Positions 1-64,000 of a DNA stretch of 64,000 bases are shown one piece after another (the stretch's first letter is position 1; every line of letters starts with the position of its first letter). The position numbers and the translations under genes are program-made. The notes beneath the pieces were generated by a model, which was not told the DNA's origin, searched no databases, and saw only the letters and a list, made by a program, of their open reading frames with translations. The stretch is from Bacteroidaceae bacterium (GTDB taxonomy: Bacteria; Bacteroidota; Bacteroidia; Bacteroidales; Bacteroidaceae), in assembly GCA_017534535.1 (NCBI GenBank), contig JAFXVZ010000024.1, positions 1 to 64,000 of the forward strand, read 5' to 3'.

Positions 1-169
1 AAACCCCTGTAATGCTTGACGGGGTAAGGGGGAGGTGAGCATGAACAACACATAATCACGTCGTGTAGTGGCAAGACAATCGTCGGATGGAACAGCAACC
101 AGCAAAATTAGTCAGCATCACTATTAGTTGCGGATTTTAGGATATTCTCAAAGCATAGACAGAAAAAGG

Positions 170-202
170 AAGGCAACAGCCTAAAAACTAAGCCATTGCC
201 TT
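170..202 (-). terminator. Rho-independent terminator after the membrane regulator
   Basis: A 7-bp stem (AAGGCAA at 170-176 and TTGCCTT at 196-202) with extra pairing inside is followed, reading on the minus strand, by CCTTTTT. It lies 36 bases beyond the stop codon of the regulator gene. No gene is visible in bases 1-169. Confidence 0.5.
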
Positions 203-237
203 ACAACTTTACTAAGGAAAATAGACATCGGATTTCA

Positions 238-1533
238 TCATAAGCTCCTCAACCAATCATCCATACTTTTTTGAGGGTCAAATGTGCCGATACTTTCAAT
301 TATGCGTTTCTGCATTCTGTACTTCCTGGTAGAGACAGAAGCTGAGTCGATATTTAAGATAACAGAGATATCTTTGATGGGAATACCCAGCTTAATCAAA
401 GCACAAAGTTCGAGGTCACCTTCTGTGAGCGAGGGCACCATCCCTACCAATCTATCAATATAGGCATCGAAATACTGATTAACATTTTGCTTCAAATCAA
501 CGATTTCTGCTTCTGTCAATGTGCGAGGACTCTTCTTCAACTTTTTGAAATCAGACACCAAAGATATAATCTGATCTGTAAAAAAGAGATTACGATTATA
601 AAGTTCCTCATTCATGGCTTGATGGGATTCTTCTTTTTCCTCCTCCACACCTTGTTGCTCATTAATCTTTTCTTGCAACTGAGTAATCTGCGATTGATTT
701 TGAGTGATGAGTTTGTTGTTTTCCCTTATTTGATATTTATAACGTTTGATTTCTGCGTTTTTGTCCACAAATTTCATTTTGAATTTATACACAAGAATAA
801 CCACCAAAATTGATATGCTTAGAAAGAATAAACCAAACAAATTATAATCCATAGATGGTTTTTGTGTATTATCGCCCATTTCAATATTAACAGTCTCTCT
901 TTGTCCTAAACCTTTTGAGATTAAAGTTCCTTCTAAATCAGAAAATTGAAGTATAGAATCTATATCAAAAGTATAAGCTGCCGACATTCTCTGTTTGTAT
1001 TGCTTCATTATTTCTTCAAAATCTCGTACAGAATCTGGATTGAAAGGAAAGTCGTTAAGATTGAGATGGAGATTCTCTTTCATATTACGAACAGAAGCAA
1101 AATCTTTATAAAAATTTCTACCCTCACCAACCATTAAGCTGGTGATTTGTTCGTAGTTTGAAGCGATAAAAATGGAATCATTTGTTTTTAAGGCATAGCC
1201 AAAAGCCTTTTGCGTATGATTCCAAGCTTTTTTGGTTTCATTATAATGATTGCTATATATGGTGCCAATCGCCATTTCATACAAACTTCCCAAATAATAA
1301 TTTTGGGTTTTGGCAACGTCTTCAGATTTTTGCAAAAGCAAAGGCAATGCGTCTTCTTCTGGCATTGCTTGCAGGATGTGCAAAGCACTGTCAGGGTTGA
1401 CATTCACCAATTCTTCTGCTTGTCGCATTTGGCGCGACAAAGAAGATTTGTCTATAGAGTTGCTGGTACAAGCAGTCAACAATAAGGCAATCCTCAAGAC
1501 CAAAGCAATTTTAACTTTCATCATATTTTGCAT
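238..1533 (-). CDS. Membrane-anchored LuxR-type regulator with periplasmic TPR-like domain
   Basis: This 431-residue protein has a lipoprotein-like N-terminus (lipobox LLTAC near residue 22), an alpha-helical TPR-like region to about residue 150, one clear membrane helix at about 230-250 (LFGLFFLSISILVVILVY), a long coiled coil (about 260-310) and a C-terminal helix-turn-helix of the LuxR/sigma-70 region 4 type (LTEGDLELCALIKLGIPIKD). Bacteroidales carry many proteins of this layout, thought to sense envelope signals and bind DNA from the membrane. The start at 1533 lies behind a good promoter; an in-frame Met three codons later is also possible. Whether the Cys is lipidated is unclear, because a lipoprotein anchor and an internal membrane helix would both be present. 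Its target is unknown; the serpin gene next door on the same strand is a candidate. Confidence 0.75.
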   Translation of the reverse strand: MQNMMKVKIALVLRIALLLTACTSNSIDKSSLSRQMRQAEELVNVNPDSALHILQAMPEEDALPLLLQKSEDVAKTQNYYLGSLYEMAIGTIYSNHYNETKKAWNHTQKAFGYALKTNDSIFIASNYEQITSLMVGEGRNFYKDFASVRNMKENLHLNLNDFPFNPDSVRDFEEIMKQYKQRMSAAYTFDIDSILQFSDLEGTLISKGLGQRETVNIEMGDNTQKPSMDYNLFGLFFLSISILVVILVYKFKMKFVDKNAEIKRYKYQIRENNKLITQNQSQITQLQEKINEQQGVEEEKEESHQAMNEELYNRNLFFTDQIISLVSDFKKLKKSPRTLTEAEIVDLKQNVNQYFDAYIDRLVGMVPSLTEGDLELCALIKLGIPIKDISVILNIDSASVSTRKYRMQKRIIESIGTFDPQKSMDDWLRSL

Positions 1534-1554
1534 ACTTATTTCCTAACTCCGGCG

Positions 1555-1586
1555 CAAATTTACAAATAATAAATGTCTTCACCAAT
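1555..1586 (-). promoter_or_regulatory. Promoter of the membrane regulator
   Basis: The -7 element TAAATTTG is at 1555-1562 (minus strand) and the -33 element ATTG at 1583-1586, 20 nt apart. The start codon follows 21 bases downstream of the -7 element. Confidence 0.6.
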
Positions 1587-1717
1587 TTCATCACATAGAC
1601 AATGCCAAAATATCAAGCCTCTGTTTACCAAGCCCTTTTACGTTTTGCCAAAAGACAAATATAGACAATGTATCTCACCAAGCACCAAAACCAATATCAA
1701 CATACAAAGATAAAGAA

Positions 1718-1749
1718 ATCGGCTCAATCCCTTTCGGAGTTGAGCCGAT
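1718..1749 (-). terminator. Terminator of the serpin gene
   Basis: A perfect 10-bp stem (ATCGGCTCAA at 1718-1727, TTGAGCCGAT at 1740-1749) with a 12-nt loop is followed on the minus strand by TTCTTTATC. It sits 30 bases after the serpin stop codon. Confidence 0.8.
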
Positions 1750-1779
1750 AATAATTGTTATTTGTATTGAGTTATGACT

Positions 1780-3084
1780 TCATTCACCATAGTAGCCTAT
1801 AAAGAGAGGACTAAAGGTGTTGCTCTCCAGGATGGCATAACAGAATGGATGGTCAAGGGTCATATAGGTATAATCCGGAATAGCGGTTGCTACACCCCAA
1901 ATATCAGTTACAGCTGCGGCTTCAGCGCCCTCTTCATCCATCAGGAAGAATGTCTTTTGCATAACACCCAAAAGCATCTCTTCATTATAATTATCTAAAA
2001 GTTTGATATCCTGACTTGGCAAGGCAAATGATGGATTGATGTTCTGCATATAATTAAACAACTTTTTCTCTGTGTATTCAGAAGTGAACTTTGGAGCGTG
2101 AAGCATCAATGATACATATCGAGCCTTCTCCTCGTCCTTGAGCACCTTCACCAAGTCGTCAGACAGGATTTCCGTCATCGCCACACCTTCTTTCGGCATC
2201 ACGAACAACATCTGGAAAGCATCATCTACAAAGGGCTTCAGGCACAACTGATACTTATCAGTTTCCACATACAAAGCCCTAAGATCCTGAGCCATCATAT
2301 CTACCGTATCAGCTTTGCCATCAGCATAGATAAAAGGGTGTTTATTTGTCAATTCCTTTTCAAACTGGTCTTTCCAGTTAGCCTTGAAATAAACGGCATT
2401 CATCAAGTGGAAGAGGTCGCCATCATCAGTCTTATCCAGCATTTTGTCAATACGGTTATTGGTCTTTTCGGCACACCAGGCATTGATGACATCTTTAGTC
2501 TGAGGGTCAGCAAAGTTCACTGCCTCAACCTTGGAAAAGTAAGAATTCTGGATGTTAGTCAGGAAATCGGCATTAGCCGTGTAGCGTTGGTTATACCAAA
2601 ACGAGTTGGCACTCTTGAAGATAGCTGCTTCATCCGCTTTCTCGATGCCATCCATCAAAGTCTTGAAATAGTCATTTACCTGCTCAACGGTAAAATCCTG
2701 CAAGCCCATAGTCTTCAATATCTCCTGCTGAGCCGTGTCTTTCAAGCCATTGAGGAACATACCCAAATCTACCTCCAGGCTGATGGGGGAAATCATCAGG
2801 TTAGTGCCTTCCTCACGGTTGGCATATACCTCTTTGAACAACTTCCATGAGAAATCCTGCAACTTTTCATGAATGGCCTGCTGGGTTTCATTCAGCACCA
2901 CAGGCTTGTAGCTATGACGAGTTTCCGGGTCTTCTGTTACATCAGGCTCTGGATTAACTGGCTCTGGATCTCTTTTCACAGGGGGTGAATTCAGTATTTC
3001 ATCCCCAACATTGTCATCATCGTTGCTGCAAGCACCCAGGCTCAGTGCAATCACCATACTTAAAAGAATACTTTTTGTCTTCAT
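1780..3084 (-). CDS. Serpin-family protease inhibitor, lipoprotein
   Basis: A 434-residue serpin that would trap serine or cysteine proteases at the cell surface. The signal peptide ends in a lipobox (LSLGAC, Cys19), followed by an acidic, proline-rich linker (about 20-55) and the full serpin fold. The reactive-loop hinge EEGAEAAAVT is at about 384-393; small residues here mark inhibitory serpins because they let the loop insert into the sheet. The scissile bond probably lies in the stretch DIWGVATAIPD that follows, but the P1 residue cannot be fixed from sequence. The C-terminal signature DHPFCYAILESNTFSPLFIG is intact. The gene stands alone between its own promoter and a strong terminator. 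Bacteroidales serpins have been proposed to act against host or neighbour proteases; the target here is not known. Confidence 0.93.
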   Translation of the reverse strand: MKTKSILLSMVIALSLGACSNDDDNVGDEILNSPPVKRDPEPVNPEPDVTEDPETRHSYKPVVLNETQQAIHEKLQDFSWKLFKEVYANREEGTNLMISPISLEVDLGMFLNGLKDTAQQEILKTMGLQDFTVEQVNDYFKTLMDGIEKADEAAIFKSANSFWYNQRYTANADFLTNIQNSYFSKVEAVNFADPQTKDVINAWCAEKTNNRIDKMLDKTDDGDLFHLMNAVYFKANWKDQFEKELTNKHPFIYADGKADTVDMMAQDLRALYVETDKYQLCLKPFVDDAFQMLFVMPKEGVAMTEILSDDLVKVLKDEEKARYVSLMLHAPKFTSEYTEKKLFNYMQNINPSFALPSQDIKLLDNYNEEMLLGVMQKTFFLMDEEGAEAAAVTDIWGVATAIPDYTYMTLDHPFCYAILESNTFSPLFIGYYGE

Positions 3085-3124
3085 TGCTTTTATTATTTTG
3101 TTTTACTTTTTGCACATTAAATAC

Positions 3125-3157
3125 CAAAGGATAGAAACATTGCATGGCTTTAACAAA
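3125..3157 (-). promoter_or_regulatory. Probable serpin promoter
   Basis: On the minus strand, TATCCTTTG (3125-3133, one base longer than the consensus) lies 20 nt from TTTG (3154-3157). The extra base makes this a weaker match. Confidence 0.35.
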
Positions 3158-3280
3158 ATTTAACTCGAAAGAGGTTGATTTGAAGTCAATCCAAGCAAGA
3201 AGATGAGACACTCAGGAGCTTGTGGCATAATTATTGCAATACCTATATTTATAATAATAACGCAAAAGATATCTGACTTT

Positions 3281-4078
3281 ATGGCATTCGGTAAATGGAT
3301 AGGGGGCTTGTTTGGTTTCATCAATACAGGTGGGAATATTTTGGGCGCAATAGCTGGGTTTGTGCTGGGATCGCTTTTTGACTCTTTTATGGAGAAGAAG
3401 GAAATGAATTGGGAACAGCAGGTGAATAACCCAGAGGATGAGGAATATGTTAAGCATAACAGAAATGAAACGAGGGATGATTTTCTGTTCTCGTTGATGG
3501 TGCTCTGCGCCCACATGATTCAGGCCGATGGGAAGATCATGCATTCGGAAATGGAGCTGACTCGCAAGTTCCTGCGTCAGACTTTTGGACCAGCAGCTGT
3601 GACTGAGGGTAACAACATTTTGCTTCGTCTATTCGACTATAGGAAACAGCAAGGCGAGGTGGCTTGGCAACAGCAGTTTAGGCAAGCATGTTATGAGATG
3701 TCGATGGCGATGCCTGAGGAGCATCGTATTCAGCTCATAGACTTTTTGGCTCAGATTGCTAAGGCTGATAGCAAGGTGCATCAGCAGGAGATATCGGTAT
3801 TAAAGGAGATAGCTATCAACCTTCAACTTAGTGCCAGCATTGTCGATCAAATGTTATCGTTGGGTGGCAACACACTAGAAGATGCTTATAAAGTGTTGGG
3901 CATCAGTCCTGATGCTACGGATGAGGAGGTTCGTAAGGCTTATCGTAAGATGGTGATTATGCATCATCCTGACAAGGTTCAGAATCTCGGAGATGATGTC
4001 AAGGAGGCAGCTACTCGCAAATTACAAGAGATTAATAAGGCGAAGGAGTTGATTTTCCAAGCAAGGGGACTGAAGTAG
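3281..4078 (+). CDS. TerB/J-domain protein (DjlA-like co-chaperone)
   Basis: From the ATG at 3281 the protein has 265 residues. A longer frame opens at 3203, but its first 26 residues look like translated leader, and MAFGKWIGGLFGF matches the usual DjlA-type beginning. The parts are a glycine-rich membrane-insertion helix (GGNILGAIAGFVLGSLFD, about 17-34), a TerB-like helical domain (about 65-185) with the acidic pattern MIQADGKIMHSE, and a C-terminal J domain with the HPD motif (MHHPDKV). The J domain should stimulate a DnaK ATPase, placing the protein at the inner membrane as a co-chaperone. No DnaK gene is nearby. The gene converges with recO on a heptameric repeat array. Confidence 0.85.
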   Translation: MAFGKWIGGLFGFINTGGNILGAIAGFVLGSLFDSFMEKKEMNWEQQVNNPEDEEYVKHNRNETRDDFLFSLMVLCAHMIQADGKIMHSEMELTRKFLRQTFGPAAVTEGNNILLRLFDYRKQQGEVAWQQQFRQACYEMSMAMPEEHRIQLIDFLAQIAKADSKVHQQEISVLKEIAINLQLSASIVDQMLSLGGNTLEDAYKVLGISPDATDEEVRKAYRKMVIMHHPDKVQNLGDDVKEAATRKLQEINKAKELIFQARGLK

Positions 4079-4082
4079 GACT

Positions 4083-4166
4083 TTGACGATTGACAATTGA
4101 CGATTGACGATTGACGATTGACAATTGACGATTGACAATTGACGATTGACGATTGTCAATCGTCAA
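4083..4166. repeat. 7-bp tandem repeat array ending in a palindrome
   Basis: Ten consecutive copies of TTGACGA or TTGACAA occupy 4083-4152. The last unit joins a perfect inverted repeat (TTGACGATTG, one base, CAATCGTCAA; 4146-4166). The final codons and stop of recO (GAC GAT TGA) are themselves made of the repeat unit, so the array overlaps the gene end. It lies between two convergent genes. Confidence 0.9.
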
Positions 4167-4890
4167 ACACCTCTTTTAATATAGAGAGGGAGTTGAGTTC
4201 GGGAAAGTCGGGAAGGTGTAGGCGATAGTAGTCATTGATAAGAGAAAGGAGGCGATTGCGCTCCTGGCGATTCATCTTGAAATGATGCATGTTAGCAAAA
4301 TTCAGACGCATCAAATTGACTAAGTGGTGGCACTCCTCGGGAGCTACATAGTAAGCATGGGCCTGAGGCTTTAGGGGTACAAACGAGGCATTGAGCATAT
4401 CGAAATAGCAACCAGGAAGGTAATTCTCAACATTAGGTTGCAATCCTAAGAAACGAGAAACTCGCATGAGGAACACCAGATGGAAGTTGGCGTAATCACG
4501 CTCAGCCATATCAAGCCATCGCATAGAGGTAGAGAGATAAGCATACAAAGCTTCATTGGGTTGGCCATCTTCCCGTACCGCCCGATAAAGAAACTCCTGC
4601 AGGAACAGAGCGATGACAGATTTAACAGGATGATAAGGAATGGAAGTAAAAGGTTGTAGGGGTACTACAGACTTTACCCTAAAAAGCGAAACCTTAGGTT
4701 TCATATCTGCCTCGACCTCCACCTCAGCCAAAGGTTGTAGGAGCAAATGCTTGCCCCCACCCTTGTGAGTCTTGGGTATCGTAGTAATATAGGATACCCT
4801 GCCCCACTGCTTAGTAAAAACTACTGCAATGAGTTGGTTTTCCTTGATCTTGAAGGTGTTCAATACGATGCCTTTAGTACGCTGTAACAT
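4156..4890 (-). CDS. recO: DNA repair protein RecO
   Basis: A 244-residue protein from the ATG at 4890. A 30-residue upstream extension is rejected because it runs through the promoter and MLQRTKGIVLNTFKIKENQL is the normal RecO start. The N-terminal OB-fold (about 1-80) carries the family pattern GIVLNTFKIKENQLIAVVFT; the rest is helical. RecO helps RecF/RecR load RecA on SSB-coated gaps. The zinc cysteines of some RecO proteins are not obvious here. The C-terminus (EVFDD) is encoded by the heptameric repeat, so copy number changes there would alter only the last residues. Confidence 0.93.
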   Translation of the reverse strand: MLQRTKGIVLNTFKIKENQLIAVVFTKQWGRVSYITTIPKTHKGGGKHLLLQPLAEVEVEADMKPKVSLFRVKSVVPLQPFTSIPYHPVKSVIALFLQEFLYRAVREDGQPNEALYAYLSTSMRWLDMAERDYANFHLVFLMRVSRFLGLQPNVENYLPGCYFDMLNASFVPLKPQAHAYYVAPEECHHLVNLMRLNFANMHHFKMNRQERNRLLSLINDYYRLHLPDFPELNSLSILKEVFDD

Positions 4891-4910
4891 ATCAAAAAAG
4901 TCTTCAGATG

Positions 4911-4918
4911 CAAAGATA
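4911..4918 (-). promoter_or_regulatory. recO promoter, -7 element
   Basis: TATCTTTG reads on the minus strand 20 bases ahead of the chosen recO start. A TTTG is present upstream but at a short spacing (14 nt), so only the -7 element is firm. Confidence 0.5.
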
Positions 4919-4972
4919 ATACATCTAAAAACCAAAGAAAAGTAAAAAATGATATTTTTTTTTGAAGAATGT

Positions 4973-5003
4973 TTTGTCAATTCAAAAATAGTACCTACCT
5001 TTG
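4973..5003 (+). promoter_or_regulatory. Promoter of the tRNA-Glu / rpsT unit
   Basis: TTTG at 4973-4976, 19 nt, then TACCTTTG at 4996-5003. Both elements match the Bacteroidetes consensus exactly. The tRNA begins 31 bases further on. Confidence 0.8.
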
Positions 5004-5034
5004 CATCCGCTTAACGGCAAAAACTAAAAATGGA

Positions 5035-5106
5035 GGCCCATTCGTCTATCGGCTAGGACGAGAGATTTTCATTCTCTAAAGAGCAGTTCGACTCTGCTAT
5101 GGGCTA
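5035..5106 (+). tRNA. tRNA-Glu (anticodon TTC)
   Basis: The sequence folds into a full cloverleaf: a 7-bp acceptor stem (GGCCCAT with ATGGGCT, first pair G-U), D-arm, anticodon stem AGAGA/TCTCT with TTC at 5068-5070, and a T-arm with GTTCGAC. CCA is not fully encoded. The gene shares a promoter with rpsT, 48 bases downstream. Confidence 0.95.
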
Positions 5107-5154
5107 CAAAATAAAAGAAATAATAATAAGTAACAATTTAAAAGATTAGTCGAG

Positions 5155-5409
5155 ATGGCAAATCATAAATCAGCACTGAAAAGAATCAGACAGTCAGAGA
5201 CGAGAAGACTGCACAACAGATATTATGGCAAGACCATGAGAAATGCTGTTCGCAAGCTTCGCGCAACCACTAACAAGGATGAGGCAGCCGCTATGTTGCC
5301 AAGCGTAACCAAGTTGCTTGACAAATTGGCTAAGACACGCGTTATTCATAAGAACAAGGCTAACAACCTGAAGTCAAAGCTGGCTAAGTACATCAACAAA
5401 CTGGCGTAA
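5155..5409 (+). CDS. rpsT: 30S ribosomal protein S20
   Basis: An 84-residue, highly basic helical protein (start [20 protein letters not shown]) that binds 16S rRNA early in 30S assembly. Length and the ANHKSALKR signature are typical of S20. No promoter is visible between tRNA-Glu and this gene, so a joint transcript that is processed at the tRNA is likely. A terminator follows 37 bases after the stop. Confidence 0.97.
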
Positions 5410-5446
5410 ACCACGCTGTTCATCAGCTTTGTTTTCATTCCTATAA

Positions 5447-5481
5447 ACAGGTTGAGTTTTCAAGACTCAGCCTGTATTTTT
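5447..5481 (+). terminator. Terminator of tRNA-Glu / rpsT
   Basis: An 11-bp stem with G-U pairs (ACAGGTTGAGT at 5447-5457 and ACTCAGCCTGT at 5465-5475) is followed by ATTTTTATTG. Confidence 0.85.
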
Positions 5482-5540
5482 ATTGCCTAAAAAATAGCTA
5501 TTTTTAACGCAAAAGTAACGTCTTTTTCATTTATTTTTTG

Positions 5541-5548
5541 TATCTTTG
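5541..5548 (+). promoter_or_regulatory. gyrB promoter, -7 element
   Basis: TATCTTTG precedes the gyrB start by 29 bases. No clear TTTG lies at the usual distance upstream. Confidence 0.6.
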
Positions 5549-5571
5549 CACCATTATTAAAAGAAGCGTAA

Positions 5572-7536
<1,965 letters not shown>

Positions 7537-7570
7537 TTGACTTTTCGCACCTTACAATCATAAGAAAAGG

Positions 7571-7625
7571 AAAACGCTCTGGCTGAAACGGGAATAGTTC
7601 CTGACAGCTGGAGCGTTTTAATTTT
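7571..7625 (+). terminator. gyrB terminator
   Basis: AAAACGCTC (7571-7579) pairs with GAGCGTTTT (7611-7619), extended by GGCTG with CAGCT, and is followed by AATTTTACT. It lies 34 bases after the gyrB stop. Confidence 0.7.
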
Positions 7626-7671
7626 ACTCCCCCGTCGCTTTGCGACACCCCCTCTACTTTAGAGGGGGAGT
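7626..7671. repeat. C-rich nested palindrome, REP-like
   Basis: ACTCCCCC (7626-7633) is complementary to GGGGGAGT (7664-7671). Inside are two further perfect hairpins: GTCGC-TTT-GCGAC (7634-7646) and CCCCCTCT-ACTTT-AGAGGGGG (7648-7668). The latter overlaps the outer arm, so the folds compete. The element lies in the intergenic gap between convergent genes and resembles interspersed palindromic elements of gut bacteria, but only one copy is visible here. Confidence 0.65.
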
Positions 7672-7708
7672 TTGGGGGGCTTGTTTGTCTGGGCGTTTTA
7701 TGCAAAAA

Positions 7709-8437
7709 CTATTTCCTTTTTTCCTCTGTTTTGGTATATTCTTCTAAGTAAGTGTTATAGAGGTCTTCGTAACGCTGATTATCGAAGGCTGATTCTCGCT
7801 TTTTGACAAACTCTGCCAAATCATCTTCCGAGATATTCATAATCTTCTTGTTATGTTCATTATAATGCTGGAGCTGCAATGCAATCACCTTGATGTCGAA
7901 AAGGTAATAAGGGAGATCGTAATTCAGCATATAGTCCAATTCGTCTTTCTCATGATGGGAAAAGAAATCTTTCATCAGACTTGAATAAGTATTGTCCTTC
8001 ACATAATTACGCCAATAATAGCACCCACTCACATTGTCGATGAAGACGGCATTGTCCAAAGTGCTCCAGATGTCGGCACTTGAGCTGAAGATTTTCTCAT
8101 TATATTCATTGAATTCCAGCATACGGAATTTGTGCGTAAACATGAAGGGATTCTTATTCCACAGACTATTATCTTCCCGCAACTGGTCCTGCAACTTGAT
8201 GCATTCTTCCAGTATATCAATATAGTCGTTGAGTTTATCGATGCTATCGTCAATGTCGTGCAGAATCATCATCGCCATCTGGCGTTGTGCCTGACGATTC
8301 TCGTAGCGTTGAATAAGCTCAGCCGTACCAAACGTCAATACAATAGACATAGTAGTGGCGATAAACGTCATCAGCAACTCGGAAAAGAACTTCTTTACAC
8401 CCGTTACATTCATCTTTGACACATTCTTAGCATCCAT
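7709..8437 (-). CDS. Hypothetical protein with one N-terminal membrane helix
   Basis: A 242-residue protein of unknown function. A basic N-terminus is followed by one membrane helix (about 19-41, ELLMTFIATTMSIVLTFGTA) and then a mainly charged, helical domain (ENRQAQRQMAMMILHDIDDS and onward) that should lie on one side of the inner membrane. The layout is common among uncharacterised Bacteroidales proteins. Its start is six bases after the stop of the DUF3109-like gene, so it is probably the last gene of the isomerase-gpmI operon. No catalytic motif can be recognised. Confidence 0.7.
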   Translation of the reverse strand: MDAKNVSKMNVTGVKKFFSELLMTFIATTMSIVLTFGTAELIQRYENRQAQRQMAMMILHDIDDSIDKLNDYIDILEECIKLQDQLREDNSLWNKNPFMFTHKFRMLEFNEYNEKIFSSSADIWSTLDNAVFIDNVSGCYYWRNYVKDNTYSSLMKDFFSHHEKDELDYMLNYDLPYYLFDIKVIALQLQHYNEHNKKIMNISEDDLAEFVKKRESAFDNQRYEDLYNTYLEEYTKTEEKRK

Positions 8438-8443
8438 ATCTTT

Positions 8444-9028
8444 TCATTTTATGTAGTTACGTTTCTTCAACTCAACCACAGCATCTTCCAGTTCTTGATA
8501 CCATGCCTCTCCAAACTTACGGATGAGGGGCTCTTTTAAGAACTCATAAACCCGCACATCCAGTTGTTCACCTAAAAGAACAGCAGCCTTGCACACATCC
8601 CAACGATGGTAGTTCAAGGCATCTAAATCCCCTACTTTCTTGTGACGAATGGGATAGAGATGACAGGACAAGGGTTTATAGAACTTGGTTTTACCTTCAC
8701 GATAAGCCTTCTCCAGTGCACAATAGCAGCCTCCCTTCTCATCGTAACAGGTAAACACGCAATCTTTACCATTCACGATAGAGGTAACCAACTGCCCCTC
8801 GGAATCTGAGTACGCCACGCCCTGCTTATTGATGACCTTGCGGGCAGGGATGGAGAGCTGATCCCAAATGACGGGTAGCACCTCTTCTATTTGCATAATC
8901 TCATTCAAATCGACGGGTGCCCCTGCATCGCCTTCGATGCAGCAGGCACCCATACATTTCTCTAAGTCGCAAACAAAGCGCTCTGTGAGTACTTCGTCGC
9001 TTATCAGTACGTCACCAATTTGGTACAT
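8444..9028 (-). CDS. DUF3109-type cysteine-cluster protein
   Basis: A 194-residue protein with a cysteine pattern that suggests a metal or iron-sulfur site: C20, C25, C29 and C30 (FVCDLEKCMGACC), then DCVFTCYDEKGGCYC and SCHLYPIR. This matches the Bacteroidales DUF3109 / YkgJ-like families, whose role is unknown. The ATG (9026-9028) overlaps the gpmI stop by one base (TAATG), which implies translational coupling to phosphoglycerate mutase. No signal peptide is present, so it is cytoplasmic. Confidence 0.85.
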   Translation of the reverse strand: MYQIGDVLISDEVLTERFVCDLEKCMGACCIEGDAGAPVDLNEIMQIEEVLPVIWDQLSIPARKVINKQGVAYSDSEGQLVTSIVNGKDCVFTCYDEKGGCYCALEKAYREGKTKFYKPLSCHLYPIRHKKVGDLDALNYHRWDVCKAAVLLGEQLDVRVYEFLKEPLIRKFGEAWYQELEDAVVELKKRNYIK

Positions 9029-10545
9029 TACTTAATCAAGTCGTTGCCAGTCATCTCTGCCGGCTGAGGCATACCCATGATAAGCAGGATAGAAGGAGCC
9101 ACATCTGCCAAGACACCATTCTCCACCTTTGCCTCCTTATTAGTCGTTACATACACAAAAGGTACAGGGTTCAGCGAGTGAGCCGTATTTGGCGTACCAT
9201 CTTCATTGAGCGCATGATCGGCATTACCATGATCAGCAATGATAATCACCTCATAGTCGTTTGCCTTAGCAGCCTCAACGGTTTCCTTCACACAGTTGTC
9301 AATAGCCACAACAGCCTTCTCAATAGCAGGGTAGATACCGGTATGGCCCACCATGTCGCCATTTGCATAGTTCACCACGATGAAATCATACTGCTGGGTG
9401 TTGATAGCCTCCACCAACTTATCCTTCACCTCATAAGCACTCATCTCAGGTTTCAGGTCGTAAGTAGCCACCTTTGGAGAAGGCACCAGGATACGATCTT
9501 CGCCAGCGTAAGGAGCTTCACGTCCGCCGTTGAAGAAGAAAGTTACATGGGCATACTTCTCTGTCTCGGCTATGTGCAACTGCTTCTTGCCGTTGTTAGA
9601 GAGGTATTCACCCAATGTATTCTCCACATTCTCCTTGTCGAACAGAATGTGAACACCCTTGAATGATGCATCATAAGGAGTCATACAGTAATACTGCAGG
9701 TCCTTAATGGTGTGCATACCCTGCTCAGGCATATCCTGTTGCGTCAGCACGGTAGTAATCTCCTTAGCACGGTCGTTGCGATAGTTGAAGAAGATGAATA
9801 CATCACCTTCCTTCACACGACCATCAACGGTGCTGTTGACGATAGGCTTGATGAATTCATCGGTAACGCCCTCGTCGTATGATTCTTGCATAGCACGAAC
9901 CATATTGTCGCTCTGCTTGCCTTCACCGTGTACCAGCTGGTCATAGCCCACCTTCACACGTTCCCAACGCTTGTCGCGATCCATTGTGTAGAAGCGTCCA
10001 ATGATAGAAGCCACCACGCCTGCACTCTGCTTGCAGTGAGCCTCAACCTCCTCAATGAAACCCTTGCCGCTGCGAGGATCGGTATCACGACCATCCATCA
10101 GGCAGTGGATGAAAGTACGGCCTTCCAGTCCATATTCCTTAGCAATGTCACAGAGTTTGAATAAGTGATCCAAAGAACTGTGGACACCACCATTGCTGGT
10201 CAAACCCATGATGTGCAGGCCTACGCCACGCTCCTTGGCATAGCTATAAGCATTGATGATTTCCTTGTTCTTCAGGATGCTGCCATCCTTGCAGGCACGG
10301 TTAATCTTCACCAAATCTTGATAAACGATGCGACCTGCACCAATATTGAGGTGACCCACCTCAGAGTTACCCATCTGTCCGTCAGGTAAGCCCACGTTCT
10401 CGCCAGATGCCTGGAGCTGAGAATTAGGGTAGTTAGCCAACAGATAGTCCCAATAGGGAGTTGGGGTACAGCTAATCACATCATCTTTCTGACGGTCGCC
10501 AATGCCCCAACCATCCAAAATCATTAATAAAGCTTTCTTTGCCAT
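9028..10545 (-). CDS. gpmI: 2,3-bisphosphoglycerate-independent phosphoglycerate mutase
   Basis: A 505-residue glycolytic and gluconeogenic enzyme that interconverts 3- and 2-phosphoglycerate through a phosphoserine intermediate. Metal and active-site motifs of the alkaline-phosphatase superfamily are in place: [10 protein letters not shown] (Asp11), [17 protein letters not shown] with the phosphorylated Ser61, DGRDTDPRS, and [12 protein letters not shown] near the C-terminus. Length matches the family. Start and stop codons each overlap a neighbour by one base (TAATG), tying it to the TIM-barrel isomerase upstream and the DUF3109-like gene downstream. Confidence 0.97.
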
Positions 10546-11546
10546 TATTTCACGAAATCAGACATGTTCAGGAACTTAGCAGACTCAGCCAAACGGTCGA
10601 ACTGCTTGCCACTGTTAGTATCCTCAATCTCAATGAAGAAGTACTTATTACCGTTAGCATAGAACTTATCAAAGATGTTCTTGAAGTTCATTGCACCAGA
10701 AGCACCCAGAACCATGAAGTCCTTGATATGCAACATCTTGATGCGGTCTGCACGGCGAGTCAACCAAGCCACAGGATCCTGCTGGCCCATAACAGTCCAG
10801 TAAACATCGAGCTCGAAGATTACGTTAGCTGGATCAGTGTTGTCCATATACAGGTCTTCAATGATCTGTGCACCCTGCATACCCATACCAGAGAACAGGT
10901 CGCCCAATACAGCAGCCTTGCTGTCAGCAGTTACCTTAGCCATCTCCATGTTGTGGTTGTGGTAACCGAACTGGATGCCACCAGCCTTCACCACCTCACC
11001 TGATACGTTCAGCAGGTTAGCGAAAGCTTTAGCGTCGTCGATGTTGTTCACTGTACGAGGAGGCATCATTGGCTGTACCAGGTACTCAACGCCCAACTTA
11101 GCGTGATCCTCAACAACCGGCTTCCAGAACTCCTTCACGTCGTTCACCATCTCTTTCAGAGTCTTAGGCTTCTGAGCAGGAGCACCTGGACGCTGGAACA
11201 TGCCACCCATCAGCACGCCAGGGGTAACGTGAGAGCTCACAATCTTCAGTTCGTTATCTTCAGCAGCCTTCTTGAAATCAAGCAGTTCTACTTCACCAAT
11301 CTTGTGAGAATCTGCATTGTAACCAGCGAGCTCGAGGTTCTTGATACCCATCTCGCGGATACGCTTCATGTTAGCGTTTAGGTCCCCAGCAAACATTTCC
11401 GGGCCCAGTGTATAAATCTGCAGACCCAAACCCTTGTTCTTGTTCTCTACTGGAGCAGCTGGTGTAGCTTCCTTTGAGTTACAAGCTGCCAAAGCGCCTA
11501 ATGACAGGAGAGAAGCGCTCTTTAAGAAATCTCTTCTATTGATCAT
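10545..11546 (-). CDS. Exported TIM-barrel sugar isomerase/epimerase, paralogue 1
   Basis: A 333-residue protein of the AP-endonuclease-2 / sugar phosphate isomerase-epimerase family. The N-terminus is a twin-arginine signal ([20 protein letters not shown]) with a lipobox Cys at 21, so folded export and lipid anchoring are expected. The barrel carries likely metal ligands in [24 protein letters not shown] and IEIEDTNSG. Two similar genes lie upstream on the same strand. The stop overlaps the gpmI start by one base. Substrate is unknown; the family includes keto-sugar and inositol isomerases. An export signal ahead of a glycolytic gene in one operon is an unusual arrangement. Confidence 0.85.
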
Positions 11547-11584
11547 TTCTGTTATTATTATAAATATGGTGTATAAAAATTGAA

Positions 11585-11609
11585 GGCACAGCTTTCACAA
11601 AGCCGTGCC
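11585..11609 (-). terminator. Terminator or attenuator between isomerase paralogues 2 and 1
   Basis: An 11-bp stem (11585-11595 with 11599-11609) has one A/C clash on the plus strand that becomes a G-U pair on the minus strand, and is followed on the minus strand by TTCAATTTTT. This asymmetry supports use on the minus strand. Confidence 0.7.
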
Positions 11610-11628
11610 CTCAGAGTTATTGTTTTTA

Positions 11629-12633
11629 TTACTTAACCCAAGGCTGAGCATTGATGAACTTCATAGAAGCTTCAACGCGCTGCATCTGCTTGCCGCTATC
11701 GATATCCTCGATTTCACAGAACAAATACTTGTTGCCATTCTTATAGAACTGCTCGAAGATCTTCTGGAAGTTCATAGCGCCTGAATCACCCAGTACCACG
11801 AAGTCCTTTACGTGCATCAACTTGATACGGTCAGCACGCTTCTGCAACCAAACCACAGGATCCTGCTGGCCCATAACAGTCCAGTAAGTATCCATCTCGT
11901 AGATAACGTTTGAAGGATCGGTATTGTCCATCAGCAAATCCATAATCATAGGACCATCAGCAGCAGTCAGCGGAGTCAGAACGGTAGGCAGACGGAAGCC
12001 CTTAACACCCTTCACCATGCGAGCAAACTCCATGTTGTGGTGGTGGTAACCGAACTTGATACCAGCAGCCTTGAAGATCTCACCACTCTTATTCAGCATC
12101 TCTGCGAAAGCCTTCACGTCATCCTCAGTGTTCAGGTAAGCCATCATTGGGTGAACAACGTATTCGATACCCTGCTTAGCGTGATCCTCAGCCACCTTCT
12201 TGAATGACTCAGCAACCTTGTTAATCATAGAACGATTGAACTGGCCATCGCTACCATCGCGGCTCTCGCGACCAGCTACGCCAGAGAACAAACCAGGAGC
12301 ATTCACATGTGAACTTGGAATCTCCAAACCGGCGTCATTAGCCATTTTCTTGAACTCGCTGAAATCAACGCCACCCACCTTGTTGGTGTTTACATCGTAG
12401 CCAGCCAGCTCCAGATACTTGAAGCCGAAGCTTTTCAGCTTCTTCAGGTTGTCTGCCAAGTTACCAGCATACAACTCGTTGCCTAAAGTGTAAATTTGCA
12501 AACCAAAGTACTTGTCTGTTGAATTAGCCTCAACAGCAGGACCAGCTGCAGCAGTTTCCTTATTGTTGCAAGCAGCCAAAGCGCCCAGTGATAACAGTGA
12601 AGCGCTCTTCAGAAAATCTCTTCTATTAACCAT
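11629..12633 (-). CDS. Exported TIM-barrel sugar isomerase/epimerase, paralogue 2
   Basis: From the ATG at 12633 the protein has 334 residues. An upstream in-frame extension of 16 residues is rejected because the twin-arginine signal [20 protein letters not shown] must be N-terminal. The lipobox (LAAC) and the barrel motifs (SSHVNAPG, GYHHHNMEF, YEMDTYW, CEIEDIDSGKQ) match paralogue 1. The stretch TVMGQQDPV is identical in all three paralogues. This is most likely a recent tandem duplication. It is separated from paralogue 1 by a terminator-like hairpin. Confidence 0.85.
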   Translation of the reverse strand: MVNRRDFLKSASLLSLGALAACNNKETAAAGPAVEANSTDKYFGLQIYTLGNELYAGNLADNLKKLKSFGFKYLELAGYDVNTNKVGGVDFSEFKKMANDAGLEIPSSHVNAPGLFSGVAGRESRDGSDGQFNRSMINKVAESFKKVAEDHAKQGIEYVVHPMMAYLNTEDDVKAFAEMLNKSGEIFKAAGIKFGYHHHNMEFARMVKGVKGFRLPTVLTPLTAADGPMIMDLLMDNTDPSNVIYEMDTYWTVMGQQDPVVWLQKRADRIKLMHVKDFVVLGDSGAMNFQKIFEQFYKNGNKYLFCEIEDIDSGKQMQRVEASMKFINAQPWVK

Positions 12634-12741
12634 AATTTTAATTAATTTAGTGTATTTGGCGGTAAAGTTATGAATTTTCAAGGAGATTTCATCTATTTTC
12701 GGTTTAAATTTTCTAAAAACCTTGTTTTTACCCTAAAAAAG

Positions 12742-12780
12742 GGCATAAAAAGAGCAGAGCTGGCTTCTCAGCCAGCTCTG
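12742..12780 (-). terminator. Terminator after isomerase paralogue 3
   Basis: A perfect 10-bp stem (CAGAGCTGGC at 12755-12764 and GCCAGCTCTG at 12771-12780) is followed on the minus strand by CTCTTTTTATG. Confidence 0.85.
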
Positions 12781-12809
12781 TCCTATAATTTTAACCCAAT
12801 TTAATTTCT

Positions 12810-13841
12810 TTATTTTACAAAGCCCTTCTCAATGAGGTACCTTGCACTTGCCCAAGCACGATCAAGCTGCTTGCCGCTGTTGATGTCTTCAATCTCAACG
12901 AACCAGTTACGATGGCCGTGAGCATAGAAGTTGCGGAAGATTGTCTCGAAGTTCATTGCGCCAGAAGCACCAATCACCACGAAGTCCTTGATATGCAACA
13001 GCTGGATGCGGTCTGCATACTTATTAATCCATGTAATAGGATCCTGCTGACCCATCACTGTCCAATAGCAGTCAAGCTCAAACAATACGTTCTGTGCCTC
13101 GGTACCCTCAATGAATACTTCCTCAATAGTCTTAGGAGCAGGAGAGTTGTCGCCAGGACGACGGAAAGCACGCTGATAGTAAGGAGTTACTTCCTTGCCA
13201 CCAGGAACCACCTTATTGAACTCGTTGCTGTGGTTGTGATAACCAAACTTGATACCATTGTCTTTCAGCAAAGCACCCACCTTGTTGAAAATCTCTGCAA
13301 CGTTCTGAGCATCCTCCAGGTTGTTGATGGTAGGAAGACTTGGCTGCACGATATACTCAACACCGAACATCTGGTGATCTGGAATAATCTTCTTCCAGAA
13401 GTCCAGAATCTTGGTCTCAGTAGATTTGTCGTACTTAGCGCCACGATCCAAGTTTGGTGTCATGTGTGAGCTAATAATCTTAATGCCTGCATCATCAGCC
13501 ATCTTCTTGAAATCAGCAGCTGATGTAGGTTTACCACCACCAAAGCTTGAGAACTGACCATGACCAGCCTTGTCATCGAAGCCATAGAAAGCCAACTCGC
13601 ACTGATCATAACCATAACTCTTCATCTTCTTCAGTGCAGGAGCTGGATTGTTCAGCAACTCACCACCGAGAGAGTAAGCCTGGAAACCAAGATTGGTATT
13701 TCCAGCCTTAGGAGCCTGTGCTGTAGCGGCAGTGATGCCGTCAACACCATTCACATCATTGGCAGCGCTTACTTTTGAAGCAGCCAATGCACCCAGCGTC
13801 ATGAAAGACGCGCTCTTCAGAAATTCTCTTCTGTTTGCCAT
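12810..13841 (-). CDS. Exported TIM-barrel sugar isomerase/epimerase, paralogue 3
   Basis: A 343-residue paralogue with a twin-arginine signal (NRREFLKSASFMTLGALAAS), but with Ser-Lys where the other two have a lipobox Cys, so it should be soluble in the periplasm rather than lipid-anchored. Barrel motifs are SSHMTPN, GYHNHSNEF, FELDCYW and VEIEDINSGKQ. It has its own strong promoter and terminator and can be made independently of the other two. Substrate is unknown. Confidence 0.85.
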   Translation of the reverse strand: MANRREFLKSASFMTLGALAASKVSAANDVNGVDGITAATAQAPKAGNTNLGFQAYSLGGELLNNPAPALKKMKSYGYDQCELAFYGFDDKAGHGQFSSFGGGKPTSAADFKKMADDAGIKIISSHMTPNLDRGAKYDKSTETKILDFWKKIIPDHQMFGVEYIVQPSLPTINNLEDAQNVAEIFNKVGALLKDNGIKFGYHNHSNEFNKVVPGGKEVTPYYQRAFRRPGDNSPAPKTIEEVFIEGTEAQNVLFELDCYWTVMGQQDPITWINKYADRIQLLHIKDFVVIGASGAMNFETIFRNFYAHGHRNWFVEIEDINSGKQLDRAWASARYLIEKGFVK

Positions 13842-13883
13842 AAAATTGATTAAACTAAAGATTTATAAAACATAAATTTGGGT

Positions 13884-13914
13884 CAAAGGTACGCATAAAT
13901 ATTGATAATTCAAA
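13884..13914 (-). promoter_or_regulatory. Promoter of isomerase paralogue 3
   Basis: On the minus strand, TTTG (13911-13914), 19 nt, then TACCTTTG (13884-13891). Both elements match the consensus exactly. It overlaps the divergent rnhB promoter. Confidence 0.8.
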
Positions 13915-13932
13915 GCATATTTCATAATTTTG
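13902..13932 (+). promoter_or_regulatory. rnhB promoter
   Basis: TTG at 13902-13904 and TAATTTTG at 13925-13932, with usual spacing. The upstream half overlaps the -33 element of the divergent isomerase promoter by 13 bases. Confidence 0.7.
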
Positions 13933-13948
13933 CAAAAAAAAAAATTAT

Positions 13949-14548
13949 ATGTTGTATCCATTCTTAAAAAAGACTATTGAAGCAGGTTGCGATGAGGCTG
14001 GCAGGGGTTGCTTGGCAGGAGCCGTCTATGCTGCTGCTGTGATTTTGCCCCTTGATTACCAAAACGATTTGTTAAACGACTCGAAACAGCTGACAGAACG
14101 CCAGCGATACCAGTTGCGTCCCATCATTGAGCGAGATGCCACCGCTTGGGCGATAGGCATTGTCACCCCCGAAGAGATTGACAAAATCAACATCCTCAAT
14201 GCTTCCATATTAGCCATGCATCGGGCACTGGAGCAACTGCAGCCCCAACCCCAGCACATCATCGTAGATGGCAACCGCTTTAAGCCATACGGAAACATCC
14301 CTTATCAAACGGTGGTCAAGGGTGATGGCAAGTATCTGAGCATTGCTGCAGCATCCATTTTGGCTAAGACCTATCGTGATGATTATATGAATAGCTTAGA
14401 TTCCGAATACCCAAGATATGGCTGGAGTCGCAACAAAGGTTATCCCACAAAAGAGCACCGGGAAGCCATTCGACAGTTGGGCACAACGCCCTACCATCGC
14501 ATGAGTTATAACCTAACAGGTGATGGTCAGCTTTCTTTAGAGTTTTAA
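13949..14548 (+). CDS. rnhB: Ribonuclease HII
   Basis: A 199-residue nuclease that cuts RNA in RNA-DNA hybrids and starts removal of misincorporated ribonucleotides. The catalytic DEDD set is visible: Asp15-Glu16 in [14 protein letters not shown], Asp107 in HIIVDGNRF, and an Asp in AKTYRDDYM. The sequence [11 protein letters not shown] is typical of bacterial RNase HII. Length fits the family. It is divergent from the isomerase genes and shares an interlocked promoter region with them. Confidence 0.95.
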
Positions 14549-14588
14549 GTTTTTTTATCAAAAGCTTTCATAATTCAAAGCAATGCAT

Positions 14589-14596
14589 TATCTTTG
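14589..14596 (+). promoter_or_regulatory. Promoter of the first esterase, -7 element
   Basis: TATCTTTG lies 34 bases ahead of the start codon. The -33 region is not clear. Confidence 0.5.
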
Positions 14597-14630
14597 TAGG
14601 TTGGAAATATAATTTAATAATTTTTTCAAA

Positions 14631-15744
14631 ATGAAATCTGTCAAAATGATGATGATGGCACTGGCTGTAGCAGCCACGATGCCTGCAGCAGCCCAATTCC
14701 GTCGCACCCCTACTCCTAACGACACATTGCAGTCTGTCAGAGTATCTCCCAAGGGTGATGTTACTTTCAGTATTTATGCACCTAACGCCAAGGATGTGAG
14801 AATCAGCGCTGAATGTGCTCCTTTTGGCCAACCTGTAAATGTTGTAAAGAGCGATGTAGGCGTTTGGTCTGCCACCATTCCAGGTGTAAAGGATGGCGTT
14901 TATCGTTACAATTTCGTAGTAGATGGTGTTACCGTTCAAGATGCCAAGAACGATGGCGTTGCTAATGCCCGTGCTTTGGCAGTAGTTGCCACCGATCCTA
15001 ACGCATTCTTCGTGAATAAAGACGTACCTCATGGTGCCGTAGCTCAGCGTTGGTACTACTCCAAGACCCTAAAAGAGATGCGTCGTATGCACGTATGGAC
15101 ACCCGCTGGTTATGAAAAGAGTGCTGACAAGCTGCCAGTTCTGTATCTGGTACATGGTGGTGGCGATAACGATACTTCTTGGCCTGGTGTTGGTCATGCA
15201 GGTTTTATCTTAGACAACCTCCTCGCGGAAGGTAAGATGGTGCCCATGATTGTGGTGATGCCTAATGGTACCATCGAAACAGGTGGCAGCATCCACGACG
15301 AAGTTCCTCTATTTGCTGAGGATATGATTCAGAGCATTATCCCTTACGTAGAGGACAATTACCGTGTGTTGACCGACAAGGATCATCGTGCAATGGCTGG
15401 CCTGTCAATGGGTGGTATGGAGACAATGGAAACTGCCCTCTATCATCCTGAGATGTTCAGCTATGTATGGGTACTGAGTTCTTCTTTCGCTCCTGGCGAC
15501 CAAAACAAATATGAGGCTGAACGCATCCATCTTAAGAAAGATGCACAACGTATTATGAGCAACATCAAGCAGTTGGTATTCACCCAGGGTGGCCCAGAAG
15601 ATATTGCTTACAACAATTGCAAGGAGACGTTGAAGCTGTTTGACGAGGCTGGTATAAAGTATGAATTTAGCGAGATGCCTGGTGGCCATAGCTGGCATGT
15701 CTGGCGCCACAACTTACGCGACTTAGCACCAAGAATCTTCAAAT

Positions 15745-15746
<2 letters not shown>
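14631..15746 (+). CDS. Secreted CE1-type esterase with N-terminal E-set domain
   Basis: A 371-residue exported hydrolase. After a signal peptide (to about 21, ending AAAQ) comes an immunoglobulin-like E-set domain (about 35-105, VTFSIYAPNAKDVRIS) and an alpha/beta-hydrolase domain of the carbohydrate esterase 1 / Fes type. The nucleophile is Ser259 in GLSMGG, and His353 in GGHSWHVWR completes the triad. Enzymes of this layout remove feruloyl or acetyl groups from xylan in Prevotella and Bacteroides, but no xylanase gene is nearby, so substrate is inferred. The next gene is a paralogue. A heptameric repeat begins on the stop codon. Confidence 0.88.
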
Positions 15747-16995
<1,249 letters not shown>

Positions 16996-17003
16996 ATCTA
17001 ACT

Positions 17004-17029
17004 AAAGGGGAGTTGAAAAGCTCCCCTTT
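17004..17029 (+). terminator. Hairpin after the second esterase
   Basis: AAAGGGGAG (17004-17012) pairs perfectly with CTCCCCTTT (17021-17029). The trailing sequence ATTGATAAAAC is poor in U, so it may be a partial terminator inside the operon. Confidence 0.55.
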
Positions 17030-17043
17030 ATTGATAAAACAAC

Positions 17044-18393
17044 ATGACATTAAGAAACATTTGTTTAATCAGTTTGTTAGCTTTGGCTGCTTGCTGTGGC
17101 CAGCAAAACAATCCAGTCCTTACGATTGAAGGTGGACAGATACAAGGTGTGGTGTCTAACGACCCTTCTGTATTGGTATATAAAGGTGTACCTTTTGCAG
17201 CTGCTCCTGTAGGTGATTTGCGTTGGAAGGCTCCACAACCTGTTACCCCCTGGAAGGGCGTGAGAATAGCAGATACCTGGGGCGCTGCTGCCATACAGAA
17301 CAGTGGCAAAGCTACAGGCGATTTCTACTTCAAGGAGTTTTATGCTGACGGCGACCCTCAGTTTAGCGAAGATTGTCTCTACCTGAACATATGGACACCA
17401 GCTAATGCAGTTGCGTCAGATAAAAAGCTACCTGTGGCGATGTGGATTCACGGTGGCGCCTATGATCATGGCTATGGCTATGAGATTACAATGGATGGCG
17501 ATGCTTGGGCTAAACGTGGCGTTATCTTGGTGACTATCAACTATCGTGTGGGTATATTTGGTTTTTTGGCACATCCTGATTTGATAGCTGAAGACCCAAA
17601 GAGTGCTCCTGGCAACTATGGTACGCTCGATCAGATTGCTGCCCTGCAATGGATCAAGAACAATATCGCTCAGTTTGGTGGCGACCCATCTAACATCACC
17701 ATCCTCGGACAAAGTGCAGGTGCTGCCAGCATTAAGAACTTAGTGATGTCACCTTTATCAAAGAAACTCATCAGTCATGCTATCATTCAGAGTGGAGGTG
17801 GCATCGACGAGCAGGTATTACCCGAACAGTCACTCACTGAGTTTGCTACAGATTGCAAGACTTTCATGGATGAAAACGGATTGACTGATGTAGCTAAAAT
17901 GCGTGCTGCCAGTGCTGATGATTTGCTGAAGATTTTCAACAACAAGCCGCAGCAACTTCGTTTTCGTCCGCATTACGATAGTGTGAACATCCCTTACGGT
18001 TTTACGGCTGCTACGTTTGATGGCACCATTGCCAATGTACCTTATATGATTGGCTATTGCGCCAACGACAACCCCACCATGGGCGCAGGTATTCAGCGTT
18101 TTGCTACTGAACGAAAGAAACAACATGCGAAGCCTGTCTATACCTATTTGTTTGCCCGTCCGTTGCCTGGCGACGATGCAGGTTCTTTCCATTCATCAGA
18201 GCTGTGGTTTATGTTCCACACCCTCGACCGTGCGTGGCGTCCTTTCACCGAAGCCGACTATGCATTGGCAGATAAGATGACGGATGCTTGGACAAACTTC
18301 GCCAAGACAGGTGACCCCAACAATCCCGGCAGTACTGATTGGAAGCCTTACGACCCCGAAAACGACTTTACTTTCGTGTTTGACGTAAAATAA
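17044..18393 (+). CDS. Type-B carboxylesterase lipoprotein
   Basis: A 449-residue carboxylesterase/lipase. The signal ends in a lipobox (LLALAACC, Cys17 or 18). Family signatures are VYKGVPFAAAPVGDLRW, EDCLYLNIWTP, HGGAYDHGYG (oxyanion hole) and the nucleophile Ser224 in ILGQSAGAASI. The likely catalytic His is in SFHSSELWFMF. The protein is shorter than many carboxylesterases because the region after the nucleophile is compact. It follows two CE1-type esterases on the same strand, so the three form a deacylation cluster, probably acting on polysaccharide decorations or host esters at the surface. Confidence 0.9.
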   Translation: MTLRNICLISLLALAACCGQQNNPVLTIEGGQIQGVVSNDPSVLVYKGVPFAAAPVGDLRWKAPQPVTPWKGVRIADTWGAAAIQNSGKATGDFYFKEFYADGDPQFSEDCLYLNIWTPANAVASDKKLPVAMWIHGGAYDHGYGYEITMDGDAWAKRGVILVTINYRVGIFGFLAHPDLIAEDPKSAPGNYGTLDQIAALQWIKNNIAQFGGDPSNITILGQSAGAASIKNLVMSPLSKKLISHAIIQSGGGIDEQVLPEQSLTEFATDCKTFMDENGLTDVAKMRAASADDLLKIFNNKPQQLRFRPHYDSVNIPYGFTAATFDGTIANVPYMIGYCANDNPTMGAGIQRFATERKKQHAKPVYTYLFARPLPGDDAGSFHSSELWFMFHTLDRAWRPFTEADYALADKMTDAWTNFAKTGDPNNPGSTDWKPYDPENDFTFVFDVK

Positions 18394-18411
18394 AAGAAAG
18401 TCATATCTTTG
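18379..18411 (+). promoter_or_regulatory. Promoter of the beta-barrel protein gene
   Basis: TTTG (18379-18382), 21 nt, TATCTTTG (18404-18411). The -33 element lies inside the last codons of the carboxylesterase gene. Confidence 0.65.
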
Positions 18412-18454
18412 TATCGACAAGTAACATGTTCTAAGAACCATATCATATCAAGGC

Positions 18455-19174
18455 ATGAATAAGGTAATAAGGTATATACTCATCGCCATGTTGCTCTTTG
18501 GAGCATCGCACATAAAGGCACAGGATTCAGAAAACATTGAAACCACCATTGCAGCTGACGTGGTAAGTCAGTTCATTTGGCGTGGTCAGGATTTAGGCAA
18601 TATGTCTTTGCAGCCTACCCTCGGAATTGGATTCAAAGGTTTGTCATTGACTGCCTGGGGTAGTGTAGGCATCACAGATTCCAGCGATACAAAGGAAATA
18701 GACCTGACACTCGGTTATACCACAGGAGGATTCAATATTGGTATCACCGATTATTGGACTAATGATGGTGACGATCCAAAAGCACGCTATTTCAGGTACA
18801 ATGCCCACAGTACAAACCATGTTTTCGAAGCTAACATCGGCTATGATTTCGGACCTGTTGCCATCCAATGGTACACCATTTTTGCAGGTTGCGACGAGGT
18901 TACCGAGCAGGGCAAACGTGCCTACAGTTCATACGTTGAGCTGAATGCACCTTTCAATCTGGCTTCTGTTGATTGGGAGGCAACCTTAGGTATTGTACCC
19001 TATGCCACTAACTATTATAATACCACAGGGTTTGCTGTAACCAACATTTCGCTGAAGGCTATGAAGGACATCAAAATAACTGATAGGTTCAGCATTCCCG
19101 TGTTCGGACAGGTGGTAGCCAACGCATGTTCACAAAAAGCTTATTTCGTCTTTGGATTCACACTCCAACCTTGA
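18455..19174 (+). CDS. Outer-membrane beta-barrel protein (TorF-like putative porin)
   Basis: A 239-residue protein with a signal peptide (to about 22, ASHIKAQ) followed by regular amphipathic beta strands such as DVVSQFIWRGQDLGNMSLQP and SLTAWGSVGITDSSDTKEID. It ends in FTLQP, with an aromatic residue close to the C-terminus, as often in outer-membrane barrels. The pattern resembles the Gcw_chp / TorF putative porin family common in Bacteroidetes. It has its own promoter, so co-regulation with the esterases is not required. Substrate is unknown. Confidence 0.7.
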   Translation: MNKVIRYILIAMLLFGASHIKAQDSENIETTIAADVVSQFIWRGQDLGNMSLQPTLGIGFKGLSLTAWGSVGITDSSDTKEIDLTLGYTTGGFNIGITDYWTNDGDDPKARYFRYNAHSTNHVFEANIGYDFGPVAIQWYTIFAGCDEVTEQGKRAYSSYVELNAPFNLASVDWEATLGIVPYATNYYNTTGFAVTNISLKAMKDIKITDRFSIPVFGQVVANACSQKAYFVFGFTLQP

Positions 19175-19183
19175 CCTTTGGCT

Positions 19184-19210
19184 AAGTCCCGTGCTTCCGT
19201 GCCGGGACTT
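19184..19210. terminator. Hairpin in the convergent gap
   Basis: AAGTCCCG (19184-19191) pairs with CGGGACTT (19203-19210). There is no U-tract on either side, so terminator function is uncertain. The rest of the gap to 19348 shows nothing recognisable. Confidence 0.4.
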
Positions 19211-19348
19211 CTGCCAATGCCTTCAGCTTGGATTTCAGCTTAATCCTTCTTCAAATCAAAGCATATTAAAGTAGATTTATCTCTTTTCTTTGCCATAATT
19301 ATTTATAGTTCATTAGTGCCTTCCAATCACTTCAACTAATTGCCCCTA

Positions 19349-21439
19349 TTACAATATCGGCAACACAATCTTTATCGTAAAATTCCGTCCCATATTAAAC
19401 ACTCCTCTGCGCCCCGTCACTACATTCATATCTGCATATTTCAGTCTGCTCAAGTGGCTTTGATATGCCTTGTTCGTCAGGTTCTCCCCACTGATATAGA
19501 CCTCTGCAATCTTCCTGCCCTTCACTAAAATGTCAGTGCCTGCAGATAGGCTGAACAATGTATAGCCTGGTGTGGCCGTTTCAGTCTCCTCTGCCATATA
19601 ATAATGGTTCTGCTTCAGATAACAATCCATACCTAGAGCCAGATAGGCATTGTTCAGTACCTTTCCACTGTGGGTAAGTTCAAATTTTAGTTCTGACGAC
19701 CAACGAGCAGCTGGGATATTGGGTAGGTACTTCGTTTCACGAGACTGATGCAGTTGCCTGGCTTCCACCATCGAGAAAGTATTGCCTATATGAATCCAAT
19801 GTACGGGATGAATGTCTGTGCTGACCTCAAAGCCCATCAGTCGGGCATCACCTTGCTCAAAATGATAAGTTAGATAGTCGGCATCCATTACCTCCTGGAT
19901 GCGATGCGAAAAGATATAATTGTCGATGAGGTTAGCAAAAGCACTGGCCTGAACCTCCACATACTTAGACGTAAGGTTGATACCTAAGTCAGCTTGCCAG
20001 CTATATTCAGGCCTCAAGTTGGCATTACCTATCTCATATCTTATCGTACCCTCGTGAACACCATTTGACCCAAGTTCACTCATATTGGGAGTACGGAACC
20101 CACGAGCCACATTCAACTTGATATCCAGCTTGTTAGATGCATGAAATACAGACCCTATACTGCCCGTTACACCGCTGAAATTCCGGCTGAAATCCATGAA
20201 ACGCATGGATCCTTCTTCTTCCAATGCATAGCTGTGCAGATGGCGATGGTCGAATCGCAAACCGCCACTTAATGACCAGCGCTTGCTTTCCCTGCTGGTG
20301 GTGAGATATGCCCCAAAGTCCCACAAATGATAGGCAGGTATCAGATATTCCTCGCCCTTATTCTCTGACTTCTGCCACATACCGTTGATGCCTGTGGATA
20401 CCTTCCATCCATTCAACTCGTTGGTAAGGTAACGCACGTCGTAATTCAATGTGTGCAGACGGAAATACAAGGAATAGTCAACAGCACTTTCCTCATACTC
20501 TTGCCTGCGGTTTTGTTGATAGCCCAAGAGTACCCTAAGGTTGCCCTTGGGCAGGTTGAATGAATTGTCTGACACCACCTTATAATGATACACTTGCTGG
20601 AATGGCAGAGCCTTAGCATAAGTCTTGACATTATCAGAAGAACAGATTAGCTCACCTGTAGTGGCATCTCGTTCACCCTCCACGATACCAGGTGTAAGGT
20701 GGTAATAACGCATCATCAAATGAGAATGTCCCCAGCTTCTGTTGATGCCTAACATAGCCGAAAAAGCACGTTCCTTGAACTGGGAATTAGGCACATAGCC
20801 ATCGTAAGAATTCTTATAGGCATGAGCCTTTTTGTCGCTGTAACGCAGGCCCCAAACCACACCCTTCCTGTTGCCTGCAAAGTTTAGCGAATAGTCAAAC
20901 ATGCCATTGTTGGTCTGATATCCTGTACTCAAAGAGGCACTCATCTCATCTAGGGGCAAGGTAGGCATTGAGTGGAAAATTAGCACGCCTGCCATCGCAT
21001 CAGAGCCATACATCAGGCTGGCAGGACCTTTCAGTATTTCGACGGAGTTTACATCCTGAGCATCAATCTCTATGCCGTGCTCATCGCCCCATTGCTGTCC
21101 TTCTTGACGTATGCCGTCGTGTACCACAGCAATGCGGTTATAGCCCAATCCGCGAATTACAGGTTTCGAGATGCCACTACCCGTGGTAAGTTGCGACATA
21201 CCAGGCTCATGACTAATGGCATCTATCAGATTTGTAGATGCCGTTGAGCGTAATGTCTTGTTATTAATCACCGAGATAGGTGCAGGTGAGTTCTTCAACT
21301 TTGTGCTTCCCGTCACACCCGTTACCACCACTTCATTCAGCTCCAAATGCTGAAAGAACACATCGGTGGAGTCTTTTTCTTGTGCTGACATGCTGGAGCA
21401 GACGCACAGCAATGCCAGCAAAATGTATTTTGCTTTCAT
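19349..21439 (-). CDS. TonB-dependent receptor, probably for a metal or metal complex
   Basis: A 696-residue outer-membrane active transporter. A signal peptide (to about 19, SMSAQ) is followed by a TonB-box region (ELNEVVVTGV), a plug domain (about 40-155, with ISVINNKTLRSTASTNLIDA and VEILKGPASLMYGSDAMAGV) and a 22-strand barrel with the typical segments GFRTPNMSELG and NLTNKAYQSHLSR. There is no CarboxypepD-like N-terminal extension, so it is not a SusC-type sugar porter. The gene directly upstream encodes a Cys/His-rich DUF2946-like membrane protein, a family often found with metal uptake, which points to a metal ligand. That assignment is inference. The ligand is not visible from this sequence. 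Confidence 0.85.
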   Translation of the reverse strand: MKAKYILLALLCVCSSMSAQEKDSTDVFFQHLELNEVVVTGVTGSTKLKNSPAPISVINNKTLRSTASTNLIDAISHEPGMSQLTTGSGISKPVIRGLGYNRIAVVHDGIRQEGQQWGDEHGIEIDAQDVNSVEILKGPASLMYGSDAMAGVLIFHSMPTLPLDEMSASLSTGYQTNNGMFDYSLNFAGNRKGVVWGLRYSDKKAHAYKNSYDGYVPNSQFKERAFSAMLGINRSWGHSHLMMRYYHLTPGIVEGERDATTGELICSSDNVKTYAKALPFQQVYHYKVVSDNSFNLPKGNLRVLLGYQQNRRQEYEESAVDYSLYFRLHTLNYDVRYLTNELNGWKVSTGINGMWQKSENKGEEYLIPAYHLWDFGAYLTTSRESKRWSLSGGLRFDHRHLHSYALEEEGSMRFMDFSRNFSGVTGSIGSVFHASNKLDIKLNVARGFRTPNMSELGSNGVHEGTIRYEIGNANLRPEYSWQADLGINLTSKYVEVQASAFANLIDNYIFSHRIQEVMDADYLTYHFEQGDARLMGFEVSTDIHPVHWIHIGNTFSMVEARQLHQSRETKYLPNIPAARWSSELKFELTHSGKVLNNAYLALGMDCYLKQNHYYMAEETETATPGYTLFSLSAGTDILVKGRKIAEVYISGENLTNKAYQSHLSRLKYADMNVVTGRRGVFNMGRNFTIKIVLPIL

Positions 21440-21480
21440 CGTATTTCATTGATTGGTAAACAACAGTTTTATCGGTCTTG

Positions 21481-21840
21481 TTACTGAATCAATAAACATA
21501 GAGGGGGTGCACGATTAGATTTAATGCCTTTTGCCCTAATACATAAGTGTTGGGGTTTATCCAAGGGAAAGGCCATAATAGGAGTGGCAAGCAAATAAAT
21601 GACAGGAGCTGTTGCCACCATATAAGACATACCGAGGAACTGACACAACACGCATTCATCCAAGCATATGTCACCATCGGTGATATGTCCTGCATGTGGC
21701 TGGTGATTGACGCACTCCATACATTCGCCAGCATGCCAACCCGATATCGAATGAACGTGCAGGGAAGCCAGGAGCAGTGTTGGCAGAAATATAGCCAACA
21801 GGACCCACGCAGCCAAATGTCTTTTCCTCCATTGCTTCAT
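21481..21840 (-). CDS. Cys/His-rich membrane protein, DUF2946-like
   Basis: From the ATG at 21840 the protein has 119 residues. A longer frame is rejected because it reads through the promoter. It has two hydrophobic segments (AAWVLLAIFLPTLLLASL and MVATAPVIYLLATPIMAF) around a loop dense in possible metal ligands: HVH, H, CMEC, H, H, H, CLDECVLC. The C-terminus RAPP resembles the RGPP ending of DUF2946 proteins, which accompany copper- or zinc-related genes in other bacteria. It is the first gene of a two-gene operon with the TonB receptor, 41 bases upstream of it. Metal sensing, trafficking or delivery are possible roles. Confidence 0.7.
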   Translation of the reverse strand: MKQWRKRHLAAWVLLAIFLPTLLLASLHVHSISGWHAGECMECVNHQPHAGHITDGDICLDECVLCQFLGMSYMVATAPVIYLLATPIMAFPLDKPQHLCIRAKGIKSNRAPPLCLLIQ

Positions 21841-21848
21841 AATGGCTG

Positions 21849-21880
21849 CAAAGATAGTGCAAGTGAGAAACATAAGCAAA
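21849..21880 (-). promoter_or_regulatory. Promoter of the DUF2946-like / TonB operon
   Basis: On the minus strand, TTTG (21877-21880), 20 nt, TATCTTTG (21849-21856). Only eight bases separate the -7 element from the start codon, so the transcript should be leaderless or nearly so. Confidence 0.75.
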
Positions 21881-21977
21881 TTTACAACTCCTAATTTTTG
21901 TGAATGTATATTTATTCAATATGATGGCGTTATTAGCTTATTTGTATGGAATAAGGTAGAAATTAAAAAAAAATGAC

Positions 21978-21985
21978 TATCTTTG
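21978..21985 (+). promoter_or_regulatory. metG promoter, -7 element
   Basis: TATCTTTG lies 28 bases ahead of the metG start. No well-placed -33 element was found. Confidence 0.55.
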
Positions 21986-22013
21986 CTGCCAATAAAACAA
22001 AACAAGCAATAGA

Positions 22014-24077
22014 ATGGAGAAAAATTACAAGAGAACGACCGTTACGGCAGCGCTGCCCTACGCCAACGGTGGTGTTCATATTGGGCATTTGGCTGGTGTG
22101 TATGTTCCAGCTGACATTTACGTGCGTTACCTGCGTGCCAAGAAGCGTGAGGTAATCTTCATTGGTGGCTCTGACGAACATGGTGTTCCTATCACTATCC
22201 GTGCCCGCAAGGAAGGTATCACGCCTCAGGAGGTGGTAAACCGTTACCACACGATGATTCGTGACTCTTTCGATGAGTTTGGCATTTCATTTGACATATA
22301 CAGTCGCACCACCTCGAAGATTCACCACCAGTTTGCCGCTGATTGGTTCCGCAAACTCTACGACGAAGGCAAACTGACAGAGGAAACCACCACTCAGCTT
22401 TATGACGAAGAAGCCAAACAATTCCTGGCTGACCGCTATGTGACGGGCGAATGTCCTCACTGCCACAACCAGGGCGCTTATGGTGACCAGTGCGAGAAGT
22501 GCGGACGCGACCTCTCACCTACTGAATTGATTAATCCAAAATCAACCATATCAGGCTCTACTCCTGTACTGAAAGAGACCAAGAACTGGTATCTGCCTTT
22601 GAACGAATATCAGGACTGGCTGAAGCAGTGGATACTGGAGGAACACAAGGAATGGCGTAGCAATGTATATGGCCAATGCAAGAGCTGGCTGGATATGGAT
22701 CTGCAACCTCGTGCCATGACTCGTGACTTGGACTGGGGTATTCCTGTGCCGGTGGAAGGTGCTGAGGGCAAGGTACTCTATGTATGGTTTGATGCGCCTA
22801 TCGGTTATGTATCTAACACCAAAGAGCTTTGCGAGCGTGACCCTGAGCGTTGGGGTAGCTGGCAGAAGTGGTGGCAAGATGAGGACACTCGTCTGGTACA
22901 TTTCATCGGTAAGGACAACATTGTGTTCCACTGCATTATCTTCCCGGTGATGATGAAAGCCCACGGCAAGTACATCATGCCTGACAATGTACCTGCTAAC
23001 GAGTTCCTGAACCTAGAGAATGACAAGATTTCTACCTCAAGAAATTGGGCCGTATGGCTGCATGAGTATCTGGAGGAGTTTCCTGGCAAACAGGATGTGC
23101 TGCGCTATGTGCTGACTGCTAATGCGCCTGAGACCAAAGATAACAATTTTACTTGGAAGGATTTCCAAGACCGCAATAACAACGAGTTGGTGGCTGTGTA
23201 TGGTAACTTCGTGAACCGTGCCCTGCAGCTGACCTGGAAATATTGGGAGGGTGTAGTGCCACAGCGTGGCGACTTGCTCGATGTGGATAAAGCCACCATT
23301 GAGGAATTCAAGGATGTAAAAGAGAAAGTGGAAAGCTTGCTGGAGCAGTTCAAGTTCCGTGACGCTCAGTTTGAGGCAATGAACTTGGCACGTATAGGCA
23401 ACCGCTACATCACGGAGTGCGAGCCTTGGAAGGTTTGGAAGACCGATCCTAAGCGTGTGGAGACAGTGCTTAACATCTGCCTGCAGATTGTGGCTAACCT
23501 CAGTATTGCTTTCGCACCGTTCCTGCCATTCTCAAGTAACCGCTTGCGTTCACTCATCAATACCAATGATTTGGAATGGGATCAACTTGGTAACATCGAC
23601 TTGTTACTTGCAGGTCATCAGTTGAATGAACCTCAGCTGCTGTTCGAGAAGATTGACGATGAGACTATTCAGCATCAACTCGATAAGTTGGAAGCCACCA
23701 AAAAGGCCAATGAGCAGGCTCAGTGGAAGCCCGCTCCATTCAAAGATACCGTGAGCTATGAGGATTTTGAGAAACTGGACATCCGCGTGGGCTTGGTTAA
23801 AGATTGTAAGCCTGTTCCTAAGTCAAAGAAACTGTTGCAGTTTACCATCGACGATGGTACAGGTACAGAACGTACAATCTGCTCAGGCATCGCAGCTTAC
23901 TATCCTAACCCTGAGGAGCTGATTGGTCGTCGCATTTTGTTCGTTGCTAACTTCGCTACCCGTAAGATGATGGGTGTTGAAAGTCAGGGCATGATTCTTT
24001 CAGCTGTGGATAGCGATGAGAGCCTCAGCGTAGTGACAACGAGCAAGGACGTGAAGCCAGGAAGCTTTGTGAGCTAA
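22014..24077 (+). CDS. metG: Methionyl-tRNA synthetase with C-terminal tRNA-binding domain
   Basis: A 687-residue class I synthetase that charges tRNA-Met. The HIGH-type site is [18 protein letters not shown] (about 18-35). A zinc knuckle with four cysteines ([18 protein letters not shown]) starts at about 147. The KMSKS loop is degenerate ([10 protein letters not shown], about 335). The C-terminal 105 residues form a Trbp111/EMAP-like OB-fold ([20 protein letters not shown]) that aids dimerisation and tRNA binding. The HIGH-to-zinc layout identifies MetG rather than another class I synthetase. Confidence 0.97.
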
Positions 24078-24125
24078 AAGTGGAAAAAACGCTTTTCATA
24101 ATCGCATAAGCGATTTGTCGATAGG

Positions 24126-25568
24126 ATGGAAGTGGAAAGCTTAAAGGAGAAAACAGCTAAAGGACTGCTATGGGGCGGGGTCAGCAACGGCATACAGCAA
24201 TTGCTGAACCTCGCCTTCGGCATATTCTTAGCTCGCCTGCTCACCCAAGCCGACTATGGTATGGTGGGCTTGCTGACGGTATTTTCCAGTATTGCCGCTG
24301 CTTTGCAAGAGGGTGGTTTTATCTCTGCCCTCAATAGAAAGAAAGAGGTGGGGAAGCAGGATTATAATGCTGTTTTCTGGTTCAATGCCACTTGCAGCGT
24401 TTCCATATACCTGCTACTCTATCAGGCCGCACCTTTCATTGCGAATTTTTACAACGAGCCAGATTTAACCCCTTTGGCGCGCTATTTGTTCTTAGGTTTT
24501 GTAATTTCCAGTCTCAACATTGTTCCTCGAGCGATAATGTTCCGTAACATGATGGTCAAGGAAATCAACTTGATTACCCTCATCGCCTTGATTATTGCCG
24601 GCATTGTGGGTGTAACAATGGCGGCTAATGGCTTTGCCTATTGGGGTATTGCTACACAGACCATTGTGTTTGTGAGTATGATTACCTTATTATCATATGC
24701 CTTTACACGTTGGCACCCCTCGCTACATATTAGCTTCCAACCGATTAAAGGTATGATAGGCTTTAGTAGTAAGTTGGTTATCACCAATGTGTTTACCATC
24801 ATCAACCAAAACTTGTTTGCAAACCTAATTGGTAAGTTTTACAGTGTGAATGAGGTTGGTAACTTCTCGCAAGCCAACAAGTGGAACCAAATGGGACATA
24901 CCTTTGTGAACAGTATGCTTAATGGGGTGGCTCAACCAGTGTTTGCCAAGGTGGATGAAGACCGGGAACGCCAACTGCGCGTATTCCGTAAACTATTGCG
25001 TTTCACCGCATTCGTAAGTTTTCCCGCTATGTTTGGCTTGAGTCTGGTGTCGAAAGAGGTCATCGTCATAGCCATTACTGAAAAATGGCTCGCCAGTGCC
25101 TCTATCCTGAGCGTACTCTGTATTTGGGGTGCTTTTGTGCCTATCAACAATCTGTTTGCTAACCTCATTATCACCCGTGGACACTCCAATGTCTATATGT
25201 GGTGCACCATCGTGCTGTGCCTCTTGCTTTTGGGGGCTGTGATAGGTGCATATCCTTTTGGTTTCGAGTGGATGCTTTGGATTTTTGTCGGCATTAACAT
25301 TGCTTGGTTGTTGGTGTGGTGGTGGTTTGTACATCAAGAAATTGGTCTTACTTTTGTGGATTTGTTGCGAGATATCTCACCTTATCTGTTGCTTTCAGCT
25401 GTGCTAACCATTGGATGTTATTATCTATTGGAAAGCATCAGCAATATCTATGTTAGCCTCCTATTGAAAGTAGTGATTGTAGGCATTTTATACGTGGCTG
25501 TACTTTGGATGGCAGGTTCGGTTATTTTGAAGGAAAGTGTAGGCTTTCTATTGGGTAAGGGCAAATAA
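24126..25568 (+). CDS. Polysaccharide flippase, Wzx/PST family
   Basis: A 480-residue integral membrane protein with about 12-14 predicted helices and the typical start of Wzx-like exporters (KEKTAKGLLWGGVSNGIQQL, ARLLTQADYGMVGLL). It should flip a lipid-linked oligosaccharide across the inner membrane. Two glycosyltransferase genes follow within 8 bp and with a 4-bp overlap, so the three form a small operon for a surface glycan. No polymerase (Wzy) gene is visible, so this may be an accessory cluster. Confidence 0.88.
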   Translation: MEVESLKEKTAKGLLWGGVSNGIQQLLNLAFGIFLARLLTQADYGMVGLLTVFSSIAAALQEGGFISALNRKKEVGKQDYNAVFWFNATCSVSIYLLLYQAAPFIANFYNEPDLTPLARYLFLGFVISSLNIVPRAIMFRNMMVKEINLITLIALIIAGIVGVTMAANGFAYWGIATQTIVFVSMITLLSYAFTRWHPSLHISFQPIKGMIGFSSKLVITNVFTIINQNLFANLIGKFYSVNEVGNFSQANKWNQMGHTFVNSMLNGVAQPVFAKVDEDRERQLRVFRKLLRFTAFVSFPAMFGLSLVSKEVIVIAITEKWLASASILSVLCIWGAFVPINNLFANLIITRGHSNVYMWCTIVLCLLLLGAVIGAYPFGFEWMLWIFVGINIAWLLVWWWFVHQEIGLTFVDLLRDISPYLLLSAVLTIGCYYLLESISNIYVSLLLKVVIVGILYVAVLWMAGSVILKESVGFLLGKGK

Positions 25569-25576
25569 TAAACATA

Positions 25577-26407
25577 ATGAAAACGCTGGCCATCATCATA
25601 TCATACAACTTCATGCCCTGGATAGACCGCTGTCTGCCTTCGCTGTTGGCTTCTACTGAACCTGTGGATATCCTCGTAATTGACAATGGCTCTTTTGATG
25701 GAACTGTGGCGATAATCAAGGAACACTATCCTCAAGTACGGCTGATTACAAACGGCCGTAACCTTGGCTTTGGAGCTGCTAATAATATCGGCATGCAAAT
25801 GGCTTTGGATGAGGACTACGATGGCGTGCTGCTGATTAACCAAGATGCCTGGCTGGAAGCCGATGCGTTGCAACAACTTATTAAGGTCAGCAAACAACAC
25901 CCTGAATATGGTATCATATCACCTAAGCACTTAACTGGAGATGGCTCGAAGCTTGACCCTGGCTTTGCTGCTTACGTTGATAGTCTTCAATTTATCAACG
26001 CCGCTTTATGGTACATCCCTATTGTTGTCATAAAACAGGTTGGTATGTTCGCACCTTTATTTTATCACTATGGCGAGGATAAGGACTATGTGAATCGCCT
26101 TCACTATCACGGATATCAAATAGGTTATGTGCCCACTGCCATTGGCTATCACGACAGGGCAGAAAGGGCATATAGTCGCGAACGATGGCTGCGTACAGAA
26201 TATGTATATCACCTATCAGAATATGCCAACGTCAACTACTCTTATTTCAAAGCCTTTACTCTGGGCGTTTTGGCGCCTGTGAAAAAAGCGTTATTGTCCA
26301 TTGGCAAAGGCAAGTGGCGCAATTGTACTGATTACCTCGTCATGAGCATCCGCCTGCTACTGCATACGAATGAAGTTTGTAAAACCCGTAAACAAGCCAT
26401 ATTATGA
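25577..26407 (+). CDS. Family 2 glycosyltransferase, rhamnosyltransferase-like
   Basis: A 276-residue cytoplasmic transferase with a GT-A fold. The nucleotide-sugar region shows LAIIISYNFMPWIDRCLPSL and ILVIDNGSFDGT, followed by TNGRNLGFGAANNIGM, which is common in GT2 rhamnosyltransferases of the WbbL type. The metal motif appears as LINQDAWL. HYGEDKDYVNRLHYHGYQIG carries the likely catalytic acidic residue. It overlaps the next gene by four bases (ATGA). Donor and acceptor are not determined. Confidence 0.87.
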   Translation: MKTLAIIISYNFMPWIDRCLPSLLASTEPVDILVIDNGSFDGTVAIIKEHYPQVRLITNGRNLGFGAANNIGMQMALDEDYDGVLLINQDAWLEADALQQLIKVSKQHPEYGIISPKHLTGDGSKLDPGFAAYVDSLQFINAALWYIPIVVIKQVGMFAPLFYHYGEDKDYVNRLHYHGYQIGYVPTAIGYHDRAERAYSRERWLRTEYVYHLSEYANVNYSYFKAFTLGVLAPVKKALLSIGKGKWRNCTDYLVMSIRLLLHTNEVCKTRKQAIL

Positions 26408-27327
26408 ACACTGCTCCCATCCTATTGTTTGCCTATAACCGCTTAGAGCACCTGAAACGCTGCATCAGCTCATTGCAACAAAACACATTGGCTGCGGAGA
26501 GTGATCTTTATGTCATCTCCGATGGTGCAAAGAATGAAGCGACAGCAGATGAAGTTAAGGCTGTACGCAAGTATTTAGTGACTCTTGACGAACGACCAAC
26601 TGGCTTCCGCAATTTCAACATCATTGAGCGAGTTTCAAACTGGGGCTTAGCCGATAATATCATTGAGGCTGTTACACGCTTTACCAGAGAATATGGTAAA
26701 GTAATCGTGGTGGAGGACGACTTAGTGGTGGCTCCTTATTTCCTACAATTTATGAACGATGCACTGGAAACTTATAAAGACGAGCCTCGCGTGGGGCATA
26801 TCCAAGCGTGCGATTTCATCAACAACAGCAATATGCCTATGACATTCCTCATTAAATGGACAGGAAGTTGGGGATGGGGCACTTGGGAAAGAGCCTGGCA
26901 ACATTTCAATCCTAACGGTCTAGCTTTACTAAAGCAGTTGGAAGAAAGGCATTTAACTCGCCAATTTGATTTCAATGGCAATTATGAATTCACGCGTATG
27001 TTACGTAGGCAAATTGAAGGCAAGAATAACTCGTGGGCAATTCGCTGGAATGCCTCGCTGTTCCTGGCAGATATCCTCTCATTGAACGTAGGACGCTCCT
27101 TGGTACAAAACGAGGGATTTGACAACAGTGGCACCAATTGTGGGGGTGGGAACCTCTATAATTCCAATCTTTGGATGCAGCCAATACCTGTGGCAAAGGA
27201 AACCATAATAGAAGAGAATCACTTTGCCCGTCGGCAGTTTGAACGCTATTACGGTCGCACCAATTCTTTTTGGGCAAAAGGCTGGCGACGCATCAAACGT
27301 ACCCTTAAAGGGGATTTTAAGGCGTAA
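26404..27327 (+). CDS. Family 2-like glycosyltransferase
   Basis: A 307-residue GT-A transferase. It starts PILLFAYNRLEHLKRCISSL, has LYVISDGAKNEA for nucleotide binding and IVVEDDLVVAPYFLQFMNDA as the DxD-like metal site. WTGSWGWGTWERAWQHFNPN is a stretch typical of Bacteroidales polysaccharide transferases of this type. Translationally coupled to the preceding gene by ATGA. The last gene of the small glycan operon. Just past its stop, hairpins at 27310-27332 and 27340-27356 lack a clear U-tract. Confidence 0.85.
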   Translation: MNTAPILLFAYNRLEHLKRCISSLQQNTLAAESDLYVISDGAKNEATADEVKAVRKYLVTLDERPTGFRNFNIIERVSNWGLADNIIEAVTRFTREYGKVIVVEDDLVVAPYFLQFMNDALETYKDEPRVGHIQACDFINNSNMPMTFLIKWTGSWGWGTWERAWQHFNPNGLALLKQLEERHLTRQFDFNGNYEFTRMLRRQIEGKNNSWAIRWNASLFLADILSLNVGRSLVQNEGFDNSGTNCGGGNLYNSNLWMQPIPVAKETIIEENHFARRQFERYYGRTNSFWAKGWRRIKRTLKGDFKA

Positions 27328-27390
27328 TCCCCAAAAAATCTATCTTTATAAGATAGGAATACACCTTATTAAAAAAAGATGAAGTTTTTC

Positions 27391-27421
27391 TTTGCAGGTT
27401 TTCCGCTTTCCACTATCTTTG
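27391..27421 (+). promoter_or_regulatory. argS promoter
   Basis: TTTG (27391-27394), 19 nt, TATCTTTG (27414-27421). The start codon is 19 bases further on. Confidence 0.8.
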
Positions 27422-27440
27422 CACCCAAAATTTTGAGAAT

Positions 27441-29234
27441 ATGAAGATAGAAGAGAAATTGACAGGCTCGATTGCGGAGGCAATCCAATCTTTATACGGG
27501 CAAGAAGCTCCCGTCAACTTCATACAGTTGCAAAAGACAAAGAAAGAATTTGAGGGTCACCTTACCCTGGTGGTTTTCCCTTTCCTGAAAATCTCCAAGA
27601 AGAAACCTGAACAGACCGCACAAGAAATTGGCGAATACCTCCTGGCACACCAGTCAGCTGTATCTGCTTTCAATGTCATCAAAGGTTTCCTAAACCTGAC
27701 AATTGCCTCTTCTGAATGGATAGGTATGCTCGCTGACATTCACCAACAGCCACAATATGGCTTCCGCAAGGTGACCGACCAGTCGCCCCTGGTGATGATA
27801 GAGTATTCTTCCCCTAATACAAATAAACCTCTGCATTTGGGCCACGTGCGCAATAATCTCTTGGGGGCATCCTTGGCTAACATCATGCAAGCCAATGGCA
27901 ATAAGGTAGTAAAGACCAACATCGTGAACGATCGTGGCATACACATCTGCAAGTCGATGCTGGCTTGGCTGAAATGGGGCAATGGTGAAACTCCTGAATC
28001 GTCTGGCAAGAAAGGTGACCACCTAATTGGCGACTACTATGTAGCTTTCGACAAGCACTACAAGGCAGAGGTAGAAGAGCTGATGCAACAAGGTATGAGT
28101 AAGGAAGAGGCAGAAGCCACTGCTCCACTCATCAAAGAAGCACATGAAATGCTTGTAAAATGGGAAGCTGGCGATTCTGAGGTACGTGCCCTCTGGGAGA
28201 AGATGAATAGTTGGGTATATGCCGGCTTCGACGAAACTTACCGCCGCATGGGTGTATCTTTCGATAAGATTTACTATGAATCCAATACATATATCGATGG
28301 CAAAAAGAAGGTGTTGGAAGGTCTGGAGAAAGGATTGTTCTACCGCAAGGACGATGGTTCTGTATGGGCTGACCTAACTGCTGAAGGCCTCGACCACAAA
28401 CTATTGCTGCGTTCCGATGGTACCTCTGTGTATATGACACAAGACATCGGTACTGCTCAGCAGCGTTTCAACGATTATCCAATTGACCAGATGATCTATG
28501 TGGTGGGTAACGAGCAGAATTACCACTTCCAGGTATTGAGCATTTTGCTCGACAAGTTGGGCTTCAAATGGGGCAAAGACCTGATTCATTTCTCTTATGG
28601 TATGGTGGAGCTGCCTAATGGCAAGATGAAGAGTCGTGAAGGTACCGTAGTGGATGCTGATGACCTGATGGACGAAATGTTGGCCACCGCACAAGAAACC
28701 TCTCAAGAACTGGGTAAGCTGGACGGCTTGACCAATGCAGAGGCAACCGAGATTGCCCGCATTGTGGGCATGGGTGCCCTGAAGTATTTCATTTTAAAGG
28801 TGGATGCTCGCAAAAACATGACATTCAACCCACAGGAGTCCATTGACTTCAATGGTAACACGGGGCCTTTCATCCAATACACCTATGCACGCATCCGCTC
28901 GGTATTGCGTAAGGCTGCAGAAGCTGGTCTTACCGTACCAACCAACTTGCAGTTGAATATTCAGTTGAACGACAAGGAAGAAAGCTTAATTCAACATCTG
29001 GCAGATTTCCCTGTCACTATTGCTGAAGCTGCTAAGGATTACAGCCCTTCTGACATCGCCAACTTCACCTATGATCTGGTGAAGGAATACAACCAATTCT
29101 ACCACGATTTCAGCATCTTACGTGAGGAAAACGAGCAGGTGAAACTATTCCGCCTAGCTCTATCGGAGAACGTGGCAAAGGTTATCCGATTGGCTATGAG
29201 TCTGTTGGGCATTGAGGTACCAGAAAGAATGTAA
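27441..29234 (+). CDS. argS: Arginyl-tRNA synthetase
   Basis: A 597-residue class I synthetase that charges tRNA-Arg. An N-terminal Add1 domain (about 1-110) precedes the catalytic core with the HIGH-type motif SSPNTNKPLHLGHVRNNLLG (about 121-140). The KMSKS position reads LPNGKMKSREG (about 391-401), which retains the flexible lysines. The C-terminal anticodon-binding domain (about 480-597) ends in SLLGIEVPERM. Own promoter; topA follows 35 bases downstream and may be co-transcribed. Confidence 0.97.
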   Translation: MKIEEKLTGSIAEAIQSLYGQEAPVNFIQLQKTKKEFEGHLTLVVFPFLKISKKKPEQTAQEIGEYLLAHQSAVSAFNVIKGFLNLTIASSEWIGMLADIHQQPQYGFRKVTDQSPLVMIEYSSPNTNKPLHLGHVRNNLLGASLANIMQANGNKVVKTNIVNDRGIHICKSMLAWLKWGNGETPESSGKKGDHLIGDYYVAFDKHYKAEVEELMQQGMSKEEAEATAPLIKEAHEMLVKWEAGDSEVRALWEKMNSWVYAGFDETYRRMGVSFDKIYYESNTYIDGKKKVLEGLEKGLFYRKDDGSVWADLTAEGLDHKLLLRSDGTSVYMTQDIGTAQQRFNDYPIDQMIYVVGNEQNYHFQVLSILLDKLGFKWGKDLIHFSYGMVELPNGKMKSREGTVVDADDLMDEMLATAQETSQELGKLDGLTNAEATEIARIVGMGALKYFILKVDARKNMTFNPQESIDFNGNTGPFIQYTYARIRSVLRKAAEAGLTVPTNLQLNIQLNDKEESLIQHLADFPVTIAEAAKDYSPSDIANFTYDLVKEYNQFYHDFSILREENEQVKLFRLALSENVAKVIRLAMSLLGIEVPERM

Positions 29235-29269
29235 AAGAGAATATTCCATTTATAAAATTGAAAGATATT

Positions 29270-31630
29270 ATGCGAAACTTAGTCATAGTTGAGTCACCGG
29301 CGAAAGCTAAAACCATTGAGAAGTTTCTGGGTAAGGACTACAAGGTTATGCCTAGTTACGGCCATATCAGAGATTTGAAGAAGAAGTCTTTTAGTATAGA
29401 TACCGACACATTCAAGCCTGTCTATGAAATTCCTGAAGATAAGAAGGAAGTGGTGGAGAAACTGAAGTCACAAGCTGAGAAAGCCGACATGGTTTGGTTG
29501 GCATCCGATGAGGACCGTGAGGGAGAAGCCATCTCTTGGCACTTGTCGGAAGTGCTGAAGCTGAAGCCAGAAAACACCAAGCGCATCGTATTCCACGAAA
29601 TTACCAAAAATGCCATTGTCAAAGCAATTGAGGAGCCTCGCGACATCGACATTAACTTGGTGAATGCTCAGCAAGCACGTCGTGTTCTTGACCGCATCGT
29701 GGGGTTTGAGCTCTCACCCGTGCTGTGGAAAAAGGTGAAGCCAGCTCTCTCTGCAGGACGCGTGCAAAGCGTGACAGTAAAGTTGATTGTGGAACGTGAG
29801 CGTGAGATTCAGAATTTCCAACCGAAGGCTGCTTTTCGTGTGATGGCTGATTTTACCTGGGTAGATGCTGAAGGTAAAGACTGCGAGATTAAAGCAGAAT
29901 TGGCAAAGCGTTTCACTACCTCACAGGAGATTATAACGTTCTTGGAAAGCTGCAAGGATGCCCAATTCACTATTACCGAAGTGGAGAAACATCCTGTGAA
30001 AAAATATCCTGCACCACCTTTCACCACCAGTACACTACAGCAGGAAGCCAGTAGAAAGTTAGGCTTGACAGTTGCACAGACTATGCGCCTTGCACAGGGT
30101 TTGTATGAGTCAGGAAAGATTACCTACATGCGTACCGACTCTGTGAACCTCAGCAGCTTGGCGATAAACACTAGTCGTAAGACCATCACCGAGCTGATGG
30201 GTGAGCAGTATGTACACAATCGCCAATTTACCAATAAGACTAAAGGTGCGCAGGAGGCTCACGAAGCCATCCGTCCTACATATATAGAGAATCCTACCAT
30301 CGAGGGTACTGGGGCCGAGAAGCGTCTGTACGATTTGATTTGGAAACGTACCATTGCCTCTCAGATGACGGAAGCCGAGATGGAAAAGACCACCGTAACA
30401 ATCAGCATGGATAATAGCCCTGAGCAGTTTGTGGCTACTGGCGAAGTAGTAAAATTCGATGGTTTCCTGAAGGTCTATCACGAATCTACCGATGATGATA
30501 ACGCTGAGGATGAAATCCGTCAGCTGCCTCCAGTTTTTAAGGGACAGGCACTGAATCGTAAGAACATTGTGGCAACCGAGCGTTTCAGTCAGCATCCATC
30601 TCGCTATACCGAAGCTGGTTTGGTCCACAAACTCGAGGAACTGGGCATCGGTCGTCCATCTACCTATGCACCTACCATCTCAACCATTCAACAGCGAGAA
30701 TATGTGGTGAAAGGCGACAAACCTGGCTACAAGCGCAGCTATCAAATCATAACCCTATCAGGCAACAAGATCTCTACTAAGAATGCTTCTGAAATGGCTG
30801 GTGTAGAGAAAGGTAAGCTGCTACCGACCGATATCGGTACGGTGGTGAATGATTTCCTAAATGATTATTTCCCCAAGATTTTGGACTACAATTTCACCGC
30901 AAATGTGGAGAAAGAGTTCGATGATATTGCTGAGGGCAAGGAACAATGGACAGATGCCATGCGTTCTTTCTACACCGAATTTCATCCTATGGTGGAAAAA
31001 GCTACCATACAGAAGGGTGAGCATAAGGTGGGTGAGCGCATATTGGGTAAAGACCCCAAGACAGGCAAACCCGTTAGTGTGAAGATTGGACGTTTTGGTC
31101 CGATGGCACAGATAGGCTCTGCTGAAGATTCTGTGAAGCCTCGTTTTGCCCAGCTGAAGAAGAACATGTCAATTGAGACTGTTACCTTGGATGAGGTGCT
31201 GGAGCTGTTTAAATTGCCTCGTAACTTAGGCGAACTGAATGGCAAGGCCGTAATGGTGGGTGCTGGTAGATTTGGTCCATATATCCACTACGACAAATCC
31301 TATACATCCATACCAAAAACCATGGATCCTTTGGAAATTACTCTGGAAGATGCCATCACTTTGTTGAAGGACAAGGAGGAAAGCGATGCCAAGAAACACC
31401 TAAAGAAGTTCGAGGAAGAGCCCGAGTTAGAAATCATGAATGGTCGCTATGGTCCTTACATCGCATACAATGGTGTGAATTACAAAATTCCTAAGACGGT
31501 AAAAGATCCTGAGTCTCTCACACTTGAGGCTTGCCAGGAAATCATTGCCAAAGAGAATGAACACAAGGCATTGAAAGAGCCCGCGACAGCTGAGGAAGCG
31601 ACAAAGGGTGGCAGAAGAAAAAAGAAATAA
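29270..31630 (+). CDS. topA: DNA topoisomerase I
   Basis: From the ATG at 29270 the protein has 786 residues; a TTG four codons earlier is less likely because MRNLVIVESPAKAKTIEKFL is the family start. It relaxes negative supercoils by single-strand passage, opposing gyrase. The TOPRIM motif SDEDREGEAISWH is at about 78-90. The active-site Tyr lies in KITYMRTDSVNLS (about 286). The C-terminus has Bacteroidetes-type repeats (GRFGPYIHYDKSY and GRYGPYIAYNGVNYKIPKT) in place of the zinc fingers of E. coli TopA, and ends in a basic GGRRKKK tail. Confidence 0.95.
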   Translation: MRNLVIVESPAKAKTIEKFLGKDYKVMPSYGHIRDLKKKSFSIDTDTFKPVYEIPEDKKEVVEKLKSQAEKADMVWLASDEDREGEAISWHLSEVLKLKPENTKRIVFHEITKNAIVKAIEEPRDIDINLVNAQQARRVLDRIVGFELSPVLWKKVKPALSAGRVQSVTVKLIVEREREIQNFQPKAAFRVMADFTWVDAEGKDCEIKAELAKRFTTSQEIITFLESCKDAQFTITEVEKHPVKKYPAPPFTTSTLQQEASRKLGLTVAQTMRLAQGLYESGKITYMRTDSVNLSSLAINTSRKTITELMGEQYVHNRQFTNKTKGAQEAHEAIRPTYIENPTIEGTGAEKRLYDLIWKRTIASQMTEAEMEKTTVTISMDNSPEQFVATGEVVKFDGFLKVYHESTDDDNAEDEIRQLPPVFKGQALNRKNIVATERFSQHPSRYTEAGLVHKLEELGIGRPSTYAPTISTIQQREYVVKGDKPGYKRSYQIITLSGNKISTKNASEMAGVEKGKLLPTDIGTVVNDFLNDYFPKILDYNFTANVEKEFDDIAEGKEQWTDAMRSFYTEFHPMVEKATIQKGEHKVGERILGKDPKTGKPVSVKIGRFGPMAQIGSAEDSVKPRFAQLKKNMSIETVTLDEVLELFKLPRNLGELNGKAVMVGAGRFGPYIHYDKSYTSIPKTMDPLEITLEDAITLLKDKEESDAKKHLKKFEEEPELEIMNGRYGPYIAYNGVNYKIPKTVKDPESLTLEACQEIIAKENEHKALKEPATAEEATKGGRRKKK

Positions 31631-31632
31631 AA

Positions 31633-31673
31633 AGTGAGAGGCGGATAAAAACTCCGCCTCTTACTATTTTTTC
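31633..31673. terminator. Bidirectional terminator between topA and nrdG
   Basis: A 13-bp stem with one G-U pair (31633-31645 with 31653-31665) is followed by ATTTTTTCC on the plus strand and preceded by an A-run that gives T-rich sequence on the minus strand. The right arm overlaps the stop codon of nrdG (31664-31666). Confidence 0.85.
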
Positions 31674-32131
31674 CAAAACCTATCGGTAATATCATCGAAT
31701 TTTCCTTCGTCGTTCTGGCGATACATTCGCTGGTTCGTCGTAGGTTTCCCCAACGGCCCCAAATGCCTGATATACGGTCCCACTTTGATATAGTCGAAGT
31801 CCGTCTTTGTCACAGAAGATGGAATACGAAGTCGCCCACTATACCACCCCACCTTGTATTGCGGATATTCCTCATGTATATACTGAGCCAATTGATTCAC
31901 TCCTTTGGGATCGCAATCGCCTCCCATAAAAGCCAAGCAAGTGATGTTCTTCCCATATTTGGAAACAAAAGCATCTATCGCATCCGTGTCCAATGACACC
32001 CCGATGTCATCCCAGAGATAATGGCTATGACAGCCAGGACAATGGCAAGGACAATTCGAGATGTTAATGGCCAACGTCACCTCATCGGGTATCTCTTGAA
32101 ATACTACGTCAGTATTGACATACTTCAGCAT
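31664..32131 (-). CDS. nrdG: Anaerobic ribonucleotide reductase activating protein
   Basis: A 155-residue radical SAM enzyme that makes the glycyl radical in NrdD. The CX3CX2C cluster is Cys27, Cys31 and Cys34 (NCPCHCPGCHS), with an extra Cys29 between. MGGDCDPKG is the usual GGE-like motif in this family. It acts in the cytoplasm, needs a reductant and works only without oxygen. It lies 12 bases after nrdD, so the two are one operon. Confidence 0.95.
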   Translation of the reverse strand: MLKYVNTDVVFQEIPDEVTLAINISNCPCHCPGCHSHYLWDDIGVSLDTDAIDAFVSKYGKNITCLAFMGGDCDPKGVNQLAQYIHEEYPQYKVGWYSGRLRIPSSVTKTDFDYIKVGPYIRHLGPLGKPTTNQRMYRQNDEGKFDDITDRFWKK

Positions 32132-32143
32132 AACACCCTCCTT

Positions 32144-34246
32144 TTATTTCGCCCCAGAAGCATAGTAACGGCGTGCCGCTTCTTCCTGACGTGGCTGTGA
32201 GAAGTTGCTTACACGTTTCAGGTAACCAATAATGCGAGTCATATAATCCACATCTTTAGAGTGGCAATGAGGACACTCCTTCAGGTATCGCTTGTCAATG
32301 GTACCACACTTGTTGCAGATAGTATTTGGAATATTGAAAGTAAAGTAGTTGCAACCTTCTTGAGCAGCCACCTTCAACAACTGTTTATATTGATTCTTGC
32401 TCAAGTGCTCTTCCAGGTTCATGTGAAGAGCAGAACCTCCAGTCAGGTGCTCAATGTACGGAGCTCCATGTAATTTAAACTTGTCCAAGATGGTAAGAGA
32501 ATCATCCTCAACCACATAGAAATAAGAGTTGTAACAGTCGCGAGGCACGAAATAGCCATCCTCACGATCCCACTTTGCATGCTTCACACCTACATTCTCA
32601 GCAGGAATCATCTCGCAATTGAACATCACCTCCTTGGTACGATACTGCTTGTTGTACTTCTCTATCAAACCTAGGATGCCCTGTACAAAGTGCAGGTAAT
32701 CATCGTTTGGAGTAATCTTCAAGCCCATAAACTCAGCAGCCTCAACCAAACCATTGATACCGATGGTGAGGTACTGACGAGAAATGTTGATATAACCAGC
32801 ATCGAACAATGGAAGCATGCCATGTGCCTGCAATTCCTTTAGATTTTCGTTGTAAGCCAACTGTACTTTGTGGCAGAGATCGATAACGGTGCCCAGATAC
32901 TCCAGATAATCCATTCTGTGGTTCACTGCATACTGTACACAACGATTCAAATTGATGGTAAGCACACTCTTAGAGCCAGTTGATACGCCACCAGCACCCA
33001 GCGTATAGCTAAAGCCATTGTCTGTTATCTCGTTACGCAGACGACAGCAAGAACTCAGTGAGTCGGCATTGTCACTCATATAAGTGAAGAATGAATGGCC
33101 TTCCGCATACATCTCTGCGGTGAAGTCACCCCACTCAGGATCCAGGCACTCGCCATCCTTGTTAGTCAATAATGCCATCGTCTCAACCCGGAATGTCAAC
33201 AGCGTTTTCGTACGTTCCTTATTGAACCACTTCATAAAACGCTTCTGCAACCAAGAAAGGCCTTCCCAATCGGGCTTTGAACCATCGGGGAAATAGAACT
33301 CTCCAAAAATGCTTTCGAAGTAATACTTATCGTAGTATGCGATGTTCCAGAACACAGCCTGATAGTTACGTGCACCTGTCGGCTGATTCAGTGTATAGAC
33401 AATCTGCTCGAAGCAGTCGGTTATCACCTTATCGATGGTACGTTTCTTCAGGCTCAAGTCTGCCTGATCGTTTGGACGCTTATAATAATCAGCACCATAC
33501 TCACGACCGATGAAGTAGTTCATGTACATCAGGAACTCAGGGGTGGCGCACGCTCCGCTCAGCATACTAGACACCATGAACACCATATTTACAAAACTAC
33601 CACAGAAACTCTTCAGGTTAGTAGGTGCTGTACTGTTGCCACCAATGGAAATCGTACCGCCAATCAGCCAAGGATACATAGTGATGGAAGCACAATAATT
33701 TGCCAAGCTCGTTTCATCGTTCTTATATATAAAATGGTGTGTCAATTTGTCGATATACTCATCGGCCAACTGCTTTCCATACATCTTCTTGATGCGGTCA
33801 GTCAGCAGACGACGATTCAAACGGATGAAATTTGATTTAGGCAACTCACCTATCAAAGTTGCTATATTTTTATGTTCCACGTTTGCATTTGCGTCATACT
33901 TTGAACCAGTAGCAGCATTAACAGATTCACAATACTCTGATAAGAACTGCAACTTAGCCAGTGTCTCTCTGTCTTCAGAATGTGCCTGTCGGTACAGCAT
34001 GAAAGACTTAGCCACTTTATAGAAGCCTTCCTTCATCAGGGCCTCTTCTACTTGGTTCTGGATATCCTCCACCTTAATGTCATCATGCATATCCAAGTGA
34101 CTCAATATCTTGGAGATAGTTCCCAGGTCAGCTGGCTGTTCAACACTCTCGAATGCCTTCACGATGGCATTCATAATCTTATCTAAAGAGAAGCGGTCTT
34201 TAGAACCGTCGCGCTTGGTAATTGTAAAATTTTTAATTTCCATCAT
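32144..34246 (-). CDS. nrdD: Anaerobic ribonucleoside-triphosphate reductase
   Basis: A 700-residue class III reductase that makes dNTPs under anaerobic conditions. An ATP-cone (about 1-95, ITKRDGSKDRFSLDKIMNAI) gives allosteric control. The C-terminal zinc site uses Cys644, Cys647, Cys658 and Cys661 (ICNKCGTIDKRYLKECPHC). The radical glycine is Gly674 in TRIIGYLKR. A second Met directly after the first (34243) is an equally possible start. The leader upstream contains a striking set of complementary segments. Confidence 0.96.
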   Translation of the reverse strand: MMEIKNFTITKRDGSKDRFSLDKIMNAIVKAFESVEQPADLGTISKILSHLDMHDDIKVEDIQNQVEEALMKEGFYKVAKSFMLYRQAHSEDRETLAKLQFLSEYCESVNAATGSKYDANANVEHKNIATLIGELPKSNFIRLNRRLLTDRIKKMYGKQLADEYIDKLTHHFIYKNDETSLANYCASITMYPWLIGGTISIGGNSTAPTNLKSFCGSFVNMVFMVSSMLSGACATPEFLMYMNYFIGREYGADYYKRPNDQADLSLKKRTIDKVITDCFEQIVYTLNQPTGARNYQAVFWNIAYYDKYYFESIFGEFYFPDGSKPDWEGLSWLQKRFMKWFNKERTKTLLTFRVETMALLTNKDGECLDPEWGDFTAEMYAEGHSFFTYMSDNADSLSSCCRLRNEITDNGFSYTLGAGGVSTGSKSVLTINLNRCVQYAVNHRMDYLEYLGTVIDLCHKVQLAYNENLKELQAHGMLPLFDAGYINISRQYLTIGINGLVEAAEFMGLKITPNDDYLHFVQGILGLIEKYNKQYRTKEVMFNCEMIPAENVGVKHAKWDREDGYFVPRDCYNSYFYVVEDDSLTILDKFKLHGAPYIEHLTGGSALHMNLEEHLSKNQYKQLLKVAAQEGCNYFTFNIPNTICNKCGTIDKRYLKECPHCHSKDVDYMTRIIGYLKRVSNFSQPRQEEAARRYYASGAK

Positions 34247-34287
34247 ATCTATTTTGTCTAATTTTCCATGATATTAGCGTGTCTATT

Positions 34288-34338
34288 GTTTCCCATTTTG
34301 GGAAACTTTTGAAAATTTTGAAGTTAAAAAGTTTCCCA
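34288..34338 (-). promoter_or_regulatory. nrdD leader: three mutually complementary segments
   Basis: On the minus strand, segment A (34327-34338, TGGGAAACTTTT) is perfectly complementary over 12 bases to segment B (34299-34310, AAAAGTTTCCCA). Segment B also pairs over 8 bases with segment C (34288-34295, TGGGAAAC), giving the 19-bp palindrome GTTTCCCATTTTGGGAAAC at 34288-34306. A-B and B-C cannot form together. The element lies between the nrdD -7 element and the start codon, so it would be transcribed. It could be an RNA switch or a paired operator for a dimeric repressor. It does not match FNR or NrdR box consensus sequences. Confidence 0.7.
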
Positions 34339-34362
34339 TTTGGTATAACCGAAACACGGTTA

Positions 34363-34370
34363 CAAAGGTA
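34363..34370 (-). promoter_or_regulatory. nrdD promoter, -7 element
   Basis: TACCTTTG on the minus strand matches the consensus. It implies a leader of about 110 nt that contains the complementary segments. A second inverted repeat, AACCG-AAACA-CGGTT, lies just downstream at 34348-34362. Confidence 0.55.
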
Positions 34371-34422
34371 CAAAAATTCCTCAACATTGTTCACCTCCCA
34401 TACACTTTTTTTGAAAAAAATA

Positions 34423-34453
34423 TTTGCTTTATCAAAACAATGTTGTAACTTCG
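34423..34453 (+). promoter_or_regulatory. comF promoter
   Basis: TTTG (34423-34426), 19 nt, TAACTTCG (34446-34453), 27 bases before the comF start. Confidence 0.65.
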
Positions 34454-34480
34454 CAGACGTAATTCTTCATTAATGCCAAT

Positions 34481-35182
34481 ATGAAATGGATTAAAAAATG
34501 GGGTATTCCCCTGATAAATTGGTTATTCCCGCACTATTGCGTAGTTTGTGGCAAACGTCTGCCTCAAGATAGGCGTGTACTCTGTCCATCTTGCCAAGAA
34601 AAAATGCCTCGCACCCGATACCACACCTGGGAGGAGAATCGCATGGCGAAACAGTTTTGGGGGAAGTTTCCTACAGGGCATGCAGCCGCGTGGTTCTTCT
34701 ACTCAAAAGATTCATCTTATGTCCACATGATTCATCTTTTCAAATATAATGGTCGCCAGCAATTAGCCTTCGACGTGGGTTATCTGATGGCTGAAGAAAT
34801 GCTACCTTCTGGTTTCTTCGATGGCATCGACTGCATCGTACCTATACCCTTGCACAAGAAAAGATTTCGTGAACGTGGTTATAACCAGAGTGAACTGCTA
34901 GCCAGGGGTGTGGCTGCTGTAACTCACATTTCAGTGATATGTGATGCAGTGGAACGCATACGCTATACCGAAACCCAAACACATAAAACAATGCAAGAAC
35001 GAATAAAAAACATGGAGGATGTATTTCGTGCCAAAAACGTTGATCAATTAGAGGGAAAACACGTTTTACTGGTGGATGATGTGATGACCACCTCCTCCAC
35101 CCTAACTGCCTGTGCCGATGCCCTAAAAGAAATACCAAATGTCAAATTCAGTTTTCTAACCGTAGCCATCGCTAGCCATTGA
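34481..35182 (+). CDS. comF: ComF-family phosphoribosyltransferase-like protein
   Basis: A 233-residue protein with an N-terminal four-cysteine zinc site (CVVCGKRLPQDRRVLCPSCQ, about 21-40) and a C-terminal phosphoribosyltransferase fold with the PRPP loop VLLVDDVMTTSSTL (about 189-202). RERGYNQSELLARG is the other family hallmark. Members are needed for DNA uptake in competent bacteria, but the gene is widespread and its wider role is unclear. No other competence gene is nearby. Name by family only. Confidence 0.88.
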   Translation: MKWIKKWGIPLINWLFPHYCVVCGKRLPQDRRVLCPSCQEKMPRTRYHTWEENRMAKQFWGKFPTGHAAAWFFYSKDSSYVHMIHLFKYNGRQQLAFDVGYLMAEEMLPSGFFDGIDCIVPIPLHKKRFRERGYNQSELLARGVAAVTHISVICDAVERIRYTETQTHKTMQERIKNMEDVFRAKNVDQLEGKHVLLVDDVMTTSSTLTACADALKEIPNVKFSFLTVAIASH

Positions 35183-35282
35183 TGAAATACCATACATATA
35201 AAATGTGTAAAAAGGAAGACTTATTTTTTGGCGATTTCATTTTTTCTTTATTATTTTGTAGTTTTTAGGAAAAAATACGCAT

Positions 35283-35729
35283 ATGCAACGCACCCTAGAA
35301 TTAAATAATGACATTGCTGAAATACCTCAGCTATCGGCATTTATAGACACATTTGCCGAAGAAGCAGGCATTGATTTCTCGTTGGTTATGAGTCTGCAAC
35401 TCGCCTTGGAAGAGGCTGTAGTTAACGTCATGGAGTATGCTTACCCCAAGGGAACCATGGGCAAGGTACTTATTACCGCATCTGTCGAGGGAAATGACTT
35501 GGAGTTTGTCATCAGTGACAGTGGTAAGGCTTTCGACCCCACTGCCAAGGCAGAGGTAAACGTGGACCTGGGAGTGGAAGACCGTCCTATTGGCGGTTTG
35601 GGCATTCATTTGGTACGCAATATCATGGACAGCGTGGCATACGAACGTAAGAATGGTAAAAACATCCTGACTCTGCGGAAGCGTAATAGCGGGAATGAAT
35701 CAGGTATAGACTTTGAAGGACTGTTATAA
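35283..35729 (+). CDS. Anti-sigma-factor-type serine kinase (RsbW/SpoIIAB-like)
   Basis: A 148-residue protein with a GHKL ATPase fold. The N box is LQLALEEAVVNVMEYAYPKG, the G1 box ISDSGKAFDP and the G2 box GGLGIHLVRNIMD. These are the features of RsbW-like kinases that phosphorylate a STAS antagonist. The stop codon directly abuts the next gene (an SLC13 transporter), and a STAS protein follows that. Bacteroidales lack a classical sigma-B, so its binding partner may be the STAS protein plus an unknown target. The gap 35183-35282 holds an AT-rich stretch with no convincing promoter. Confidence 0.88.
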   Translation: MQRTLELNNDIAEIPQLSAFIDTFAEEAGIDFSLVMSLQLALEEAVVNVMEYAYPKGTMGKVLITASVEGNDLEFVISDSGKAFDPTAKAEVNVDLGVEDRPIGGLGIHLVRNIMDSVAYERKNGKNILTLRKRNSGNESGIDFEGLL

Positions 35730-37526
35730 ATGGGTGGAGCGGCTACATTTTTAGGTTTGTCATTACAGATATGGTTGATTATCATATTGATTATTGGCCT
35801 ATTCTATATGTTGGTACGCACTCGCGTGCCAGCCGAGGTGACATTTCTGGGCGCCGTCACTCTCTTGCTTGCCTTCAACATTATTTCCGAACAAGATGTC
35901 TTAGAGTCATTCGGTTCTGAAGCCATCATTGTAACCTGTGCTTTCTACATCGTTCTGGCTGGTCTGATGAATACGGGTCTTTTCTATTGGCTGAGCAAAC
36001 ATCTACTGGGCGACCCATCCTCATACCGTAGAGCTATTATCAAACTCATGGGACCTTCTGCCATCTTGAGCGCCATGATTGGCTGTACAGAGGCCACCCA
36101 CCTGTTCATCGATTTGGTGAAGATTTGGTCACGCAAGCTGTCAATCAGTCCTTCTAAGTTGCTGATTCCTTTGAGCTATGCTGCCACCTTAGGTGGTATG
36201 TGCACCCTTTTGGGACATACATCCAACCTGGTGATTGCGGGTCTCTACATCGAACAGACTGGTCAGGCCTTGAACTTGTTTGCCCCATTGATTCCAGGCT
36301 TGGTATGCACCTTGGTAGGCATCACTCTCATGACGCTCTTACGCGACAAAATTCCTCCACGCGAGTCACCTGAGGTATCATTCGAGGAAACCAGTGACTA
36401 TACCGTAGAGCTGTTGGTACCAACAGACAATGAGGCTGTAATGAAGACCATAGACGAAGCGGGCTTACGCAATGTGCGAGGTGGCTCACTGATTGAGATT
36501 GTGCGATTCGACAAAGAGGTCATCTCACCTGTACCAAAAGATGAGTTTGTTTTTGGAGGCGACCGTTTGATCTATTCTGGCCAGATTAACGAATTGTTGG
36601 AACTAAAGGAAAGCTACGGCCTGGTTGCTGCTGATCACCATGTATATAATATCAACGAGATAGACAGTAGCCGCAAATTGCGTACAGCATACGTGAACTT
36701 CGGTAGCGACTTGATTGGCAAACGCATGAGTAACAGCAGCTTCGAGAAGCGAAGTGATATGGTATTGGTAGCTGTAGCCAGACAGGGCAAACGTGTGGAC
36801 AAACAACCCCGTGAAGTGGAACTGCAGGCTGGTGACAGCTTATTGCTTGAATGTCCATCGAAGAAAGACACCGACTTGGAGAACATCTACAAGCGTACCC
36901 TCACGTTCTTCGACTCGCAGTTTGTTCCTCAGTTAGGTGTGCTCACAGTGGTATCTGCCAGCATCCTCATCCTGATGTTCATGCTCTCATCTTTCCAGCT
37001 GGTACCACTTATTACCTCTACCATGCTGGCTGCTGGAGCCATGCTGTTCCTGGGATGTTGCCGAATGGATAGCGTCTCCAAGTACATCGACTGGAATTAT
37101 CTAATGACACTGGGTGCCATGATGGTATTCTCTGTTGCCATCTCCAAAACGGGAGCAGTAACCATCATCTCCGACCCAATCTTGAGACTTTGTGGCGAGA
37201 ATCCATACGTGGTTATGGTTGTGATGTGTCTGTTGGCGTCATTGATGAGTGAGGTACTTAGCAATGTGTCAGCTGCTGCGGTATTCTTCCCCATTATCTA
37301 CCACCAGGCAGTAGCTTTGGGATGTGACCCTATGCCATTTGCCATAGCTTTGATGACAGCCGTAACCATCAGTTATGCCACACCAGTAGGCTCACTCACT
37401 CACATGCAGATTTTCGGTCCTGGTGGCTTCAGGTTCACCGACTTCATGAATCTGGGTGTCATTATGCACCTGATATTGTTGACAGTAGATTTAATTACTG
37501 TAATATTGATATTTCCACTGCATTAA
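35730..37526 (+). CDS. SLC13/CitMHS-type transporter with two RCK_C domains
   Basis: A 598-residue inner-membrane transporter. About six helices (1-215) are followed by two soluble TrkA-C/RCK_C domains (about 215-390; TVELLVPTDNEAVMKTIDE and LRTAYVNFGSDLIGKRMSN) and another membrane half. This is the layout of SLC13/ArsB-type permeases with regulatory inserts. Signature sequences are CTEATHLFIDLVKI, GHTSNLVIAGL and SATPVGS-like SYATPVGSLTHM. Substrate may be a dicarboxylate, sulfate or similar anion. It sits between an RsbW-like kinase and a STAS antagonist with no gap, so phosphorylation-based switching could control it. Confidence 0.88.
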   Translation: MGGAATFLGLSLQIWLIIILIIGLFYMLVRTRVPAEVTFLGAVTLLLAFNIISEQDVLESFGSEAIIVTCAFYIVLAGLMNTGLFYWLSKHLLGDPSSYRRAIIKLMGPSAILSAMIGCTEATHLFIDLVKIWSRKLSISPSKLLIPLSYAATLGGMCTLLGHTSNLVIAGLYIEQTGQALNLFAPLIPGLVCTLVGITLMTLLRDKIPPRESPEVSFEETSDYTVELLVPTDNEAVMKTIDEAGLRNVRGGSLIEIVRFDKEVISPVPKDEFVFGGDRLIYSGQINELLELKESYGLVAADHHVYNINEIDSSRKLRTAYVNFGSDLIGKRMSNSSFEKRSDMVLVAVARQGKRVDKQPREVELQAGDSLLLECPSKKDTDLENIYKRTLTFFDSQFVPQLGVLTVVSASILILMFMLSSFQLVPLITSTMLAAGAMLFLGCCRMDSVSKYIDWNYLMTLGAMMVFSVAISKTGAVTIISDPILRLCGENPYVVMVVMCLLASLMSEVLSNVSAAAVFFPIIYHQAVALGCDPMPFAIALMTAVTISYATPVGSLTHMQIFGPGGFRFTDFMNLGVIMHLILLTVDLITVILIFPLH

Positions 37527-37549
37527 ATAACAAATAAATACTAAGGAAA

Positions 37550-37852
37550 ATGAACACAACGATTAAAGAAGAAGAAGGCAAGATGATTGCCAAGTTTAGT
37601 GGGAGACTTGATACACTTGCAGCCGTACAGACTGCAAAAGATGTACAGCCCTTGATTGACGCTGATTGCACTGAGGTAGAACTTGATTGCGAGGAACTGG
37701 AGTACATCAGCAGTTCTGGCCTGCGTATCTTCATCAGCATCCTGAAGAGTGTAAAGGCAAGAAAAGGTACTGTGGTCGTGAAGAACATTAACGACGAGAT
37801 CAAGAAGGTATTTGAAATGACTGGCTTTAACAAGCTCTTCATCATCAAGTGA
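37550..37852 (+). CDS. STAS-domain anti-sigma factor antagonist
   Basis: A 100-residue single STAS domain. The phosphorylation loop is LEYISSSGLRIF, with Ser55 the likely modified residue by analogy with SpoIIAA Ser58. It is expected to bind the RsbW-like kinase when unphosphorylated. It is separated by 23 bases from the transporter. No PP2C-type phosphatase that would reset the switch is visible in the window, so one must be encoded elsewhere if the module works in the classical way. Confidence 0.9.
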   Translation: MNTTIKEEEGKMIAKFSGRLDTLAAVQTAKDVQPLIDADCTEVELDCEELEYISSSGLRIFISILKSVKARKGTVVVKNINDEIKKVFEMTGFNKLFIIK

Positions 37853-37887
37853 TAGAGCCAAGTTAACACTACCTTGATGAAAAAAGT

Positions 37888-37921
37888 AAGCGAGGGGAGG
37901 CAGCAAAGCTTCCCCTCGCTT
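37888..37921. terminator. Convergent terminator hairpin
   Basis: A perfect 11-bp stem (AAGCGAGGGGA at 37888-37898 and TCCCCTCGCTT at 37911-37921). On the minus strand it is followed by ACTTTTTTC, making it a good terminator for the flavoprotein gene; the plus-strand tail is poor in U. Confidence 0.75.
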
Positions 37922-37969
37922 GCATCTATAATAGGTAGATAAGCCATGTTCCATACACGAGGTCGTAGA

Positions 37970-39727
37970 TTACTGTTTCAGTTTCTTGCTTGCTGCAATG
38001 CCTGCCAACCTACCATTGACCACAATGTCAGCGACGCCATTACCGCCCAAGCGGTTGGCACCATGCAGACCTCCCGTTACCTCACCAGCAGCATAGAGTC
38101 TTGGAATCGGTGTGCCGTCGGCCTTCAGCACCTGCGTATCTGTGTTCACGCTCAGACCGCCCATTGTGTGGTGGATAGCGGGAGTAACGCGGACGGCATA
38201 GTATGGAGCAGTTTCCAAAGCTACCGGCATCTCTGTTGCGCTGCGTCCGAAGTCCTCATCTGCGCCCACTTTCTGCTGAGCATTATAGCGGTTGATGGTT
38301 TCAGAAAGTGTTTCTGCAGGGATTCCCACGGCATCGGCAAGCTCTGCAACCGTTGCACCCTCGCTGAGCAGATGCTGGTTAGCATAGGTCTCGATAGCTG
38401 CCAGCGACTTCCTTACTCCTTGGTCAAAGATGAGGAAAGCTTCGCCCCTCGTCTGGTCAAGGATGGCAGCCGAGACGACATCACGTGTGTTCATCTCGTT
38501 GCAGAAACGATTGCTTTCGTGATTCACAAGGATAGCCCCATTGCCGCGTACCGCCTCTGTGATTAAGATATGATTTGTGACCTCAGCCGTGGGGTGAATC
38601 TGTATGTTAGCCATCTGGACGGTTGCTCCACCGATAGCCTTCATCCAGTCGAACGCATCGCCTGTGGCACCTGGATGGTTCAGTGTGGCAAAGCCTCTGA
38701 GCGATGGCTGTAAGCTAGTCACCATATCCAGATTAGCTCCGAAGCCGCCCGTGGCAATGATGACAGCCTTCGATGTAAGATTATAGCTACTCCCGTTGGC
38801 ATTCTGCACCTTCACGCCCTTCACGCTACCATCGACAGCAGAAAGCAGGTCTGTCACTTTGTTCGATGTGCGTATCTCGATATTCTTATTCGATGTGGCA
38901 TCTTTGAGTATCTTCATCAAGTGTGGGCCGATAGCCGTGCCTCCCTTGGGGCGATGTGTACGCTTCACACTGCTGCCCCCCATCAGACCTACATCGCTCA
39001 AATCTGCACCAAGTCCTGTCAGCCACGAAATGGTGACAGGAGCATGCTCAACGAAGTTCTCCACCAGCGCAGGTATGTTTTCGTATTTGCCTCCACTCAT
39101 GGTGTCGTCATAGAACAACTTTTTGCTGTCCTCGATGCCGAGTCCTTTCTGAATATCCGTCTCAGCCGCATTGATGCCACCCGTCGAATTATTGGTATTA
39201 CCACCGATGATGCCCTGCTTTTCCAGCACGATAATCTTCAGATTGCCATCCGTCTCAGCCGCTGCCACAGCTGCAGAAAGTCCTGCTCCGCCTGCACCGA
39301 TGATGACAATATCGCAGGTGTCGTCCTTGTAGGTTTTCTCCCCATCTACGGGCTTACCCATCGCGGCATATAGTGCCATGTTGATGGCATCTATGAGCCC
39401 CGTCGAGGTCAATGTGGCACCTGTCACTCCATCCACCTCCACACTCATTACATCCGTCTTGCCGACGGCACTCGCCACAATGCTATTGATGGCATCCTGG
39501 GCAAATATCGATTCCGACTGACTGACGACGGTGACCTTAGTCACCTGATGGCTCTCTACTATCACCTTGACTATAAACGAACCGCTGCGTCCTTCACCGT
39601 TGCCCGTCCACTCGCCATCGTTCAGCACCTGCTCCGTGGGATTCATCGGACTGTCATCTTTTGAGCAGGAAATCAGTGTAAATGTAGCCATCAAGGCGGC
39701 CATTGCCATCAATAGAATCTTCTTCAT
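37970..39727 (-). CDS. Exported FMN/FAD fumarate-reductase-like flavoprotein, lipoprotein
   Basis: A 585-residue protein. The signal peptide ends in a lipobox (TLISC, Cys21). An FMN-binding domain (about 35-120) has DGVTGATLTS, where Thr105 should carry FMN attached by ApbE. A FAD domain (from about 137: DIVIIGAGGAGLSAAVAAAE) and the reductase core follow, with IIGGNTNNSTGGINAAET and IHHTMGGLSVN. There are no heme motifs, so electrons must come through FMN. Relatives reduce fumarate, urocanate, methacrylate or cinnamates. A function as an extracytoplasmic electron sink is likely; the substrate cannot be named. Confidence 0.87.
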   Translation of the reverse strand: MKKILLMAMAALMATFTLISCSKDDSPMNPTEQVLNDGEWTGNGEGRSGSFIVKVIVESHQVTKVTVVSQSESIFAQDAINSIVASAVGKTDVMSVEVDGVTGATLTSTGLIDAINMALYAAMGKPVDGEKTYKDDTCDIVIIGAGGAGLSAAVAAAETDGNLKIIVLEKQGIIGGNTNNSTGGINAAETDIQKGLGIEDSKKLFYDDTMSGGKYENIPALVENFVEHAPVTISWLTGLGADLSDVGLMGGSSVKRTHRPKGGTAIGPHLMKILKDATSNKNIEIRTSNKVTDLLSAVDGSVKGVKVQNANGSSYNLTSKAVIIATGGFGANLDMVTSLQPSLRGFATLNHPGATGDAFDWMKAIGGATVQMANIQIHPTAEVTNHILITEAVRGNGAILVNHESNRFCNEMNTRDVVSAAILDQTRGEAFLIFDQGVRKSLAAIETYANQHLLSEGATVAELADAVGIPAETLSETINRYNAQQKVGADEDFGRSATEMPVALETAPYYAVRVTPAIHHTMGGLSVNTDTQVLKADGTPIPRLYAAGEVTGGLHGANRLGGNGVADIVVNGRLAGIAASKKLKQ

Positions 39728-39917
39728 ATCCGTATTTGTTATTTACCAATTCAGTACACACTCGATAATTGTCCGACAAAAATACAAAAATAATTCCTAT
39801 CAGCTGATTATTTCTCTTATATATAGAGAAAAAAGACGCCATACATACAAAGTTTCACCATAATATATCAAGTGATAGCAACTTGCTAACATAACACTAA
39901 CATGGTGTAAAATAAGT

Positions 39918-39942
39918 GAGGGGAGCTAAATAGCTTCCCCTC
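39918..39942 (-). terminator. Terminator surviving behind a gene remnant
   Basis: GAGGGGAGCTA (39918-39928) pairs with TAGCTTCCCCTC (39931-39942) with one bulged base, six bases after the stop codon of the transglutaminase-like remnant on the minus strand. Confidence 0.6.
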
Positions 39943-39947
39943 AAACT

Positions 39948-40130
39948 TTATAGCACTATCACCTTAGCCGTTTTATTATCCATTTCAGGCATAGTAACTC
40001 CTATGGGAGCTCCAATATAGGTAGGATCACAAATGGTGTAACGTTTGCCGTTCAAGTTGATATAATCCCCCTCAACGGGCATGTTAAATGCCACAGCAGT
40101 AGCCAAATGCCCTAGATGTAACAACTGATA
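39948..40130 (-). pseudogene. C-terminal remnant of a transglutaminase-like protein
   Basis: On the minus strand, the frame ending at the TAA at 39948-39950 reads GHLATAVAFNMPVEG, then DYINLNGKRYTICDPTYIGA and PIGVTMPEMDNKTAKVIVL. The order PGH-like, xGDYxxLNGKRY, CDPTYIxAPIG is the C-terminus of a Bacteroidales transglutaminase-like family, with the His and Asp of the catalytic triad. An in-frame stop lies just upstream (about 40131), and no start or catalytic Cys region is present. About 55 codons of a once longer gene remain, with its terminator still behind it. Confidence 0.7.
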
Positions 40131-40849
40131 TTATTATGAATCTATCTCCACTCGCTCTATTTCTTCTTGAATAGAGGTAAGCCGTTCCCGATATAGATGA
40201 GAACGGTTCTCGGAGGGATTGAGAACGGATTGAGTTAGGTTATTGAGAAGTGGGAGTTTGGTTATTGCTCACCCACGGCTTGGGCATTCCAAGCACCCTA
40301 CTGACTTACTTCAAGCTGATGGCTTGATTAGTTGAAGTAATCGGGCCTTTTAGTTGAAGTAAGTGCCTAAATTCTCTCGAGAATTTTGGGGCCAGCTTGG
40401 AGCTGTTCGCTGATGAGGTTGGAGCTGAAGGTCAATGAGCTTGGAGCTGAAGACTGATGAGGTCTGGGCTCATTATCTCTCGTTGGGAATATATTGTTCC
40501 CTCATTAGGAATTATACCCTCTCTAGTGAGGTAATGAAAGGGGAGAAATAATGACTAACACAAAAAAATAGCAGAGATTTTTAAGAAAAACATCCCGACA
40601 TCCCGACAAGATATTACAATCATTTGTAATACTGATAGATATGACAAATTCGCTAAAAGCAAGATGCCGACAAGATACCGATAAGATGCCGACAAGATAC
40701 CGACATGTCGGCATGTAATCGGGATGTTGTCGGGATGTCAGATTTGCAAATAGACGTCTAACGAACAATAATTCAATATGTTACGATAGCATGTCGGGAT
40801 GTCGGGATGTTTTTCTTAAATTCGTGGCGAAAAATTATAAACAAACATA
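40131..40849. other. Repeat-rich non-coding stretch
   Basis: No convincing gene. Visible structure: ACTTACTTCAA (40304-40314), whose complement occurs twice (TTGAAGTAA at 40332 and TTGAAGTAAGT at 40354); three 22-bp units that each begin with TTGGAGCTG at 40397, 40419 and 40441; GGGAA-TATATTG-TTCCC at 40485-40501; four 11-bp units AAGATGCCGAC or AAGATACCGAY at 40661-40704, with similar inverted units to 40739; and a perfect 29-bp inverted repeat. An ATG at 40551, after AGGGGAGAAATA, stops after six codons at an A7 run; eight A would open about 44 codons. Confidence 0.6.
40580..40820. repeat. Perfect 29-bp inverted repeat enclosing 11-bp repeats
   Basis: The left arm (40580-40608) contains two ATCCCGAC units and is the exact reverse complement of the right arm (40792-40820), which ends GTTTTTCTTAAA. 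Between them are 183 bases with four 11-bp direct repeats (40661-40704) and inverted copies of the same motif (about 40705-40739). The arms themselves carry ATCCCGAC units. Confidence 0.85.
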
Positions 40850-40875
40850 GAGGGGAAGCTTTACAGCCTCCCCTC
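40850..40875 (-). terminator. Terminator of the tRNA-Asn pair
   Basis: GAGGGGAAGC (40850-40859) pairs with GCCTCCCCTC (40866-40875). The single mismatch becomes a G-U pair on the minus strand. It lies five bases beyond the 3' end of the second tRNA-Asn. Confidence 0.65.
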
Positions 40876-40880
40876 GAATG

Positions 40881-40954
40881 CTCTTCCTCTTGGACTTGAA
40901 CCAAGGACCCTCTGATTAACAGTCAGATGCTCTAACCGACTGAGCTAAGGAAGA
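40881..40954 (-). tRNA. tRNA-Asn (anticodon GTT), distal copy
   Basis: Cloverleaf with acceptor stem TCTTCCT/AGGAAGA, D-arm AGCTCAGTCGGTTAGAGC, anticodon GTT (plus-strand AAC at 40918-40920), T-arm with GGTTCAAGTCC and discriminator G. CCA is not encoded. It is identical over all 74 bases to the copy upstream. Confidence 0.95.
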
Positions 40955-40985
40955 ATATAAACTCAAAATGTATGCCTTATGGCAG

Positions 40986-41059
40986 CTCTTCCTCTTGGAC
41001 TTGAACCAAGGACCCTCTGATTAACAGTCAGATGCTCTAACCGACTGAGCTAAGGAAGA
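40986..41059 (-). tRNA. tRNA-Asn (anticodon GTT), proximal copy
   Basis: Same 74-base sequence as the copy at 40881; anticodon at 41023-41025. The two genes are 31 bases apart and transcribed from one promoter on the minus strand. Confidence 0.95.
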
Positions 41060-41092
41060 ATTATCTTTTGTTTTTTTTTCTTAAATGCGGTG

Positions 41093-41123
41093 CAAAATTA
41101 ATAGGATATTTTGAAATATGCAA
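41093..41123 (-). promoter_or_regulatory. Promoter of the tRNA-Asn pair
   Basis: On the minus strand, TTGC (41120-41123), 19 nt, TAATTTTG (41093-41100). It overlaps the divergent promoter region of the PfkB gene. Confidence 0.65.
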
Positions 41124-41131
41124 TATCTTTG
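41124..41131 (+). promoter_or_regulatory. Promoter of the PfkB-ctp operon, -7 element
   Basis: TATCTTTG lies 18 bases ahead of the chosen start codon at 41150. Its position inside a longer open frame helps exclude that extension. Confidence 0.6.
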
Positions 41132-41149
41132 CAAAAAAAATTTCATTGT

Positions 41150-42127
41150 ATGGATAAAATTTTAGGAATAGGCAATGCTTTGACTGATGTTTCAGTAATT
41201 CTGAAAAGCGATGACATACTCACAGAGCTGGGTCTTCCTAAGGGAGGAATGGTTCATATAGGCGATGAATTGTTTGAAAGAATCCAGCAGACTATCAGCC
41301 TATTAGATACTATTGTAACCCCTGGGGGGTCGATAGCCAACTCTTGCAGGGCCATGGGGCATCTGGGTGTTCCTGTTGGCTTCATTGGCAAAGTAGGTCA
41401 GGACAAAGTAGGTAACCTTTACGCCAAAAGCCTCACTGACGTAGGAGCGAAGAACCTGTTGGTGGTTTCACCCACCTTAAGTTCTGGGGTGTGCACATCT
41501 TTCATCTCTGAAGATGGGGAGCGCACGTTTGCTGACCACATGGGAGCCTCTATCGACTTGAATGCTGAAGATCTGAGACCATCCATGTTCGATGGCTACC
41601 AATATCTATTCTTGGAAGGCTATCTGGTGCAGAACCATGAATTGATAGAGCAAGCAGCCAAGATGGGGAAAAAGGCTGGGATGAAGGTAGTGATGGATTT
41701 GGCGAGCTATAACATCATACAGGTAGATTTGGAATTCTGCACTTATTTGGTGCAAGAATATATTGACATAGTTTTCGCCAATGAAAAAGAGGCTAAAGCA
41801 TTTACAGGTTTTGAGCCTTATGAAGCCGCCAGCAAGCTGACGCAATGTTGTGAGGTTGCTGTGGTGAAAATAGGGTCTAAAGGGTCGCTGATTGCCACCA
41901 AGGATCAGATGCTAGAGGTGCCGGCACAGAGGGTGGAATGCGTTGACAGTACAAGCGCAGGCGATTATTTTGCTGCTGGCTTCCTCCACGGTCTTGTTAA
42001 TGGATACAGCCTGAAACAATGTGCAGAGATAGGCTCTATCATAGCTGCCGAAGCGGTACAAGTGATTGGTACAGAGTTGCCAGCAGATAAATGGATTGAA
42101 ATCAAACATAAAATTGCTGAGATATGA
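41150..42127 (+). CDS. PfkB-family sugar or adenosine kinase
   Basis: From the ATG at 41150 the protein has 325 residues; an upstream TTG start would include the promoter. The substrate-binding motif is VTPGGSIANSCRAMGHLG and the C-terminal signature is DSTSAGDYFAAGFLHGL, where the Asp of AGD is the catalytic base. The order and length fit the adenosine-kinase branch of PfkB kinases, but substrate is not certain. The last codons overlap the start of the S41 protease gene (ATGA). Confidence 0.9.
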   Translation: MDKILGIGNALTDVSVILKSDDILTELGLPKGGMVHIGDELFERIQQTISLLDTIVTPGGSIANSCRAMGHLGVPVGFIGKVGQDKVGNLYAKSLTDVGAKNLLVVSPTLSSGVCTSFISEDGERTFADHMGASIDLNAEDLRPSMFDGYQYLFLEGYLVQNHELIEQAAKMGKKAGMKVVMDLASYNIIQVDLEFCTYLVQEYIDIVFANEKEAKAFTGFEPYEAASKLTQCCEVAVVKIGSKGSLIATKDQMLEVPAQRVECVDSTSAGDYFAAGFLHGLVNGYSLKQCAEIGSIIAAEAVQVIGTELPADKWIEIKHKIAEI

Positions 42128-43794
42128 AAAGAATGAAAAATTGGCATGCAGCTGCCCTATTGGCACTCATCGTTAGTGCCATCAGTTTCTGGGGCTTTGA
42201 CAGAGGCGAGAGTCGTGACTTCCAGATTGCCAAGAACCTGGACGTGTTCAACTCCATCGTCAAAGAGCTCGACATGTTTTACGTAGATACTTTGGATGCC
42301 GACAAAACAATTCGCGAGGGCATAGACAATATGCTGTATTCGTTGGATCCTTATACGGTGTATTACCCTGAAGATGACCGCGATGAGCTGGAGCAGATGT
42401 TACGCAACAAATATGGTGGCATAGGCTCAGTGATAACCTGGAACGAGGAGCTGAAACGCTCTGTCATTTCTGAGCCTTATGAAGGGATGCCTGCCGCGAA
42501 GGTGGGACTCAAGGTGGGCGATATCCTGATGGAACTGGATGGCGAGGACTTAATGGGTAAGGACAACCAAAAAGTGAGTGAGATGCTAAGAGGGGATGCA
42601 GGCACATCGTTCACGTTGAAGGTGCAACGCCCTGGTGTGAAAGAGCCACTTACGTTCAACATCGTACGTCAATATATCGAGTTGCCACTGATACCTTATT
42701 ATACTAATATGGATAATGGAATCGGCTACATCAACTTGAGTACTTTCTCTGGCAATCCGTCAAGGGAGTTCAAGCGTGTATTCCAAGAATTGAAGTCGCA
42801 GGGCATGACGTCTTTAATAATCGACTTGCGTGGAAATGGAGGTGGCTTGTTGGACGAAGCCATCGAAATAGCCAACTTCTTCGTTCCAAAGGGTCAGACT
42901 TTGGTAACAACTCGTGGTAAAACAAAGCAGGCAAGCGATACATACAAGACTTTGCGTGAGCCACTCGACTTGGATATTCCTATAGCGGTATTGGTCAACA
43001 GTGGTACTGCATCATCGTCTGAGATCCTTGCAGGCTCACTGCAAGACCTTGACCGTGCAGTGATTGTGGGTACTCGCACCTATGGCAAAGGATTGGTACA
43101 GACCACTCGTCCGTTGCCATATGGAGGCACTATGAAGGTTACCACCTCTAAGTATTATATCCCCAGCGGACGATGTGTACAAGCGATAGATTACTCACAT
43201 CGCAATACCGATGGCAGCGTGGGACGCATACCTGATAGTTTAACAACAGTTTTTCATACAGCAGCTGGTCGTGAGGTAAGAGATGGTGGCGGTGTGACAC
43301 CTGATATCACAGTTGAGCATAAGCAGACACCAAACATCTTGTATTATCTAACTCGAGATAACTTGATATTCGACTATGCCACAGATTATTGCATCAAACA
43401 CAAAAGTGTGGCTCCTGCTCTGGAGTTCAAGTTAACGGATCAGGATTACGAGGACTTCAAGGCGAAAGTAAAGGCGGCTGATTTCAAATATGACCAACAG
43501 AGTGAGAAGTTGTTGAAGGATTTAAAGACAATGGCAGAGTTTGAGGGTTACAAGCAAGATGCTGAGGCGGAATTTGAGGCATTGGAGAGGAAATTGCAGC
43601 ATAACCTGGATCGTGATTTGGACTATTTTGCGGATGACATTAAGCCAATGATTGCAGAGGAGATCATGAAGCGATTCTATTATCAGAAAGGTAGTATCAT
43701 TGAGCAGCTCAAGGATGATCCTGATTTAACGAAAGCAAAGGAGGTTTTGTTAGATCAAAATAAGTATCGTGAGATGCTGGCGGTAAAGGAGTAA
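42124..43794 (+). CDS. S41-family C-terminal processing protease
   Basis: A 556-residue serine protease with a signal anchor (about 7-24, WHAAALLALIVSAISFWGF), a PDZ domain (about 90-170, AAKVGLKVGDILMELDGEDL) and a catalytic domain. The Ser/Lys dyad lies in NSGTASSSEILAG (about Ser297) and GTRTYGKGLVQTTR. A C-terminal helical region (about 450-556) follows. CtpA-type enzymes cut periplasmic substrates at their C-termini. The start overlaps the PfkB stop codon, an arrangement that couples translation although no functional link is known. Confidence 0.93.
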   Translation: MKRMKNWHAAALLALIVSAISFWGFDRGESRDFQIAKNLDVFNSIVKELDMFYVDTLDADKTIREGIDNMLYSLDPYTVYYPEDDRDELEQMLRNKYGGIGSVITWNEELKRSVISEPYEGMPAAKVGLKVGDILMELDGEDLMGKDNQKVSEMLRGDAGTSFTLKVQRPGVKEPLTFNIVRQYIELPLIPYYTNMDNGIGYINLSTFSGNPSREFKRVFQELKSQGMTSLIIDLRGNGGGLLDEAIEIANFFVPKGQTLVTTRGKTKQASDTYKTLREPLDLDIPIAVLVNSGTASSSEILAGSLQDLDRAVIVGTRTYGKGLVQTTRPLPYGGTMKVTTSKYYIPSGRCVQAIDYSHRNTDGSVGRIPDSLTTVFHTAAGREVRDGGGVTPDITVEHKQTPNILYYLTRDNLIFDYATDYCIKHKSVAPALEFKLTDQDYEDFKAKVKAADFKYDQQSEKLLKDLKTMAEFEGYKQDAEAEFEALERKLQHNLDRDLDYFADDIKPMIAEEIMKRFYYQKGSIIEQLKDDPDLTKAKEVLLDQNKYREMLAVKE

Positions 43795-43877
43795 AATAAA
43801 AGGGGAGCAAAACGTGAAAAAAGCTCTCTTATGTGAAATATTCCTCCAAAATGAGCGTTTTTCTCAGACTTTATTCG

Positions 43878-43885
43878 TACCTTTG
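43878..43885 (+). promoter_or_regulatory. Promoter of the FN3 adhesin, -7 element
   Basis: TACCTTTG gives a leader of about 140 nt before the adhesin start. Within the leader, TGAGCAA (43957-43963) and TTGCTCA (43971-43977) form a perfect 7-bp hairpin. A weak hairpin at 43801-43830 may end the ctp transcript. Confidence 0.5.
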
Positions 43886-44032
43886 TATGTCATCGATGAT
43901 TTTGTCTGTTTTGAATTGCACCACTAAGGTGAGTAAAATCTAACATGGCTAAATCCTGAGCAACTTTTTATTGCTCATAAACTTATGAAGAATAATAAAT
44001 CAAAGTGCTACGGATTTTAGGTGATAGGCAAT

Positions 44033-47000
44033 ATGAAAGCAGTCCTCAGACATATTCGATTCACGGCTAACGCCCTGCGGTGGGCGATGCTAACGTTGGT
44101 GGTGCTATTCACCATCCTCTCGGCATGGGGGCAGGAAAGCAATATTAAGACACTGCCTTATCACTATGGTTTTGAGAATGGTGATCCAGGAGCTGAGGGT
44201 TGGACTGTGGTGAGTAATGGGAATTATGTTAGCATTTCTTCTTCAAGTCATAATGGCAATAATGGCTTCTATTTTAAAAAAAACACGTTGAATGAAAGCT
44301 CCTATTTAATTTCACCGGAATTAGACAGTAATAATCATGAAATAGCTGTGTCTTTTTACACTAAATATCTAAAGGACTTAAATGAAACTGATCCAGGCTT
44401 TTTTCAAGTGGGCTATTCAAAGACAACCACTAATATTGCCGAATTTACTTGGTTTGAAAGTGTATTCCCCGATTCCAGTTCTTGGGAACTACATAACATA
44501 GAGGTCCCATTTGGTACTAAGTATGTTGCCATCAAAGTCACTTTAACAAAAACGGGCGATCATTGTTTTTATTTCGATGACTTTTCTTTCGTTATAAGTG
44601 CGTGCTTACCACCTGCTAATCTGACATGGACTGATATTACCTACCAAAATGCAACATTGGCTTGGGATGCTCCTGAAACTACGGAAGCCACCACAGGCTA
44701 TGCCTACCAGTACAAAAAAGTCAATGAGAATACATGGTCTGCCGAAACTACAACAACAGAAACAACCGTCATTATCAGTAACCTGAGTGCCAACACCAAC
44801 TATGACTTCCGCGTAAGAGTTCTTTATGGCAATCAGTCAAGCGAATATGAATCCATTACCATACTCACAGATTGTAACGAGTCTGTGACTCTGCCTTTCT
44901 TTGAAGAATTTGAAAATGAACTGGGCTGTTGGCGAATAAGAAATGGCAACGAGGAATCACATATATATCACTTTCAAGGCAGTGCCAGTGGGGGAGTTTT
45001 CCAATTCTTTTACAATAATCTTTTACAATACCTCATCACTCCTCAGATTGACAGCAATTCAGAAATTAAGGTGTCATTTAATTATGCTTATGATTTTGAT
45101 AACGACAAAGCCTTTCGGGTAGGTTATTCCTCAAAAAGTGACAACCTCTCTGACTTCACCTGGGGAGAATACATTAACGCCGAGCAAGGTGACAATTTAG
45201 GACTACCATATTACGAGCAGCATTTCCCAAAGGGCACTAAATATGTGGCAGTGGAATACAATGCTGGTAGCTATGAATATAACAGCTTAATGATAGACAA
45301 CTTTAGCATTATCGAGGCTGGCACCTTGCCACCCGATGAACTTTCCGTGAGTGATGTGACAGATGAAGATGCCACAATAACGTGGACAGTTCCAGCTACA
45401 GATCTTACTGTATCGAGCTATGCCTATCAGTTGAAAAAGTCTGTTGACCCATGGGAATCAGACAAAATGGTTTCTGCCACCACTAATTCTATTACATTCA
45501 ACGACCTGGAAGCCGACACAGATTACGATTTCCGCATAAAAGCCATTTACGGAAATAATGAAAGCCTATATACTTCTATTAGTTTCTCCACTTATACTGG
45601 CTTGCCATACGAGTATGGCTTTGAGAACGGTTTAGGTCACTGGACTATGTTGCACAAACACAATGATACAGGGGTTAATCCAGTTGCTCGTCACAATGGA
45701 GAAAAGGGATTTGTGTTTTATTGGCACAATACGGATGAACAATACCTCATCACACCTCTGCTGAAGGCATCCACATCAGATAAGATAGTATCATTCTACT
45801 ACAAGGACATTAAACCTGACTCTGAGTACGCTGAAACGTTTTATGTGGGTTACTCCACTACTTCCAATGACATTACCGCCTTTACCTGGGATGCTTCAGC
45901 AACCGTTGCCCAGTGTATTCCATGGACTTTGTATGAAAAGACTTTCCCTGCTGCCACTAAATACATTGCCATCAAATACATGCCCAGATGTTTGGGCTTA
46001 TTAATCGACGACTTCAGTTTAGCAGAGAATTCTGCATTCGCCAAACCTACAGACCTCTCATTACAAAGCTTGAGCGAAACTGAGGCAAAACTGATTTGGG
46101 CAGTCCCAGAAGGAGCTACTGCCTTTGTCTATCAACACAAGAAGAGTAGCGAAGCCGCATGGTCAGACGAGGCAACCATCAGGACTAATAACGTTACCTT
46201 AACCAACCTGACAGCCAACACTATCTACAGCTTCCGCGTAAAGGCCATCTATTCAGGCAACAATGCCAGCAATTATGCCACCATTGATTTTCTTACCGAT
46301 GCCGAAACCGTCAGTTTGCCTTATTCCGATGGCTTTGAAAATGGCATGGGGGGATGGCGCATGGAAGGCTGCACCCCGAGTACAGGGATCATGAATACAC
46401 AAGATGCTCATAATGGCACACATGATTTCCATTTCGATATTGCGGACCATCACCAATATCTGATTTCTCCCCGCTTTGTAGGGAGGACATCCATGAAGGT
46501 GTCTTTTTATTACAAGAATTTAGTAGGCTTTAAAGCAGCAGCCTTTCAAGTGGGATATTCCAATAGTAAGGCTAGTACCATCACTTGGGGGGACGTGGTA
46601 ACTACCTCCAATGGAGAATGGAAGCTGTATGAGACAATCGTTCCAGCAGAGACGCAATATATAACTATCTGCAGCCTCAAGGAAGGCTCATATTTCTACT
46701 TGGATGACTTCACCGTCTCGGAAGCCACAGAATTCACTCTTACTGCCCACCAGGCAACACTGAACGGAGTCACCAAGTACTGGACAACATTTTATCATGA
46801 AACGGAGAACTATCTATTGCCCAACGGTGCAATGGCGTTGACAATGGACAATGAGAACCATTTGTTCGTAGTTGGCGATGGAAATATCATCCCTAAAGGA
46901 ACGGCGGTAATCATCATGGCAGATACCTCTGCGTTGGATGCAAGTGACAAGATTACACTGATCCCAACGGCTGTGACCGCCACGCCTGTCAGCGGCAACG

Positions 47001-47146
47001 TGCTGCAAGGCACTTCCTCTGCAACAGCTGCTTCAATGGTGGCTGGAGGCAAAAAAGTGTATGTGCTGAGCAAAGTAGGAGACGATTTTGGCTTCTTTGA
47101 ATATACGGGCGAAATCCCTGGAAACAAAGCTTATTATAATGAATAA
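44033..47146 (+). CDS. Large secreted adhesin with choice-of-anchor-J and FN3 repeats
   Basis: A protein of about 1037 residues (ATG at 44033; a GTG four codons earlier is possible). After a signal peptide (to about 36) come four beta-sandwich units of the cleaved-adhesin / choice-of-anchor-J type, each beginning with a LPYxYGFENG-like motif (at about residues 41, 285, 523 and 760) and ending with DDFS or DNFS. Three fibronectin type III domains (about 190-280, 431-515, 668-755) alternate with them. The C-terminal part (from about 900) is of the type that often precedes a GRRV-type ending in Prevotella surface proteins, but the frame ends at KAYYNE inside a heptameric repeat. It is probably exported to the surface. 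No partner gene is visible. Confidence 0.8.
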   Translation: MKAVLRHIRFTANALRWAMLTLVVLFTILSAWGQESNIKTLPYHYGFENGDPGAEGWTVVSNGNYVSISSSSHNGNNGFYFKKNTLNESSYLISPELDSNNHEIAVSFYTKYLKDLNETDPGFFQVGYSKTTTNIAEFTWFESVFPDSSSWELHNIEVPFGTKYVAIKVTLTKTGDHCFYFDDFSFVISACLPPANLTWTDITYQNATLAWDAPETTEATTGYAYQYKKVNENTWSAETTTTETTVIISNLSANTNYDFRVRVLYGNQSSEYESITILTDCNESVTLPFFEEFENELGCWRIRNGNEESHIYHFQGSASGGVFQFFYNNLLQYLITPQIDSNSEIKVSFNYAYDFDNDKAFRVGYSSKSDNLSDFTWGEYINAEQGDNLGLPYYEQHFPKGTKYVAVEYNAGSYEYNSLMIDNFSIIEAGTLPPDELSVSDVTDEDATITWTVPATDLTVSSYAYQLKKSVDPWESDKMVSATTNSITFNDLEADTDYDFRIKAIYGNNESLYTSISFSTYTGLPYEYGFENGLGHWTMLHKHNDTGVNPVARHNGEKGFVFYWHNTDEQYLITPLLKASTSDKIVSFYYKDIKPDSEYAETFYVGYSTTSNDITAFTWDASATVAQCIPWTLYEKTFPAATKYIAIKYMPRCLGLLIDDFSLAENSAFAKPTDLSLQSLSETEAKLIWAVPEGATAFVYQHKKSSEAAWSDEATIRTNNVTLTNLTANTIYSFRVKAIYSGNNASNYATIDFLTDAETVSLPYSDGFENGMGGWRMEGCTPSTGIMNTQDAHNGTHDFHFDIADHHQYLISPRFVGRTSMKVSFYYKNLVGFKAAAFQVGYSNSKASTITWGDVVTTSNGEWKLYETIVPAETQYITICSLKEGSYFYLDDFTVSEATEFTLTAHQATLNGVTKYWTTFYHETENYLLPNGAMALTMDNENHLFVVGDGNIIPKGTAVIIMADTSALDASDKITLIPTAVTATPVSGNVLQGTSSATAASMVAGGKKVYVLSKVGDDFGFFEYTGEIPGNKAYYNE

Positions 47147-47158
47147 TGAACAATGAAG
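47138..47158. repeat. Three 7-bp repeats over the adhesin stop codon
   Basis: AATGAAT, AATGAAC and AATGAAG occupy 47138-47158. The stop TAA (47144-47146) is made by the junction of the first two units. Confidence 0.8.
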
Positions 47159-47189
47159 GATGTTTTTGCAGCATAGCAATATCGTCTGT

Positions 47190-47250
47190 CTAAAAAGATG
47201 CCACGACAAGCACAGGACGATGGTCCGATGCCTCCGACTCGTTCATTCAA
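47190..47250 (-). pseudogene. C-terminal remnant of an EEP-type nuclease/phosphatase
   Basis: On the minus strand the frame ending at 47190 reads ESEASDHRPVLVVASF, and SDHRPV is the C-terminal signature of the endonuclease/exonuclease/phosphatase family. An in-frame TGA lies just upstream, and no N-terminal part exists because the adhesin gene occupies the region. Only about 18 codons remain. The match is short, so this is a suggestion. Confidence 0.5.
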
Positions 47251-47275
47251 TATAGGAAGTAAAACTCTCCTTTAT

Positions 47276-48610
47276 TTATACTTCCTCACCTAATAATGTA
47301 GCAGAAGTAGAACCCGTTATCTTAACATTCACAAAGTCGCCAATGTGGTTGTTACCACGATCGAATACCACAACACGGTTTTGCTCAGTACGACCAAATA
47401 GTTGGTCACGTGAGCGTTTAGAAACGCCTTCCACCAAAACTTCATAAGTCTTACCTACGGCTCTGGCATTCGCTTCTGCTGAAAGACGGTTCTGCAAGGC
47501 AATAATCTCGTTCAATCGACGAATCTTCACTTCCTCTGGGATGTCATCAGCCAAATGTTTGGAAGCGTAAGTACCTTCACGCTCAGAGTATTTGAACATG
47601 AATGCAGCATCATAGGCACACTCCTCCATCAACGAGAGCGATAACTGGTGGTCTTCTTCCGTCTCGGAATGGAAGCCGCAGAAGATATCTGTAGAAAGTC
47701 CGCAGTCAGGGATGATGCGACGAATAGCCGCCACCCGTTCCATATACCACTCACGATTATAATGGCGATTCATCAACTTAAGGATGCGGTCACTGCCACT
47801 CTGCACAGGTAGATGGATGTGCTTGCAGACATTGGGCACCTCAGCAATCACCTGTAACGTCTCATCACTCATATCTTTTGGATGAGAAGTGGTAAACCTA
47901 ACACGCATATTGGGGAAAGCCTCTCCCACTTGACGCAATAACATAGGGAAAGTAACTGTTCCATTGGTACTTTCAAAACGGTAGGAGTTTACGTTTTGTC
48001 CTAACAATGTAACTTCCTTATAGCCCTTCGTTTGCAAATCAGCCACCTCATTGAGGATGCTCTCCACATCGCGACTGCGTTCACGTCCTCTGGTATAAGG
48101 AACGATACAATAGGTGCAGAAATTATTGCACCCACGCATAATTGAAACAAAGCCGGAAATATGATTGCCACAGATGCGTGAAGGAATGATGTCACGATAA
48201 GTTTCCGTCTTCGACAACTCCACATTGATAGCCTTATGCCCTGCTTCCACGGAAGCAATCAAATCAGGCAGGCTCAGATAAGCATCAGGGCCCACCACCA
48301 AATCAGCGTGATGATTGTCAATCAAGTCTTGTTGTACGTGCTCAGCCATACAACCCATCACACCAATGATAAGTGGATGACGTTTCCGCATGGCATGTAG
48401 GGCTTCAAGTCGGTTGAAAATCTTCTGTTCTGCATTGTCACGCACAGAACAAGTATTGAGGAATACGGCATCAGCCTCATCCAATTGTTCCGTCACCTCA
48501 TAGCCTGCCATCTTCATCACCGAGGCAATAACCTCACTGTCTGCCACGTTCATCTGGCACCCATAGGTCTCGATGAAAAGCCTCTTTATGTCGTTAATGG
48601 GTTTCTCCAT
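47276..48610 (-). CDS. miaB: tRNA-2-methylthio-N6-dimethylallyladenosine synthase
   Basis: A 444-residue methylthiotransferase that adds the 2-methylthio group to i6A37 in tRNAs. The N-terminal domain starts FIETYGCQMNVADSEVIASV, which sets MiaB apart from RimO and MtaB, and has the cluster cysteines at 18, 54 and about 87. The radical SAM site is MRGCNNFCTYCIVPYTRGRE (about 160-167). A TRAM domain (about 380-444) ends the protein. Own promoter. Cytoplasmic, oxygen-sensitive enzyme. Confidence 0.96.
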   Translation of the reverse strand: MEKPINDIKRLFIETYGCQMNVADSEVIASVMKMAGYEVTEQLDEADAVFLNTCSVRDNAEQKIFNRLEALHAMRKRHPLIIGVMGCMAEHVQQDLIDNHHADLVVGPDAYLSLPDLIASVEAGHKAINVELSKTETYRDIIPSRICGNHISGFVSIMRGCNNFCTYCIVPYTRGRERSRDVESILNEVADLQTKGYKEVTLLGQNVNSYRFESTNGTVTFPMLLRQVGEAFPNMRVRFTTSHPKDMSDETLQVIAEVPNVCKHIHLPVQSGSDRILKLMNRHYNREWYMERVAAIRRIIPDCGLSTDIFCGFHSETEEDHQLSLSLMEECAYDAAFMFKYSEREGTYASKHLADDIPEEVKIRRLNEIIALQNRLSAEANARAVGKTYEVLVEGVSKRSRDQLFGRTEQNRVVVFDRGNNHIGDFVNVKITGSTSATLLGEEV

Positions 48611-48635
48611 AATCTTCTTGTATTGAAATTGTGTG

Positions 48636-48666
48636 CAAAGATAGCTATTATTATTTACATTTGCAA
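48636..48666 (-). promoter_or_regulatory. miaB promoter
   Basis: On the minus strand, TTGC (48663-48666), 19 nt, TATCTTTG (48636-48643), 25 bases ahead of the miaB start. Confidence 0.75.
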
Positions 48667-48763
48667 GCGGCTTTCAATTCGTAGAAAAAAGTGTGCATTT
48701 TACACGGAAAAGGCACTTTTTATTAAAAAATATTAATAAAAGGAATAAAAAATGTGCCCTTTC

Positions 48764-48794
48764 TTGCATAATTGAAGAAAAAAGCGGAACTTTG
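48764..48794 (+). promoter_or_regulatory. Promoter of a candidate small RNA
   Basis: TTGC (48764-48767), 19 nt, GAACTTTG (48787-48794). The first base of the -7 element differs from the consensus. No ORF starts downstream before the terminator at 48857. Confidence 0.5.
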
Positions 48795-48799
48795 CAACG

Positions 48800-48884
48800 T
48801 TCAATTAGAATTAAATTAGATTTTTTCATAGTTAAGGTTTAGGTTAAAAAAGGAAGAAGGGGAGTTGTGAAACTGCCCTTTTTT
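48800..48884 (+). ncRNA. Candidate small RNA between miaB and a membrane-protein gene
   Basis: A stretch of about 85 nt runs from a promoter to a strong terminator: a 10-bp stem with one G-G mismatch (48857-48866 with 48871-48880, loop GTGA), followed by six T. It carries no plausible ORF and is A/U-rich with GGTTTAGGTT in the middle. A separate consensus promoter for the next gene begins at 48897, after the terminator, so it is not simply that gene's leader. It resembles no named RNA that can be recognised by eye. Confidence 0.5.
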
Positions 48885-48896
48885 CGTACTTGTATG

Positions 48897-48927
48897 TTTG
48901 ATGTCAAGAAAAAAAGCGTTATCTTTG
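48897..48927 (+). promoter_or_regulatory. Promoter of the small membrane protein gene
   Basis: TTTG (48897-48900), 19 nt, TATCTTTG (48920-48927). Both elements match the consensus. The start codon lies 21 bases further on. Confidence 0.8.
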
Positions 48928-48948
48928 CAAAAAAATTTATCATTATCT

Positions 48949-49338
48949 ATGGACGGACTGATAGACTTTATCATATTCGCGGCCTTCATAGGCATCTGCA
49001 TCTTCTTCGACAAGTTGAGCAATGTGATGAAGAAGACACAGAAGCATCCTGAATCGGGGCCTGTGACGATGGAGATACCCACCATACCACAACCCCAGAA
49101 GCCCATACAAACAAAGCCGGCTGTCAGGAAGACCACCAGGAATGCAGATGCGAGGGTTTGGCCGCAAAAAAGGGAAGACTTGAGCAAGCGCAAGGAATTC
49201 CAAAATGAGGGAATCCGTAGTACAGCCAATGTGATTCAGCCCATAGAAACCCAGCAACGTTCAGAGTTTGCAATCGATTCCGCTGACGATGCCCGCAAGG
49301 CCATCATCTGGTCGGAGATATTGAATAGGAAATATTAA
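48949..49338 (+). CDS. Hypothetical protein with N-terminal membrane helix
   Basis: From the ATG at 48949 the protein has 129 residues; a 17-residue extension is rejected because it overlaps the promoter. A short membrane helix (about 2-18, GLIDFIIFAAFIGICIFF) is followed by a proline/lysine-rich linker (PTIPQPQKPIQTKP) and a charged C-terminus (DDARKAIIWSEILNRKY). It precedes the CoA-transferase gene by 22 bases and is probably co-transcribed. Function unknown; a membrane-tethered adaptor is one guess. The C-terminal motif DARKAIIWSEIL looks conserved in structure, but no family name can be assigned. Confidence 0.7.
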   Translation: MDGLIDFIIFAAFIGICIFFDKLSNVMKKTQKHPESGPVTMEIPTIPQPQKPIQTKPAVRKTTRNADARVWPQKREDLSKRKEFQNEGIRSTANVIQPIETQQRSEFAIDSADDARKAIIWSEILNRKY

Positions 49339-49360
49339 AAAAACATTATAAGTTAGATTT

Positions 49361-50866
49361 ATGGCATTAAAGTACATCTCTGCCCTTGAGGCAGCTTCGC
49401 TCATCAAAAATGGCGATCAAATTGGTCTTAGTGGTTTTACACCAGCAGGTGCGGCTAAGGCTACAACGAAGGAACTGGCAAAGCTAGCGGTTGCAGAACA
49501 TGAAGCAGGCCGTCCTTTCCAAGTGAGTGTGTTTACTGGTGCTTCCACCGGTCAGAGTACCGATGGCGACTTGTCTTTGGCTCAGGCACTGAAATTCCGT
49601 GCCCCCTACACCACCAACCCTGATTTCCGCAAGCATGTGAATATGAATGAAATCGCTTACAACGACTTGCACCTAAGCCACATGGCACAGGAGCTTCGTT
49701 ATGGTTTCTATGGCAAGCTGAACTGGGGTATCTTGGAAGTGTGTGACATTGAAGAGAAAGACGGCAAGGTGCGCGCTTACCTCACCGCAGCTGGTGGAAT
49801 CAGCCCTACAGTGGCTATGCTGGCAGAGCACATCATCCTGGAATTGAACGCATTCCACTCAAAGGGTGCTAAGTTGCTGCATGACGTTTATCAGCCTCTC
49901 GACCCACCTTATCGTCAGCCAATTCCTATCACCAAGGTTAGCGACCGCATTGGTACTCCATACGTGGAGATTGACCCTGCTAAGATAGTGGGCGTGGTAG
50001 AGTGCAACATCCCTGACGAGGCTCGTGGCTTCAAGGGCGAGGACCCAATCACTACACAGATTGGACATAACACCGCAGAATTCCTGGTGAACGATATGAA
50101 GCGTGGTGTCATCCCAAGCACTTTCTTGCCTTTGCAGAGTGGTGTGGGTACTACTGCTAACGCTATCCTCGGCGCCTTGGGTAAAGATCAGAACGTTCCA
50201 GATTTCAACATCTATACTGAGGTACTGCAGGATTCAGTGGTGGCTATGATGCTGGAAGGTCGTGTAAAGGATGCTTCTGCTTGCTCACTGACTGTGACTA
50301 ACGACTGCTTGATGCAGGTGTACGACAACATCGATTACTTCAAAGATCACCTGACCTTGCGTCAGAGCGAAATCTCTAATTCTCCTGAAGTTATCCGTCG
50401 CTTAGGTGTTATCGCTATCAATACGGCCATCGAGGTGGATATTTATGGTAATGCTAACTCTACTCAAGTAAGCGGTACCAAGATGATGAACGGTATCGGT
50501 GGTTCTGGCGACTTCGAGCGCAATGCTTACATCAGTATCTTCACTTGCCCATCAACCGCAAAGGGTGGTCTCATCAGTTCTATCGTACCTTTCGTGAGCC
50601 ATCAGGATCACTCAGAGCATGATGTAAATGTGATTGTTACTGAGCAGGGTGTAGCCGACTTGCGTCACAAGTCTCCATTGGAGCGCGCTAAGTGCATCAT
50701 CGAGAACTGTGCTCATCCTGACTACAAGCAGTTGTTGTGGGACTACCTGAAGATTGCTAAGGGTGGTCAGACTCACCACTGCCTGCCAGCTGCCTTTGCA
50801 TTCCACGATACATTGGCTCGCAAGGGTGACATGCACCTGACAGACTTTGCAGAATATGTGAAGTAA
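49361..50866 (+). CDS. Acetyl-CoA hydrolase/transferase, probably succinyl-CoA:acetate CoA-transferase
   Basis: A 501-residue class I CoA-transferase. GVGTTANAILGALG forms a CoA-binding loop and the catalytic Glu should be in NIYTEVLQDSVVAMM. The Bacteroidetes enzyme moves CoA between succinate, acetate or propionate in the succinate/propionate fermentation. Together with fumarate reductase in this window it fits a succinate-forming metabolism. The annotation as hydrolase versus transferase cannot be settled from sequence; transferase is favoured by the anaerobic context. A good terminator follows. Confidence 0.9.
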   Translation: MALKYISALEAASLIKNGDQIGLSGFTPAGAAKATTKELAKLAVAEHEAGRPFQVSVFTGASTGQSTDGDLSLAQALKFRAPYTTNPDFRKHVNMNEIAYNDLHLSHMAQELRYGFYGKLNWGILEVCDIEEKDGKVRAYLTAAGGISPTVAMLAEHIILELNAFHSKGAKLLHDVYQPLDPPYRQPIPITKVSDRIGTPYVEIDPAKIVGVVECNIPDEARGFKGEDPITTQIGHNTAEFLVNDMKRGVIPSTFLPLQSGVGTTANAILGALGKDQNVPDFNIYTEVLQDSVVAMMLEGRVKDASACSLTVTNDCLMQVYDNIDYFKDHLTLRQSEISNSPEVIRRLGVIAINTAIEVDIYGNANSTQVSGTKMMNGIGGSGDFERNAYISIFTCPSTAKGGLISSIVPFVSHQDHSEHDVNVIVTEQGVADLRHKSPLERAKCIIENCAHPDYKQLLWDYLKIAKGGQTHHCLPAAFAFHDTLARKGDMHLTDFAEYVK

Positions 50867-50894
50867 GACAAAGGATAGAGAATAGAAGATATTA

Positions 50895-50924
50895 GGGAGG
50901 GCTCTCAAGAGTCTTCCCTTTTTT
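50895..50924 (+). terminator. CoA-transferase terminator
   Basis: An 11-base arm pairs with its partner through two G-U pairs (50895-50905 with 50908-50918, tight loop), then a run of T to 50924. Confidence 0.75.
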
Positions 50925-50986
50925 ATAGGAATTATTCAAATAGAAAAACACTATCTTTCTGGCAAAAAAGTTATAGGTTAATGCCT

Positions 50987-51030
50987 CCTAAACCATAGGG
51001 TTACATAGCCTAAACTATAGAGTTACTATT
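50987..51030. repeat. Two 22-bp tandem repeats over the dacB stop codon
   Basis: Two 22-bp units (50987-51008 and 51009-51030), each beginning CCTAAAC and containing ATAG-GTTAC-like sequence, differ at only a few bases. A partial third copy (GTTATAGGTTA) lies upstream at 50970. The second unit includes the dacB stop codon (51026-51028). Confidence 0.75.
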
Positions 51031-52441
51031 GCTTGACCAAAAACTCGCAGATGGCATCTTGTAAGGCACGTGCCTCACTGGCCTTGAGTTGGTTTTGGCA
51101 CATGATAGCAAAGGCAAGATAACGTTTGGAGTTGGTTTCCAAGTAACCTGCCAAGGTGTTGATGCCTGTATAAGAACCTGTCTTAGCATGAACATGCTGG
51201 TAAGCCGGAGAGCCTTTACGCATGCGGTTTTTCAAGGTACCATCCACACCTGCTACAGGCATAGAACGAAACAGATGGGGGAAGATGTTGTCTTTGTTGT
51301 AGGCATAGCGGAGGAAAGCGACTAACAATTCAGGGGATACATAGTCATACATGGAGAGGCCGCAACCATCGGCAATGCGATAGTCATCTGGGTTCAAGCC
51401 CATCGTTCTTATCAAGGATTGTATCGCCTGAATACTCTCATCGGCAGAAACATGATTCTTGCCAGAGGCTTGCACGCCCAAACGAGTAAACATCGCCTCG
51501 GCATTGAGGTTATCACTCTCTTTGAGCATCTGCCTCAACACTTTCGAGACAGGGGTTTCATAAACAGCCACCAGTTGGCAGGAATCGTTTCGTTGCATCT
51601 CCGCAAAGTTATACCAAGGCTGGAGAAGGGTAAATCGCATTCCTAAACGCTCTAAGAAAGTGTGCATAAAGAAATCTTGCGATGAATAGACGTTGATTTC
51701 CTCCAAACGACGGGCTGTGATATTGCCACTGACAGTGATGTCGTTGGCATTGTTCATCCAATCGCGCATCACGACAAATTTACCTGCTGACGTGGTCTTG
51801 GTAAGGGTTTCGTTGATTATATTAAAATAGGTGGAGGTGGGTTTAACCTCCAGAGATGCAGGTTCACCAGGGTTGGTAGGTATGGCAGCAATCTTGACAA
51901 AGCCTTTGTTGAGCATCAACGGGGAAAGATAGGGCTGGAAACTCTCAGGGTTATCGTCCCATATCCAGCCTTTACCCCAATAAAGGGAATCCTTCATAGA
52001 CACATCGCCAAAGACCTGTCCGTCTAATATCCTGAAAGGATAGGCGGCAGTAAGGTTTATCAAGGTGTCGATGGCCGTTTCCATCAATTCTGGGTCCATT
52101 CCACCTATTATATATAAATCACCATGCAAAGTATCGTTGGCTATCTCACCTTTATACCAAACCTCTGTACGGAAAGGTTCTTGTGCACGAGGTTGGTTAA
52201 GGGCAGTAATGGCTGTGATGAGCTTCTGTGTAGAGGCAGGGCGACAAAGCCTATCAGCTTGATATGTATAAAGCGATTGGTTGGTGTTGAGATCATAAAC
52301 CGCTACACCAACCTGCCCACCCTGCGGTAGCTTGGCTTGGATTAATGAGTCAAGGCTATAAGCAAGGGCATTAGTTCCCCTCTCTTGAGCGATTGCCAAG
52401 AGAGGGAATACTAATAGCCATATCAGAATCGCCTTTTTCAA
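51026..52441 (-). CDS. dacB: D-alanyl-D-alanine carboxypeptidase/endopeptidase (PBP4, S13)
   Basis: A 471-residue exported low-molecular-mass penicillin-binding protein. The signal peptide ends near residue 19 (AIAQ). The three penicillin-binding motifs are present: Ser70 and Lys73 in PASTQKLITAI, SDN in KESDNLNAEAMF, and KTG in VHAKTGSYTG. It trims or cleaves peptidoglycan cross-links in the periplasm. The start abuts the stop of the M13 peptidase gene with no gap, so the two are one operon. The stop lies in a 22-bp tandem repeat. Confidence 0.93.
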   Translation of the reverse strand: MKKAILIWLLVFPLLAIAQERGTNALAYSLDSLIQAKLPQGGQVGVAVYDLNTNQSLYTYQADRLCRPASTQKLITAITALNQPRAQEPFRTEVWYKGEIANDTLHGDLYIIGGMDPELMETAIDTLINLTAAYPFRILDGQVFGDVSMKDSLYWGKGWIWDDNPESFQPYLSPLMLNKGFVKIAAIPTNPGEPASLEVKPTSTYFNIINETLTKTTSAGKFVVMRDWMNNANDITVSGNITARRLEEINVYSSQDFFMHTFLERLGMRFTLLQPWYNFAEMQRNDSCQLVAVYETPVSKVLRQMLKESDNLNAEAMFTRLGVQASGKNHVSADESIQAIQSLIRTMGLNPDDYRIADGCGLSMYDYVSPELLVAFLRYAYNKDNIFPHLFRSMPVAGVDGTLKNRMRKGSPAYQHVHAKTGSYTGINTLAGYLETNSKRYLAFAIMCQNQLKASEARALQDAICEFLVKQ

Positions 52442-54481
52442 TTACCAAATCTTCACTCGTTTGTCTTCTGGGCGCCACATCTTATCACCTTCCTTTACAT
52501 TGAAAGCTTCATAGAATTCAACTGTATTGGAGAGTGGACCTAATACACGCCACTTAGCTGGTGAATGCTCATCACTCTTAACGCGAGTAGCCAAAGCCTC
52601 AGGACGGAATTGCATCATCCAAGCTTGAGCATGACCTAAGAAGTAACGCTGAGCAGGAGTGAAGCCACCAATAATTACATTATTCTTATACTGGTCAGTC
52701 TTCTTGAATGCCTCGAAGCCCATGATGAGACCACCTAAATCGGCAATGTTCTCGCCCTGCGTATTCTCACCGTTGATATGCAAGCCATCAACGACCTCAT
52801 ACTCATTAAACTGCTCCACAATCATCTTGGTCTTCTCCTCAAACTTTGCCTTGTCCTCGTCGGTCCACCAATTAGTAAGGTTACCCTCAGCATCGTAGTT
52901 GCAACCTGTATCGTCGAAACCGTGAGTCACCTCATGGCCAAAGGTGCTACCACCAATAATGGCATAAAGGATGGCATCGTCAGGCATACGACCATCGAAA
53001 CCAGGAACGATGATGTTACAACCAGGAATACAAATCTCATTGTTGGAAGGACTATAATATGCATTATAGGTTTGTGGTTGCATGTGCCACTCTGTGCGAT
53101 CCACTGGCTGACCATAACGACTAATCATGCGCTTGAAATTCCAACCAGCATAGTTAATCATATTGCGAACGTAAGAATCACGGGTAATTTCCAATTCGCT
53201 CATATCCTTCCACTTGTCAGGATAAGCCAGTTTCATGTTCACCGCATCCAACTTCTTCAAAGCTTTTTCCTTGGTAGGCTCGCTCATCCAATCAAGGTTC
53301 TTGATGTGATTGGCAAACTCAGCCTTGATGGCGTTACCAATCTCCACAAACTTTTCCTTGGTGCCCTTAGGCAAGTATTCAGCTACATACACCTGACCTA
53401 CCAAATCGCCCAGCACACGGTTGGTAACATCTACTACACGCTTCCAACGTGGACGAGGCTCCTGTACACCACGCAAGGTCTTTGAATAGAAGTTGAAATA
53501 TTGCATAAAGAGATTATCGTCCAGGTAGTTGGCATAGCTATCCAGCAGGCCTACCTTCAGATAATCCTTTAGGTCTTTGATGTTAAACTGCTTTAAGTGT
53601 CCGTTGAGAGCCGTAAAGAACTCTGGCTGACCTACCACGATACTATCCACCTTGTTCAGTCCCATCTCATTCAGGTAAGTATTCCAGTTGAAGACAGGCA
53701 TCAACTTGCTCACCTGTGCCACAGACATCTTATTGTAATTCAAAAAAGGATCACGGGTGTCTTCCGTCTTGCGAGAGCTCTTTGCCAAAGCCATTTCCAA
53801 TGCCATCACGTTATTGGCTGAAGTCTTGGCATCAGCATCGGCATAACCCATGGTCTTGAACAGACCCTGCATATAATCCACAAACTTCTGACGAATTTCC
53901 ACAGACTTGGCATCTTCATCCACATAGAAGCGGCGGTCAGGCAAACTCAATCCACCTTGACGCAGTCCCACAGAATTCTCATTACTATTCTTATCATCTT
54001 GGGAAACACCCAGGTAGAAAAAACCGCCACCACCTATAGTACGCAGATAAGCCAATGTGGCAGGCAGGTCTGCCAATGACTTCATGGCGTCAATCTTTTC
54101 AAATTCAGGCTTCAGCTCATTGATACCGTTAGCATTAAGTGCTACACTATCCATGCCGGCAGCATAGAGATCGCCAATTTTCTGCTTATTGCTACCCTTG
54201 GGGTTCTCAGAAGAAGATGCCTCCAGGCAAATCTGGTAAACCTGTGCCTGTACGGTATCATCAACAGCAGTAAAGATACCCGTGCTCTGCTCAGATGCAG
54301 GAATGGGATGCTGCTTGAACCAAGTGCCATGAGCATACTCAAAGAAATCGTCCTGAGGACGTACTGAAGGGTCGATGTGAGAAAGAATCGGATCCACCGG
54401 CTCTTGTTGTTTACATGATGTCAGTGCCACCAAAGAACAGATAGCAAGACATGAAATTGTTTTCATCCAGTTACTTTTCAT
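52442..54481 (-). CDS. pepO: M13 family metallopeptidase (neprilysin-like), lipoprotein
   Basis: A 679-residue zinc peptidase. The signal peptide carries a lipobox (VALTSC, Cys23), so the enzyme is anchored in the envelope. The zinc site is HEVTHGFDD (His516 and His520, catalytic Glu517) with the third ligand Glu577 in ENIADLGG. NAYYSPSNNEICIPG precedes it, as in the family. M13 enzymes cut peptides below about 50 residues. It has its own promoter and is followed without a gap by dacB. Confidence 0.94.
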   Translation of the reverse strand: MKSNWMKTISCLAICSLVALTSCKQQEPVDPILSHIDPSVRPQDDFFEYAHGTWFKQHPIPASEQSTGIFTAVDDTVQAQVYQICLEASSSENPKGSNKQKIGDLYAAGMDSVALNANGINELKPEFEKIDAMKSLADLPATLAYLRTIGGGGFFYLGVSQDDKNSNENSVGLRQGGLSLPDRRFYVDEDAKSVEIRQKFVDYMQGLFKTMGYADADAKTSANNVMALEMALAKSSRKTEDTRDPFLNYNKMSVAQVSKLMPVFNWNTYLNEMGLNKVDSIVVGQPEFFTALNGHLKQFNIKDLKDYLKVGLLDSYANYLDDNLFMQYFNFYSKTLRGVQEPRPRWKRVVDVTNRVLGDLVGQVYVAEYLPKGTKEKFVEIGNAIKAEFANHIKNLDWMSEPTKEKALKKLDAVNMKLAYPDKWKDMSELEITRDSYVRNMINYAGWNFKRMISRYGQPVDRTEWHMQPQTYNAYYSPSNNEICIPGCNIIVPGFDGRMPDDAILYAIIGGSTFGHEVTHGFDDTGCNYDAEGNLTNWWTDEDKAKFEEKTKMIVEQFNEYEVVDGLHINGENTQGENIADLGGLIMGFEAFKKTDQYKNNVIIGGFTPAQRYFLGHAQAWMMQFRPEALATRVKSDEHSPAKWRVLGPLSNTVEFYEAFNVKEGDKMWRPEDKRVKIW

Positions 54482-54506
54482 TGCTTTATTGATTAAATTC
54501 TCGCTG

Positions 54507-54540
54507 CAAAATTACAACAAATAATTGAAAATGTTACAAA
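54507..54540 (-). promoter_or_regulatory. pepO-dacB promoter
   Basis: On the minus strand, TTTG (54537-54540), 22 nt, TAATTTTG (54507-54514). The -33 element lies in the last codons of the dihydrolipoyl dehydrogenase gene, and the spacing is slightly long. Confidence 0.5.
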
Positions 54541-55880
54541 GCTTCTCGGAATATCTCACCAACAGTAGGATGAGGGAAGACCATCTTCTTCCAGTCCTCG
54601 CGTTTGAGCTTAAGTTCTATCGCCATACCTGCCAAAGTGATAATTTCTGAAGCAGGGTTACCAAAGACATGAGCACCCAAGAGGGTATCATCTTCAGCAA
54701 AAAGCAACTTACATAAGCCATTAACACCTTCGTTCTCTGCAACAAAGCGTCCAGAATAAGCCATAGGCAACTTTACCACCTGATATGACAATCCACTCTT
54801 TTGAAGTGCTTCTTCTGTCATGCCAACACCCGCTACCTCAGGATTGGTATAAACCACACCAGGTATGGCGCGATAACTCATAGCATCTGACTTACCTATG
54901 ATGTTGCTAACTGCCACTTCTGCCTCACGAACTGCTGTATGTGCCAACAAAGAGAAGCCTGTCAGGTCACCACAAACATAGACTCCAGGCACGGAGGTTT
55001 GCATTTTTTCATTCACCAAGATGTGACCACGCTCGCCTGTAATCAAATCCAAGTTCTCCAAACCAAAGCCACGTGTCACAGGACGACGACCTACACTCAT
55101 CAGCAACTTAACAGATTCAACAGATTCAACAATCCCCTCATTCTCGAAAAACACCTTGATAGCAAGTCCTTCTTCATAAGAGATGGAGGTAACCTTAGAA
55201 CTCAGGTGGAATTTAATCCCCTTCTTAACATACTCGGTACGCAACAAGGCAGCAATTTCCTTGTCTAAGCCACCCAAAATTTCGTCCATCATCTCAATAA
55301 CAGTTACCTGAACGCCCAAGCTATTAAAGAATGAAGCGAACTCCATACCTATTACGCCACCACCGATAATGGCAAGCGACTGAGGTAGTTCCTTATTGTC
55401 CAAAGCATCGCGATGTGTCCAAAAAGGTGTCTTATCTACGCCAGGGATAGGAGGCACAAAAGTTTCTGAGCCTGTGCAGATAATGAGGTTATCACATTCA
55501 TACACCTCTTCGCCACATCGCACATGGTTTTTATCTTCAATATAAGCTTCGCCATTAACAATCTGCACTTGATGAGCCGTCAGCTTGGCCTTTACACCCA
55601 ACACCAGCTTACGCACCACCTTCTGTTTACGTGAAATCATTTTGGGCAAGTCGAAGCTTACTTCACCTGCACTAACGGCATACTTGGAGGCATGAGCTGC
55701 ATTGTCGTATGTCTTAGCCGAATAGAGTAAGGTTTTGGTGGGGATGCATCCCTCATTCAAGCATACGCCACCTAAGTTATTTTTCTCAAAGAGCACCACG
55801 CTCAAGCCAGCCTTGCCCGCTGCCTCAGCAGCTGTATAACCAGCAGGGCCGCCACCAATAATTGCTACATTAAACTTCAT
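54534..55880 (-). CDS. lpdA: Dihydrolipoyl dehydrogenase
   Basis: A 448-residue flavoprotein disulfide reductase. The FAD site is AIIGGGPAGYTAAEAAG; the redox-active pair is Cys40 and Cys45 (GGVCLNEGCIPTK); the NAD site is LAIIGGGVIGMEFASFF. HPTVGEIF near the C-terminus supplies the catalytic His-Glu pair. It should reoxidise lipoyl groups of an alpha-keto-acid dehydrogenase or the glycine cleavage system, though neither is encoded nearby. The upstream PH-like gene is 30 bases away and may be in the same operon. Confidence 0.93.
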   Translation of the reverse strand: MKFNVAIIGGGPAGYTAAEAAGKAGLSVVLFEKNNLGGVCLNEGCIPTKTLLYSAKTYDNAAHASKYAVSAGEVSFDLPKMISRKQKVVRKLVLGVKAKLTAHQVQIVNGEAYIEDKNHVRCGEEVYECDNLIICTGSETFVPPIPGVDKTPFWTHRDALDNKELPQSLAIIGGGVIGMEFASFFNSLGVQVTVIEMMDEILGGLDKEIAALLRTEYVKKGIKFHLSSKVTSISYEEGLAIKVFFENEGIVESVESVKLLMSVGRRPVTRGFGLENLDLITGERGHILVNEKMQTSVPGVYVCGDLTGFSLLAHTAVREAEVAVSNIIGKSDAMSYRAIPGVVYTNPEVAGVGMTEEALQKSGLSYQVVKLPMAYSGRFVAENEGVNGLCKLLFAEDDTLLGAHVFGNPASEIITLAGMAIELKLKREDWKKMVFPHPTVGEIFREAL

Positions 55881-55910
55881 TTTTATTTCACTTTTATTTC
55901 ATCGACTTCA

Positions 55911-56303
55911 CTAAAAATTCACTCGTTTGTTAATAACATTCAGGAACTCGGACTCTTTCAATGGCATCAATGCCTCAGTCTTGCCAGCATGATGAACCAA
56001 TACACATCGCATCAGTTTGAAGCCAAAGAGACTCATGGAATGAGCTTGCTCCACCCCAGTGACCTCAACTAAAGGAATGGTCTTGCCACGCATGAATCTG
56101 CCATAATAGAGCACCAACAAACCGTCGCTCGTAATGGTGTAAGTGGTGTGTATAAGCTTCTCAATGCTTAATAACAAAATAATCACCATCACCAATGCCA
56201 GGATGATGTGTTTATCCCATAAAGCCCAAAAAGCCATGCCTGAGACCAGCAAAAGGAACAAATATTGCCCTAAAGTGATGCGTGCATGAAAAATTCTATT
56301 CAT
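55911..56303 (-). CDS. Small membrane protein with bacterial PH-like domain
   Basis: A 130-residue protein with two membrane helices (about 12-28 and 32-47: LGQYLFLLLVSGMAFWAL, IILALVMVIILLLSI) and a C-terminal beta domain (about 52-125: TYTITSDGLLVLYYGRFMRG, IPLVEVTGVEQ) of the bacterial PH (DUF304-like) kind. The pattern R/K-TIPLVEVTGVE is typical. Role unknown. Divergent from nadB, with back-to-back promoters; the likely -7 element TAACTTCG lies at 56323-56330 on the minus strand. Confidence 0.78.
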   Translation of the reverse strand: MNRIFHARITLGQYLFLLLVSGMAFWALWDKHIILALVMVIILLLSIEKLIHTTYTITSDGLLVLYYGRFMRGKTIPLVEVTGVEQAHSMSLFGFKLMRCVLVHHAGKTEALMPLKESEFLNVINKRVNF

Positions 56304-56309
56304 CTTTTG

Positions 56310-56340
56310 TTTGATTTTGCTGCGAAGTTACGTAATTTTG
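56310..56340 (+). promoter_or_regulatory. nadB promoter
   Basis: TTTG (56310-56313), 19 nt, TAATTTTG (56333-56340), 24 bases before the start codon at 56365. It overlaps the likely promoter of the divergent PH-like gene. Confidence 0.75.
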
Positions 56341-56364
56341 TGCAAACAAAGAAATATAAGCGTT

Positions 56365-57954
56365 ATGATTTATAAGTACGACTTTCTAATTATCGGTGCA
56401 GGCGTGGCTGGTATGAGCTATGCACTGAAGATTGCACGTGCCCAAAAGGGCAAAGTTTGCATCATTTGCAAGACCACTTTGGAGGAGGCCAACACCAAGT
56501 ATGCACAAGGTGGTGTGGCGAGTGTGACGAATCTGGAACTCGACAATTTCGAGAAACACATCGAGGATACGATGATTGCAGGTGACTATATCAGTGACCG
56601 CAAGGCGGTGGAGCAGGTGGTGCGTAATGCTCCTGAGCAGATTCAAGAGCTGGTGCAGTGGGGTGTGAACTTCGACCGCAAGGAAGATGGCACATTCGAC
56701 CTGCATCGTGAGGGTGGCCACTCTGAGTTCCGCATCCTGCATCATGCTGACGACACAGGTGCAGAAATCCAGCGAGGTTTAATGGAAGCTGTCCGTCAGA
56801 ACCCTGATATCATTGTAAAGGAGAATCACTTTGCTGTGGAGATTATCACACAGCATCACTTGGGACGTGTTGTGACTCGCCGTACACCTAACATTGAGTG
56901 CTATGGCGCGTACGTATTGAATCCAGATACGCAGAAGGTGGATACTTACTTGAGTAAGGTGACCCTGATGTGTACAGGTGGTTGCGGTGCAGTGTATCAG
57001 ACTACTACCAACCCCGTGATTGCCACTGGCGATGGCGAGGCAATGGTGTATCGTGCAAAGGGTACAGTACAGGATATGGAATTTGTACAGTTCCACCCTA
57101 CCTCACTCTATCATGTGGGTGAGACACATCCTGCTTACCTCATTACGGAGGCGATGCGTGGTTATGGTGGTATCTTACGTCTGCCTACTGGCGAGACTTT
57201 CATGGAGAAATACGATGAGCGTTTGTCGTTAGCACCTCGTGACATTGTGGCGCGTGCCATCGATAAGGAGATGAAGATTCATGGCATCGATCATGTATGT
57301 TTGGATGTTACACATAAAGACCCAGAGGAAACCAAACATCACTTCCCCAATATATACAAGAAGTGCCTCTCTATAGGCATTGACATAACCAAGGAGTATA
57401 TTCCTGTTCGTCCTGCAGCTCATTATATGTGTGGTGGTATTAAGGTAGATTTAAATGGGTGTTCATCTATCAAACGTCTGTATGCTATTGGCGAATGTTC
57501 TTGCACAGGCTTGCATGGCGGCAATCGTTTGGCTTCAAACTCGCTCATTGAGGCAGTGGTATATGCAGAAGCTGCAGCCAAACATTCATTGGCACATGTG
57601 GATGAGTATTATTTCAACGATGCTGTACCTGAGTGGAATGACGAGGGTACACTTACTAACGAGGAGAAGGTATTGATTACCCAAAGTGTTCGTGAAGTGG
57701 GTGAGATAATGAGTAACTATGTGGGCATTGTACGTAGCGACTTGCGATTATGGCGTGCGTGGGACCGTTTAGATTTACTATATGAAGAAACAGAGAAGCT
57801 ATTTAAGAAGAGCAAGGCCGACAAGGATATTTGCGAACTGCGAAATATGATTAATGTGGGCTACCTTATTACCCGTCAGGCTCTGGAACGTAAAGAATGC
57901 CGAGGTCTGCATTATACTACCGATTATCCGCTGCATGCCTATGACAAGAAGTAG
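56365..57954 (+). CDS. nadB: L-aspartate oxidase
   Basis: From the ATG at 56365 the protein has 529 residues; an upstream frame of 18 residues includes the promoter and is rejected. It oxidises L-aspartate to iminoaspartate, the first step of NAD synthesis, and can use fumarate as acceptor without oxygen, which fits this anaerobe. The FAD site is FLIIGAGVAGMSYALKIA; NTKYAQGGVASV and LHREGGHSEFRILHHADDTG are family signatures. GLHGGNRLASNSLIEAVV closes the FAD domain. Partner genes nadA and nadC are not in the window. Confidence 0.94.
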   Translation: MIYKYDFLIIGAGVAGMSYALKIARAQKGKVCIICKTTLEEANTKYAQGGVASVTNLELDNFEKHIEDTMIAGDYISDRKAVEQVVRNAPEQIQELVQWGVNFDRKEDGTFDLHREGGHSEFRILHHADDTGAEIQRGLMEAVRQNPDIIVKENHFAVEIITQHHLGRVVTRRTPNIECYGAYVLNPDTQKVDTYLSKVTLMCTGGCGAVYQTTTNPVIATGDGEAMVYRAKGTVQDMEFVQFHPTSLYHVGETHPAYLITEAMRGYGGILRLPTGETFMEKYDERLSLAPRDIVARAIDKEMKIHGIDHVCLDVTHKDPEETKHHFPNIYKKCLSIGIDITKEYIPVRPAAHYMCGGIKVDLNGCSSIKRLYAIGECSCTGLHGGNRLASNSLIEAVVYAEAAAKHSLAHVDEYYFNDAVPEWNDEGTLTNEEKVLITQSVREVGEIMSNYVGIVRSDLRLWRAWDRLDLLYEETEKLFKKSKADKDICELRNMINVGYLITRQALERKECRGLHYTTDYPLHAYDKK

Positions 57955-58612
57955 CATCTTGTTGGTTTGTTTGCTGCTATGCTGGTTCACAAACCTAACT
58001 TTTGTTGAGTTACATGCCCAGGGGAAGAGCCCTACGGCTTTGTATCTCGACTCGTTAGGTTATATAAATGTGGCCGAGCAAGATGCCAGCATACGGGTAG
58101 ACTTGATGTATGCACGTGATGATAACTTTACTGGTAAACAACTCTACAACGATTTGCAAGAGGCGTATTTGCATCGCGATGCCATAGCGCCTTTAATAAA
58201 GGCTCAACAATTATTGCATGAAACGCATCCTGATTACGATATCATCATTTTTGATGCTGCTCGCCCTATGCACATCCAACAAAAGATGTGGGATACCGTT
58301 AAAGGGACCAAGCAACAGAATTATGTATCGAACCCAGCTCATGGAGGTGGTTTGCACAATTATGGTTTAGCAGTTGATATAAGTATTGTCAATGCACAAG
58401 GTGACACCATTCCTATGGGTACCAAAGTGGATCATTTGGGCAGGGAGGCACATATCAACTATACTGCCATTAGCTCTGAAGCATTGCAAAATAGGCGATT
58501 ACTTATTCAAGTGATGCGTCAAGCTGGCTTTAGGTCATTGCCCTCTGAATGGTGGCACTTTAACTTGGTAAGTCGTAATGTGGCAAGAGAGAGGTATAAA
58601 GTGATTCCTTGA
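57935..58612 (+). CDS. D-alanyl-D-alanine dipeptidase, VanX/DdpX type (M15D)
   Basis: From the ATG at 57935 (or 57941) the protein has about 225 residues and overlaps nadB by about 20 bases. The longer frame inside nadB is rejected because the signal peptide (SSILLVCLLLCWFTN) must be near the start. Zinc ligands are in HGGGLHNYGLAVDISI (His and Asp) and EWWHFN (catalytic Glu, third ligand His). It cleaves D-Ala-D-Ala dipeptide in the periplasm, probably for peptidoglycan recycling; resistance to vancomycin is not implied, since no other van gene is present. The stop codon begins a heptameric repeat. Confidence 0.9.
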   Translation: MPMTRSSILLVCLLLCWFTNLTFVELHAQGKSPTALYLDSLGYINVAEQDASIRVDLMYARDDNFTGKQLYNDLQEAYLHRDAIAPLIKAQQLLHETHPDYDIIIFDAARPMHIQQKMWDTVKGTKQQNYVSNPAHGGGLHNYGLAVDISIVNAQGDTIPMGTKVDHLGREAHINYTAISSEALQNRRLLIQVMRQAGFRSLPSEWWHFNLVSRNVARERYKVIP

Positions 58613-58631
58613 TGGAAGATGGATGATGGAA
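58611..58631. repeat. Three 7-bp repeats joining a stop codon to the next start
   Basis: GATGGAA, GATGGAT and GATGGAA run from 58611 to 58631. The first unit supplies the last two bases of the dipeptidase stop TGA, and the second and third supply the ATG codons at 58623 and 58626. Confidence 0.75.
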
Positions 58632-59828
58632 GAAAAACTAAAAAAGTTCATTTTGGATCACAGGGAAGATGATGTGCGTCAGCTTGCTTTGCAGGCAAGT
58701 CGCTATCCCGACATCGATATGCCTTTTGCCTTGACGCAGATTGCTGGTTGGCAAAGCATTCATGACAAAGTTCCCACTTGGGCTGCTTGTCCTGATATTA
58801 TGTATCCTTCACATTTACCTTTAGAGCAATGCTCGTCTGAAGCAACTGCTATATATAAATGTGGTGTAGTGGCAAAATTAGGACTTACTGACTCTTTGGT
58901 GGATCTGACTGGAGGTTTCGGCATCGATTGCTGGTTTATGTCCCATGCCTTCCAACATACCACTTATATAGAAAGACAGGTGGAACTTGTCAAGATAGCT
59001 GAACATAATTTCAATGTTTTAGATGATAATTGTCAATTGTCAATCGTCAATTGTCAATCAGAAGAATGGCTCAATACCCACTCCCCTGTAAGCTGGCTCT
59101 ATATCGACCCAGCCCGTAGAGACAATCATGGAGGCAAGACCATCGCCATCAGCGATTGTGATCCCAATGTCTGTGAATTGGAAGAAAATTTAGTTAAGAA
59201 AGCAGACAAAGTTATGGTGAAGCTCTCACCTATGCTCGACCTCAGTCAGGCATGTAACCAACTAAAACATATTCAAGAAATACACATCGTTTCTGTAGAT
59301 AATGAGTGTAAGGAACTGCTCTTGATACTCTCAGCAGACTGTAACACAGATGCTGAGACCTTACCTATTCACTGTGTAAACATCCGAAAAGATGAAAAGC
59401 AGGAGTTTACTTTCAGCAAACAAGAGGAAAAACTATCGCCATGTCAAATGGCTCAAAACATCGCACAATATCTGTATGAGCCCAATGCCTCCATCCTGAA
59501 AGCTGGTGCTTACCGCTGTCTTACCCAACGATTCGGCATACAGAAACTACATACAAATAGCCACCTATATACCTCAAATCAAGCTATAGCTGATTTCCCT
59601 GGCCGAATGTTTGAAGTAGAAGGCTTTTGCGGCTTCGGAAAGAAAGAACTGAAAGCCTTACTTGCCAATGTACAACAAGCCAATCTCACTATCCGCAATT
59701 TCCCGGCTTCTGTAGCCGACCTGCGCAAGCGTTTGCATCTACAAGAAGGTGGTGATACCTACCTCTTTGCCACCACCCTGAATCCTCAGCAGAAGATACT
59801 GATTCAATGCAAAAAGAGGCGAAGCTAA
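58623..59828 (+). CDS. Class I SAM-dependent methyltransferase, THUMP-like
   Basis: A 401-residue methyltransferase. The SAM motif is LVDLTGGFGIDCWFMSHAF and the acidic residue after strand 2 lies in TTYIERQVELVKIAEHNF. DPARRDNHGGKTIAISDCD is the motif IV analogue. The C-terminal THUMP-like region (about 310-401) ends in basic residues, suggesting a nucleic acid substrate, probably tRNA or rRNA. Four heptameric repeats (59028-59055) are translated in frame as part of DDNCQLSIVNCQSEEW; three units are 21 bases, so the frame is kept. Two start codons are possible (58623 and 58626). A minus-strand terminator overlaps its 3' end. Confidence 0.85.
   Translation: MMEEKLKKFILDHREDDVRQLALQASRYPDIDMPFALTQIAGWQSIHDKVPTWAACPDIMYPSHLPLEQCSSEATAIYKCGVVAKLGLTDSLVDLTGGFGIDCWFMSHAFQHTTYIERQVELVKIAEHNFNVLDDNCQLSIVNCQSEEWLNTHSPVSWLYIDPARRDNHGGKTIAISDCDPNVCELEENLVKKADKVMVKLSPMLDLSQACNQLKHIQEIHIVSVDNECKELLLILSADCNTDAETLPIHCVNIRKDEKQEFTFSKQEEKLSPCQMAQNIAQYLYEPNASILKAGAYRCLTQRFGIQKLHTNSHLYTSNQAIADFPGRMFEVEGFCGFGKKELKALLANVQQANLTIRNFPASVADLRKRLHLQEGGDTYLFATTLNPQQKILIQCKKRRS
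59028..59055. repeat. Four 7-bp repeats inside the methyltransferase gene
   Basis: AATTGTC, AATTGTC, AATCGTC and AATTGTC run from 59028 to 59055. On the opposite strand these read as GACAATT/GACGATT, the same heptamers as the array after recO. Confidence 0.85.
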
Positions 59829-59840
59829 AAGCCCCGCCTC
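59811..59840 (-). terminator. frdCAB terminator
   Basis: GAGGCG (59816-59821) pairs with CGCCTC (59835-59840), extended by GGGC with GCTT through a G-U pair, and is followed on the minus strand by TTTTTGC. It lies inside the 3' end of the opposing methyltransferase gene. Confidence 0.75.
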
Positions 59841-59861
59841 CATAAATAATCCCGTAAAGAT

Positions 59862-60617
59862 TTAATCTTTCAGCTTAGCCTTGATGAAATCACGGTTAAG
59901 GTGAGCGATGTTAATGATAGTCTCATTCTTCGGACACTCTGCCTCACAAGCGCGAGTATTGGTACAGTTACCAAAGCCCAACTCATCCATTTTGCTCAAC
60001 ATAGCCTTTGCACGACGCAAAGCCTCTGGTTTACCCTGTGGCAACAGGTTGAGCTGTGTAATCTTAGAAGAAACGAACAACATAGCCGAACCATTCTTGC
60101 ATGCTGCTACGCAAGCACCACAGCCGATGCAAGCAGCTGCATCCATAGCCTCTTCAGCCACATCCTTAGGAATAGGCAGAGCATTGGCATCCTGAGGAGC
60201 ACCTGTGCGAACTGTCACATAACCACCAGCCTGCATAATCTTATCGAAGGCTGAGCGATCCACCATCAAGTCCTTGATAACAGGGAAACCTGCTGAACGC
60301 CAAGGTTCAACGGTGATAGTGTCACCATCCTTGAAACGGCGAATGTAAATCTGGCAAGTGGTAGCGCCAGTTGCAGGACCGTGAGGATGACCATTAATAT
60401 AAAGTGAGCACATACCGCAGATACCCTCGCGACAGTCGTGGTCAAACACCACTGGTTCGTTACCAGAGCTCACGATCTGCTCATTCAGGATGTCGAGCAT
60501 TTCGAGGAATGAGGTATCACCAGGGATATCGTTCATCTGGAACTCGTCAAAATGACCCTTTTCTTTCGGACCGTTCTGACGCCATATTCTCAATTTAAAT
60601 GATATATTCTTATCCAT
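59862..60617 (-). CDS. frdB: Fumarate reductase/succinate dehydrogenase iron-sulfur subunit
   Basis: A 251-residue subunit that passes electrons between the membrane anchor and FrdA. A ferredoxin-like domain binds 2Fe-2S with DHDCREGICGMCSLYING. The second domain carries CIGCGACVAACKNGSAML and CTNTRACEAECPKNE for the 4Fe-4S and 3Fe-4S clusters. It lies 36 bases after frdA and ends the operon. In an anaerobe such as this, fumarate reduction to succinate is the main direction; sdhB is an equivalent name. Confidence 0.96.
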   Translation of the reverse strand: MDKNISFKLRIWRQNGPKEKGHFDEFQMNDIPGDTSFLEMLDILNEQIVSSGNEPVVFDHDCREGICGMCSLYINGHPHGPATGATTCQIYIRRFKDGDTITVEPWRSAGFPVIKDLMVDRSAFDKIMQAGGYVTVRTGAPQDANALPIPKDVAEEAMDAAACIGCGACVAACKNGSAMLFVSSKITQLNLLPQGKPEALRRAKAMLSKMDELGFGNCTNTRACEAECPKNETIINIAHLNRDFIKAKLKD

Positions 60618-60653
60618 AGTTATCTTTATTTCTTTAAAATGTTCAACTTCCCT

Positions 60654-62633
60654 TTAGCTCTTGTAGTTACGGGTCTGTACCTTGATAGCCTCATATTCCA
60701 GAGGTTCCTTGATCATCACAGGTTCCTTCTCATCAGAGCCCTGATACTCCCAGCATCCTACATAGAAGTAGTTCTTATCATCACGCAGAGCCTCGCCTTC
60801 CTCAGTCTGATACTCCTCACGGAAGTGACCACCACAGCTCTCATTACGGCTCAGTGCATCGTAAGCCATCAGCTCACCCATAGTGATAAAGTCATTCAAA
60901 CGGAATGCCTTCTCCAACTCAACGTTCACACCATCCTGTTTGCCAGGAATGAACAAGTCGGTTTCGAACACCTTACGGATTTCCTTCAGCTTCTCCAAGC
61001 CAATCTTCAAACCTTCAGCGGTACGTCCCATACCAACATATTCCCACATGATGTGGCCCAGTTCCTTATGGATAGAATCCACAGAACGCTTGCCCTTAAT
61101 ATTCATCAGGTGGTCGATCTTGGCCTGAACAGCCTTCTCAGCCTCATCGAACTCAGGTGCATCTGTAGAGAAGCGAGGAACGGTAATCTGGTCGCTCAGA
61201 TAATTCTGGATGGTGTAAGGCAATACGAAGTAACCATCAGCCAAACCCTGCATCAAAGCAGAAGCACCCAGGCGGTTAGCACCATGGTCAGAGAAGTTAG
61301 CCTCACCGATAGCGAACAGACCTTTCACGCTGGTCTGCAACTCATAGTCAACCCAGATACCACCCATTGTGTAATGGATAGCAGGATAAATCATCATTGG
61401 GTAATAATACTTCACACCATTGATTTCATTAGCCACCTTACCAGGATTAACGTCAGTGATTTCTTCGTACATATCGAACAAGTTGCCATAACGCTGACGA
61501 ATCACATCGATACCCAGACGGCCAATAGCCTCTGAGAAGTCAAGGAACACAGCCAGACCTGTATTATTCACACCAAAGCCCTTATCGCAACGCTCCTTAG
61601 CAGCACGAGAAGCTACGTCACGAGGAACAAGGTTACCGAATGCAGGATAACGGCGCTCCAAATAGTAATCACGCTGTTCTTCCGGAATATCAGCACCCTG
61701 TAATGTGCCTTCCTGCAACTTCTTAGCATCTTCCAACTTCTTAGGAACCCAGATACGTCCATCATTACGCAAAGACTCAGACATCAGCGTCAGCTTAGAT
61801 TGCTTGTCGCCATGAACAGGAATACAAGTTGGGTGAATCTGCACAAAAGCAGGATTAGCAAACCAAGCACCCTTGCGGTAACAAGCCATAGCAGCAGAAA
61901 CGTTGCAAGCCATAGCATTGGTTGACAGGAAGTAAGTGTTACCATAACCACCCGTAGCAATTACTACAGCATGAGCAGCAAAGCGCTCCAGCTTACCAGT
62001 TACCAAATTACGTGCAATGATACCACGAGCACGTCCATCAATCAGCACTACATCCAACATTTCATAACGGGTGTAAAGCTTAACGGTTCCAGCATTCACC
62101 TGGCAGCTCAATGCAGAGTAAGCACCCAGCAACAGCTGCTGACCCGTTTGACCACGGGCATAGAACGTACGACTTACCTGTGCACCACCGAATGAACGAT
62201 TAGCCAACAAGCCACCATATTCACGAGCGAAAGGAACACCCTGAGCCACGCACTGGTCGATGATGGCATTAGATACCTCAGCCAAACGATAAACGTTAGC
62301 CTCTCGAGCACGGTAGTCACCACCCTTCACTGTATCATAGAACAAACGGTAAACGGAGTCACCATCGTTCTGATAATTCTTTGCAGCATTGATACCACCC
62401 TGTGCAGCAATCGAGTGAGCACGGCGTGGACTGTCCTGAATACAGAAATTGAATACACGGAAACCCATCTCACCGAGAGAAGCGGCTGCTGATGCACCTG
62501 CCAGACCAGTACCTACCACGATGATATCAAGACGACGCTTATTAGCTGGGTTTACCAATTTTTGATGAGCCTTATAGTTGGTCCATTTTTCAGCAACTGG
62601 CCCTTCTGGAATCTTAGAATCTATCTTAGTCAT
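60654..62633 (-). CDS. frdA: Fumarate reductase/succinate dehydrogenase flavoprotein subunit
   Basis: A 659-residue catalytic subunit. The FAD Rossmann motif is [20 protein letters not shown] and FAD is attached through His73 in [16 protein letters not shown]. Residues of the active site appear in [13 protein letters not shown] and [34 protein letters not shown] follows near the FAD adenine site. The large size and the three-gene order frdC-frdA-frdB match the Wolinella/Bacteroidetes type complex that couples to menaquinone. Confidence 0.97.
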
Positions 62634-62692
62634 AGTTATTTAAGTTCTTAAGTTTATAGTTTTTAAGTTCTTAATCTATCATTCTACGGCAA

Positions 62693-63370
62693 TCAAAGGA
62701 GTGATTTAACGTAGAATACGATAACCACCAATGCAAAGCAAGCCACTACACAAGTGCTGTAGATATTGCCAATGCATTTCCAACGATCCAGCCAGATACG
62801 GTTGTTCCAACCCAAGGTATGCAAAGCACTCCAAAAACCATGAGTCAAGTGGAACCACAGGGCGCAGAGCCATACCAGATAAAGCACTACATATACCACA
62901 TTGCTGAAAGTCTGCTGAATGTGATAAACGCCATTAGTTGCGTTGCTGAGTACCAGCAAGTCGTCAGTGTGCATCAACTCAGGCAACATCATCTTTGCCC
63001 AGAAGTTGAACAGGTGAAGAACCAGACCCAGTAAAACAATAATACCGAGTACGAGCATGTTCTGTGATGCCCACTCAACTGTCTTAGGTCTGTCGGTTAC
63101 AGCGTAACGCTCGTTACCACGTGCTTTTCTGTTTTGCCAAGTAAGCCAGAAAGCGTAGATCAAATGAATGACGAACAATAAAGCCAGGGCAATAGTAGCA
63201 GCAACAGCATACCAGTTAGCACCTAGCACTTCGCAAATCCAGTTGTAGCCAGATGGCGAAATCAAGGCAACGATGTTCATCACACAGTGAAATGTTAGAA
63301 ACAGGATAAGGGCGATACCAGTAACACTCATCACCACTTTCCTTCCTACTGATGAATTACTTAACCACAT
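62693..63370 (-). CDS. frdC: Fumarate reductase cytochrome b subunit
   Basis: A 225-residue membrane anchor with five helices. Likely heme-ligand histidines lie in LFLTFHCVMNIVALI, LLFVIHLIYAFWLTW, LVLHLFNFW and WFHLTHGFWSALHTLGW. It holds two b-type hemes and the quinone site and links menaquinol oxidation to fumarate reduction. First gene of the frdCAB operon, 59 bases ahead of frdA, with its own promoter. Confidence 0.93.
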   Translation of the reverse strand: MWLSNSSVGRKVVMSVTGIALILFLTFHCVMNIVALISPSGYNWICEVLGANWYAVAATIALALLFVIHLIYAFWLTWQNRKARGNERYAVTDRPKTVEWASQNMLVLGIIVLLGLVLHLFNFWAKMMLPELMHTDDLLVLSNATNGVYHIQQTFSNVVYVVLYLVWLCALWFHLTHGFWSALHTLGWNNRIWLDRWKCIGNIYSTCVVACFALVVIVFYVKSLL

Positions 63371-63443
63371 AAATAATTGAGTTTTAAATATTTTAAATTG
63401 TTTTTAGTTTCCTATAAGCAAACACAATAACACTAATTAGCTA

Positions 63444-63475
63444 CAAAAATAAGTTAAAAACAATAATTTAGCAAA
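63444..63475 (-). promoter_or_regulatory. frdCAB promoter
   Basis: On the minus strand, TTTG (63472-63475), 20 nt, TATTTTTG (63444-63451). It implies a leader of about 70 nt. Confidence 0.65.
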
Positions 63476-63526
63476 TACTTGGTAAAATATTTAATCATCG
63501 ATGCGTATGTTATTAAACATTTACAG

Positions 63527-63534
63527 TATCTTTG
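63527..63534 (+). promoter_or_regulatory. Promoter of the PAP2 gene, -7 element
   Basis: TATCTTTG lies 23 bases ahead of the start codon. The -33 region is unclear. Confidence 0.55.
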
Positions 63535-63557
63535 CAGAAGAAAAAGATATAAGAAAT

Positions 63558-64000
63558 ATGAAGAGAACTACATTATTACTAATCATGCTGGCTGTAGCTT
63601 CAGTTTGCATCACTGCCCAGAATTGGGAAGTGAACATGTTACATGACATCAATGGTTGGGATAGCCAGTTTATGCACGACTACAGTAAATTCATCTCGAA
63701 GACAGAGCCTTACGTAGCTATAGGTGTGCCAGCTGTGATAGGAATAATCGGTCTCATTAAGAAAGACAAGCAATTACAGCAAGATGCTATATATATAGGT
63801 ACGAGCGTGATAGGTGCCTTCGCTTTGAGCTATGGTATGAAATATATCTTCGACCGCACTCGTCCATACGACAAATGGCCAGAGTTAATCAGTCCTCGCA
63901 GTACGGAAGCTGACCCCTCCTTTCCTTCAGGACATACGGCATCAGCTTTTGCACTTTGTACCTCGCTCTGCATTCGATACCCCAAATGGTATGTAATAGC
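63558..64000 (+). CDS. PAP2-family phosphatase (5' part, cut by window end)
   Basis: The first 147 codons of a membrane phosphatase. A signal peptide or first helix (LLLIMLAVASVCITAQ) is followed by membrane segments and two of the three PAP2 motifs: KYIFDRTRPY (the KX6RP motif) and SFPSGHTASAF (PSGH). The third motif (SRxxxxxHxxxD) would lie beyond the window. Such enzymes remove phosphate from undecaprenyl-pyrophosphate, lipid A or phosphatidic acid; which one applies cannot be told from this part. Confidence 0.88.
   Translation, partial: MKRTTLLLIMLAVASVCITAQNWEVNMLHDINGWDSQFMHDYSKFISKTEPYVAIGVPAVIGIIGLIKKDKQLQQDAIYIGTSVIGAFALSYGMKYIFDRTRPYDKWPELISPRSTEADPSFPSGHTASAFALCTSLCIRYPKWYVI

Follow-up and report, generated by a model that had tools for sequence, protein, structure and literature searches.

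A 62-bp pair of inverted repeats at ribonucleotide reductase genes of Bacteroidales as a probable DNA operator

In the window, the whole 64,000-nucleotide stretch of Bacteroidaceae DNA analysed here, the class III ribonucleotide reductase (RNR) gene nrdD is preceded on the minus strand by a 62-bp element made of two 19-bp inverted repeats, GTTNNCC-N5-GGNNAAC, whose starts lie exactly 43 bp apart. Comparison across genomes indicates that this element is a DNA operator and not an RNA switch, since its potential helices lack clear covariation and, at other targets, the predicted promoter comes after the pair or overlaps with it; it is very probably the double-stranded DNA operator of an RNR regulator in Bacteroidales. 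The regulator is probably a repressor, both binding and repression being what we infer from the comparison. The features of the locus, in window coordinates, are as follows.

31664..32131, minus strand: nrdG-type activating protein, 155 aa, TIGR02826; downstream of nrdD
32144..34246, minus strand: nrdD, oxygen-sensitive class III ribonucleotide reductase, 700 aa, TIGR02827
34288..34306, minus strand: putative operator site 2, GTTTCCCAAAATGGGAAAC; intact; starts 43 bp past site 1
34300..34310, minus strand: site 2 inner half-site with the A-tract ahead of it, AAAAGTTTCCC; segment B of an earlier note on this DNA
34326..34337, minus strand: site 1 inner half-site and T-tract, GGGAAACTTTTT; covers most of segment A of that note
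34331..34349, minus strand: putative operator site 1, GTTATACCAAATGGGAAAC; intact in its inner half, GGGAAAC, but degraded in the outer half facing the promoter
34363..34370, minus strand: predicted Bacteroidetes-type -7 promoter element, TACCTTTG; match to the consensus TAnnTTTG

The earlier note had described three complementary segments between a -7 box and nrdD, and its letters were confirmed: segment B (34310-34299, AAAAGTTTCCCA, minus strand) is complementary to A (34338-34327) over 12 bases and to C (34295-34288) over 8 bases, all of them sitting between the box TACCTTTG at 34370-34363 and the nrdD start at 34246. Its perfect 19-bp palindrome, GTTTCCCAAAATGGGAAAC, has perfect 8-bp arms but a non-palindromic AAA centre, the reverse complement differing at 3 of 19 positions, and its second half-site, A, is real but belongs, as the inner half, to a complete second inverted repeat, GTTATACCAAATGGGAAAC at 34349-34331, the degraded outer half of which reads GTTATACC. 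Both sites were matched together by model R1 (G000:C40:34286-34354, E 6.5e-13). The gene itself has two in-frame ATGs, at 34246 and 34243, and the second (34243) may be the true start, because tblastn matches begin at residue 2 in 65 of 80 nrdD relatives (the best 80 of at least 580).

Allowing up to 3 mismatches, 0.03 chance matches to the site 2 19-mer are expected in the window. Across the window's own genome (2.7 Mb, 89% complete) the strict palindrome pattern is present once, at the nrdD element, which is also the sole place matched by the 74-position model of the pair at E<=0.1; the two model matches listed for this genome are both strands of this single site, matched twice because it is nearly symmetric. 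Conservation was assessed in 87 upstream regions, consisting of the window, 7 same-genus loci and 79 others, which remained from the top 80 among at least 580 relatives once a duplicate was removed and are close relatives for that reason. The best pair stood at exactly 43 bp in 81 of the 87 and scored at least 20 of 26 in 84, 80 of these at exactly 43 bp, and 9 of 3480 dinucleotide shuffles reached that score at any spacing. Other best spacings occurred in L007 (42 bp), L063, L083, L089, L090 and L092; L083 has a 43-bp pair with an equal score, and no convincing pair exists in L090 or L092. The complementary segments, whose conservation in close relatives had been set as a test, recur as a pair in nearly all close relatives examined.

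As the 'same genus' grouping takes in genomes of 1.7-7.1 Mb with nrdD 46-97% identical, we relied on sequence rather than on that label. No good pair was found within 400 bp upstream of the TIGR02827 nrdD of 21 same-genus loci (L009-L029), and weaker model matches at TIGR02827 nrdD occur in genomes of this set about 340 bp upstream (G111, E 1.1e-5) and, in G093, 400-460 bp upstream (E 0.012). The ungapped alignment A1 holds 74 sequences including the window (74 of 80 rows kept) and leaves out the same-genus loci L002-L006 and L008, in which a 43-bp pair is present. Within it the facing inner halves, GG..AAC of site 1 and GTT..CC of site 2, are invariant in 74 of 74 leaders and are flanked on the inside by T- and A-tracts, while the 4th and 5th half-site bases vary.

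The link to RNR genes extends past the leaders on which model R1 was trained, those of close TIGR02827 nrdD genes, where matches are partly circular; matches at PRK07111-type nrdD and at nrdJ are not. With matches on both strands or next to each other counted as one, the strong matches (E<=1e-6) gave 96 places; two G325 matches 53 bp apart were among those counted once, and places from related genomes are not independent. A target was defined as a tblastn match to one of seven reference proteins (E<=1e-15) starting in the first 120 residues, its start -80 to 900 bp from the pair. As a raw share from tblastn, 91 of the 96 places have an RNR gene starting no more than 900 bp downstream, among them 4, from 2 genomes, between nrdD and a rubrerythrin gene and 2 between nrdJ and a nitroreductase; 2 of the 96 precede a nitroreductase only and 3 are without a target gene within reach. 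The independent evidence comprises 20 places at MNYAE-type and 4 at MIQTV-type PRK07111 nrdD genes, 4 at nrdJ genes and 10 at a more distant TIGR02827 subgroup. Genomes G001, G003, G012, G013 and G139 each carry a strong site at MNYAE-type nrdD. NCBIfam models placed representative targets above cut-off in class III (TIGR02827, PRK07111/TIGR02487), class II NrdJ (TIGR02504) and rubrerythrin, and a relative of oxygen-insensitive nitroreductases scored below cut-off. None of the 96 classified places belongs to a regulator gene that shares the operator.

The three places without a target gene have other surroundings: one lies between genes resembling metG (by eye) and tatD (L211), one beside genes resembling efflux parts (by eye; L230), and one at a contig end, with a leader like that of L311 and a cobalamin-riboswitch-like sequence (by eye; L320). 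At the first of these the strong match (L211:3034-3081, G237) follows the metG-like gene and is itself followed by promoter-like boxes, with no RNR gene; a possible 22-codon hydrophobic open reading frame, seen by eye, runs from 3143, and the site may control a small peptide or RNA. As a separate matter, phage RNR genes were considered as carriers of the operator and set aside: 13 viral stretches fitted a loosened inner-dyad pattern, and none of them held any of the seven reference genes within the part retrieved.

In the family of P. communis E15-14 (G149), 277 of 399 genomes had a match at E<=0.01 and 122 had none at that threshold under strict filters. The window's own genome and several relatives are incomplete assemblies. 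Seven of 247 genomes in the order sample matched at E<=1e-5; the 4 matches outside the window's family fall in three families, and all 4 precede an RNR gene by about 115-340 bp. In the class sample 5 of 295 genomes matched, the own genome included, all in the window's family.

The position of the pair relative to promoters differs between targets. All -7 boxes here are consensus matches, so that promoters are predicted, not mapped, and averaged positions leave out loci whose pair scores below 19, near-duplicate sequences and loci at contig edges. The nearest box stands 18-22 bp before site 1 in 76 of 80 aligned nrdD leaders, at exactly 20 bp in 58; of the remaining leaders one has its box 3 bp before site 1, and L107-L109 have none within 34 nt. 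In the L107 genome a further repeat, poorly preserved, is present another 43 bp upstream (L286); counted from it, the L107 box at -153 would regain the usual spacing. No TTG at the -33 spacing was found for the window nrdD promoter (L251). With transcription starts placed by the usual -7 geometry, the pair would extend from about +9 to about +71 at a window-type nrdD promoter. At MNYAE-type PRK07111 nrdD genes the box follows the start of site 1 by 59, 93-94, 102-104, 136 or 147 bp, none of the boxes listed having TTG at the -33 spacing, and it overlaps site 2 in some PRK07111-type loci (-7 at +59). In 4 nrdJ loci it follows by 125 bp.

These positions, together with the fixed 43-bp spacing, which corresponds to about 4.1 helix turns centre to centre, fit the earlier note's suggestion of paired operators for a dimeric repressor, as do half-sites symmetric at the DNA level and an occasionally inverted A-tract; the recurrence of the pair at other RNR genes, where it precedes or overlaps the promoter, further supports that reading. 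Probably two dimers, or one dimer of dimers, would sit on one face of the DNA through the two 19-bp repeats. At the window nrdD, protein bound at about +9 to +71 would most likely block promoter clearance or elongation, and elsewhere it would cover or abut the promoter. The A-tract spacer is inverted in 5 of 80 site-1 and 2 of 80 site-2 centres (7 of 160), and four genomes (G251, G296, G350, G366) have 43-bp pairs with spacers in opposite orientation; to judge from the sequences, this inversion reflects symmetric recognition of DNA and not a conserved loop.

Repression is more likely than activation because of the position at nrdD and the loci in which site 2 overlaps the -7 box. We consider it unlikely, if the strongest of the alternatives, that the protein is an activator, or a dual regulator that represses from downstream and activates from upstream sites, for example in choosing class II over class III. 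The upstream pairs at nrdJ, where activators often bind, and at the many PRK07111-type nrdD genes with boxes 93-147 bp after site 1 would suit this, but the pair inside the predicted transcript of TIGR02827 nrdD and the overlapped site 2 suit repression, and both roles in one factor need more assumptions. A single operator that would serve class II (NrdJ) and two class III families in Bacteroidales suggests that the regulator probably sets deoxynucleotide supply, by analogy with NrdR elsewhere. As to the signal, the RNR focus suggests dNTP status, and the nitroreductase and rubrerythrin genes suggest redox.

The presence of redox genes among the targets (nitroreductase-like genes, and rubrerythrin in 2 genomes) would suit the reading in which a known global factor, for example DnaA or a redox regulator, binds here in place of an RNR-dedicated protein. 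DnaA controls E. coli nrdAB, and the half-site TTNTCCA is similar to part of the DnaA box. We rate this reading as quite improbable, given that RNR genes account for nearly all strong sites examined and that only one site is present in the own genome, unlike the pattern of a global regulator; DnaA boxes themselves found no support, the consensus TTWTNCACA occurring in only 5 of 87 upstream regions. FNR/Crp operators have TTGAT-N4-ATCAA half-sites, and the repeat arms GTTNNCC/GGNNAAC differ from that consensus.

NrdR, a protein of zinc ribbon and ATP-cone whose DNA binding is governed by ATP/dATP, was rejected as the regulator in the genomes sampled. Its whole-protein model (TIGR00244) matched above cut-off in 0 of 12 genomes, the own genome included, and the three weak partial hits (L111-L113) fell below cut-off in open frames of 734-764 aa; its zinc ribbon (PF22811) was above cut-off in 0 of 15 genomes, with weak hits in 8; and ATP-cone matches above cut-off (18 genomes) all fell in open frames as long as an RNR (700-854 aa). 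The 16-bp NrdR-box consensus fitted the 87 upstream regions no better than shuffled ones (window 11 of 16). NrdR is termed a universal repressor of bacterial RNR genes (PMC12051234), yet at E<=1e-10 it was found in 0 of 149 genomes (99 genera) of our class sample, controls being positive in 9 of 14.

NrdR binds two 16-bp boxes with spacers of 14-17 or 24-27 bp, about three or four helix turns centre to centre, the longer class being one turn more (PMC12051234, PMC12176259), and blocks the promoter as a tetramer (PMC9110341). Like that system, the element described here has a whole number of helix turns between its two palindromes (43 bp, in 81 of 87 regions), sits ahead of RNR promoters or across them, and has several RNR classes as targets (for NrdR, within one genome). 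Unlike NrdR boxes, those of the element are 19 bp long, GTTNNCC-N5-GGNNAAC, and at the window nrdD the pair lies downstream of the predicted promoter. We regard as evenly balanced the fuller proposal that a Bacteroidales repressor dedicated to RNR genes, of a protein family different from NrdR, reached an NrdR-like solution independently, with two dimers, palindromes four turns apart, class II and III genes jointly controlled, and dNTP status or redox sensed. If the regulator has the box geometry of NrdR but not its sequence, this would be convergent evolution in dNTP control.

The remaining reading, an attenuator or riboswitch built on alternative, mutually exclusive pairings of segments A, B and C in the nrdD leader, as the earlier note had also proposed, we hold to be highly improbable after tests with the three helices and their controls, consensus folding and Rfam. 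In its favour, the predicted promoter of the window nrdD is upstream of the element, a T-run follows the first repeat, the site-1 helix scores slightly above the shuffle mean in covariation, and the window leader by itself outperforms 199 of 200 shuffles in folding (z -3.35), but inverted repeats fold well whatever their function. The check for covariation in aligned nrdD leaders that the note had suggested gave no clear signal for any of the three helices: in alignment A1, covariation of the A-B helix was at or below that of shuffles (500 of 500 at least as high), that of the B-C (site-2) helix was matched or exceeded by 476 of 500, and that of the site-1 helix was somewhat above the shuffle mean (0.085 vs 0.073), a value reached by 44 of 500. 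Covariation contributes 0.01 kcal/mol to the consensus fold, and the 4th half-site base is unpaired in 35 of 74 sequences for the site-1 helix, 46 of 74 for A-B and 47 of 74 for B-C. The spacing tolerates almost no indels, as also argues against an RNA switch. No Rfam family matched the element at the gathering threshold, all matches lying far below it, in agreement with the statement that no named RNA class is recognised.

At MNYAE-type nrdD and nrdJ genes the pair precedes or overlaps the predicted promoter and therefore, if those promoters are right, would fall outside the leader RNA and cannot work as part of it. A cobalamin riboswitch (RF00174), likewise a feature of Bacteroidales RNR genes, stands just downstream of the pair in 7 of 7 scanned MNYAE-type nrdD loci; it is an RNA sensor with a conserved structure, unlike the element, which has neither clear covariation nor an Rfam match.

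Our literature search returned no paper on the motif or on an RNR regulator of these bacteria, most subscription papers and regulon databases lying outside the search, and the motif strings matched three papers, unrelated by title; an earlier report of the motif may exist. With its invariant half-sites, the proposed 62-bp DNA operator is a bait with which the regulator can be sought directly by DNA-affinity purification, and the targets of that regulator are predicted by the regulon.

Several smaller observations concern neighbouring genes and the alignment. In L208, L210 and L213 class II nrdJ and a nitroreductase-like gene (246 aa) are divergently oriented and share one operator, and in L204 and L212 such a gene has its own operator, beside genes resembling folB (by eye). 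A second pair lies about 300 bp from the nrdD pair, nearer a divergent rubrerythrin gene, in G152 (L221:3024-3085) and G515 (L220:2855-2911), where this oxidative-stress gene may join the RNR regulon. Inner half-site variants in columns 21-22 versus 53-54 of A1 look anticorrelated (double changes number 6, where shuffles average 14.3, and 0 of 500 shuffles went lower), which could reflect shared ancestry or a preference for unlike half-sites. Elsewhere in the window, two tRNA genes with identical Rfam scores of 71.1 bits lie about 30 bp apart on the minus strand (40881-40954 and 40986-41059).
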